Assembly (NCBI RefSeq): GCF_016097555.1
Contig: NC_054708.1
Span: 7,904,160 to 7,968,159, forward strand
DNA: 64,000 bases
Reading direction: 5' to 3'
Source: Gigantopelta aegis
Taxonomy: Eukaryota; Mollusca; Gastropoda; Neomphalida; Peltospiridae
In this document: in pieces, positions 1 to 64,000 of the stretch
How positions within the stretch are numbered: the stretch's first letter is position 1
Layout: each line of letters begins with the position of its first letter
Translations under genes and position numbers: made by a program
The notes under the pieces: generated by a model
The model's input: only the letters and a program-made list of their open reading frames with translations
The model's database searches: none
Told to the model about the DNA's origin: nothing

Positions 1-2880
1 AAATGGTTATATGTGAATGTATATATTGTTTTTTCTTATCTGTTGTGTATATAATAGTATATGTATATGTCATGAAGAAAAAGAATTCCATTATTACTGT
101 TTTACTTCAGATTATTTTGTTGATGTTTCTTGAAAACGTCCTGTATATAAAAAGACTATCCTAAAGTAGCTGGTCTACCATTAACACTTTCACTCCACAA
201 TCAATAGTTACACCATCAGATTATGATATAATATAGTGACATGGACCGATCCAGGTCTGCAGGAGTGGGAGAGTTAATAATACTGAGTTTGTTTTATGTT
301 ACAGTAAGAGTTAAAGTATGTATCATGGCTGTATTTTATGTAGCGCACTGACAAGATTATAATGTATCAATAGCTTGTTTTATTTATGCAAAATGTTTTT
401 ATTTCTATGTAGTTTTCAAATGCATGTCTAAAATGTTGAGACTATAGCTAAGTATTACAAAACAGCTTGCTATCAGAGGTCTATCACTCAATGTTTGAAT
501 CAATACATTGGGGTTGGGTTTTGTTTCGGGGTTTTTTTTGGGGGGGGGGGGATTCATTTTCAAAGAAGTGAATAATGGGTGAGGTTTTGGGGGTGGGTTT
601 TAAAAGTAGATTCAAGGCAAAGTTATAATTGTAAATGTATTTTATAGCCTTACATATAATGCACACAATCACATAGGTATCGATTTGTGAAGTAACACTG
701 AAGGAAGACATTAGCATGATACAAACATGATGATCTTGTGCAATATTTCTCATGACTTTCACAAAGGGAAGTGTTCAATTAAAGCTCAGTATGTTATTAT
801 TTAATCATCAGCTATTGGGTATTAGTTGTATGGTCGCACTTGATCTAGAATGTGTATATCTGCCTAATTAGTGTTTGGCTAGTTACGGCACCCCCCCCCC
901 CCCCCCCCCCCCCCAAAAAAAAAGAAGACAGGACAACACATACCATGATCTTTGACACATAAGCTGTGGAATGCAAGTTGGTTTTAGAAAAGTAAAGAAA
1001 CAAAAAACAGTAATCTTTATGATGATCAAGTGAATCACATTTATACCCATTTTTACAGACATGTGCAGGAATTTTAGCAAGTGAGGGGGAGAGTCTAGAC
1101 TGATGAGCAAAGTTTATTGGGGGAGGGAAGTCTCCTCAAGAAAATATATTGAAAAAAAAAGAGAAGAAAATTTACATGAGTAGGGGACGTTTTGACCTCC
1201 GAAACCCTCCCCTGAAAATAATTGGATAATTATTTTGTGCAATAAATTGAGAGATTTTACATTCAATTGGGAATAAATTGCTTAACAGTTATCTTCTTTT
1301 TTTCTTTTTAAAATAATATATAATTGTTTTTTGTTTTTCTTTTTATAACTTCCAGATAGAATAATGCTTGTAAATTTTCAGGATTTTATGTAATGCAAAT
1401 TGTCTTGATTGCTTTAGATTTTTGTATGATTTTGTCTCTCTTTTTTTCTTTCTTGTTAGATTTATGTTAAATTGAATGAAATACTGTAAACTGTTTCAGT
1501 ACATGATATAAACTAGTATACTATAATTTATTGTCACATAGGTTGTTTTACTTGATATGTTGTATCACTTGGGTAAAGGAAACCTCATAGAATTTTGAAT
1601 GAACAAAGTAACGAAAGAGGATAATTTTGTTCCGTTTTTAAATATTCTTACTTGATGTTTTGCGTGTCTAATATGAATTTTTATGTTAATATATTTTGCT
1701 ATTTTTTTAGGATGTATTTATTTGCACATTTAATATTTATGACAAGGAATATTTATGACAAGGAATCCTACAAGTATTCCTTACTCACTTGCAGTGTATT
1801 GATACAGTGAATAGAAACTTACATTTTAAAAAAAATACTTATATAATTTATTAAATATAAAATTCTTAAAACGATTATGTTGCTAGATAGTCTCTAAGAG
1901 ATTTAGACTGTCAACTGTATACTTATTTATGCCTTAATGTTTAAGCCTTTTAACATTGTAATGTTTTGTCATGTTTACAGAAAAATAAAAAAGGTGTAGT
2001 TTTTTAATTAATCATTTCGTATCACACTTCTGTATATTTCAAATCCCAAATCTAATATACCATTTCATATCACAAAAGCATCTTTAATAAATGGTTGGCA
2101 ATATCATATGCAACATTAACTTGTTCAGCATTCAGAATTATACTGAGGTCCAGAAACGGGACCAATATAAACCATGTTATTTTAATAGTTCATTTGAACG
2201 AATCATTAAAGGTCTTCTAATAAACAAAAGTCGATCAATTCCAGCATTTGTTTGGTAACTGAAAACATTTTATTCCTGCTGATACCCTTTTAGATACTGT
2301 AATGAGTTAAGCTTGCTGGGATCATTTGACTGGAAAGCATTTGTCTGCTAACACTCAAAATTACATGTTGGTTTTAATGTAGTGGCTTGATGTCCACATT
2401 AGATTGCGAGTTGCATTCTCAAGGGTCAGTGTGAAATCCAAATTTGTCCCGGTTGAATAGTAAATGAAGAAAAACAGACAAAAAAGAACAAAAACGTTTT
2501 CTCTTTTAGAAAGATGATCATGCATGAGTGTTCATGGCCAATGCATGTTTTAATTTTTAGCCAATGCTTCCTTCTTCTTTTTTCTTCTTTTTTGTAACTT
2601 TGTATTGTATTCATCAGTGTCAGAACCAATAGTTTGAGAGCAAAGACTTGAAGAATGTTTTGTTAAATGTCCAGCTTGAAAGTGTAATGGTTTACTAGTT
2701 GCTGTATTTTTGCTTTTGGAAACAATTGTTGTTGTTTCATTTTCACTGAATCAGATGGCAATATTATGCATTCCTTCACTTGTATTTATTTTTCTGGTGC
2801 AGAAATAAATAAACAAATAGTAATATATTGTGGTTTGTTTTTTGTTAATACTTCTAATGTGTTTTAACTTTGATTGTTTA
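1..2880. other. unassigned AT-rich region, possibly 3' UTR of an upstream plus-strand gene
   Basis: No convincing coding exon was found on either strand. The sequence is AT-rich and nearly free of the SINEs that crowd the rest of the window, much like the SET 3' UTR further on. It ends with overlapping AATAAA-type signals near 2803-2815. A long 3' UTR of a gene lying to the left is an inference. G/C homopolymer runs occur at about 538-551 and 891-914. Confidence 0.3.
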
Positions 2881-2881
2881 G

Positions 2882-2985
2882 TTTATAGTGAAGGTTACTT
2901 GTTCAACTCGGTGGACTCGTCATGGATTGGTTCACGTTAGGCCCCATCCAAAAAATTATGTTTATCATGGTCACCTGAAAAAAAT
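2882..2985 (+). CDS. candidate orphan internal exon
   Basis: A T-rich tract followed by TTTAG (2877-2881) or TATAG (2884-2888) is an acceptor-like site. The open stretch reads VKVTCSTRWTRHGLVHVRPH and continues for 13 more residues to HGHLKKM. It is followed by the strong donor-like AT|GTAAGC at 2985/2986. The basic, non-repetitive composition looks coding, but I do not recognise the family. If GTAAGC is not used, the frame stops at once with TAA. No partner exon could be found in the window, so it may belong to a gene to the left or be a chance open stretch. Confidence 0.3.
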
Positions 2986-3231
2986 GTAAGCAAGTGTTTG
3001 TTTTTTGTGTTTGTTCCCCCCCCCCCTTGCTAAATATAGAACAGAACTATTTTTACAGAGGTGAAGGTCAGTAGACGGTTTTTTTTAGATCAAGAGACCA
3101 GCATAGTAAATAATATACTGGGGGGGGTGTTGGGTTTTTTTTTAATGACGTGAGTATTCAGTTGGCATTCCGTTGCATCTCGCTACATTAACAATAAAAT
3201 GGTGTGCATGACACTTCAGTTTCTTTTGTCA

Positions 3232-3286
3232 TTGGGGGGGGGGGGGGTGTCCGTGCACCTGGGAAACACCCCCCCCCCCCCCCCAA
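3232..3286. repeat. G-run/C-run foldback
   Basis: A run of about 14 G flanked by ATT and TGT is followed, after a short loop, by ACA, a run of about 17 C and AAT. The two arms are inverted copies and could form an almost pure G:C hairpin. It is probably a decayed MITE end. Confidence 0.5.
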
Positions 3287-3651
3287 TAATCTGCCACTAT
3301 TGATGTAGTGCTGATTTGTTAGGCAGGTGCGGATGATAAATTAATGTTTTTAATGATGGGATGGGGGCTTAATGAATGTTGGCAGGTATCTTCTATTACG
3401 ACAAAAAAAGGAACAAATTCAAAGATATTTTGTAGCCTTATATCACAAATGTGAAAATTGCTATTTGTACATTTTCAACAAATAAACTTAATAGTACTTC
3501 AGATCTGACTGGATGTAAAACAAAAATCCACAAATGTACTTACGATTAGCATACAGTGAGTTTTTAAACACAGGTGGTCAAGAAAATATTGTGTTGTACT
3601 TCTGGTCAAAACATATATATGTATATGTTGCATGGATTATTCATTTATTTA

Positions 3652-3986
3652 TCGAGGGCGAGATGTAGCCCAGTGGTAAAGTGCTCGCTTGATGCGCAGT
3701 CAGTTTGGTATCGATCCATGTCAGAGGGCCCATTGGGCTATTTCTCGCTCCAGGCAGTGCACCATGACTGGTACATCAAATGCTGTGGTATGTGATATCC
3801 TGTCTATGGCATGGTGCATATAAAAAATCCCTTGATGCTAATCGAAAAGAGTAGCACATGAAGTGGCAACAGTGGGTTTCCTCCCTCAATATCTGTGTGG
3901 TCCTTAACCATATGTCCGACACTATATAACCGTAAATAAAATGTGTTGAGTGCGTCATTAAATAAAACATTTCCTTCCTTGCTTCC
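3652..3986 (+). mobile_element. tRNA-derived SINE, tail type B, with target-site duplication
   Basis: The tRNA-like head has an A box (GATGTAGCCCAGTGGTAAAG) and a B-box-like GTATCGATCC. The body contains TTTCTCGCTCCAGGCAGTGC. The tail ends in ATATAACCGTAAATAAAATG, a TTAAATAAAACATTTCC motif and a TTCC-rich end. A 12-bp target-site duplication TTCATTTATTTA lies at 3640-3651 and 3987-3998, showing retrotransposition. Confidence 0.9.
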
Positions 3987-4048
3987 TTCATTTATTTAAA
4001 TACATTTGTATAAGCAACAGACAGAACCTGCAGAATGTATTTGAAATC

Positions 4049-4319
4049 ATGGGAGTCTAGGATCGATCCACGTCAGTGGGCCCTTTGGTTTATTTCTTGT
4101 TCCAGCCAGTGTACCATGACTGGTATATCAAAGGCTGTGGTATGTGCTTATCTGTCTGTGGGATGGTGCATATAAAAGATCATTTGCTTCTAATGGAAAC
4201 ATATAGTTGGTTTCCTCTCTAAGACCATGTGTCAAAATTACCAAATGTTTGACATCCAATAGCCAGTGATAAATAAGTCAATGCACTCTAGTGGTGTTGT
4301 TAAATAAAACACACTTTTT
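4049..4319 (+). mobile_element. SINE, tail type A, 5'-truncated
   Basis: It begins near the B box (GGATCGATCC at 4061-4070) and continues through the body (CCAGCCAGTGTACCATGACT) to the tail ATGCACTCTAGTGGTGTTGT with TAAATAAAAC. The A-box half is missing. Confidence 0.85.
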
Positions 4320-4861
4320 GAAAGCAGGGGTGGCACTGTCGGTTCCATGGTTTGGTGGAATAAAAATATGTGTATGTAAGAGTTCAAACATGTTAGGGTT
4401 CAGGGGCATATGCTCATGCACTCAACAAATATTTTGACTTTCAGGTTTTGAAATAGAAGCTTTGAACATTTCCAACCTTCTGATCACCCTTTATTCCACT
4501 GCGAGGCAAGTTGTTGATGAGAGTATTTAGCATGGGCTACAATTCTGAAAATATGACTACTATAGATTTAAGTAAATACTTTTAGAAATGCATTTTTTTT
4601 GGTCAGGATACATGTAAATTTGAAGAATTTAGAGTGTAGGACAAATTTAAAGGTAAATATATGCTTAAAAATAAATTTTACATGATTAGATCCTAACATT
4701 GATAGTATTTAAACACTGATGTGTTCCTGGTGGAAGTTTTATCTAGAATTGCACAATAATTAAAGCTAAAGATGTAGTGTCACAATATTACAAGTTTATT
4801 GCTATTATTTCATGGAAAAAAACCTAAGTTTTAGCCAGAAATACTCTACCATTTTTAAGTT

Positions 4862-5154
4862 AAAGTTTATTTTGTTTAACAACACCACTAAAGTACATTG
4901 ATTTATTATCGGCTATTGGATGTCAAACATTTGGTAATTTTTACATTTAGTCTTAGAGAGGAAACCTGTTACATTTCTTCATTTATTTGCACCCATCCCA
5001 CAGACAGGACAGCACATAAAGTGGCCTTTGATATACCATTCGTGGTACACTGGCTGGAGCAAGAAATAACCCAATGGGTTCACCAACAGGGATCGATCCT
5101 AGATCAACCATGCATCAGGTGAGCGCTTTACCACTGGGCTACGTCCTGCCCAAC
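4862..5154 (-). mobile_element. SINE, tail type A, nearly full length
   Basis: On the minus strand it runs from a GGGCAGGACGTAGCCCAGTG head (near 5150) to a tail ending GTGTTGTTAAACAAAATAAA (near 4865). A box, B-box-like GGATCGATCC and body motifs are all present. Confidence 0.9.
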
Positions 5155-6060
5155 CCAAAAAGTTCCTTCAAAATCATTTTTTTTTAAATAATTCCCAAAT
5201 CCAAAACCTAGGGGCCAAAGTTAGAATTCTGACAATAGGACTACTGGTACTAAAATTTGAAAATAAAAAACATACCATTGAGAAAAAGATTAAAATAAAT
5301 GAATGAATGAATAAATAAATACATTAAAAAAGGGAAAAACAGAATGCCCAAAGCCAAAACATGGTTTTCATATTAGTGAAAATGCTTGATTACTTTTTTA
5401 AAATGGAATTTGTTTATTATTGTATTATACAAGTACTGTTCTATAAACTGTAGTGTGAGATCATATTTCGTTTCATACTTTCACTACACCCGAATTTATA
5501 CAATCTAAGCGCGGTTCCTCCGACCTGACCAAATCGCACAACAGAGTTCTTACACGATACAAAGTTACTCCCACAAACCAAACTAGAAATGAAATCAACC
5601 TAATGAAAAGTTTAATATATAATAACGTCAGTCGATAAATAGAAGCATGCTGTTTATAAAGGAGCAACATAAATAGGTTTACATGTGACGAGGGATTTTC
5701 TCCGCGCGCACTGACCTCAAAATATTGCAATAATATTTTCTATACAACAAGTTGTACACATTGTAAGCAGACGAGTCTCGGTGATGGGACTTACGACTGG
5801 TTTTCACTTGGTTCGCATCTAGATACCGGCTTCCATCTAGAGTGAGTTTTAACGGCTCTGTGGGAAGATGTATGGTCACTACATCTACTTTTTTAAGCCC
5901 CCCCCCCCCCATTATTTTTTTTTTTAAATAAATAAATTAAATAATCATAATTTAGAGGTTCGCCTTTCGTCTAACTAAAGACCCACTAAATATTTAACGT
6001 AACGTTAATATTAACCTCGTTTATATCTCTACACAAGATTTGTTTTTGTTTGCGGTTTTT

Positions 6061-6347
6061 AGGGGCGGGACGGAGCCCGGTGGTAAAGTGCTCGCCTAAT
6101 GCGTGGTCTGTCTGGGATCGATCGATGGACTGTTTCTCATTCCAGCCAGTGCATCAACGGCCGTGGTATGTGCTATCCTGTCTGTGGGATGGTGCATATG
6201 AAAGATCTCTTGCTACTAATGAAAACATGTAGCGCGTTTTCTCTCTAAGACTATATTATGTCAAAATTACCAAATGTTTGACATCCATCAGCCGATGATG
6301 AATAAATCAATGTGCTCTGGTGGTGTCGTTAAACAAAACAAACTTTT
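6061..6347 (+). mobile_element. SINE, tail type A
   Basis: The head is GGGCGGGACGGAGCCCGGTG. The B-box region is GGGATCGATCGATGG, with a short internal deletion just after it. The tail is GTGCTCTGGTGGTGTCGTTA, then AACAAAAC. Confidence 0.88.
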
Positions 6348-6499
6348 AATTTAATTTTTTTTCATACTCATGTATTAATAACATAAGAATATGCTAGATC
6401 TAAACTAAAAGCCCTCCCTCACGTGCAATTTTTTTCCATTGCTATGAAATTAGCTATTCTCGTATGAGACGATCGTATTTTGTGGCGTCGCCATTATAC

Positions 6500-6661
6500 A
6501 TTAAAGTTTCAGACCCTAGTTTTGAACCCGAAAAAAATGTATACTACAAACGTTGGATGCCCCGTCCCCCACCCCTAGTCTCTTACTCATGTATTTTACG
6601 TTGAAATGGGGATGTACCCCTAAAAGGTAGACTAGAACTCCATAACCGTTACTTCTCAAAA
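6500..6661 (+). mobile_element. partial MITE of the CAGACCCTAGTTT family
   Basis: It starts with TTAAAGTTTCAGACCCTAGT, the terminal motif of the fuller copies at 6803-7172, 7167-7547 and 50001-50373. The internal part is shortened, and CTCCATAACCGTTACTTCTC matches the interior of those copies. Confidence 0.55.
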
Positions 6662-6800
6662 TAGAATCCGTGATGTAAATAATGGCTGGTAAAGGTAGCA
6701 AGTTATTAACTCAACTTAGGATGAATGAAAAAAAAAAGGATTGCTGTTTAGTATTCTATTTGACTACTAATAACTAAAAAAAATGGCACATTAGAATATT
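6655..6800 (+). repeat. dispersed repeat, second copy at 20877-21015
   Basis: AATAATGGCTGGTAAAGGTA and GACTACTAATAACT are shared in order with 20877-21015. Identity looks to be roughly 85 percent by eye. The repeat class is unknown. Confidence 0.6.
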
Positions 6801-6802
6801 AG

Positions 6803-7172
6803 TTTAAAGTGGCAGAATCTGGTTTCACACGTGAAAAGGGACACTAAATTTGGTTCATCTACAAAGTTTTGACAAAGTTACAATAAACTTAAACAAAACT
6901 CTGTGATGTTGAAATGAAAAAATACCCCATAGCTCGTATCCATAAACCGTTATTTCTTAGACGTACGTGCGGTTTTTTTTTAGAAATATGAAGAAAAAAC
7001 AGCATTTCGTGGTATCATAAACACCAGGATGACGAGAAACACTTGGGATGTACGGATATGGATACTCTAAACAATATAGTCTAAGTAATGTCTGATTTTA
7101 ATTATCAGAAATTGCTTTAATAGTGAAAGATATGGCCCTAGTGTTTAAAAACTAGGCTTTGCCGCCTTTAAA
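6803..7172 (+). mobile_element. MITE with CAGACCCTAG-type termini, copy 1
   Basis: Terminal sequence AGTTTAAAGTGGCAGAATCT is paired with inverted AAAACTAGGCTTTGCCGCCT near 7155. The interior (ATCTACAAAG, CACCAGGATGACGAGAAACA, CTTGGGATGTACGGATATGG) is shared with two other copies. It abuts copy 2 and appears to share its terminal TTTAAA. Confidence 0.65.
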
Positions 7173-7547
7173 GTCGCAGACCCTAGTTTCAACCCTTAAT
7201 AATGGACACTAAATTTAGTTAAATCTACAAACCTGTAACACATCTGGATAAAGTTACAACAGAGTAAAATAAGAATCTGTGACGTTGACACGGTAAAATA
7301 CCCTTAAAACAGATTACAATTCGACTCCATAACTGTTTCTTCTCAGACGCACGTGCGTTTTTTTAAATATGAAACATGCATTTTGTGATATTTAAAACAT
7401 CATGGTTGACCAAAAACACTTCGGATGTACGGAAATGGATAATCTAAACAATAAAATCTTAGTAATGACTGATTTCTGTTCTCATAAACGGCTCTAATAG
7501 TGAACAATATGCCTTAGTGTTTAAAAACTAGGGTCTGTCGCTTTAAA
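7167..7547 (+). mobile_element. MITE with CAGACCCTAG termini, copy 2
   Basis: The left end TTTAAAGTCGCAGACCCTAG is the inverse of the right end CTAGGGTCTGTCGCTTTAAA, with one mismatch. These are clear terminal inverted repeats on a 381-bp element with no coding capacity, adjacent to copy 1 in tandem. Confidence 0.75.
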
Positions 7548-7556
7548 ACGTGCACC

Positions 7557-7667
7557 CTGGGGAAGGATGTACCCATGTGGTAAGGCGCTCACTTAATTCT
7601 AGGATCGATCCGTATAGCTGGGCCCACTGAGCTATTTCTCGTTCCAGCCAGTGTTCCTTAACTGATG
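7557..7667 (+). mobile_element. SINE head fragment, 3'-truncated
   Basis: GGAAGGATGTACCCATGTGG (A box), GGATCGATCCGTA (B box) and TTTCTCGTTCCAGCCAGTG are present. The remainder of the body and the tail are missing. Confidence 0.75.
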
Positions 7668-8305
7668 GATTACAAGTAATACCGTGGGTAGAATAATAGA
7701 AATACATGGTGAAAAGGTTTGAGGCTAGCTAATTTTTATCGAATATGTTTATCTGTTTTGCCCGAATTTGTTCCACAAATTGACACCCACCCACCCCCAC
7801 CCTTACGCTTATATGATAACATTAATATATTTTTTGCTTCAGGCAACACAAAGAAGTACCTAAGAATGCGTTCGCACATTCATGTATACACACATGTATT
7901 TTTTGGTAACCGATTATTAGTTATGGTAAAAGGATGTAAAATAAAATATTTAATAAAAATTATTATATTTATTATTTTTGTTTGTTTGTTTATTTAAATT
8001 ACGTTGTCTAACATGATCACTTTAACATCTGGTAGAGAGAAAGAGAGAGGAAACATTTCATCTATATACGCTACTCTTACCGATAAAACAGCAACTAGGG
8101 ATATTTTATATATAGACCTATGCGTTTCAACCGCTCCGGCAGCACATGTACGTACACGTGTATGTGTGTGTTCGTGAACAGTAGGCCGAATATAGTCGTT
8201 TTCAGCTAAACAAAAAGACACTTTTAAACTATAAAGCTAAGACACATTTTTATATTTTTGTTTAGAATGGACAGTTGCACCGTTCCCTGTTGTTGTTGTG
8301 TGGGT

Positions 8306-8372
8306 TTTTTTTGGGGGGGGGGTTTGGGGGGGGGGTTGGGTGGGGGGGGTTTGGGGGGTTGGGTTTTTTTTT
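8306..8372 (+). promoter_or_regulatory. G-run cluster with G-quadruplex potential upstream of SET
   Basis: Within 67 bases there are at least six runs of three or more G separated by short T-rich loops. This meets the usual G-quadruplex pattern. It lies about 480-540 bp before the SET start codon. A regulatory role is an inference; it could also be MITE-derived. Confidence 0.4.
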
Positions 8373-8798
8373 TCTAATACGCGTAGTATTTGTGGAGGGG
8401 TATTGTTTTATGGGTTTGGGGAAGCACGAATTCGACTTCTCTTTTATTTGTTCATGATTTCTTTTTTCATGATTCATCTCAAAGATTTAAACTTTGTCAG
8501 ACAGTTCATATTTTGCGGCATCTGGGGAAATACATCCATGCCTGCCTTGTATTTATATCTCAGTTGAGGTATCAAAGTTCCACGGTCTAATATCCCATTG
8601 CTGTATTATAATATATCGAAAGCTATGGTATGTGTTTGTGGAAAAACTGCATACTAATGCTTCCCTGCTGTTATTCGGAAGGAAATGCGTCTAAGATGTC
8701 AGGACAGTATTCAGATATCTCTATGAGCCTACTAACTAGGATAATGTAATGTATGATGTGTTGTATAGATATACTTCCAAAAAAATGTTAACTTTTCT

Positions 8799-8811
8799 TT
8801 GCGCATGCGCT
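8799..8811 (+). promoter_or_regulatory. NRF-1-like palindrome in the SET promoter
   Basis: TTGCGCATGCGCT matches the NRF-1 consensus (YGCGCAYGCGCR) and lies 34 bp before the ATG. There is no good TATA box at a fitting distance. A pyrimidine-rich TTTTCTTT precedes it. A TATA-less NRF-1-type promoter is common for housekeeping genes; here it is inferred. Confidence 0.6.
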
Positions 8812-8844
8812 GGGGAACCCTCTTTCCCCCGCTTTCCTGAAATC

Positions 8845-22972
<14,128 letters not shown>

Positions 22973-25900
22973 ATGGCTATGTCACTCATTTTAATCATTG
23001 TTGATCATCTCATTGAACCCGTCATCAATTAGCCTTACAGTCTGTGCAGCAAACGTGTTTGTCACATTATCACATTGCAGGTTTCTAACCGTACTGCTCC
23101 CAGTTGGAGAACCATGGCATGAATCGTTGGGACTCTGAACACAGTAAATCGTTAATGGCATTCCGCATTTGTGTCGTCTGTACTTTTGATTCTGCAGGGA
23201 CTGCATCATTTAATGTTGACACATGTTTTAATTGATTGCTTTCATGTTTGAAGAAACGACTCCCATTACACAGTGTTGTATCCGATTTGAACATTGTAGT
23301 CAGACTTGTGAATTTATTATTAATTATTTTGTGGGGAGTAGCTCATCTGAACGTAATTGCAGACGAGGTGATGTTACTAATCAATTTTAGGTTTAAAGTC
23401 TACATTGTTTTCATCATACAGTATAAAACTAATGGCATTACAAGTTAAACCTTTGTTCAAGCATTTCACTATGTAATAGTAGAGCGCTGCTCATATTTGT
23501 TTAATATATAGTCGACATTATCTCTTTCTTGATATCACTGTTCTGCTGCCAGAATCATGAATACGTAATATACTTTCTATTTGGTTGGGTGTATTCAAGA
23601 AACCACATAACTGCGTTAATGTTTTTCGTAAGCAATTTGTATTACTAATGAATCTAAGCATTATTGGTACAGGTACATTTGTGCTGCTAACAATTTGGTT
23701 TCCTTGATGCTGAATATCTTTATACCTATCTTGGTTTACTAAATATTAAGGGGTTTTTTTACTCATTCTTTTTGCTTGCATCATTGGGATTAAGTGAGGT
23801 ATGATTTCTTGAGACAAAATCTGAACACAGTTAAGGCCTCTTGAAAATTGCAAGTTCGGTCATATATTTGCATTGCTTGTGCAAGTCTTAGTTTTGTGTA
23901 ACCCATTTTTTGTTCACATATTAAATGTAGAACATTTACAATGATTGTGATAGGTTGCACAAAACTAAATTGGTTGGCTGAATTTGTTTTTGCATTACAA
24001 CTTGTAAATGGTTTATATGCCAATTTTTCAATTCCCAGAGGCCTGCAGTGTTGTAGCTCATAAGCTATCTTTTGGACGAACTGTGGTTTCTGCAAGAATG
24101 TGACGCTTTCTAAGATGTTTGTTTTCATTACTCCATTTTCATTTACGTTGGAGATTTCAACCCAACTTAACTGAAATAGCCCCCATTTTAAATGTGATTG
24201 TTTGTATATTTGTAGCCTTTTTAGCTCATGATTTGTCTTATGTTAAAAATATTTCCTCCTCTAATTCTGTCTAGTTGTTGGTGACTTCCGTTTGTTACAT
24301 GAATATCATTTTATACTGCTTGTCTGATAATATACTAGTGTATGCAGAATCAAGATTAACACCCCTAAACTAAAAACACCCCTGAAATACAAAATGATAC
24401 ATGAGATATACATTTTAAATACATTGTCTTACTAACAAAGATGGCAGATCGTTTTAAGATTGAAGAAAAATGTAAATGCCGAACTTAAACATTAATGAAA
24501 AGAATATCCTGAATTTTTGTTTAATTTTTACCATTTGAAAAATATATTGGTCTTAACAGAAGAAATTTTAGCTGTAGAGTAATGTGCTTTGTCGTGAAGT
24601 AAGACATTTTATTAACATGGACGTTTTTCATCTTTGTAGGTGTACTTTGCATCAAGCAGTATTTCTTCACCTTTAGAAGTGAAATTTTCACAATGTAATT
24701 ATTTTTATACTTTAAGGTTAATCATTCATTTGCATGTAGTATTGTTGGAAACGTTTGATGTACAGTAACTGTCGAGGCCACCTGCAGTTTGATTGCAACA
24801 TGCATTGTTTTGTTACGGTTTGGGGGATACTTATGAAAGTCTCTTACTTCTTTGTATGCAAGGCAACTACTTTTTGCTAAAAAAAAATTCCTTCTCCACA
24901 AACAAATGATATATGTCATGAAAATATTACAGTTTAGCTGTTTATAAATTTGATGTAGAGTCATTGAAATTGCACATTGGTAATGTGTGTTTTAAAATTA
25001 AAACCCACGTCCATACGGTTTCGGTTTGGCAGTTATATTAAGAAGAAATCATGCTGTGTGGTTTTCCTGACCAGCGAGTCCCATTTGGATCAGACTGAAA
25101 GGTTCTGGTGTTTCATTGTCATTATCACCTTTTTACTCATCTCAACCCCATGATTCCGAGAAAAGCCAGCGGAAAATAGGAATATGTGTTTGTCGAGAGA
25201 TGTATTGTGGTCTTACAATCTATCCAGCTTTCAATTGTTTTTGTATTTGAAAAATAGCTGTTCTCCCATTACATTCAGACACCCTTTCATTCGTCATGAT
25301 TAAAATGTCTTGAAATATTTAAAAATTAATATTAATTTTCTAAAGTGGACACTAATACAAGTGAATTGATCATCTGTAGGTTTTAGCAGGCTGCTGGCAT
25401 TGGCTGCAGGACAGATGAAATGTAAACAGATTTACGGTGCACTTGGTACCTCAGAATACTGTAACCAAATTGCCCCATTGCTGTAGAAATCAGACTGAGG
25501 CTTTAAAAAAATCTATATCTAACTTGCTGAGCACCTCAAAAATAGTGCCATGGAAGTATGTCTTTGGAAATTGGTTTCATAGTGTTTCAAGTGCATTGAA
25601 AAAGGTATTTCCTGCTTGAAAATTCTCTGTACAACTTCCTTGCATTCTTGAAAACATTCTATCGGTTAAAATGATCAATGCTGTTTGGTGGTAGATTTAA
25701 AATGCACCGTTTCCATATCTCAAATGCAAAGAACTTTGGCAATGTTTGGTTATATTTAAACTCCTCAAATTTTACTTGCATGCAGAGATAAAATTGTCAT
25801 CAAAACTACCATTTCATTGTATCGAATACACAGGTTCAGTCACCTATGAATGGTATTACATTGTTTGGGGGGGGGGGGGGGGGGGGGGGGGTGGGGGGGG

Positions 25901-26895
25901 GGGGGGTGTGTAAATATTTTTAAAATATAGATCCTTGATTAATAAATATGATATATATTGGCCTCCTAGTCCATTGTTCATTACCAAGCACCCTGAAGGT
26001 TTTCAAACAATCCATTTCTAATTGTCATCAGTACATGCATTTCATACAGTTTACAGGTTAATCATTTTATATTGGGTCATACCACAAAATTTACTACATT
26101 TTATTACTGTAGGTTTTTTATTATTTTTATTTCCTCTGAAGGCTGGATAGATTGTAAAGTGTTTTTGGGTTTCCAGCTTTAACGATTTGTAGGTCAAAAT
26201 GCAGCACAGAATAGTAGTAACCATTGACTTGTACTATTCAAACCCTTCGATCTACATCACTTAAGATGACATAATGTGCTGAAGAAAAGTTCACTTCTGC
26301 AGATTGTTTGACTTTTCATTAACAAAAATCATTGGTGTATGTGAAAATTTGCTATACTGACATTAAAACAAGAACATCTTTGTTTAAATGACAAAATTGT
26401 AGTGTTTGAAAATGCTATCGATCCACAAGATTCAACACTGAAAAAACTAAAATTGTATTTTTAATATTTTCTGCATCAGTGTTTTCAAAAATAATTACTG
26501 TTCGACATGTGCAACAAAAATGTTTTTTGTAGTGAATGTTTCATCAGTGTATTTTGGTGGTCTGTTGTGATCTAGGTTGCAGAGTTTATCCTTTCTCCTG
26601 TATACTATTTAAACATCAAAGTGTTCGTAATTGATCTTTGAAACGGTTTACAATTGTAAATAAAATTGGTGCAAGACAATAATCTTGTCGGAGGAATTAT
26701 TTCATATGCATGCTTGTTTACAGGTTAAAGCTGGAAGTTTGTGACAAACGAAATGTGTTTGATAAGTGGTGTGAATTTTTTTTTTTTTTTTTTTTTTTTT
26801 ATAAAATGTTTCATAGTATGTCGGTGATGCATCAGATTTTATCATGTCATTACAACAATCACAAATGTCAAAATAAAGATGTGTCATAAACAACA
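22973..26895 (+). other. SET: SET 3' untranslated region
   Basis: About 3.9 kb free of SINEs, unlike almost all other non-coding DNA in the window, which suggests selection on an exonic sequence. It holds a long G tract (25866-25908) and a T tract (26769-26800). Vertebrate SET also has a long 3' UTR. The extent is inferred from the poly(A) signal. Confidence 0.7.
26872..26877 (+). terminator. SET: probable SET poly(A) signal
   Basis: AATAAA followed by GATGTGTCATAAACAAC and a TTGT-rich downstream element (ATTGTATGTATTTTCTATCTG). A weaker alternative AATAAA lies at 26659-26664. Confidence 0.6.
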
Positions 26896-27516
26896 AGATT
26901 GTATGTATTTTCTATCTGTGTTCAATTAAAAACCAAAATACATCTCTTGATCAATACAAACATTTTAAGAAGAAACGAGGAAAAGTATTTTATTCAGGAA
27001 TTTTTTTAGCAGTGTTATTTAAAGAGTGATGAGCATGGTCCAACACCTGTATATGCATGAACAATGCAACACTGCTGTATTATCTATACTGACCTCTAAA
27101 AGAAACTACTGTACATAAAATTTGATATATATTGTTGCTAAAACACTTACATTAAAAATGAAATGTTTAGATGATGGAAGTTCATGATGCTTTCATATCC
27201 CATCATACCCAGTGTCTTGTGTGTGTTTGTCATATACACACACAATCTAAATGTCGCAATACATAATAATGGATAAAACTAGGAGATGAAATTAGGTATA
27301 CAGTATACTATGAATTAAAAAAACCAAAAAAACCCCACAATTTAAGCTTGATAAAATGTTTTATGGTTGGGTTTATGCCACCAAAACAAATCCCATGGAC
27401 ACTCCTCTTGTGGCTAAAGCTATTACCTGTAACTTGTACACCATTGATATAAATACATCTTCCATCTTTAAAGGAAATCTTGAGAAAAAGGACATAATGG
27501 AAATTGTCCCTCCCCT
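26896..27516. other. intergenic region with no recognised gene
   Basis: AT-rich single-copy-looking sequence between the SET 3' end and a SINE fragment. Nothing coding is supported. Confidence 0.5.
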
Positions 27517-27607
27517 AGTTGGGCTACTTCTCGTTCCAGCCTGTGCACACAGACTGGTGGTATGTGCTATCCTGTCTGTCTGGAATGGTGATACTTGCTA
27601 CTAATGA
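27517..27607 (+). mobile_element. SINE body fragment
   Basis: TTGGGCTACTTCTCGTTCCA through TATGTGCTATCCTGTCTG and CTTGCTACTAATG. Head and tail are missing, and the 38-bp array begins directly after it. Confidence 0.65.
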
Positions 27608-27614
27608 TGTTTTG

Positions 27615-27812
27615 CATGGGTACCAACATCTAGACCACTGCACAACCATGACCATGGGTACCACCATTTAGACCACTGCACAACCATGACCATGGGTACC
27701 ACCATTTAGACCACTGCACAACCATGACCATGGGTACCACCATTTAGACCACTGTACAACCATAACCATGGGTACCACCACTTAGACCACTGCACAACCA
27801 TGACCATGGGTA
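27615..27812 (+). repeat. 38-bp minisatellite, about 5 units
   Basis: CATGGGTACC recurs at 27615, 27653, 27691, 27729, 27767 and 27805, spaced exactly 38 bp. The core is ATTTAGACCACTGCACAACC. There are few differences between units. Confidence 0.93.
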
Positions 27813-28255
27813 CCAATCTCTGTACCCAAACATTAATATTTAGATTTCCAGCCCACTTTCATCTTTTACCGTACCGTAGTAGCTGGTATAGAGATAGTAT
27901 GTGAAATCATCAGGACGTTTTGGCCAGATGAACCAATACTTTATCACAAATTGTTGCATAGCTTACCAATGGCAGGTGTGGCAATATTTAATGCATTATA
28001 TAAATTTCAGGGTCCATTTACCCTGCGAGATGCTATTTGCTGCACCTACGACCAAACTATTTTAAACCATGTTATGTTATAACACTGGTGCATTGTTGGA
28101 AGCCCATGCATCCTGTCAGCGAAACCCCTTTCATACTGTTTTTGCATGCAGTGTCTCCTCCGGGCATAGTACTTTATGAATATCACCAAAGAGACTCGTC
28201 ATATGCCTTTTTCACTCATCAGATTGGGGAACCTAAAATTAAAACTTTAAGGGAA

Positions 28256-28366
28256 AGTGCATATGAAAGATCCCTTGCTGGATTAGGAAATATTATGGGG
28301 CTTTCCTCTTTATGACTATGTCAGAATGATAATTAATAGTCAATGTGCTCCAAAACAAACTCTTTT
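28256..28366 (+). mobile_element. SINE 3' fragment
   Basis: GTGCATATGAAAGATCCCTT, then a reduced tail (TCAATGTGCTCCAAAACAAA). Confidence 0.6.
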
Positions 28367-28608
28367 AAAACTAGTATTTAGTTATTTCAACATTTGGTAA
28401 AAAAAAAAAAAATAACTAACCTCGTTTACGGAACTGGCTACTATTAAAACTACATGGGATCTATTGTCGAGTATTGAGCAGAGTTTTGAAGTCTAAAAAT
28501 ACTTTCCTGAAGAAGAGAGTCACTTATATATGGAGGCAACAGATTTGTGCATAAAATCCCACACAGGATAGTACATACCACATCTTTTATTCCCCCCCCC
28601 CCCTCCCC

Positions 28609-28786
28609 CCAGTCTCAACCAATGCCCCATGACTAGTAAATTAAAGACTGCCCTATCTGGAAATGTGCATATAGAAAATCCTTTGCTGCTAATGGAAAAA
28701 AACCCCTGTTTTCTCTAGGATTGTCAAAAAATGTTTGACATCCAGTAGCTGATTATAATATTGTGGTGTTTACCAAAACAAACTAA
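28609..28786 (+). mobile_element. SINE body/tail fragment
   Basis: CAACCAATGCCCCATGACTA, GTGCATATAGAAAATCCTTT, TGTTTGACATCCAGTAGCTG and TGGTGTTTACCAAAACAAAC are diverged body and type A tail motifs. Confidence 0.65.
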
Positions 28787-29062
28787 TATCCTTCAATGTA
28801 CCAGTAGTGAGACTGAGAACAGTTGATCCTACAACCCTTGGCAGCTCATGCAAGCACTCTGCACTACGTTCCTGCTGTTACAAATGCCTAAGAAAGATTG
28901 GGTTACCTTGATTTGAACAAGGCATGTTTTTTACTATTTTACCAGCAATTATTATAAGTCATAACAATAATTTCAAACATTAGATGAGAAACCTACAACG
29001 TAGATAATTCTTGTTACTAGCTAGTAGTAAAAAGTTTTATAGACCTGTAAATACAGACTACT

Positions 29063-29193
29063 ACTTGTTTTCATTAAGATATAATTTTTACAAAACTATC
29101 TTAACTTTCCTGTTATCTGACCAAACGAAAATGTGGTTAGATACAAGAAAAGTTCACAAGTGTCATAAAAATTATATCTAACAAAAATCGAGT
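29063..29193. mobile_element. short foldback MITE
   Basis: The arms ACTTGTTTTCATTAAGATAT (then AATTTTTA) and the inverse of the right arm (ACTCGATTTTTGTTAGATAT, then AATTTTTA) are imperfect inverted repeats. Total length is about 131 bp, with no coding capacity. Confidence 0.55.
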
Positions 29194-30227
29194 GGTATTG
29201 TATTTATTACCCGCCTTCAAATAATGGAATGGTTGTCTGAAAATCCATAAATTCAAATTTTTTGAGAAGGTGGGTTAGCATTTTGTAACGAGGTGGAAGC
29301 CCCTGCCTACAGTGGCCACTTTGAAAAACTAAATTATTATACTGATGTAAGAGTGACAATACAAATGTCAACAATAATAATAATTAATTTATCTGTCAAA
29401 TAATAATAAAGTGTAAATTGCAAATTTAGCAACATGTTCCACCTTAGAGCAATCCAGTATCCATTTATAGTGTTTAACTAAAAATTTAATGAACTTTTTA
29501 TCGCTTTGGAGCTGGCTAGACTGTGTATGTCCAATACATATATATCATCACAAAGAAAAAAGAACCTACAAATCTGTCATGGATACATCCACCGGGGAAA
29601 TCTTGGAGAATTTGCCCAAGACAGTTGTACTTGAACCTTCAGTGGATGTAAGCATGAGTCAAAGGGTTATTGATTGATTGATTGATAAAACTTACAAAAT
29701 TACAGCTAGTACAACACTGGTGGTGCGTACTACATTGTTACGACACTACAATATGTTCACGAGATGGGCAATATCAATTGTGATGCACCAAATGAAATGG
29801 GAGGAAAACACCTTCCACAACCAAGGGTTGGTCCCAATAGTTAGGGTTAAACTCGGCAAGGGAGACGCATGCATTGCTACACCGGTAAATTTTGTCAGAA
29901 TTATTACAGTATTACTAATTAGCATATTTCCATAATTGTTATATAGTTGTAAATAGCAAAATATAAGAGTTATAGCAAGATGTTGACAAAATAAAAATAA
30001 AAGAATATCAAGTAAATAAAAATTGAAATCCCATCCAAAATTACAAATGTTATCACAATGAAATACCCGGTATATGACGAAAATTATAAAATATCCAAAC
30101 ATTCACGGATGGAAGATCCTTCCAGTTTTAGTCAAAACTATATTTTAAAGCTTCATAAACAAAAGCACCATTTTGTTAAAAGTAAAACTATTGGGACACT
30201 ATATTTTTTGCTAAACATATACGAACA
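29194..30227. other. intergenic / 3' flank of the ankyrin-SOCS gene
   Basis: No coding feature is supported. It probably includes the 3' UTR of the minus-strand gene, whose poly(A) site could not be placed. A SINE-tail-like fragment (CTTGAACCTTCAGTGGATGT) lies near 29631, followed by a short (GATT)n at about 29669-29686. Confidence 0.4.
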
Positions 30228-30661
30228 TCACTGAACCAGAATATAACTCTTCAGACACTGTGGCAATGGTAAATGGTCCACTTTAACGAAGAGTTTACCC
30301 CTCAACTCGTCCCTCAACAAACTTCGACAGAGAGATTGCAGTGACACAGGGTTTGTTATTAAAGTCTGCAGTTCTGCCAGTATCTCGTTATCTTTGTCTT
30401 CTCTTGAATGCCATATGTGATACACCTGCTTTGCTGCCTTCAAGCCGAGTACTGGCTGTATGATAGCAAACAGCTCCTTCAAGAAGTTCAGCTGTGAGTA
30501 GGCAATGGCTCTTCGCGCCCACGTCTCATGTAGTCGGTTTCGGCTGTTGTAGTTTGCACCAGCCTGGATGAGAGTTCTAGTCACCAGGAATTCACTGTCT
30601 TTGAAATATCTTCTTGGAACATGTACAAATTTGTCCAGCTCATAACACAAAGGCATTTTAC
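30228..30661 (-). CDS. ankyrin/SOCS gene exon 6 (terminal, SOCS box)
   Basis: 144 codons plus stop, from GKMPLCYELDKFVHVPRRYF to PQCLKSYILVQ. It carries the final ankyrin-like repeat, a helical linker (FAIIQPVLGLKAAKQVYHIW) and the SOCS box. The acceptor is TTTTTTATATAG. Confidence 0.93.
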
Positions 30662-33600
30662 CTATATAAAAAAGAAAACAAAAATAACTTTTATTTGTAT
30701 CAAATATCTGGGGTTTAAAAATTGTGATAATAATTAAGGTTGTTTTGTTTTAATGCTTATTAATTTTCACATGATTTTTGTGATGTCCTGGGCACACATC
30801 TCAGCTACCTGGGCTGTCTGTCCAGGACAGTGGGTTAGTGGGTAGATGTTAGTGGGTAGATGTTAGTGGGTAGTGAGAAAGACATCAGGGTAGTGTTCTT
30901 ACACCTTATTACTGAGCAACTAGGAGGTAGTACTGTGGTTTGGACCCATAACAGCCTTATGTGTGATGGTTTAACCACTACACAACCAGCCTCAGTGGCG
31001 CAGTGGTTAAGTCATCGGACTACAGGTTGGTAGGTACAGGGTTCGCAGCCCGGTACCGGCTCCAACCCAGAGCGAGTTTTTAAGGGCTCAGTGGCGCAGT
31101 GGTTAGTCATCGGACTACAGGCTGGTAGGTACAGGGTTCGCAGCCCGGTACCGGCTCCAACCCAAAGCGAGTTTTTTAGGGCTCAGTGGCGCAGTGGTTA
31201 AGTCATCGGACTACAGGCTGGTAGGTACAGGGTTCGCAGCCCGGTACCGGCTCCAACCCAGAGCGAGTTCTTAAGGGCTCAATGGCTCAGTGGCGCAGTG
31301 GTTAAGTCATCTGACTACAGGCTGGTAGGTACAGGGTTCGCAGCCCGGTACCGGCTCCAACCCAGAGCAAGTTCTTAAGGGCTCAATGGATAGGTGTAAG
31401 GCCACTACACCCTCTTCTCTCTCACTAACAACTAACCCACTGTCCTAGAAAGACAGCTGAGGTTTGTGCCCAGGACAGCGTGCTTGAACCTTAATTGGAT
31501 ATAAGCATGAAAATAAGTTGAAATTAAATGAATGAATAGCCACTATACAACAGCTACTCAATGTTGCTTGTTTTTTCAGGAAGGGCTGGTTATACGAATA
31601 TTTAATTTATTTTACTGGCTGAAAAACAATTGTAACTTCATAACCATACAATTGCTATTATATAAGATGAATGTTTTAGAAAATACCTTTTTAATATTTA
31701 CTAATAGAACCCTTTCTTTCACAGTAATCTGACATAAAAAGACCTCATAAAACAGATAATAATAGATTTAGATTATTAAATTAATGACCCTAATTGTAAC
31801 ATTTCTTATGAACACCCACCGCTTTTATCTGTAATGATGGCCGATACCCCTGAAAACAGCAGTTTACAGATAATTTCATTACGTACTACTCGATCTTGCT
31901 TCAAGTTTTTACAGGCACAATGAAGAGCTGAAATTAAAACAAGAATAAATTATGTTTGGAGAAATCAAGTCTACAGTTTATTTCTGTTACACTTGCACAC
32001 AATAATTTTTTATTTTCTTTAAGTTTGTTTTGTTTAACGACAACACTAAACCCACTTGATTTAATAATTAATCATCAGCTACTGAGAGACAGACATTAGT
32101 AATTGTGACGAGTATTCTCCTGAGGACACCCATTACAAGTTTTATTAGTAGCAAGAGATCTTTTATATGCACTTTCCCACAGACAGGAAGGAAGGAAATG
32201 ATTTATTTAACGACACACTCAACACATTTTATTTACGGTTATATGGCGTTGGACATATGGTTAAGGACCACACAGATATTGAGGGAGGAAACCTGCTGTT
32301 GCCACTTCATGGGCTACTCTTTTCGATTAGCAGCAAGGGATCTTTTATATGCACCATCCCACAGACAGGATAGCACATACCACGGCCTTTGATATACCAG
32401 TCGTGGTGCACTGGCTGCAACGAAAAATAGCCCAATGGGCCCACTGACGGGGATCGATCCTAAACCGACCGCGCATCAAGTGAGCACTTTACCACTGGGC
32501 TATGTCCTGCCCCTCCAGAGACAGGATGGCACATAACACAGCCTTTAACATACCAGTTGGGGAGCACCGGATGGGACAGGGATTTCATTCTTCAATCCAA
32601 GCATGTCCGGCAAGTGCTGTAATACATGTTACCAGTTATATAGGTTGAGGGAGACCAAACCTGCACATGAAGTAAATAATGAAATGTAGCAAAAGATAAT
32701 TTATATACATTTTCCCCACAGGCAGAACAGTACATACCAAAGCCGTTGGTGTAACAGATGTAGAACACTAGTTAAGATGGGGGGGGGGGGGGGGGGGGGG
32801 AGGGAACAACTGGGTCCTATGATGCTCAGTGCCTCAGGTTAGTGCTCAACCACTAAGTTATATCTCTATCACTAAGCTACATCTCCACCACTAAAGCTAC
32901 ATCTCTAACACTAAGCTACATAACCACTAAGCTATATTTGAACCACTAAGCTACATCTCCACCGCTAAGCGACATTTCCATTGCTAAGCTACATCTCCAC
33001 CGCTAAGCTACATCTCCACCACTAAGCTACATCTCCACCACTAAAGCTACATCTCTAACACTAAGCTACTTCTCGCCCCAGCTAATAAAAGGAGAGAATA
33101 AACCTTGTTTTAACAGATTAGTGACTATTAATACCATTTAATAACGAGGTATCAGGTATTTGCAATTTCCCACAGACAGGATAGTCAATTTCAAGGTCTT
33201 TGATATGCCAGTCAGGAAAATCGGACATTAAATGACAAAAAATTAATAATAAAATAAAATAAACGTCACAGTGCTTGTTATACTAAGAGTGAAAACATAA
33301 AAATGTCAACCTGTTAGCCCGTCTTGATCCTTGAGACTAGCATTAATGTTCCTATCAAGTAGAATCTGCACCACGGAGAGAGCGTCACTTCCTTCACTGC
33401 TACACGCTTCCATTAGGGCAGTCCGACCTTAGTAGGAGACACAAAAGAATATGGTGATATTTTAATTAAATAGTGAATCTAACATCACATTGTAGTTTTC
33501 ACTTTACAAATTACAATTTTACTAGTTTATATACTGTATTGAAACTTGAATGTATACCATGTTTATATATATCATTTAAATTTGTTTGTATGCAACTGAG

Positions 33601-36451
33601 TGCAATAGATGTACTGTGGGCTGGAGGCCTTAAAATTGAATGAACACTTTTGCATTGTGTTGTGTTGTTGCGCTGTGTTGTTGTATTGTATTGTATTGTA
33701 TTGTATTGTATTGTATAACATCAAATTGTAGTTTTCACTTTATAAATTACAATTTTATGAGACTAGGCATTTTAAATTGAAGAAAAGAATTGAAACACGT
33801 AAAACTAGTTCGCCAATGATCACTCAAAGAATATCAATTTGCACAACTCACATTAACCGAAATAGATTGTTAATAAATTGGAAATTAAATTTTTTTTAAA
33901 TAAGTTTTAAATTGTGTAAAAATTGTTCTCCAGTTATCACTCACAAAACAACACCATGCACACTTCACACTGACTGAAATGGAAATACGTAAACTTCTCT
34001 AGATTAATACCTGCAACATCTTGTTCATTAATGGAACACCCAGTTTCCAGCAGCACTAGGACTCTTTGAGATGTTAAACTGGCTGCTATGTGCAAGGGAG
34101 TTCGACCAAATCTATCTCGAACATCGACAGAAGCACCAAAATACAACAGAGTTGTCAGTATTTCCTGAGCACCTAGAAATTAAAAATGCACCAAGAAATT
34201 AAAAAAGTACTATGATAAATTTACAATATTTATTGGCATTGGGAATATCTAGAGAATGATTATATACATGTATGCCTTTTAACAATATTCAAAATGAGAA
34301 ATGAACACAACAAAATCAGATCATGGGCTACTACAGGTGTATGACATGAATGTCTAAATGAGGTTTAGTCATGTGCACACACACCATATTTTGCCTGTTT
34401 ACATTTAAGATTTACATGCATATAAAATACACAAGAAATGACTGGCTTTCACAAATTTGACCCGATATAATATTTAAGATTGATCTTACATGTGTATAGG
34501 TTATTATTCACTATAGGCCTATTACTAGTAACCTTTATCAATATGCAAATTTAAAAAAGAAAAGAAAAAAAGAACATATTTATCTTTGTTTAATTACATA
34601 TTTTAAGCAAACATTGCTGCTTTTTAATATCAAGATGATAAACACTGTGGCACATAAATGTCCAATGGGAAGCTGTTCAATACCTACTGACATCGGTGGT
34701 GTCGTGGTTAAGCCATCAGACATAAGGCTCAATGGGTAGGTGTAAGACTGCTACACCAACATTTCTCTCACTAACCACTAACCCTCTGTTCTCAACAAAC
34801 AGCCCAGATAGCTGAGGTGTGTGACCAGAACAGCGTGCTTGAACTGTAATTGGATAGAAGCACAAAAACAAGTTGAAATGAAATGAATGAAATGTTCAAT
34901 ACCTCCTAGTAGAGGCAGACCTGCTGCGATATGGATCGGATAATTTCCTTTCTCATCCGTGAAGTTTGGATCAGTGCCCTTCCCAACGAGACGCTTAACC
35001 TTCTCCGTATTTCTCCTCTGGACAGCATCAAGAAGGTCCCGTTGATTATTAGATAGTCTGTTTTTTTTCCAGAAATCTATCTCCAATCCAGCTTCCTGTA
35101 ATTATGGCAAAAACGTACAACTTGAACATTTTACAGAAATGGTCATGAGACATGTAAGCTGTACCAGACATTTAGTGTTATTTGTTGACTGGGAAAACAT
35201 GCAAGTTTATTATTTAAAGCTCTAAATGTGTTTGTGCACTGTATTAATAGCATGATGGAAGGAATCACTTGAGATGAGTAGTTTTGTCAGCACAAATTAA
35301 ATAAATTAAAAACATAGTTACTATCACTTAATAGTTAAATAAATATTTTGTTCATTTACAATGTCTGATATATTAATATTATTATTTAGTAGCAATAAAA
35401 TAGTTCTAATCATAAATTAAAATTTGGAGTGGGGTGTAGGGTTTTTTTTTACACATGTATCCCATTCAGTGCCCCATGACTGGAAGATTAAAGGTCTTGG
35501 TATGTGTTGTCTTGTCAGCAGGAAAGTGCATTAAAATTATCCCTTGCTGTTGAAGGTTAACTTTATAATAAAATTATTAAGTATAAGCTGTACGGTTTAA
35601 ATCTATTTCACTGCATACTTTGTATTCCCAATAACAAGTACTTCAGTTTTCAAGTAAGCACTACAAAGTGTATTACAAAATATCTACTGGTATGCTAAAC
35701 GTCCAAACTTTATGCGAAAACAAGGACATCTTATATGTCATTCTAATGTTTTTTGTATGAACACTATACTGCAAATAAAAAAAATTCTGTCATTATTCAA
35801 GAGAAAAAAAAAAAATACCATACCAGTATGTCACTATTCAAAAGAGTACCTTAATTAACTCTTGGTTCTTTTTCCTTTTAAATAAAAAGCGATTTTAATG
35901 CAGGATTTTGAATAATTTTTATAAAATTTAAATAACTTTTATTGGAAATGAAAACATAAGTAACGTCATCTCCTGATATCTGACTACAACTTGGCAAAAC
36001 ATATTTTTTTAGGGGGTGGAGGTGAATCTGGTTTGAACTTTACCAGTACTTTATTATTAAATTTATCTTTAAATTTTAATTTTAAAATGTAGCTGGTTTC
36101 CTCTAAGACTATGTTATAATTATCAAATGTTTGACATCCAATAGCAGATTATTAATAAATCAATGTGGGTGCTCTAGTGGTGTCATTAAAAAACTTTAAA
36201 TTAGCTTTTCACTGCAAGATTCAATATCGAAATACAGCATCTATCGATAACAGAACAATCCTAACTATAATAATAATAATTCTTCTGATTTGCAACGTAC
36301 AGGCACTATCAGTGATATGAAATAAATAAGCAAATAAAAATGTTACTAGTGTAAGATAAAACTGCCTGCAAATAATACAAGCTACGTTTTATTTGTTCAA
36401 TATTTTATTTATAACCTTTATTTCCTGTTGTAGTTCTCTCATTGACGCCAT
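30228..36451 (-). CDS. ankyrin-repeat and SOCS-box protein (ASB-like), 6 coding exons
   Basis: The spliced CDS, in transcript order, joins 36451-36416, 35095-34903, 34172-34011, 33427-33311, 31927-31820 and 30661-30228. It is 349 codons, all introns are GT-AG and the frame is kept. Ankyrin repeats are visible as DEKGNYPIHIAAG, DRFGRTPLHIAAS, DVAGRTALMEACS, DQDGLTALHCACK and the degenerate DKSGKMPLCYEL, followed by TLIQAGANYNSRNR. The last 40 or so residues form a SOCS box: BC-box SLQSLCRSLLRDEL (Elongin B/C binding) and Cul5-box LPLPQCLKSYIL. Proteins of this design are substrate receptors of Elongin-Cullin-5-Rbx2 ubiquitin ligases, with the ankyrin part choosing the target. The specific ASB subfamily and substrate are not known. 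The start MASMRELQQEIK is the first in-frame ATG of exon 1. Convergent with SET. Confidence 0.9.
30780..30985 (-). mobile_element. type D SINE tail, partly duplicated
   Basis: The reverse complement contains CCCACTGTCCTGGACAGACA and AGGTAGCTGAGATGTGTGCC, as in the plus-strand copies at 31395-31535 and 34686-34892. Short repeats of GTGGGTAGATGTTA are present. Confidence 0.65.
30991..31395 (+). repeat. 96-bp tandem array of a SINE tRNA-like head, 4 units
   Basis: CTCAGTGGCGCAGTGGTTAA-type starts occur at 30991, 31087, 31182 and 31286. Each unit contains the head ACTACAGGCTGGTAGGTACA, a GGTTCGCAGCCCGG (B-box-like) and CCGGCTCCAACCCAGAGCGA. After the last unit a normal SINE body and tail continue to about 31535, so only the head is amplified. 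Confidence 0.9.
31396..31535 (+). mobile_element. type D SINE body and tail
   Basis: TAGGTGTAAGGCCACTACAC, CTAACCCACTGTCCTAG, GCTTGAACCTTAATTGGATA and an AAATGAATGAAT end. It is continuous with the amplified head before it. Confidence 0.8.
31820..31927 (-). CDS. ankyrin/SOCS gene exon 5
   Basis: Encodes ALHCACKNLKQDRVVRNEII then CKLLFSGVSAIITDKS. The acceptor is TTTAATTTCAG; the donor is GCG|GTGGGT. Confidence 0.9.
32020..32640 (-). mobile_element. SINE, tail type A, split by a nested SINE
   Basis: Tail and body (TTTGTTTTGTTTAACGACAA ... CTTTCCCACAGACAGG) run to 32187. After the nested copy the body resumes at AGACAGGATGGCACATAACA (32519). The far end is diverged. Confidence 0.75.
32188..32518 (-). 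mobile_element. SINE, tail type B, full length, nested
   Basis: Reads on the minus strand from GGGCAGGACATAGCCCAGTG through GGATCGATCCCCGTCAGTGG to the TTCCTTCCTT tail. A short duplication AGACAGGA (32181-32188, 32519-32526) flanks it. It is intact and little diverged, so younger than its host SINE. Confidence 0.9.
32690..32780 (-). mobile_element. SINE body fragment
   Basis: TTTCCCCACAGGCAGAACAG and TACATACCAAAGCC match the inverse body. It runs into a G tract at 32779-32800. Confidence 0.55.
32822..33085 (-). repeat. about 19-bp minisatellite derived from a SINE A box
   Basis: The repeating CACTAAGCTACATCTCCACC (minus strand: GAGATGTAGCTTAGTGG) is the A-box segment of the SINE head (GATGTAGCCCAGTGG). 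It begins where a minus-strand SINE head (CTCAGGTTAGTGCTCAACCA) should end. About 12 irregular units. Confidence 0.8.
33165..33218 (-). mobile_element. SINE body fragment
   Basis: TTTCCCACAGACAGGATAGT and GGTCTTTGATATGCCAGTCA. Probably the other half of the SINE whose head was amplified at 32822-33085. Confidence 0.6.
33311..33427 (-). CDS. ankyrin/SOCS gene exon 4
   Basis: Encodes RTALMEACSSEGSDALSVVQ then ILLDRNINASLKDQDGLT: one ankyrin repeat and the start of the next. The acceptor is CTACTAAG; the donor is CAG|GTTGAC. Confidence 0.92.
33674..33717. repeat. (TTGTA)n microsatellite
   Basis: A pentanucleotide TTGTA/ATTGT run following TTGTTGCGCTG, inside intron 3 of the ankyrin/SOCS gene. 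Confidence 0.9.
34011..34172 (-). CDS. ankyrin/SOCS gene exon 3
   Basis: Encodes AQEILTTLLYFGASVDVRDR then FGRTPLHIAASLTSQRVLVL and LETGCSINEQDVA: two ankyrin-repeat cores. The acceptor is AATTTCTAG; the donor is CAG|GTATTA. Confidence 0.94.
34686..34892 (+). mobile_element. type D SINE at the donor site of exon 2, 12-bp target-site duplication
   Basis: TGTTCAATACCT is duplicated at 34674-34685 and 34893-34904. The insert carries GGCTCAATGGGTAGGTGTAA, CAGCCCAGATAGCTGAGGTG, GCTTGAACTGTAATTGGATA and an (AAATG)n end. The duplicated target includes the AG|GTATTG 5' splice site of the minus-strand gene. Confidence 0.93.
34903..35095 (-). CDS. ankyrin/SOCS gene exon 2
   Basis: 193 nt. Encodes EAGLEIDFWKKNRLSNNQRD to GNYPIHIAAGLPLLG plus one base, holding the first ankyrin repeat. 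The acceptor is CATAATTACAG. The proximal donor GAG|GTATTG at 34903/34902 lies in a duplicated target site. Confidence 0.93.
35455..35555 (+). mobile_element. SINE body fragment
   Basis: CATTCAGTGCCCCATGACTG, GGTATGTGTTGTCTTGTC and ATTATCCCTTGCTG in order. Confidence 0.55.
36086..36190 (+). mobile_element. SINE tail fragment, type A
   Basis: ATGTAGCTGGTTTCCTCTAA, TTGACATCCAATAGCAGATT and GTGCTCTAGTGGTGTCATTA. Confidence 0.75.
36416..36451 (-). CDS. ankyrin/SOCS gene exon 1 (start codon)
   Basis: ATG to MASMRELQQEIK, with donor AAG|GTTATA. The upstream minus-strand sequence (ATTGTTTATAATATTGGCAAC) is AT-rich with no clear TATA-type promoter. Confidence 0.78.
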
Positions 36452-37242
36452 GTTGCCAATATTATAAACAATCGATAAAACATCTGTAAAAATTAAAAAT
36501 ATATATACTGTAAAATCTCTCACAAATATATTCACGTGAGAGTTTACCTGCACAGACTTACTTCGCTATCTCTGTATTTTAATTTTATAAAATATAAAAG
36601 TGGTAGATTAATTCAATTATGCGTTATGGACTGGTATGGGAATTAGGACACAATTTTGGAATTTAGCAAGCAATCTGACAGCGAAACGAAACCACGACTG
36701 AATTTGATTGTACGAAAATACTATTTAAGACGTAAGTTTGATTGCTGTTGTTGATGTTCATTCTTCTTTAAGTTTTAAAGCCATTTATGTTCTACAAAAT
36801 GTTATTAGTTATTTTTATGTTCCTTTTAGCATTAAATAATGCTAATTATTAACATCCCATTTATCGGACAGGTTACCATGACAATAACAATAATATAGCC
36901 TTTAATAAGATGTTCAAGAAAAAAAAAGAAAAAAAGTGTTTGGGGTTGTGATTGGGTTGTCATTTATAATCAGCATGAACACGTTAAAATTATTTTATTA
37001 ATGGACACCCTCAAGGAGCAAGTGAACGTGTGCATAAGCAGTTCGTCATAGTGACAGTGGTTAATTTCAGTGAACGTAAACCCAAAACAAACTCATGACT
37101 TTATTTCTGTATGTTCGAATTGGACTATTGTTGGTTAAGTTGCACCTTGTAAACTGTGTATACCTACATAATACCTCTCCCCCCCCCCCCCCCCCCCAGC
37201 TTGCCCTATTTGTTTGTCAGCTTGCCATAATTATATTTTGTT
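36452..37242. other. 5' flank of the ankyrin/SOCS gene
   Basis: The promoter must lie here, but no diagnostic motif was recognised. A plus-strand donor-like GAC|GTAAGT at 36731/36732 could mark a divergent non-coding exon; this is weak. A C tract lies at about 37181-37197. Confidence 0.35.
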
Positions 37243-37245
37243 TAA

Positions 37246-37885
37246 GGGGCCATTCAAGTATTAGGCTATAATTATAGTGCTGAGGTGGTTGGTGGGTAGG
37301 CCCTATATAGGTTCAGATGTGTAGTTACAGAGGTGGGTGTATTTAACAGTGTTACCAGGGCCGTAGCTAGGATTTTTTGTTTGGGGGGGGGGGGGCAGCT
37401 GAGTAGTTAATAGTCTAAAACTCCATAAACAGTTAAGAAGATAATTTTCTTTAAGTTTCTAGAATGCTTTCTGGATTTTTTTTCCCCTTGCCCCCCCCCC
37501 CCCCCAGCTAGGCCCTGGTTACATAATGCTTTTCTAATTTTTTATTACTAAAATTTTTATTATTAATTTTATCTTATTCTTTTAAATGCTGTCACAGCGA
37601 CAATGTTTAACATATGTAGTTATAGTGAGACTATGTATACACACAATATAAGGATTATAAATCGAGTTCAAATGTGTATCTGCACTTTCCCAAATTGTGA
37701 AACATTATGTTAAAATTGTATTACACCCATCACATGACTTATTTGTGAATGGGAGGGTGTGTGTGTCTCCAAGTGTTATGTAATATTTTTGGGGGTGTAT
37801 GGTCTAGCGTTAAGGAACATTACAAGGGGGTGGGAGGGTAGTTAATTTTGACAAAAATAGCATTATGTAATATTTGAACGGCCCC
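37246..37885. mobile_element. PIF/Harbinger-like MITE with TAA target-site duplication
   Basis: GGGGCCATTCAAGTATTA at the left is inverted as TAATATTTGAACGGCCCC at the right. TAA flanks both (37243-37245, 37886-37888). A 3-bp TAA duplication suits PIF/Harbinger. A smaller MITE is nested inside. Confidence 0.72.
37366..37517. mobile_element. nested hAT-like MITE with GTTAC target-site duplication
   Basis: CAGGGCCGTAGCTAGG at the left pairs with CCAGCTAGGCCCTG at the right, imperfectly. GTTAC is duplicated at 37361-37365 and 37518-37522. Subterminal G and C tracts give a 152-bp foldback. This is a likely source of the many G/C homopolymers in the window. Confidence 0.78.
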
Positions 37886-38099
37886 TAACTAAACTGGCTC
37901 AAAACACATTTGTGAAAAACCAAAACACAGACAAAATTATATATTTAAATGTACCGTGGTAATGACAGAAAGGAAAGCACTTGTTGGGATGAAAAATGGT
38001 AATCAGTCTACCATTGTGCAAATAAAAATTAAAATTGACTTGAATGAAATAATGAATATATTTTCCTCCCACTACTCTTATTCGCGAGTCCAGTCATGA

Positions 38100-38257
38100 C
38101 ATTAAACTTACTTGTTGTTAACCAGTACCAACACTACATGAAGAAACCCGATGCCTCTATGTGAAATGAATCTGCACTGTACTTTCTTGTGGTGACATGG
38201 AGCACAGTGTATGCCCACTGACCCATTGGTACTGGATAACAACATGTACGTTTAATG
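38100..38257. mobile_element. foldback MITE
   Basis: CATTAAACTTACTTGTTGTT (then AACCAGTACCAA) is repeated inverted as TTGGTACTGGATAACAACAT (then GTACGTTTAATG). The arms are about 33 bp with a few mismatches. Confidence 0.68.
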
Positions 38258-38270
38258 TTCATTTAGATCT

Positions 38271-38387
38271 GGGGCCTAATTCACAAAGGTCTCTTAGGCT
38301 CTGCTAGACAACAAAAGATCCTGTTTGCAAGTCTTAGCATTGCACTGTGAGATCGCAAAGTTGCGATAGTTTAGTGAATTAGGCCCC
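38271..38387. mobile_element. short MITE with GGGGCCTAATTCAC termini
   Basis: GGGGCCTAATTCACAAAG at the left and CTTTAGTGAATTAGGCCCC-like sequence at the right are inverted repeats (14 perfect bases). 117 bp, non-coding. Confidence 0.72.
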
Positions 38388-38499
38388 AACTCCCATCACC
38401 TAAAGTTCCTTTGATGTATTAGACTGGGTGGGATGTAGAACTCTGAGCAGTATTTAAAATGTTTGTCTAAGGTGCAATGGGCCATATATTATGATAAAT

Positions 38500-38660
38500 T
38501 GTCATCAGTGGACCCATTGGTTATTTCTCCAGTTCCAACCAAGCTCATGATAGGTAAAATGATATATCAAAGGCCATGGTGTGTGCTGGTCCGTTTGTGA
38601 GATCACTTGCTACTTCTTATTTGGTAGCTGCAGGTTTCTCACTATGTAGTGTTACAATAA
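38500..38660 (+). mobile_element. SINE fragment
   Basis: CATCAGTGGACCCATTGGTT, CATGATAGGTAAAATGATAT, AAGGCCATGGTGTGTGCTGG and AGCTGCAGGTTTCTC are diverged body motifs. Confidence 0.6.
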
Positions 38661-38802
38661 CCATGTTAATTACCAAATTAATAAGCATGGTTTAAACGTG
38701 CAAGTTAAATGTTTTGTTCCTGGCCTTTATTAGACTCAGTCTGTACAGTATATTTATCCATATATATATATATACTCTACCAAAAAGCTAGCTATTAAAA
38801 GT

Positions 38803-39033
38803 GAAAGTTTGTTTTGTTATATAACACCACTAGAGCACATTGATTATTAATCATCGGCTATTGGATGTCAAACATTTTGTAATTCTGACATATATTCTCA
38901 GAGGGGAAACCCACTACATTTTTTTATTATATGCACTTTCCCACAGACAGGACAGGACATACCATGGCCTTTGATATACCAGTCATGGTGTATCAGGCGA
39001 GTGCTTTATCACTGGACTATGTTCCACCCTCAG
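38803..39033 (-). mobile_element. SINE, tail type A, internally deleted
   Basis: The tail TTTGTTTTGTTATATAACAC leads to CACTAGAGCACATTGATTAT, the body CCCACAGACAGGACAGGACA, then a jump from CCAGTCATGGTG directly to the head ATCAGGCGAGTGCTTTATCA. The B-box region is missing. Confidence 0.85.
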
Positions 39034-39758
39034 CTAGCTATTAATGCAAAAGACACTGCGACCACAATAACCTTGTATGTCTTGCTATCAGTACTGTTAA
39101 TAAAGCATTATATTTCTGAAATATAATCTATATGAATTAAAGGTATTTATATTTATTACACTGCGGTTGAAGAGATGCCCATGTGATATTTAGCATCTCT
39201 TCACATTGTGGAATATGCCTTTTGAGAGGTCATGACCTCTGATCAGGCGATCAACTATGTCACACAGTATAATTCCACATAAATGTTCATGTAAAAAGTG
39301 TGCGCATGGTTCTTGCAATTAATATTTTTAAATTGGAAAAATACTTAATGTTAGCAGCATAATTTAACAAAATATATATTTTAATAATTTTGTTTAGCCT
39401 TGAATATGTTGATAAATGTGTGGCGTGGGAATGCAAAGTTTTATTGATAAATACATGTATAACTAAAAGAAGTGGCCACAACATGACATTATTTTGCTAA
39501 ACGACATCATTTGGTAAGCGACATCATTTTCCCGGTCTTTAATCTGTGCATTATTATGTCTTGATTAGTTATTTTGGAAGTTATTTTGTGCAGTTTTTGT
39601 TCATTGATGTTTGATGTAATAAATAAAATACTATACTCGTTCCCATGTGAGACTGTTTGTATTACAACTTTTGCTTGTGATGTACAATTAAAAACACACT
39701 TGTTGTGATATAAATGGTCTCACATAGCAACTTTCTTAATGTTCTCTATGTTCATAGG

Positions 39759-40082
39759 GGGTGGGACGTAGCCAAGTGGTAAAGTGCTCGCTCAATGCAC
39801 GGTCGGTCTGGGATCGATCCTTGTCGGTGGACCCATTGGGCCATTTCCTGTTCCAGCCAGTGCACCACAACTGGTATATCAAAGGACATGGTATGTACTA
39901 CCCTGTCTGTGGGATGGTGCATATAAAAGATCCCTTGCTGCTAGCCAAAAAGAGTAGCCCATGAAGTGGTGACAGCGGGTTTCCTCTCTCAATATCTGTG
40001 TGGTCCTTAACCATATGTGTGACACTATATAACCGTAAATAAAATGTGTTGAGTGCATCGTTAAATAAAACATTCCTTTCTT
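39759..40082 (+). mobile_element. SINE, tail type B, full length, with target-site duplication
   Basis: TCTATGTTCATAGG (39745-39758) and TCTATGTACATAGG (40083-40096) flank it, with one mismatch. Head GGTGGGACGTAGCCAAGTGG, B box GGATCGATCC, body and type B tail are complete. Confidence 0.92.
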
Positions 40083-40169
40083 TCTATGTACATAGGTACA
40101 GGCTGTCATGGTAAAGTTACTGTCATTTGATAATGTGTCTTGGTGTTTTATTTATTTATTTATTTATTT

Positions 40170-40480
40170 GAAGATTTTATTTATTTATCATCAGCTATAG
40201 CATGTCAAACATTTGGTAGTTCTGACATATCGTCTAAAAGAGGAAACTTTTATATATACCATATCCCACAGACATAATAGCACATACCACATCCTTTGAT
40301 ATACCAGTCGTGGTGCACTGGTTGGAACAAGAAATAGCCCACTGACGGGGATCGATTCTAAACCAACCGCTCATCAGGTAAGCCCTTTACCACTGGGCTA
40401 TATCCCGTCTCAGAGAAAGGATAATACATACCACAGCTTTAGTAATGCCAGTTGTAGAGCTCTGGTTGGAATGGGATATA
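40170..40480 (-). mobile_element. SINE, type A-like, plus a duplicated fragment
   Basis: ATTTATCATCAGCTATAGCA to the head CCACTGGGCTATATCCCGTC (near 40410), then a second stretch AGAGAAAGGATAATACATAC resembling the SINE body again. Confidence 0.75.
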
Positions 40481-40526
40481 TTCTAACAGGCCTTCAAGAG
40501 ATATCAATTTTATGACTTGTCAAACC

Positions 40527-40690
40527 ATGGCATGTATCCTGCAACCTCTACAATGAAGAAAATGTCCACGGTAAAAAAATATGCCGTTGAAAAAAACCCT
40601 GAATATAGTTCAAGGCAAAACAGTGCCATGGAGAATTAAAAACTGCACAGCATTGCCGATTGACGTGGGCAGTTGCAGATGTTAATCCTG
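40527..40690 (-). mobile_element. diverged MITE of the CCCCTGCAA family
   Basis: TGCAACCTCTACAATGAAGA and AATGTCCACGGTAAAAAAAT, then GCCATGGAGAATTAAAAACT and GGGCAGTTGCAGATG, match the inverse of the element at 62949-63347 in order. Confidence 0.55.
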
Positions 40691-40799
40691 ACTGTGGCTA
40701 TGTATATATCCTAGGCTAATAAGGGCTGACTACCTACATGACAGTCATGTTTTGGGGAAAGTCCAGTGCAAGGCCACCACACCCATCTAAATGTTCCCG

Positions 40800-43700
40800 T
40801 GTGTAGCACAAGGTACATCTCGTCTATTATTGTGTATAATATTTACTGAGAAGTCCATAACCCGTCTCCTCTACAGACCAAGACTCACAATTACCAGGTG
40901 TGTAGCACGGGGTACATCTCGTCTATTATTGTGTATAATATTTACTGAGAAGTCCATAACCCGTCTCCTCTACAGACCAAGACTCACAATTACCAGGTGT
41001 GTAGCACGGGGTACATCTCGTCTATTATTATGTGTAATATTTACTGAGAAGTCCATAACCCATCTCCTCTACAGACCAAGACTCACAATTACCACATGTG
41101 TAGCACGGGGTACATCTCGTCTATTATTGTGTATAATATTTACTGAGAAGTCCATAACCCGTCTCCTCTACAGACCAAGACTCACAATTACCACATGTGT
41201 AGCACGGGGTACATCTCGTCTATTATTGTGTATAATATTTACTGAGAAGTCCATAACCCGTCTCCTCTACAGACCAAGACTCACAATTACCAGGTGTGTA
41301 GCACGGGGTACATCTCGTCTATTATTGTGTATAATATTTACTGAGAAGTCCATAACCCGTCTACTCTACAGACCAAGACTCACAATTACCAGGTGTGTAG
41401 CACAGGGTACATCTTGTCTATTATTGTGTATAATATTTACTGAGAAGTCCATAACCCGTCTCCTCTACAGACCAAGACTCACAATTACCAGGTGTGTAGC
41501 ACGGGTTACATCTCGTCTATTATTGTGTATAATATTTACTGAGAAGTCCATAACCCGTCTCCTCTACAGACCAAGACTCACAATTACCACATGTGTAGCA
41601 CGGGGTACATCTCGTCTATTATTGTGTATAATATTTACTGAGAAGTCCATAACCCGTCTCCTCTACAGACCTAGACTCACAATTACCAGGTGTGTAGCAC
41701 GGGGTACATCTTGTCTATTATTGTGTATAATATTTACTGAGAAGTCCATAACCCATCTCCTCTACAGGCCAAGACTCACAATTGCCACGTGTGTAGCACT
41801 GGTTACATCTCGTCTATTATTGTGTATAATATTTACTGAGAAGTCCATAACCCGTCTACTCTACAGACCAAGACTCACAATTACCAGGTGTGTAGCACAG
41901 GGTACATCTCGTCTATTATTGTGTATAATATTTACTGAGAAGTCCATAACCCGTCTACTCTACAGACCAAGACTCACAATTACCACGTGTGTAGCACGGG
42001 TTACATCTCGTCTATTGTGTATAATATTTACTGAGAAGTCCATAACCCGTCTCCTCTACAGACTAAGACTCACAATTACCAGGTGTGTAGCACAGGGTAC
42101 ATCTCGTCTATTATTGTGTATAATATTTACTGAGAAGTCCATAACCCGTCTACTCTACAGACCAAGACTCACAATTACCAGGTGTGTAGCATGGGGTACA
42201 TCTTGTCTATTATTGTGTATAATATTTACTGAGAAGTCCATAACCCATCTCCTCTACAGGCCAAGACGCACAATTGCCACGTGTGTAGCACTGGTTACAT
42301 CTCGTCTATTATTGTGTATAATATTTACTGAGAAGTCCATAACCCGTCTACTCTACAGACCAAGACTCACAATTACCAGGTGTGTAGCACAGGGTACATC
42401 TCGTCTATTATTGTGTATAATATTTACTGAGAAGTCCATAACCCGTCTCCTCTACAGACCAAGACTCACAATTACCAGGTGTGTAGCACGGGTTATATCT
42501 CGTCTATTATTGTGTATAATATTTACTGAGAAGTCCATAACCCGTCTCCTCTACAGACCAAGACTCACAATTACCACATGTGTAGCACGGGGTACATCTC
42601 GTCTATTATTGTGTATAATATTTACTGAGAAGTCCATAACCCGTCTCCTCTACAGACCAAGACTCACAATTACCAGGTGTGTAGCACGGGGTACATCTTG
42701 TCTATTATTGTGTATAATATTTACTGAGAAGTCCATAACCCATCTCCTCTACAGGCCAAGACTCACAATTGCCATGTGTGTAGCACTGGTTACATCTCGT
42801 CTATTATTGTGTATAATATTTACTGAGAAGTCCATAACCCGTCTACTCTACAGACCAAGACTCACAATTACCAGGTGTGTAGCACAGGGTACATCTCGTC
42901 TATTATTGTGTATAATATTTACTGAGAAGTCCATAACCCGTCTACTCTACAGACCAAGACTCACAATTACCACGTGTGTAGCACGGGTTACATCTCGTCT
43001 ATTGTGTATAATATTTACTGAGAAGTCCATAACCCGTCTCCTCTACAGACTAAGACTCACAATTACCAGGTGTGTAGCACAGGGTACATCTCGTCTATTA
43101 TTGTGTATAATATTTACTGAAAAGTCCATAACCCGTCTACTCTACAGACCAAGACTCACAATTACCAGGTGTGTAGCACGGGGTACATCTTGTCTATTAT
43201 TGTGTATAATATTTACTGAGAAGTCCATAACCCATCTCCTCTACAGGCCAAGACTCACAATTGCCACGTGTGTAGCACTGGTTACATCTCGTCTATTATT
43301 GTGTATAATATTTACTGAGAAGTCCATAACCCGTCTACTCTACAGACCAAGACTTACAATTACCAGGTGTGTAGCACAGGGTACATCTCGTCTATTATTG
43401 TGTATAATATTTACTGAGAAGTCCATAACCCGTCTCCTCTACAGACCAAGACTCACAATTACCAGGTGTGTAGCACGGGTTACATCTCGTCTATTATTGT
43501 GTATAATATTTACTGAGAAGTCCATAACCCGTCTACTTTACAGACCAAGACTCACAATTACCAGGTGTGTAGCACAGAGTACATCTCGTCTATTATTGTG
43601 TATAATATTTACTGAGAAGTCCATAACCCATCTCCTCTACAGGCCAAGACTCACAGTTGCCACGTGTGTAGCACTGGTTACATCTCGTCTATTATTGTGT

Positions 43701-46700
43701 ATAATATTTACTGAGAAGTCCATAACCCGTCTACTCTACAGACCAAGACTCACAATTACCAGGTGTGTAGCACAGAGTACATCTCGTCTATTATTGTGTA
43801 TAATATTTACTGAGAAGTCCATAACCCATCTCCTCTACAGGCCAAGACTCACAATTGCCACGTGTGTAGCACTGGTTACATCTCGTCTATTATTGTGTAT
43901 AATATTTACTGAGAAGTCCATAACCCGTCTACTCTACAGACCAAGACTCACAATTACCAGGTGTGTAGCACAGGGTACATCTCGTCTATTATTGTGTATA
44001 ATATTTACTGAGAAGTCCATAACCCGTCTACTCTACAGACCAAGACTTACAATTACCAGGTGTGTAGCACAGGGTACATCTCGTCTATTATTGTGTATAA
44101 TATTTACTGAGAAGTCCATAACCCGTCTCCTCTACAGACCAAGACTCACAATTACCAGGTGTGTAGCACGGGTTACATCTCGTCTATTATTGTGTATAAT
44201 ATTTACTGAGAAGTCCATAACCCGTCTACTCTACAGACCAAGACTCACAATTACCAGGTGTGTAGCACAGAGTACATCTTGTCTATTATTGTGTATAATA
44301 TTTACTGAGAAGTCCATAACCCATCTCCTCTACAGGCCAAGACTCACAGTTGCCACGTGTGTAGCACTGGTTACATCTCGTCTATTATTGTGTATAATAT
44401 TTACTGAGAAGTCCATAACCCGTCTACTCTACAGACCAAGACTCACAATTACCAGGTGTGTAGCACAGAGTACATCTCGTCTATTATTGTGTATAATATT
44501 TACTGAGAAGTCCATAACCCATCTCCTCTACAGGCCAAGACTCACAATTGCCACGTGTGTAGCACTGGTTACATCTCGTCTATTATTGTGTATAATATTT
44601 ACTGAGAAGTCCATAACCCGTCTACTCTACAGACCAAGACTCACAATTACCAGGTGTGTAGCACAGGGTACATCTCGTCTATTATTGTGTATATTATTTA
44701 CTGAGAAGTCCATAACCCGTCTCCTCTACAGACCAAGACTCACAATTACCAGGTGTGTAGCACAGAGTACATCTCGTCTATTATTGTGTATAATATTTAC
44801 TGAGAAGTCCATAACCCATCTCCTCTACAGGCCAAGACTCACAATTGCCACGTGTGTAGCACTGGTTACATCTCGTCTATTATTGTGTATAATATTTACT
44901 GAGAAGTCCATAACCCGTCTACTCTACAGACCAAGACTCACAATTACCAGGTGTGTAGCACAGGGTACATCTCGTCTATTATTGTGTATAATATTTACTG
45001 AGAAGTCCATAACCCGTCTACTCTACAGACCAAGACTCACAATTACCACGTGTGTAGCACGGGTTACATCTCGTCTATTGTGTATAATATTTACTGAGAA
45101 GTCCATAACCCGTCTCCTCTACAGACTAAGACTCACAATTACCAGGTGTGTAGCACAGGGTACATCTCGTCTATTATTGTGTATAATATTTACTGAGAAG
45201 TCCATAACCCGTCTACTCTACAGACCAAGACTCACAATTACCAGGTGTGTAGCACGGGGTACATCTTGTCTATTATTGTGTATAATATTTACTGAGAAGT
45301 CCATAACCCATCTCCTCTACAGGCCAAGACTCACAATTGCCACGTGTGTAGCACTGGTTACATCTCGTCTATTATTGTGTATAATATTTACTGAGAAGTC
45401 CATAACCCGTCTACTCTACAGACCAAGACTCACAATTACCAGGTGTGTAGCACAGGGTACATCTCGTCTATTATTGTGTATAATATTTACTGAGAAGTCC
45501 ATAACCCGTCTCCTCTACAGACCAAGACTCACAATTACCAGGTGTGTAGCACGGGGTACATCTTGTCTATTATTGTGTATAATATTTACTGAGAAGTCCA
45601 TAACCCATCTCCTCTACAGGCCAAGACTCACAGTTGCCACGTGTGTAGCACTGGTTACATCTCGTCTATTATTGTGTATAATATTTACTGAGAAGTCCAT
45701 AACCCGTCTACTCTACAGACCAAGACTCACAATTACCAGGTGTGTAGCACAGAGTACATCTCGTCTATTATTGTGTATAATATTTACTGAGAAGTCCATA
45801 ACCCATCTCCTCTACAGGCCAAGACTCACAATTGCCACGTGTGTAGCACTGGTTACATCTCGTCTATTATTGTGTATAATATTTACTGAGAAGTCCATAA
45901 CCCGTCTACTCTACAGACCAAGACTCACAATTACCAGGTGTGTAGCACAGGGTACATCTCGTCTATTATTGTGTATATTATTTACTGAGAAGTCCATAAC
46001 CCGTCTCCTCTACAGACCAAGACTCACAATTACCAGGTGTGTAGCACAGAGTACATCTCGTCTATTATTGTGTATAATATTTACTGAGAAGTCCATAACC
46101 CATCTCCTCTACAGGCCAAGACTCACAATTGCCACGTGTGTAGCACTGGTTACATCTCGTCTATTATTGTGTATAATATTTACTGAGAAGTCCATAACCC
46201 GTCTCCTCTACAGACCAAGACTCACAATTACCAGGTGTGTAGCACGGGGTACATCTTGTCTATTATTGTGTATAATATTTACTGAGAAGTCCATAACCCA
46301 TCTCCTCTACAGGCCAAGACTCACAGTTGCCACGTGTGTAGCACTGGTTACATCTCGTCTATTATTGTGTATAATATTTACTGAGAAGTCCATAACCCGT
46401 CTACTCTACAGACCAAGACTCACAATTACCAGGTGTGTAGCACAGAGTACATCTCGTCTATTATTGTGTATAATATTTACTGAGAAGTCCATAACCCATC
46501 TCCTCTACAGGCCAAGACTCACAATTGCCACATGTGTAGCACTGGTTACATCTCGTCTATTATTGTGTATAATATTTACTGAGAAGTCCATAACCCGTCT
46601 ACTCTACAGACCAAGACTCACAATTACCACGTGTGTAGCACGGGTTACATCTCGTCTATTGTGTATAATATTTACTGAGAAGTCCATAACCCGTCTCCTC

Positions 46701-46925
46701 TACAGACTAAGACTCACAATTACCACGTGTGTAGCACAGGGTACATCTCGTCTATTATTGTGTATAATATTTACTGAGAAGTCCATAACCCGTCTACTCT
46801 ACAGACCAAGACTCACAATTACCAGGTGTGTAGCACAGGGTACATCTCGTCTATTATTGTGTATAATATTTACTGAGAAGTCCATAACCCGTCTCTTCTA
46901 CAGACCAAGACTCACAATTACCACG
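40800..46925 (+). repeat. 99-bp satellite array, 62 units, open in one frame for 2,097 codons
   Basis: 62 units of 99 bp; units 13, 23, 44 and 60 lack one ATT triplet and are 96 bp. Core: GTACATCTCGTCTATTATTG, TGTATAATATTTACTGAGAA and GTCCATAACCCGTCTCCTCT. Because 99 and 96 are multiples of three and the unit has no stop in one frame, a 2,097-codon reading frame (40791-47084) results; its unit translation is CVARGTSRLLLCIIFTEKSI plus 13 residues. Variants at codon positions 1 and 2 (for example CGG/CAG/CTG, GGT/GTT/AGT, CGT/CAT/TGT) far outnumber silent ones, and the flanks show no gene signals, so it is scored as a satellite. Units 9-18 and 19-28 form a 987-bp higher-order repeat; units 36-42 match 49-55. 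Confidence 0.95.
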
Positions 46926-48400
46926 TGTGTGACATCTAATAGCTTCTGCTCATTGAGCAAAGTGTTTGTGTCATTAAATCAGGGGATAACTCTACTGTGG
47001 TTTCCAATCTTTCAACATAGACTGATGGGTTTACTGTCACTACACATCACCAGTACAACTACGTGTATACTTTTGGAATTGTAAAACCACCAAATGGAAT
47101 GTGCATCACCATATATTGAAAAAGTACGGCAGATTTTTGTAGGTTTCCAATCAGGATCATTCTTACAAATGTGCTAAATTAGAATTAAAAAACAACAACA
47201 TTTGATATATAATGTTGGATCAGGGCCTCTGCTTATCAAAGTTTAGAGTCTAGACTCCAATCTTGAATGGCGTCACACACATGCAGTTTGTATGGTGTTG
47301 CCATGGCGTTAAAGTCTCGGATTCCATTAGAACATGCATGGGGCCAGAGGGTGCATGAGAATAAATACATGTACTGAAACATGCTATTCCCATCCATTTT
47401 ATGACTAACAACAGCAAGCACTATAAAGCTTAGATGTGTTAAAATATTTTATAACTTTGACAGCACATTTTAATGTGACAACTGGAAACATGTTATATTA
47501 AAGAGAATTAACATCACGCACAACACTTGCATTTTATACCATCATCCCCACATCTCATTAATTAATTTTGGAATAGCCCTAATTCAACATATCAGGGTTT
47601 CTGCCAGGGGGAAATGGAGGGTTACTTACGTACCCTAAAATCGAAGAAATTAATTGATATATATTTTTTATTTTGCCAATAAACGATAGCAATAGAATTG
47701 CTGTTTAAAATTTGTCAAAGCGCATGGAAATCGGTGGTCATTTTCAAAACATTTCAAACCCATATTCACCTAGTAGGGGCATTTATGTTTTTTGTTTGTT
47801 TTTAATACATACCCTCAAATTATTTTCTGACAGAAAGCCTGAACATGGATTTGGTTTTACTGCCCCATTACCTAATTGTTTGTAGAATAGATTTAACACA
47901 ATGCGTGCACTTAGTACACCAGTTTCCTCCAAAAGTTTATCGGTGGGCTGTCATCTTTTTGTCTGCACTATGAAATTGGTCTGGAATTGTCTTGGAGGAA
48001 GCATAGCATTTGCCATTATGGTTTATGGCTTTTCCTCATATATAGACACAACTATCGATCAATTCCTCAGCGGTGCAATAAGAGAGAGTAATGGGCTCAT
48101 CTGGGTAACTGTTGGCTTAAATGTGTAAAATTACATTTGTCATTTCAATTGCATGTTTTTTCATTGTCATTTCTTATTTCCATTAACGAGACAAGACTGC
48201 CAGGGCGATATGGAAATGAGTTGTGCTGAGAGCCCTGTTTACACCGCAGCAGACAGGAAACAAACCTGATAGTGCGAAAATTAAATGTTTGCCTACAGCT
48301 GCTTTCCAGTACATGCATTAAGATAATTAGATGGATTTGAGGTGCTCGAGACAAAGGCTCGAATCCCCACGGTGGAGTCATTCTGTTATTGGGCTTGCTT
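46926..48400. other. intergenic region with no recognised gene
   Basis: Single-copy-looking AT-rich DNA. A 75-codon open stretch at 47901-48128 has one hydrophobic segment but no recognised family and no clear splice context. Confidence 0.4.
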
Positions 48401-48404
48401 GGTA

Positions 48405-48775
48405 TGGTCTAGGATTGATTCCCGTTGGTGGGCCCTTTCAGCTATTTCTAGTTACAGCCAATGCACCATAACTGGTATTTCAAAGGTATGTGCTGTATTA
48501 TCTGTGGTAAAGTGCATATAAAAGATCCCTTGCTGCTAATGAAAAAATGTAGCAGGGTTGGTCACTGGTGAAATCATAGGCTAAACCTGGGATGGGCATG
48601 CCTGAACCTTATGGATAGGAGCACATTAATAGAGTTCCCGTTAGCGTTCCTGTTCCCGATAGCTGTTTTTTTCAGAAGCTTATGGTTCACACTTTAAAAA
48701 TGTTAATATCCGGTTAGCTGATGATTAATCAATGTGCTCTAGTGGTGTCATTGTATAAAATAAACTTTTGGTTTA
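48405..48775 (+). mobile_element. SINE, tail type A, interrupted
   Basis: GGTCTAGGATTGATTCCCGT, body to AATGAAAAAATGTAGCAGGG (48557), then about 140 bp of other sequence, then GATGATTAATCAATGTGCTC and TAGTGGTGTCATTG. Confidence 0.7.
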
Positions 48776-48797
48776 GTTTGAATGTAATATTTATACA

Positions 48798-48979
48798 ATG
48801 GGATATAGCCCAGTGGTAAAATACTCACCTGATATGCAATGAGTCTAGGATCAATCCCTGTCAGTGAGTCCATTGGGCTATTTCTTATTCCAGCATCATG
48901 ACTGGTATATCAAATACCATGGTATGTGCTATCCTGTCTGTGGCATGGTACATATAAAAGATCCTGTGCTGTTAATGGA
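48798..48979 (+). mobile_element. SINE, 3'-truncated at a minisatellite
   Basis: ATGGGATATAGCCCAGTGGT, AGGATCAATCCCTGTC, body to GTGCTGTTAATGGAA, where the 60-bp array begins instead of the tail. Confidence 0.85.
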
Positions 48980-48980
48980 A

Positions 48981-49378
48981 GTATCAGAATCATTAGTACC
49001 AGCTCCACCATCAAAACATCATCCCCCAACCCACCCACAAGTATCAGAATCATTAGTACCAGCACCACCATCAAAACATCATCCCCCAACCCACCCACAA
49101 GTATCAGAATCATTAGTACCAGCACCACCATCAAAACATAATCCCCCAACCCACAAGTATCAGAATCATTAGTACCAGCACCACCATCAAAACATCATCC
49201 CCCAACCCATAAATATCAGAATCATTAGTACCAGCACCACCATCAAAACATCATCCCCCAACCCACAAGTATCAGAATCATTAGTACCAGCACCACCATC
49301 AAAACATCATCCCCCAACCCACCCACAAGTATCAGAATCATTAGTACCAGCACCACCATCAAAACATCATCCCCCAAC
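48981..49378 (+). repeat. 56-60-bp minisatellite running into an assembly gap
   Basis: GTATCAGAATCATTAGTACC starts at 48981, 49041, 49101, 49157, 49213, 49269 and 49329. The unit ends with CATCATCCCCCAACCCACCC; the length differs by loss of a CCCA repeat. The true copy number is unknown because the array meets the N run. Confidence 0.95.
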
Positions 49379-49578
49379 NNNNNNNNNNNNNNNNNNNNNN
49401 NNNNNNNNNNNNNNNNNNNNNNNNNNNNNNNNNNNNNNNNNNNNNNNNNNNNNNNNNNNNNNNNNNNNNNNNNNNNNNNNNNNNNNNNNNNNNNNNNNNN
49501 NNNNNNNNNNNNNNNNNNNNNNNNNNNNNNNNNNNNNNNNNNNNNNNNNNNNNNNNNNNNNNNNNNNNNNNNNNNNNN
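49379..49578. other. assembly gap (200 N)
   Basis: Exactly 200 N, a usual placeholder for a gap of unknown size, located where the minisatellite would continue. Confidence 0.98.
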
Positions 49579-50000
49579 GTGATAATGGACACTAATTACT
49601 GCAATGCTGTACTAGCTGTCAGACGTAAATGATCCGATTCCACGAGATATTGTTGTCTACGGTATATGACAATGTTTCTCATTTCATATCTCTCATGAAA
49701 AATTATCCAAGTTTGATATGTCACTAAAACCTATTTATCAATCTCTAAATTCAACCAATGCATTTTTTTCATGAAATGCAAATCCACTTATCTGACAAAA
49801 CACTTTTCCATCCAGAACAATGATCGTTCATCAAGGTACATTTTGTTTTGATTGTTTTCTCTTTTTGCTGTTTGCTTGCAATTAGGAATAACATTTTTTT
49901 TAAAGTTTGTTTTAGGTTACATGACCAACCTTAATTTTCACTTGCCAACCCTAACTCGAATAAGAACCAGTCATTTTAGTATTGTGGGATCAATTTACCA

Positions 50001-50373
50001 TTTTAATGTTGCAGACCCTAGTTTCAACATGTGAAAATGGGCACTAAGTTTGTTTTTTCTACATACCAGTAACACATTTGGATAAAGTTATAATGAAGTT
50101 AAACAAGAGTCTGTGTCATTGAAATGTTGAAATATCCTGAAAAATAGATAAGAGCTTGTCTCAATAACAGATATTTCTCAGACGTGTGTGCTTTTAAATA
50201 TATTAAAAATACATTGCATGGTATTAGAAACACCAGGATGACTAGAAACATTTTGGATGTATGGAAATGGATAATCTAAACAGTAAAATCTAAACAATGT
50301 CTGATTTCAGTTCTCAAAAAAAGCTTTAGTAGTAAAAAATATGTGGTAGTGTTTAAACAAATAGGAAAGAAGC
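50001..50373 (+). mobile_element. MITE of the CAGACCCTAGTTT family, copy 3
   Basis: TTTTAATGTTGCAGACCCTA at the start; CACCAGGATGACTAGAAACA, TTTGGATGTATGGAAATGGA and AATCTAAACA in the interior, as in 6803-7547. The right terminus is decayed. Confidence 0.72.
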
Positions 50374-50454
50374 AATTTTTTTTTGTTCAGCATAGAAAGA
50401 CAACTGTTATTTGAGGTATTATGCCAGACAAAACTCAGGGATGAGAGAGAGAGA

Positions 50455-50846
50455 GTTTATTTTGTTTAACAACATCACTAGAGCACATCAATTTATTATT
50501 CATTGTCTATTTGATGTCATACATTTGGTAAATCTGACATATAATCTTAGAGAGGAAACCTGCTACATTTTGCCATTAGCAGCAAGGTATCTTTTATATG
50601 CACCATCCCACAGGCAGAATAGCACATACATGGTATTTTTATACCAGTCATGGTGTACTGGCTAGAACGAGAAACAGCCCAGTGGGTCCACCAATCCAGA
50701 ACTGAGCGTGTATCAGGCAAGTGCTTTACCAGGCAAGCGCTTTACCAGGCAAGCGCTTTACCAGGCAAGTGCTTTACCAGGCAAGCGCTTTACCAGGCAA
50801 GCGCTTTACCAGGCAAGCGCTTTACCACGGGGCTCCGTCCTGCCCT
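50455..50846 (-). mobile_element. SINE, tail type A, with head expanded as an 18-bp repeat
   Basis: The tail TTTATTTTGTTTAACAACAT to the body is normal. At the head, CAAGCGCTTTACCAGG is repeated about 7 times with an 18-bp period (50714-50826) before ending CACGGGGCTCCGTCCTGCCC. The amplified unit is the A-box-proximal part of the head. Confidence 0.88.
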
Positions 50847-51410
50847 TGTGTGGAAATAAAACATTTCCTTCTATTCAGTTGGAGAGGTGAGATGGTGGTA
50901 AAGCACTTTACCAGGCAAGCGCTTTACCACGGGGCTCCGTCCTGCCCTTGTGTGGAAATAAAACATTTCCTTCTATCCAGTTGGAGAGGTGAGATGGTGG
51001 TAAAGCACTTTACCAGGCAAGCGCTTTACCACGGGGCTCTGTCCTGCCCTTGTGTGGAAATAAAACATTTCCTTCTATCCAGTTGGAGAGGTGAGATGGT
51101 GGTAAAGCACTTTACCAGGCAAGCACTTTACCACGGGGCTCCGTCCTGCCCTTGTGTGGAAATAAAACATTTCCTTCTATCCAGCTGGAGAGGTGAGATG
51201 GTGGTAAAGCACTTTACCAGGCAAGCGCTTTACCACGGGGCTCCGTCCTGCCCTTGTGTGGAAATAAAACATTTCCTTCTATCCAGCTGGAGAGGAGACG
51301 GTGGTAAAGCACTTTACCAGGCAAGCACTTTACCACGGGGCTCCGTCCTGCCCTTGTGTGGAAATAAAACATTTCCTTCTATCCAGCTGGAGAGATGAGA
51401 CGGTGGTAAA
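50846..51410. repeat. 102-bp tandem array built between two SINE heads
   Basis: Five to six units of about 102 bp. Each has GGTAAAGCACTTTACCAGGC (a near-palindrome of two opposed A-box segments), GCTTTACCACGGGGCTCCGT and GGAAATAAAACATTTCCTTC. It lies between a minus-strand SINE (left) and a plus-strand SINE (right) whose head it enters. Confidence 0.9.
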
Positions 51411-51688
51411 GCGCTTGCTTGATACACAGTCAATTTAGGATCGATCCCCGTCGGTGGGCCCATTGGGCTATTTCTCGTTCCAGCCAGTGCACCACGATTG
51501 GTATATCAAAGGCTGTGGTATGTGCTATCCTGTCTGTGGAATGGTGCATATAAAATATCACTTGCTGCTAATGGAAAAAATGTTGTGGGTTTTCTCTCTA
51601 AGACTATATGTTAAAATTACCAAATGTTTGACATCGAATTGCTGATGATTAATATATCAATGTGCTCTAGTGGTGTCATTAAACAAAG
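51399..51688 (+). mobile_element. SINE, tail type A
   Basis: GGTGGTAAAGCGCTTGCTTG, AGGATCGATCCCCGTC, full body, and tail GTGCTCTAGTGGTGTCATTA. Its 5' head is continuous with the 102-bp array. Confidence 0.9.
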
Positions 51689-51989
51689 TGTGTAAGGATG
51701 AAACCATCCAGTTGGCTCTCTTTGTCTGCAGTAGGGTTGTCAGCTCAAATCATGCCACAATGTGATCACTACTTCCTTCCTTCTCGTGATGTCCCAGATC
51801 AGTGATGCTCAGTTAGAACAGTGGCTATTGATTTTTGTTGGCTTTTCGTCCAGTATGTAGTATTTAATTAACACATGATGCAAGTCTGTACAACTGTGGA
51901 GTTATTTTTTTTTTCTTAGTCTGTGGGCTGCTTCAACATTGAGTAAAAGCAGGTTTGGTATATGATCACATTTCGGTTTTGGAGTACAG

Positions 51990-53745
51990 TGAGTGGGATG
52001 TACCCCAGTGGTAAAGTGATCACTTGTTGAGCGTGGGGTGGGACGTAGCCCCAGTGGTGAAGTGATCACTTGTTCAGCGTGGGGTGGGACGTAGCCCCAG
52101 TGGTGAAGTGATCACTTGTTCAGCGTGGGGTGGGACGTAGCCCCAGTGGTGAAGTGATCACTTGTTCAGCGTGGGGTGGGACGTAGCCCCAGTGGTGAAG
52201 TGATCACTTGTTCAGCGTGGGGTGGGACGTAGCCCCAGTGGTGAAGGGATCACTTGTTGAGCGTGGGGTGGGACGTAGCCCAGTGGTGAAGGGATCACTT
52301 GTTGAGCGTGGGGTGGGACGTAGCCCAGTGGTGAAGGGATCACTTGTTGAGCGTGGGGTGGGACGTAGCCCAGTGGTGAAGTGATCACTTGTTGAGCGTG
52401 GGGTGGGACGTAGCCCAGTGGTGAAGTGATCAATTGTTCAGCGTGGGGTGGGACGTAGCCCAGTGGTGAAGTGATCACTTGTTGAGCGTGGGGTGGGACG
52501 TAGCCCAGTGGTGAAGTGATCACTTGTTGAGCGTGGGGTGGGACGTAGCCCCAGTGGTGAAGTGATCACTTGTTGAGCGTGGGGTGGGACGTAGCCCAGT
52601 GGTGAAGTGGTGATCACTTGTTGAGCGTGGGGTGGGACGTAGCCCAGTGGTGAAGTGATCACTTGTTGAGCGTGGGGTGGGACGTAGCCCAGTGGTGAAG
52701 TGATCACTTGTTGAGCGTGGGGTGGGACGTAGCCCAGTGGTGAAGTGATCACTTGTTGAGCGTGGGGTGGGACGTAGCCCAGTGGTGAAGTGATCACTTG
52801 TTGAGCGTGGGGTGGGACGTAGCCCAGTGGTGAAGGGATCACTTGTTGAGCGTGGGGTGGGACGTAGCCCAGTGGTGAAGGGATCACTTGTTGAGCGTGG
52901 GGTGGGACGTAGCCCAGTGGTGAAGGGATCACTTGTTGAGCGTGGGGTGGGACGTAGCCCAGTGGTGAAGTGATCACTTGTTGAGCGTGGGGTGGGACGT
53001 AGCCCCAGTGGTGAAGTGATCACTTGTTGAGCGTGGGGTGGGACGTAGCCCCAGTGGTGAAGTGATCACTTGTTGAGCGTGGGGTGGGACGTAGCCCCAG
53101 TGGTGAAGTGATCACTTGTTGAGCGTGGGGTGGGACGTAGCCCAGTGGTGAAGTGATCACTTGTTGAGCGTGGGGTGGGACGTAGCCCAGTGGTGAAGTG
53201 ATCACTTGTTGAGCGTGGGGTGGGACGTAGCCCAGTGGTGAAGTGATCACTTGTTGAGCGTGGGGACGTAGCCCAGTGGTGAAGTGATCACTTGTTGAGC
53301 GTGGGGTGGGACGTAGCCCAGTGGTGAAGTGATCACTTGTTGAGCGTGGGGTGGGACGTAGCCCAGTGGTGAAGTGATCACTTGTTGTGCGTGGGGTGGG
53401 ACGTAGCCCCAGTGGTGAAGTGATCACTTGTTGAGCGTGGGGTGGGACGTAGCCCAGTGGTGAAGTGATCACTTGTTGAGAGTGGGGTGGGACGTAGCCC
53501 AGTGGTGAAGTGATCAATTGTTGAGCGTGGGGACGTAGCCCAGTGGTGAAGTGATCGCTTGTTGAGCGTGGGGTGGGATGTAGCCCAGTGGTGAAGTGAT
53601 CACTTGTTGAGCGTGGGGTGGGACGTAGCCCAGTGGTGAAGTGATCACTTGTTGAGCGTGGGGTGGGACGTAGCCCAGTGGTGAAGTGATCACTTGTTGA
53701 GCGTGGGGTGGGACATAGCCCAGTGGTGAAGCACTCACTTGTTGC
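51990..53745 (+). repeat. 45/46-bp minisatellite of a SINE A-box head, about 38 units
   Basis: The unit GGGACGTAGCCCAGTGGTGA then AGTGATCACTTGTTGAGCGT is the first half of the SINE tRNA-like head (compare GGGACGTAGCCAAGTGGTAA at 39764). Units vary by one C (CCC/CCCC). The last unit leads into an intact short SINE at 53703-53833, its likely source. Each unit holds the palindrome GTGATCAC. Long minus-strand open frames here are repeat artefacts. Confidence 0.95.
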
Positions 53746-53833
53746 GCAGGTGGTCTGGTATTGGTACCCGTTGGTAGGACCCAATAGCCAATGTATATTT
53801 TTGTGTTGGGGTGTCATTAAACATTCATTCTCA
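53703..53833 (+). mobile_element. short SINE, tail type C
   Basis: Head GGGACATAGCCCAGTGGTGA, GGTCTGGTATTGGTACCCGT (B-box region), then directly the tail CCAATAGCCAATGTATATTT and GGGGTGTCATTAAAC. About 130 bp. The tail is shared with 12520-12782. Confidence 0.8.
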
Positions 53834-54071
53834 TCGGTGAACCCATTGAGCTATTTCTTGTTCCAGCCAGTGCACCATGACTGGTATATCAAAGGCTGTG
53901 GTATGTACTATCATGTCTGTTGGATCGTGCATGTAAAAGATCCCTTGCTACTAATGGAAAACTGTAACAGGTTTTGTCTGAAAGACTATATATCAAAATT
54001 GCCAAATGTTTGATATTCAATAGCCGATGTTAAATAAATAAATGTGCTCTAGTGGTGTCATTAAACAAACC
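53834..54071 (+). mobile_element. SINE, tail type A, 5'-truncated
   Basis: TCATCGGTGAACCCATTGAG, TTTCTTGTTCCAGCCAGTGC, and tail GTGCTCTAGTGGTGTCATTA. Confidence 0.85.
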
Positions 54072-54088
54072 AAATTTCAACTATTGTT

Positions 54089-54402
54089 TCTTGGGAGTGG
54101 GTCTAGCTCGGTTGGTAAAACTCTCATCCAAGGGGCTTGGTTTGGAGGATCAAACCCACTTGCTGGATCCATTGGTTTTTTTAACCTGTATCAACCAGTG
54201 CCCCAAGACTGGTATATCAAAAGCTATGGTATGTGCTGTCATGTCTGTGGGCATGTGTATATAAAACATCCCTTTGCCGGTAATGGAAAAATGCATCAGG
54301 TTTTTCTCTAAAGAGTACATGTCAGAATTACCAAATGTTTGACATTCAATAGCTTATAATTAATTAATTAGTGTGCTCTAGTGGTGTTGTTAAACAAACC
54401 AA
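54089..54402 (+). mobile_element. SINE, diverged head, tail type A
   Basis: GGAGTGGGTCTAGCTCGGTT is a more tRNA-like A box; GAGGATCAAACCCACTTGCT is the B-box region. Body and tail GTGCTCTAGTGGTGTTGTTA. Confidence 0.85.
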
Positions 54403-54566
54403 AGTGTATATTTCTACTTGCTTCTTGTTTCTTATGTTTAAGGACATCATTTTGTTACATGTTGGTGGAAATTTACGATGAATTTATCTTATATGAAATA
54501 TATCTTTAAAAGTTTCATTAAATTTTGGACAATATTTTTCCAGTTGCTTTTTAACTTTACCTCTCA

Positions 54567-54742
54567 AATCATCCATTCAACTGATTGGGTATTTTCTCAT
54601 TCCATCTAGTGTACCACAACTGGACAAAGGCCGTGGTATGTGCTATCCTGTCTGTGGGAAAGTGTGTATAAAAGATCCCTTGCTACTAAAAAATGTAGCG
54701 AGTTTCCTCTGTTACAAATTGTTTGACATCCAATAGCCGAGG
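54567..54742 (+). mobile_element. SINE fragment, partly deleted
   Basis: CTAGTGTACCACAACTGGAC to TTTGACATCCAATAGCCGA; the type A tail is replaced by the next copy. Confidence 0.75.
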
Positions 54743-54921
54743 TTGTGGTATGTGTTATCCTGTCTTTGGGATGGTGCATATGAAAGATCCCTTGCTACTA
54801 ATGAAAAAATTTAGCAGGTTTCCTCTCTAAGACTATATGTTGAAATTACCAAATGTTTCACATCCATTAGCTGATGATTAATAAATCAATGTGCTCTAGT
54901 AGTGTCATTAAACAAAACAAA
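54743..54921 (+). mobile_element. SINE 3' half, tail type A
   Basis: GGTTGTGGTATGTGTTATCC through GTGCTCTAGTAGTGTCATTA and AACAAAACAAAC. Confidence 0.82.
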
Positions 54922-54944
54922 CATTAACTTTTTATGAAATAGCA

Positions 54945-54949
54945 CACAG

Positions 54950-54989
<40 letters not shown>
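54945..54989. repeat. (CA)n microsatellite
   Basis: A CA-dinucleotide run with one interruption near its start, ending CACACCACAGCACAG. Confidence 0.95.
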
Positions 54990-54990
<1 letters not shown>

Positions 54991-54999
54991 ACAGCACAG

Positions 55000-55810
55000 T
55001 ATTGCATCACATGTTATTTGTCAAGATGTTAATTACATGTATGTATTTGGTTTCTGCCTTGCCTGATGGCAAAATGTTGTTTTCTTCATCTGAATTGTTA
55101 ATCGAGCAGACAACGTATCGATAATTAATTAATTAATTTTCCATTCTTGGTTAATAGACTCTATTTAAAGACCCCATGATAGCCCCACAAGTTTTCTGTG
55201 GAGCAATAAAGTTTAGAAAAAACCATTTTACCTTTATTTTATTGCATTTTTTAAATTAACTTTTCTCTTCACATTTTAAAATAAATTGACCAATAATTAC
55301 CGACCATATTTTTCTAGTCTTGCTTAAACTCTGTATATGTTTTACATCCAATAAACAATATGTTTGTGTACCGTTAAACACACAGTCGCTTCCTTTCTAA
55401 AGCATTGAGGCCATTAGTGGGTTAGTGTTAATGTTTACTCCTATACCACCGCTTGATAGCTGCGTACACAATATGCTTTTACAAGTGTTGTATAGACTCT
55501 TGGCCTTGCGTACCCCACAAACACCGATAGGTGAGTTTTTGTATACATCTCGTTGTGAAGGAAACCACTTTTGAGACCTGTACAAACAACAAATCATTTG
55601 TGAAAGGATTATTTGGATTTAAAAAAAAAAAAATTAATAGCAGGTGCTTGTTGCAGCTTTAATATGTATTTCAAGGTAAAATATCTCATTGAAGCAGTGT
55701 AACAGTGGTACACATATCATATTGAATTTAATATTTCTATTGTTCAGTGATCACCAGTAGAAGACTAATTGATTGATAGACCAGTGGGAATGGAATTCAA
55801 TTTAATGTAT
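55000..55810. other. intergenic region with no recognised gene
   Basis: AT-rich. A SINE-like remnant (TTTTACATCCAATAAACAAT, ACCGTTAAACAC) lies near 55340-55380. An open stretch on the minus strand at 55397-55597 matches no family I know. Confidence 0.35.
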
Positions 55811-55983
55811 AATGAAATCTCTCAAGACCAGTCACTCTTGGTACCAAGACAAATGTCTGGTTTTAAGAGGGATCTGGTTTGAGAGGTTAAATTCTGTACT
55901 GATTTTTAAAAAGGGACTCTGTAAAATGTCCAGTTTTGAAGGAATTCCGGTTTACAGAGGGTCTGGTTTTGAGAGGTTTCATT
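55811..55983. mobile_element. MITE with AATGAAAYCTCTCAARACC termini
   Basis: AATGAAATCTCTCAAGACCA at the left is inverted as TGGTTTTGAGAGGTTTCATT at the right. It is 173 bp with GTAT on both sides. Internal TCTGGTTTTAAGAGG and TCTGGTTTGAGAGG motifs repeat the terminal motif. Confidence 0.78.
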
Positions 55984-56148
55984 GTATTTTCGGATAGTTT
56001 AGTACAGATGTAATTGTTAATACTAATCTTCTAGAAAGTTTACATTGTTAAATTAAACGACTGTCTTGAGATTTCTCCTATTGTAAGATGTATCTGACTT
56101 TAGAACAAAGCCTTTTTAATTACTAATTATAAACTTTTAAACAAGCTT

Positions 56149-56264
56149 CCATTTCGTACGGTATCATGTTTATGTCCCAAATGAAATAATTTTCATTTGT
56201 CACAAGCTTTAGCAAGTAACACTGAAAATTATTTCACAAGGGACATAAACTTGATACAAAATGG
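56149..56264. mobile_element. foldback MITE (CCATTT...GTTTATGTCCC)
   Basis: The left arm CCATTTCGTACGGTATCATG (then TTTATGTCCC) is inverted at the right as GGGACATAAACTTGATACAA (then AATGG). The interior also folds (AAATAATTTTCA / TGAAAATTATTT). A separate short hairpin, GTCCCACT/AGTGGGAC, lies at about 56404-56428. Confidence 0.68.
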
Positions 56265-56795
56265 TAATGAGTTTAATATCCTTTATATTACCCATAATTG
56301 ATTTTAATTTATATCACTGAACTCAAATCTGACATTCCATTAAAGGGCATAACCCAGGTAGTAAGCCAGGTAATACACCTATTATATGATATCGTAATTT
56401 TACGTCCCACTTGATGTTCTAGTGGGACATAACACTTTGATATGAACTGAGATATTATTAAATCATATGTGTAATAAAATTACATATTAAACACCTTGTC
56501 TTGTCTTTCTTGTTGTCCTAGTGTTTGTAGTAGCCGAAACTGGATTTTATCTTCCAATAAGTTTGTAGTTTACGAACAAATAGAAATTAGGAAATAAATT
56601 AAAGTTTGAGTTACTACAAACATTCAGGATAACCCTGGATTTCAATTTATTCTCTTCCGTATATTCCTGGTAGATGTGGATACATGTGTGAATATATGTA
56701 TAATATATATGTGTATGCATTTAAGTATGTGGGTATTTCTATGAATATACTGTCATATATGTGCAATTATTCACAAAGTAACTCTGTTCCTTCTT

Positions 56796-56859
56796 TCGTT
56801 CCTTATTTCTTTTCTTTCTGGGTTTTTTTTCTTCTCTGTCTTTCTTTCCAATTTAAGTC
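56796..56859 (+). promoter_or_regulatory. strong polypyrimidine tract with an acceptor-like TTTAAG
   Basis: A run of about 60 bases that is nearly all T and C ends CCAATTTAAG directly before the first unit of the 104-bp array. It looks like a 3' splice site. Whether it is used is unknown. Confidence 0.35.
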
Positions 56860-57360
56860 AGTGCCCTAGAGGAGTTTAAAGAATATTTCTTCATACTAGA
56901 TATGTCTATGTAATTACCTGTATATGTTACTACTAATATATATATGCTATGTATTGTAGTGATTTAGTGCCCTAGAGGAGTTTAAAGACTATTTCTTCAC
57001 ACTAGATACGTCTATGTAATTACCTGTATATGTTACTACTAATATATATGCTATGTATTGTAGTGATTTAGTGCCCTAGAGGAGTTTAAAGACTATTTCT
57101 TCGTACTAGATATGTCTATGTAATTACCTGTATATGTTGCTACTAATATATATGCTATGTATTTCAGTGATTTAGTGCCCTAGAGGAGTTTAAAGACTAT
57201 TTCTTCGTACTAGATATGTCTATGTAATTACCTGTATATGTTACTACTAATATATATGCTATGTATTGTAGTGATTTAGTGCCCTAGAGGAGTTTAAAGA
57301 ATATTTCTTCACACTAGATATGTCTATGTAATTACCTGTATATGTTGCTACTAATATATA
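56860..57360 (+). repeat. 104-bp tandem array, left part (about 5 units)
   Basis: GTGCCCTAGAGGAGTTTAAA recurs near 56861 and 56967, then every 104 bp. Each unit reads SALEEFKDYFFTLDMSM then TAA in one frame, and contains ATGTAATTACCTGTATATGT and TATATGCTATGTATTGTAG. The array is split by a Tc1 element and continues at 58857. Confidence 0.93.
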
Positions 57361-58854
57361 CTCTTCAAAAAAAGAAACGCAAAAGGGTACAAATGGGTTA
57401 TAACTCCGATTTTATGTTTCCTACCGGTTCATGCTTTGTGAATATAAGGTCATTGCATGTCCCAAACACATTCCCACGGTTACATTCGATAAAATGCAGC
57501 TACTGTACAATAAAGTTCCAAAATGTGAATATTCGCAAAAACGCAGCCACGTGCAAACCATGTCACCACTGCACGTGCGTTGTCTACACGTGCAACATGA
57601 ACACTGACAGTATAAAAGTGCAGGGTGTTCGCTTGCCTGGCCTCTGTATCTGGCCGACAGTTGACAATCCAGGACATGCCACGTCTCAGTGAACCGCAGA
57701 GAAACAATGCCATCGGCCGACTAGACGCAGGCGAATCCAGAACGGCCGTTGCCAGGGCATTCCATGTGTCCCCAAGCACCATCTCCAGACTGTGGGACCG
57801 TTACCAGCAACATGGATCAACACGTGACCTCCCTAGATCCGGTCGACCACGGGTCACTACCCCCGGGCAGGACCGCTACATCCGGGTACGCCACCTTCGG
57901 GAACGATTGACTACTGCCACCTCCACAGCCGCAGCCATACCAGGTTTGCGCAGGATATCCGACCAGACCGTACGGAACCGCCTACGTGAGGTAGGAATTC
58001 GTGCCAGACGTCCAGTTCGAGGTGTCATCTTAACACCACAACACCGTCGACTCCGACTGCAGTGGTGCCAGATTCATCGACAATGGCCTCAACTGTGATG
58101 GAGACAGGTGTGGTTCAGTGACGAGTCCCGATTTCTGCTCCGACGTCATGATGGAAGATGTCGCGTGTATAGGCGTCGTGGTGAACGTTATGCGGCAAAC
58201 TGTGTGCAGGAAGTGGACAGATTCGGCGGGGGTAGTGTCATGGTGTGGGCAGCCATCTCACACACTGGCAGAACTGACCTGGTCCACGTGCAGGGCAACC
58301 TGAATGCACAGGGCTACATTGACCAGATCCTCTGGCCACACATCGTTCCAGTTATGGCCAACGCCAACGCAGTGTTCCAACATGACAATGCCAGGCCTCA
58401 CACAGCACGTCTCACAACGGCTTTCCTACAGAACAACAACATTAATGTCCTTCCTTGGCCATCGATATCACCGGATTTGAACCCAATTGAGCATCTATGG
58501 GACGAGTTGGACCGACGCCTCCGACAGCGACAACCACAGCCCCAGACCCTGCCCGAGCTGGCAGCAGCCTTGCAGGCCGAGTGGGCCACCATCCCCCGGG
58601 ACGTCATCCGTACTCTGGTTGCTTCAATGGGCAGGCGGTGCCAGGCAGTTGTCAACATACGCGGAGGCCACACCTGGTATTGACTCCAGATGACCTTGAC
58701 CTTGGTGGTGTGTCCTATCACTTACTCACAATGGACTAGAGTGAATTGTGAACAATCCTGCAACATTTGGTAATTATCGGACTCACCATTCAATAATTAA
58801 ATCAATTCTCCAAATGTTACGACAATGTGGTTTTGCGTTTCTTCTTTTGAAGAG
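57361..58854 (+). mobile_element. Tc1-type DD34E DNA transposon, complete but with one in-frame stop
   Basis: 1,494 bp with 24-bp terminal inverted repeats differing at one base (CTCTTCAAAA...GAAACGCAAAA; 57361-57384 and 58831-58854). TA flanks both ends as the target-site duplication. It carries one transposase frame (57676-58683). Its coding part is far richer in GC than its surroundings, which suggests a recent arrival. It sits inside the 104-bp array. Confidence 0.95.
57676..58683 (+). pseudogene. Tc1-like transposase, interrupted by one TGA
   Basis: About 335 codons, the usual Tc1 length. The N-terminal helix-turn-helix pair includes RLDAGESRTAVARAFHVSPS and SRLWDRYQQHGS, then the GRPR AT-hook-like RSGRPRVTT. 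A second domain (TVRNRLREVGIRARRP) follows. The catalytic domain has FSDESRF (first Asp), FQHDNARPHTA (second Asp) and NPIEHLWDEL (Glu), with 34 residues between the second Asp and the Glu: DD34E. One in-frame TGA at 58096-58098 separates WPQL from WRQVWFSDES; no frameshift was found. The start is set at MPRLSEPQ (57676); an upstream in-frame ATG at 57625 adds 17 atypical residues. As it stands the gene should not yield full-length protein unless the stop is read through or is an assembly error. Confidence 0.93.
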
Positions 58855-58856
58855 TA

Positions 58857-59190
58857 TATATGCTATGTATTGTAGTGATTTAGTGCCCTAGAGGAATTTA
58901 AAGACTATTTCTTCACACTAGATATGTCTATGTAATTACCTGTATATGTTGTTACTAATATATATGCTATGTATTGTAGTGATTTAGTGCCCTAGAGGAG
59001 TTTAAAGACTATTTCTTCATACTAGATACGTCTATGTAATTACCTGTATATGTTACTACTAATATATATGCTATGTATTGTAGTGATTTAGTGCCCTAGA
59101 GGAGTTTAAAGAATATTTCTTCATACTAGATACGTCTATGTAATTACCTGTATATGTTACTACTAATATATATGCTATGTATTTCAGTGA
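58857..59190 (+). repeat. 104-bp tandem array, right part (about 3 units)
   Basis: GATTTAGTGCCCTAGAGG recurs at 58877, 58981 and 59085, 104 bp apart. The array ends at TATTTCAG|TGATTCGGGG (59186), after which sequence is unique. AATAAA occurs twice at about 59229-59241. Confidence 0.93.
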
Positions 59191-60019
59191 TTCGGGGCCC
59201 CAACCCTAACACTATGTATTCGTCTGGGACAATAAACAATAAAGATTATATATTACCAAAAAAAAACCCCAAAACACCCAACAACAACAACTGGATAACA
59301 GTCACTGATATTGTTAATAAAAAATGCATTTAATATATAGTATTAGTTGTAAAAATGCTGTATTACAAAAAAACACATTTTATAGTGGCAGCAAACTCAG
59401 GGCAGTCTGTTTAATACCATAGTAATTACATTTTATATTTTATTTAATAGCTTTTATTACGAAAGTAATTTATACAGAACTCTTACTCTGATATGATAAA
59501 TTAAGATAATTAGAACTAGCAAGAAATAAATGGCTTAACTTGGCCACGATGTCGTCAATTTGATAATTACATTTTGTGTGTGGTTGGTTTAGTAGTATTA
59601 ATATCTCGTTACCTACAACTGTCTGGAAAAAGAAAAAAGGAATTATGTCGGGATGTGTTGCTTTATTAGTGTATATATAAATCAATATTTGGTTGTTTTA
59701 TCATAGACACTGAACAATGGTCCATGGAACATTAATGTATAGAAGTTTTATCAGGTGAATTGGCCATGTATAGCAGGTGCTTTATCCTACCTATTTGCAA
59801 ATTACTTTAGTCCATAATGGAAGCAGTAGTTTTGAAGCATGAACATACACACGTATGATTGCACATTTGCTTTGTACATGTCAGCACAGAGGTGTGGTGT
59901 TGGGGTCTGAAGTTCTTTGAACCATCCTGCTCCAATGAATTTTGATTATGACCTGACCTCCCCCCCCAAAAAAAAACAACAACAACAACAACAAAAAAAC
60001 ATCGATCACCACAGTCTAG
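59191..60019. other. intergenic region with no recognised gene
   Basis: AATAAACAATAAAGATTATA at about 59230-59249 could be a 3' end of a transcript crossing the 104-bp array. Otherwise the region is AT-rich; an (AAC)n tract lies at about 59977-59993. Confidence 0.35.
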
Positions 60020-60625
60020 ACAAGAAGGAAGAAATATTTAATTTTAATAACACACTCGATCAACACATTTTATTTATAGTTATATGGCATTGGATGTATG
60101 GTTAAGGACAACACAGATAATTAGAGAGGAAACCTGCTGCTACCACTCCGTGGGATACTCTTTTTGAATAGCAGGAAGGTATGTTACAATCCTTCAGACA
60201 GGATAGTACATGTATATACCATGGCCTTTATTACACTATAACGTAGCCCAGTGGTAAAGTGCATGCCTTATGCGCCGTCGGTCTAGGATCAATCCCCATT
60301 GGTGGGCCCATTGGGTTATTTCACGTTCCAGCCAGTGCACCACAACTGGTATATCAAAGGCTGTGGTATGTGCTATCCTGTCTGTGAGATGGTGTATATA
60401 AAAGATCTCTTGCTACTAATGGAAAAATGTAGTGGGTTTCCTCCATATGACTGTGTTAAAATGACCGTATGTTAGACATCGAATAGCCAATGATTAATAA
60501 ATCAAGGTGCTCTAGTGGTGTCGTTAAACAAACCAAACGTTTTTTATTACACTAATTGTGGAGTACTGCCTGGGATGAAACATAGCCCAATGGCCCCACT
60601 GATGGGGATCTATTCCTTTTGGGTA
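60020..60625 (-). mobile_element. SINE, tail type B, split by a nested SINE
   Basis: GAAGGAAGAAATATTTAATT and CACATTTTATTTATAGTTAT (tail) to CATGGCCTTTATTACACTA; it resumes after the insert at 60555 with a diverged head (GGGATGAAACATAGCCCAAT region). The host copy is more diverged than the insert. Confidence 0.8.
60239..60542 (+). mobile_element. SINE, tail type A, nested, 12-bp target-site duplication
   Basis: TTTATTACACTA is duplicated at 60227-60238 and 60543-60554. The insert has head TAACGTAGCCCAGTGGTAAA, AGGATCAATCCCC, body and tail GTGCTCTAGTGGTGTCGTTA then AACAAACCAAACG. Confidence 0.94.
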
Positions 60626-61487
60626 CATAGTACTCATGTTTTATTGTTACTCTAAATAGGATGTATAACTAATAGGACGTCAGTAATAATCTTTGTCTAG
60701 TTAAATCAAGAATATCAAAACTTTTTTGTGCTGCCATCGAGATGAAATAAAAAAAAAGATTCGCCAAACAAATGTTAAAAATAGAAAGTACACAGAAAAA
60801 TCTACATGAGTTTTTTTTAATTTGGAGGAATTTGTAACTATTAGTTTTCAGCCTATGCATTTTTATCTCCTTTTTTATTATTATTATTATTATTTTTTTT
60901 TTTTTTTTTTTTTTTTTTATTACAACTAACATTATGTGCAGACATTGTAATTAAAACATGTCTGCCTAAAAGCATTCTGTCATGCACTGAACCTGTTTGT
61001 TATTCCCTATAGATTTTCCACCAAAAGTGGTTTCTTTTTCTACTGGCAAATAAAAGTTGTTGGTACTGGGTAACTGTAAACTTTTATGCGCATGTGGAAA
61101 ATATAATCTATGCATTTTAAAACCAGAATTAAAAACACTTTTGGTGGGAAGACACCATTATGCAACTTTGATGGAGTACATGTACAGGCATGTATGTATG
61201 ATGTATACTGGTATAATGTGACTTTATTGATTGGTTCATCCCACTCAAAGTTCCTTTGTTGGGCCAGTCATCATATATTGAACAGTTTTACTTTCTACTT
61301 TTAATAGTTTTTTTATTTACCTAACACTGCATGGATACCAAACATAACAAACAGCAGTGTCTGTTAAAGATTGCTTCATAATTCTTTAATATATATATAT
61401 TTTTACTTTAAACAGCATCCGTGCATTTTTGCTAAAAGCATTTTGTAAAGTAAGTTGTTTGACACGGGCGATCAGATGATATTCATG
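60626..61487. other. intergenic region with no recognised gene
   Basis: AT-rich, with a T tract at about 60893-60918. No coding signal. Confidence 0.45.
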
Positions 61488-61814
61488 TAGGCCAGTGGTA
61501 AACTGCTCGCCTGTTGAGTGGTCGGTCTAGGATCAATCCCCATCAGTGGACCCATTGGGCTATTTCTCGTTCCAGCCTGTGCACGATGATTGGAATAACA
61601 AAGACCATGGTATGTTGCTATCCTGTCTGTGGGATGATACATATAAAAGATCCCTTGCAGCTTTCTACTGATGAAAAGATGTAGCTGGTTTCCTCGCTAA
61701 GACTACCGTATATATGTCAGAATTACTAAATGTTTGTTATCCAATAGCCGATGATTAATAAATAAATAAATGTGCTCTAGTGGTGTCGTTAAACAAAAAC
61801 AAACTTTAACTTTA
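61488..61814 (+). mobile_element. SINE, tail type A, full length
   Basis: TAGGCCAGTGGTAAACTGCT, AGGATCAATCCCC, body, and GTGCTCTAGTGGTGTCGTTA then AACAAAAACAAAC. Confidence 0.9.
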
Positions 61815-61871
61815 CACATAATAAGAAAACACATGAACATAAAACAACAGTACAGTTTGTGTATTGAAAAA

Positions 61872-61950
61872 ACTAAAATGTTTGACATCCAACAGCCAGT
61901 GATTAATACATCAATATGCTCTAGTGGTGTTGTTAAACAAACAACCTTTT
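61872..61950 (+). mobile_element. SINE tail fragment, type A
   Basis: AAAATGTTTGACATCCAACA and TATGCTCTAGTGGTGTTGTT, 57 bp after the previous copy; only the 3' end is present. Confidence 0.8.
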
Positions 61951-62945
61951 TTTCCTTTTTTTTGTGTACTGGTAAAAAAGCGAATACAGTTGTAACTCTG
62001 CACAGTGGTCATTGTTACTTCAGACTATATCCAGCCATTATCAGTGGTTATACGGTGGCCAAGACTGAATGCTAAAATAGATTAATTTCTTGCTCGGAGA
62101 TTGGTTCAGCAGTTTGATCACTGCATTATCCACCTTATGTGTGTTTCACGATGGCCACTGATTGCCATGGAACTGTTAGACTGCTTTCTGGCAGCAGCCC
62201 AGACCGTATCGCAGACTTACTGTGCTATATATTGCCACCGACGTGCTGGGAGTGTCTGATCGCTGAATAGACGGTCGTACATCATTGTCTAGTGGCTTCT
62301 TGCTGGTCTGTGTCACAAAAACTCACTGTTAGTGTGTGTGTGTGTGTGTGTATACATTCATTCTCCACTTTTCTTACTGTACAGGACCTTAATTAGGAAA
62401 TGATAAATTGGCTCATGGTAAGTAGTGTATATCACTTTATGTGTTTTGATTACAAATTTGAATGTTAATTTTTTTTTTAAACCGGATTTTAACTTTCAAG
62501 CTGGATTTAAAAAAATGTTTTATCGTTGTATCCCATAAGGAACCAATATCTCTACAACAGATCTTTCTGTCATGTGTTTTTTTAATATACATGTACACCT
62601 GGAAATTTATTAAACACCATCAGAATTCTATTTCAGCCAAAAAGGTGTCCATAGAAGTTTAAAACATGATATTGACAGTTTTAATATATTCTGTAAGTAT
62701 TTACTGAGATGGCATGGATAAATTACTAATAAAAAGCACATCAATGTGAGTCCAGCTCCATATAGTTAATCACCATACATGTTCATGCATATTTACGGTT
62801 TCTTCTGACCTTTTTCTGTAGAATACTGTAAATATTGATGTAAAGACAATCTTCATGTCAGTCTTTTTCAATATTTTTTGTATTACAGAACATTAATTCC
62901 ATTGTTTTGTATTCTTGAAATGTTGAAAATTACTTTCAAAGTACA
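61951..62945. other. intergenic region with no recognised gene
   Basis: The part from 62090 to 62330 is richer in GC than its surroundings but has stops in every frame. A short (GT)n lies at 62332-62351. Confidence 0.4.
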
Positions 62946-62948
62946 TCA

Positions 62949-63347
62949 ACCCCTGCAACTGTCCACAGCAATCAGTAATGCCGTGGAGATTGCCGTGTTT
63001 TTAATTCTCCACAGCAATCAGTAATGCCGTGGAGATTGCCATGTAGTTTTTAATTCTCCACAGCAATCAATAATGCCGTGGAGATTGCCATGTAGTTTTT
63101 AATTCTCCACAGCAATCAGTAATGCCGTGGAGATTGCCGATGTAGTTTTTAATTCTCCACAGCAATCAGTAATGCCGTGGAGATTGCCATGTAGTTTTTA
63201 ATTCTCCACAGCAATCAGTAATGCCGTGGAGATTGCCATGTAGTTTTTAATTCTCCACAGCACTTTTTTGCCTTGGACTATATTCAGCTTTTTTCAGTGG
63301 CATGGGTTTTTTTTTGCTGTGGACATTTTCTTAATTGCAGGGGTTGG
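62949..63347 (+). mobile_element. MITE (CAACCCCTGCAA termini) with an internal 49-bp minisatellite
   Basis: AACCCCTGCAACTGTCCACA at the left is inverted at the right as TGTGGACATTTTCTTAATTG then CAGGGGTT. Inside, CTCCACAGCAATCAGTAATG then CCGTGGAGATTGCC recurs about 6 times at a 49-bp period (62969-63260). Each unit can fold (CTCCAC/GTGGAG). Related single-unit copies lie at 15886 and 40527. Confidence 0.8.
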
Positions 63348-63750
63348 TAAATGTAATATTATGTATAAGCCACATGGTCAAAACTAGATGGTGTTTAATT
63401 AATGTCCAGGTGTACAGGTGTTCATTTCCAATTTTCACCCATCTTAGTGAAATCTTTTCACACCCTTGCTGGACACCCCCGTCCTCCATTTAAGAACTAC
63501 ATATTAAAATATGGTGATATTGGTGTCAGACATACATGTATGGTTATTTTGATGTTCCTGTTAAAAGCAACAATGCATATATGTTTATCTTATAGGACAG
63601 CACATATCACAGCATTTGATCTACCAGTTGTGGGTAACTGGCAGGGCTCGACCTTAGTGGTAGCATGGAATGTTTTGGCTACTGAAATCTACTTTGGGCT
63701 ATCAGACTCCCATCAGGATACTAGATTTTTGTTTTCACCCATAAACTAAA

Positions 63751-63976
63751 AGTTAAAGTGGGTTTTGTTTAACGAACACCACTAGAGCACATTGATTTAT
63801 TAATCATCGGCTATTGGATGTCAAACATTTGGTAATTTTGACATGGTTGTAGAGAGGAAAACCCACTACATTTTTCCATTCGTAGCAAGTGATCTTTGAT
63901 ATACACCATCCCACAGACAGGATAGTACATACCACAGCCTTTGATATACCAGTCATGGTGCACTGGCTGGAGTGAG
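63751..63976 (-). mobile_element. SINE, tail type A, 5'-truncated, 14-bp target-site duplication
   Basis: ACCCATAAACTAAA is duplicated at 63737-63750 and 63977-63990. The tail TTTTGTTTAACGAACACCAC and body to GTGCACTGGCTGGAGTGAG are present; the head is missing, so truncation happened at insertion. Confidence 0.94.
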
Positions 63977-64000
63977 ACCCATAAACTAAATCTTACATTC

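What the first reader, a model, noticed from the sequence alone, without database searches (positions are those of the whole stretch)
34674..34904. SINE target-site duplication has copied a 5' splice site
The 12-bp duplication TGTTCAATACCT around the SINE at 34686-34892 contains, on the minus strand, AG|GTATTG: the donor of exon 2 of the ankyrin/SOCS gene. The gene now has two identical donors about 219 nt apart, one each side of the SINE. Use of the distal one would pull antisense SINE sequence into the mRNA. A retroposon creating a duplicate splice site by its target duplication is a neat and seldom documented event.
Basis: partly seen in the sequence, partly recalled or inferred. Interest (0 to 1): 0.75.

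Follow-up and report, generated by a model that had tools for sequence, protein, structure and literature searches.

The report
SINE insertion duplicated a splice donor
In a deep-sea vent snail gene, a small jumping element landed across an exon-intron border and copied the splice signal to its far side, so the gene now has two near-identical cutting signals, one giving a normal protein and the other a message with an early stop.

Summary
The window matches Gigantopelta aegis: the 349-aa spliced product is 100% identical to its ASB10-like protein. Exon 2 of this minus-strand gene ends at 34903 with donor GAG|GTATTG. A 207-bp SINE (34686-34892), antisense to the gene, is flanked by a perfect 12-bp target-site duplication holding exon 2's last two bases and the intron's first ten. 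The donor is thus present twice, 219 nt apart, identical from -2 to +10 and differing at -3. The public protein and homolog spacing support use of the upstream copy. The downstream copy would keep phase but retain antisense SINE with two in-frame stops (117-aa product). A weak lead: the upstream donor sits in a predicted exon-end hairpin that the duplication did not copy (opening 9.5 against 4.1 kcal/mol). Not tested: RNA junctions, a SINE-free orthologue, SINE copy number (genome search did not complete). The kind of event is known: the dog merle SINE is an acceptor-side counterpart, and some introners recruit splice sites from target duplications. A clean, mostly ordinary case.

The parts
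34674..34685 (-). target-site duplication copy downstream in the gene, holding the duplicated donor TAG|GTATTG (cut 34684/34683)
34893..34904 (-). target-site duplication copy at the exon end, holding the donor GAG|GTATTG (cut 34903/34902) used in the public protein
34686..34892 (+). 207-bp SINE with A-box-like head, an internal deletion across the middle that takes out the B-box-like stretch seen in the intron-5 relative, and ATGAA-type tail; antisense to the gene
   Evidence: A and B boxes judged by eye against a recalled consensus
34903..35095 (-). coding exon 2 (193 nt)
34173..34902 (-). intron 2 (730 nt) if the upstream donor is used; 511 nt if the downstream donor is used
34778..34780 (-). 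first in-frame stop (TAG) met if the downstream donor is used; a second lies at 34751-34753
34900..34917 (-). predicted hairpin UGCCUCU-ACUA-GGAGGUA at the exon end that pairs the upstream donor (-7.8 kcal/mol)
36416..36451 (-). coding exon 1
34011..34172 (-). coding exon 3
33311..33427 (-). coding exon 4
31820..31927 (-). coding exon 5
30228..30661 (-). coding exon 6 with SOCS box

Best explanation
A SINE was retroposed, probably by target-primed reverse transcription, into a staggered break that spanned the exon 2/intron 2 border, in antisense to the gene. Repair of the 12-nt stagger duplicated AG|GTATTGAACA. The upstream copy keeps the full exon context and remains the working donor. The SINE and the second donor lie in the intron and are normally spliced out, so the insertion was tolerated because the duplication preserved the donor. 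The second donor is at most a minor alternative 5' splice site whose use would give a message with a stop 94 nt before the exon junction, expected to be removed by nonsense-mediated decay. Shown: both copies, reading frame, exon end, stops. Inferred: mechanism of insertion, splice choice, decay.
For: Perfect 12-bp direct repeat exactly at both ends of a SINE-like insert. The spliced product through the upstream donor is an intact 349-aa frame, 100% identical to a public G. aegis protein (cluster of 1 member sequence), with ankyrin and SOCS box domains. Spacing from the ankyrin His to the FGA-type motif is 24 aa here and 24-28 aa in the 8 of 9 aligned homologs that have that His; the ninth, P0007, has a different N-terminal part and was left out. 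The downstream donor would make the spacing 97 aa with two stops; the higher-scoring in-exon alternative CAG|GTCTGC (exon end 34921) would make it 18 aa. The upstream donor scores slightly higher on a recalled donor matrix (3.30 against 2.13) and is followed by U-rich antisense SINE tail (21 of 40 U at +7 to +46, against 14 of 40 after the downstream copy).
Against: No RNA data. How the public model was made is not known to me; the genome paper masked repeats before gene prediction (passages read), which would bias against a SINE-containing exon. SRSF1-type proteins favour the donor nearer the 3' splice site (human data, passages read), and the upstream donor is predicted to be less accessible at all four window sizes tried. 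Both point towards some use of the downstream copy.
Confidence: 0.8

Rival explanations
1. The downstream copy is used appreciably, making the locus a SINE-born alternative 5' splice site and a decay (poison) switch: the upstream donor is locked in an exon-end hairpin, the copy is free of it.
For: Opening the donor (-2 to +6) costs, for flanks of 20, 40, 70 and 100 nt, 8.22, 9.46, 8.51 and 8.38 kcal/mol upstream against 1.47, 4.10, 5.75 and 4.72 downstream. At 40 nt, 3.3% of 425 GT sites in the gene (the site itself counted) cost at least as much as the upstream one and 43% as much as the downstream one. Of 1000 random synonymous recodings of five codons, 29 are at least as closed as the real sequence. 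The two donors are otherwise alike; the frame is kept and stops follow.
Against: The whole 286-nt fold is no more stable than shuffles (z -0.39, 62 of 200 shuffles as stable). The hairpin is predicted also in the joined empty site (7.18, 8.66, 7.93 and 6.53 kcal/mol at the four flanks), so the gene presumably spliced through it before. Exon 2 would grow from 193 to 412 nt. No such protein found. The hairpin comparison was made after seeing the fold.
Confidence: 0.15
2. The SINE is exonised as a separate exon: an antisense acceptor TTACAG (AG ending at 34844) joined to the copied donor at 34683, giving a 160-nt SINE exon after a 59-nt mini-intron.
For: The acceptor CTATCCAATTACAG|T is the best-scoring AG inside the insert (rank 55 of 370 AGs; the five accepted acceptors rank 1, 4, 30, 36 and 37; recalled matrix).
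Against: The mini-intron is very short, the acceptor scores below all five accepted ones, and four other GT sites inside the insert (34782, 34775, 34691, 34771) and one at its border with the duplication (34687) outscore the copied donor.
Confidence: 0.03
3. The 12-bp repeat is chance and the insert is not a retroposon with a target duplication.
For: The SINE family could not be named, and the genome search did not complete.
Against: A relative 81% identical over 166 nt lies in intron 5 of the same gene, and the repeat lies exactly at the ends of the insert and nowhere else in the window.
Confidence: 0.02

Closest known systems
Canine merle SINE in PMEL (PMC7349775; passages read)
   Same: tRNA-derived SINE, antisense to the gene, inserted across an intron-exon border, with a 15-bp target-site duplication at the splice site and alternative splicing that retains SINE sequence
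   Different: There it is the acceptor side (intron 10/exon 11); the alternative site is a cryptic acceptor inside the SINE, the reading frame is maintained through the added stretch, and an effect on coat colour is described. Here it is the donor side, the donor itself is copied, the added stretch has stops, and no effect is shown.
Introners that recruit a splice site from their target-site duplication (PMC9860276; passages read)
   Same: Target-site duplication supplies a copy of a splice signal
   Different: Introners create new introns, and most families with evidence look DNA-based; this is a retroposon at an existing intron and makes no new intron
Antisense SINE (Alu-type) exonisation (recalled, and as summarised in PMC7349775, passages)
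   Same: Antisense SINE beside an exon, with cryptic splice sites
   Different: The extra donor comes from the target duplication, not from the SINE body

Membership tests
SINE retroposon insertion with target-site duplication | short direct repeat exactly flanking the insert | tested here: met
   12 of 12 bp
SINE retroposon insertion with target-site duplication | insert belongs to a dispersed repeated family | tested here: met
   within the window only: related pieces in intron 5 at 31380-31536 (81% over 166 nt), 30784-30845 (84% over 62 nt) and 30953-30987 (89% over 35 nt); genome-wide copies not tested because the search did not complete
SINE retroposon insertion with target-site duplication | tRNA-derived head with A and B boxes | tested here: inconclusive
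   A-box-like TGGTGTCGTGGTTAAG by eye against a recalled consensus; the B-box-like stretch is missing relative to the intron-5 copy; ARAGORN and Rfam (gathering threshold) found nothing in the window
SINE retroposon insertion with target-site duplication | SINE-free orthologous site with one copy of the 12-mer | not testable with these tools
Duplicated functional 5' splice site | upstream copy is a real donor | tested here: met
   frame, 100% identical public protein, homolog spacing; no RNA evidence
Duplicated functional 5' splice site | downstream copy is used in RNA | not testable with these tools
   no RNA reads; the 117-aa product not found in the protein database
Introner | insertion creates a new intron | tested here: inconclusive
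   exon 2 and exon 3 are separated by 511 nt of other sequence besides the 219 nt added by the insertion, so an intron was already there; the intron position in relatives was not seen
Ankyrin repeat and SOCS box protein | ankyrin repeats plus C-terminal SOCS box | tested here: met
   Pfam PF12796, PF13637 and PF07525 above their cut-offs

The most novel reading that the evidence does not exclude
By copying the donor but not the exon arm that pairs with it, the SINE gave the gene a second donor with less structure and nearer the 3' splice site, turning a constitutive exon into a two-donor switch whose second state carries a stop; a natural test of 5' splice-site choice with matched sequence and different structure.
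Probability: 0.12. Interest if true: 0.6.

Novelty: new member of a known kind. Interest (0 to 1): 0.38.

Why it matters
Insertions at exon borders are usually expected to break splicing. Here the target-site duplication itself protects the gene by leaving a full donor on the exon side, and it leaves a matched pair of donors that differ mainly in context. If the second is used, it shows how a retroposon can add an alternative splice site in one step, without later mutations. By rough count (assumed about 150,000 introns, the published 1.15-Gb genome, five 12-bp placements that cover -2 to +6) about 0.07% of random insertions would do this, so some 65 cases per 100,000 insertions are expected before selection: it could be studied in bulk rather than as a curiosity.

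Tried and rejected
Rejected: another exon-2 end (CAG|GTCTGC, exon end 34921) scores higher on the recalled matrix (5.48) and keeps the frame, but would remove 6 aa from a stretch whose length is kept in homologs. Rejected: strong RNA structure of the SINE as the decider (z -0.39). Rejected: the idea that the copied donor is the best cryptic donor in the insert; AGG|GTTAGT at 34782 (6.08) and GTG|GTTAGT at 34775 (5.52) score higher. Led nowhere: structure database by sequence (the 60 shown of 407 matches are other ankyrin-repeat proteins, many of them designed), Rfam, tRNA search, a gastropod non-LTR paper (PMC11203168, passages: nothing usable on this SINE), a listing of SINE/mollusc papers (10 of 29 listed, none opened for it), and literature phrases for duplicated donors (0 papers each in the held library; 8 papers, of which only the merle paper was opened). 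The donor and acceptor matrices are recalled human-like frequencies, not trained on this snail. In one search I aligned the first 10 of the 120 proteins listed (274 found); more distant mollusc SOCS-box proteins in that list were not aligned. P0009 and P0010 bear the same locus name and are not independent.

Full report
What is there. Read on the minus strand, the gene has six coding exons: 36451-36416, 35095-34903, 34172-34011, 33427-33311, 31927-31820 and 30661-30228. Joined, they give an open frame of 349 aa. It is 100% identical over its whole length to a public protein of the vent snail Gigantopelta aegis, named ankyrin repeat and SOCS box protein 10-like, and carries ankyrin repeats and a SOCS box above the Pfam cut-offs. 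By the exon lengths the introns after exons 2, 3, 4 and 5 are all phase 1.

The insert. Between 34686 and 34892 lies a 207-bp element with an A-box-like head (by eye), a middle GGCTCAATGGGTAGGTGTAAG and a GAAATGAAATGAATGAAATG tail, whose last TG may belong to the duplication. A related copy in intron 5 of the same gene matches it at 81% over 166 nt (31380-31536), further pieces lie at 30845-30784 (84% over 62 nt) and 30987-30953 (89% over 35 nt), and 22 nt of the middle recur exactly in another repeat at 18294-18315. Aligned with the intron-5 copy, the insert lacks the stretch that holds the B-box-like sequence. The break is near GGCT in both, so a deletion by short homology is possible (my reading). 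The family could not be named: Rfam and ARAGORN gave nothing, and the own-genome search did not complete.

The duplication. TGTTCAATACCT flanks the insert exactly, at 34674-34685 and 34893-34904, and occurs nowhere else on either strand of the window. In gene sense it reads AGGTATTGAACA: the last two bases of exon 2 and the first ten of intron 2. The donors are therefore GAG|GTATTG (34903/34902) and TAG|GTATTG (34684/34683). They agree at every position from -2 to +10 and differ at -3. Chance is remote: 1.4e-7 per fixed offset by composition. The rate of identical 12-mers at random 150-350-nt spacings in this repeat-rich window, three tandem-repeat stretches left out, is 204 of 2,431,825.

Which donor is used. 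The upstream donor keeps an intact frame and gives the public protein. I aligned the first ten proteins listed, the snail's own and nine homologs. Eight of the nine have the ankyrin His: six have 24 or 25 aa from it to the FGA-type motif, the others 26 and 28, against 24 here. The ninth, P0007, differs at its start and was left out, though its aligned columns also hold 24; P0009 and P0010 share one locus name. The downstream donor would give 97 with two in-frame stops (34780-34778 and 34753-34751), ending the protein after 117 aa. A search with that 117-aa product found 3 candidates, none with E at or below 0.001; such a product would rarely be annotated, so this is weak. On a recalled matrix the upstream donor scores 3.30 and the downstream 2.13, ranks 52 and 81 of 425 GT sites in the gene; the five accepted donors rank 1, 47, 52, 94 and 99. 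Both are thus within the range of this gene's accepted donors. The upstream copy is followed by U-rich antisense SINE tail (21 of 40 U, against 14 to 17 after the other donors and the copy), which in animals can help weak donors through TIA-type proteins (recalled knowledge).

Against that reading. Two things favour the downstream copy. First, of two competing donors the one nearer the 3' splice site is favoured by SRSF1-type proteins, while hnRNP A1 favours the other (PMC5585400, passages read); this is human data. Second, the upstream donor is paired in a predicted exon-end hairpin, UGCCUCU-ACUA-GGAGGUA (34917-34900, -7.8 kcal/mol). Opening it costs 9.46 kcal/mol with 40-nt flanks; 3.3% of 425 GT sites (itself counted) cost at least as much. 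The downstream copy, which lacks the exon arm, costs 4.10. The order is the same with flanks of 20 (8.22 and 1.47), 70 (8.51 and 5.75) and 100 nt (8.38 and 4.72). Of 1000 random synonymous versions, 29 were at least as closed. In the joined empty site the hairpin is also predicted (8.66 at 40 nt), so on this prediction it predates the SINE and did not stop splicing. The region as a whole is not unusually structured (z -0.39, 62 of 200 shuffles as stable). This comparison was made after seeing the fold and is a lead only.

Most likely history and function. Target-primed reverse transcription at a 12-nt stagger that happened to span the border; the stagger was copied, so the exon side kept its donor signal and the gene survived. 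As seen from the upstream donor, intron 2 grew from 511 to 730 nt (lengths). The second donor is probably silent or a minor site whose product would be removed by decay (stop 94 nt before the junction, by coordinates). Decay rules in snails are assumed.

Known and new. The dog merle SINE is an acceptor-side counterpart: antisense tRNA-derived SINE, 15-bp target-site duplication at the intron 10/exon 11 border, with alternative acceptor use that retains SINE sequence (PMC7349775, passages read). Some introner families recruit donors or acceptors from their target duplications (PMC9860276, passages read). In the held library I found no paper describing a SINE that copied a donor this way (searches; of the eight papers listed only the merle paper was opened, and of the three listed only PMC9860276). 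The library lacks most subscription papers, so this is not proof of absence. The G. aegis genome papers give 1.15 Gb with 21,438 genes (PMC7895826, passages) and 1.29 Gb with 25,601 genes and 64.17% repeats (PMC7736800, passages). With an assumed 150,000 introns, about 0.07% of random insertions would place a 12-bp duplication over a donor, so some 65 per 100,000 insertions are expected before selection. It is a clean, well-formed instance of a known kind of event.

Noticed in passing
30991-31389: Within intron 5 of the same gene, the head of a related SINE is repeated about four times in tandem (96- or 104-bp units), followed by one copy's tail part (31380-31536).
   Followed up: partly
57667-58680 with 56860-57360 and 58855-59192: Tc1-type transposase-like frames (HTH_Tnp_Tc3_2 and DDE_3) separated by a stop at 58096-58098; both sides carry arrays of the same 104-bp unit in different rotation, as if the element sat in, or carried, a satellite.
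   Followed up: partly
40799-46930: 62 copies of a 99-bp satellite; since 99 is a multiple of 3 it yields a probably spurious 2097-aa open frame.
   Followed up: no
51993-53744: About 39 copies of a 45-bp unit that by eye resembles the head of another SINE-like repeat in intron 4 (about 32510-32460).
   Followed up: no
34921: A higher-scoring, frame-keeping alternative donor CAG|GTCTGC lies 18 nt inside exon 2; not supported by homolog spacing.
   Followed up: partly
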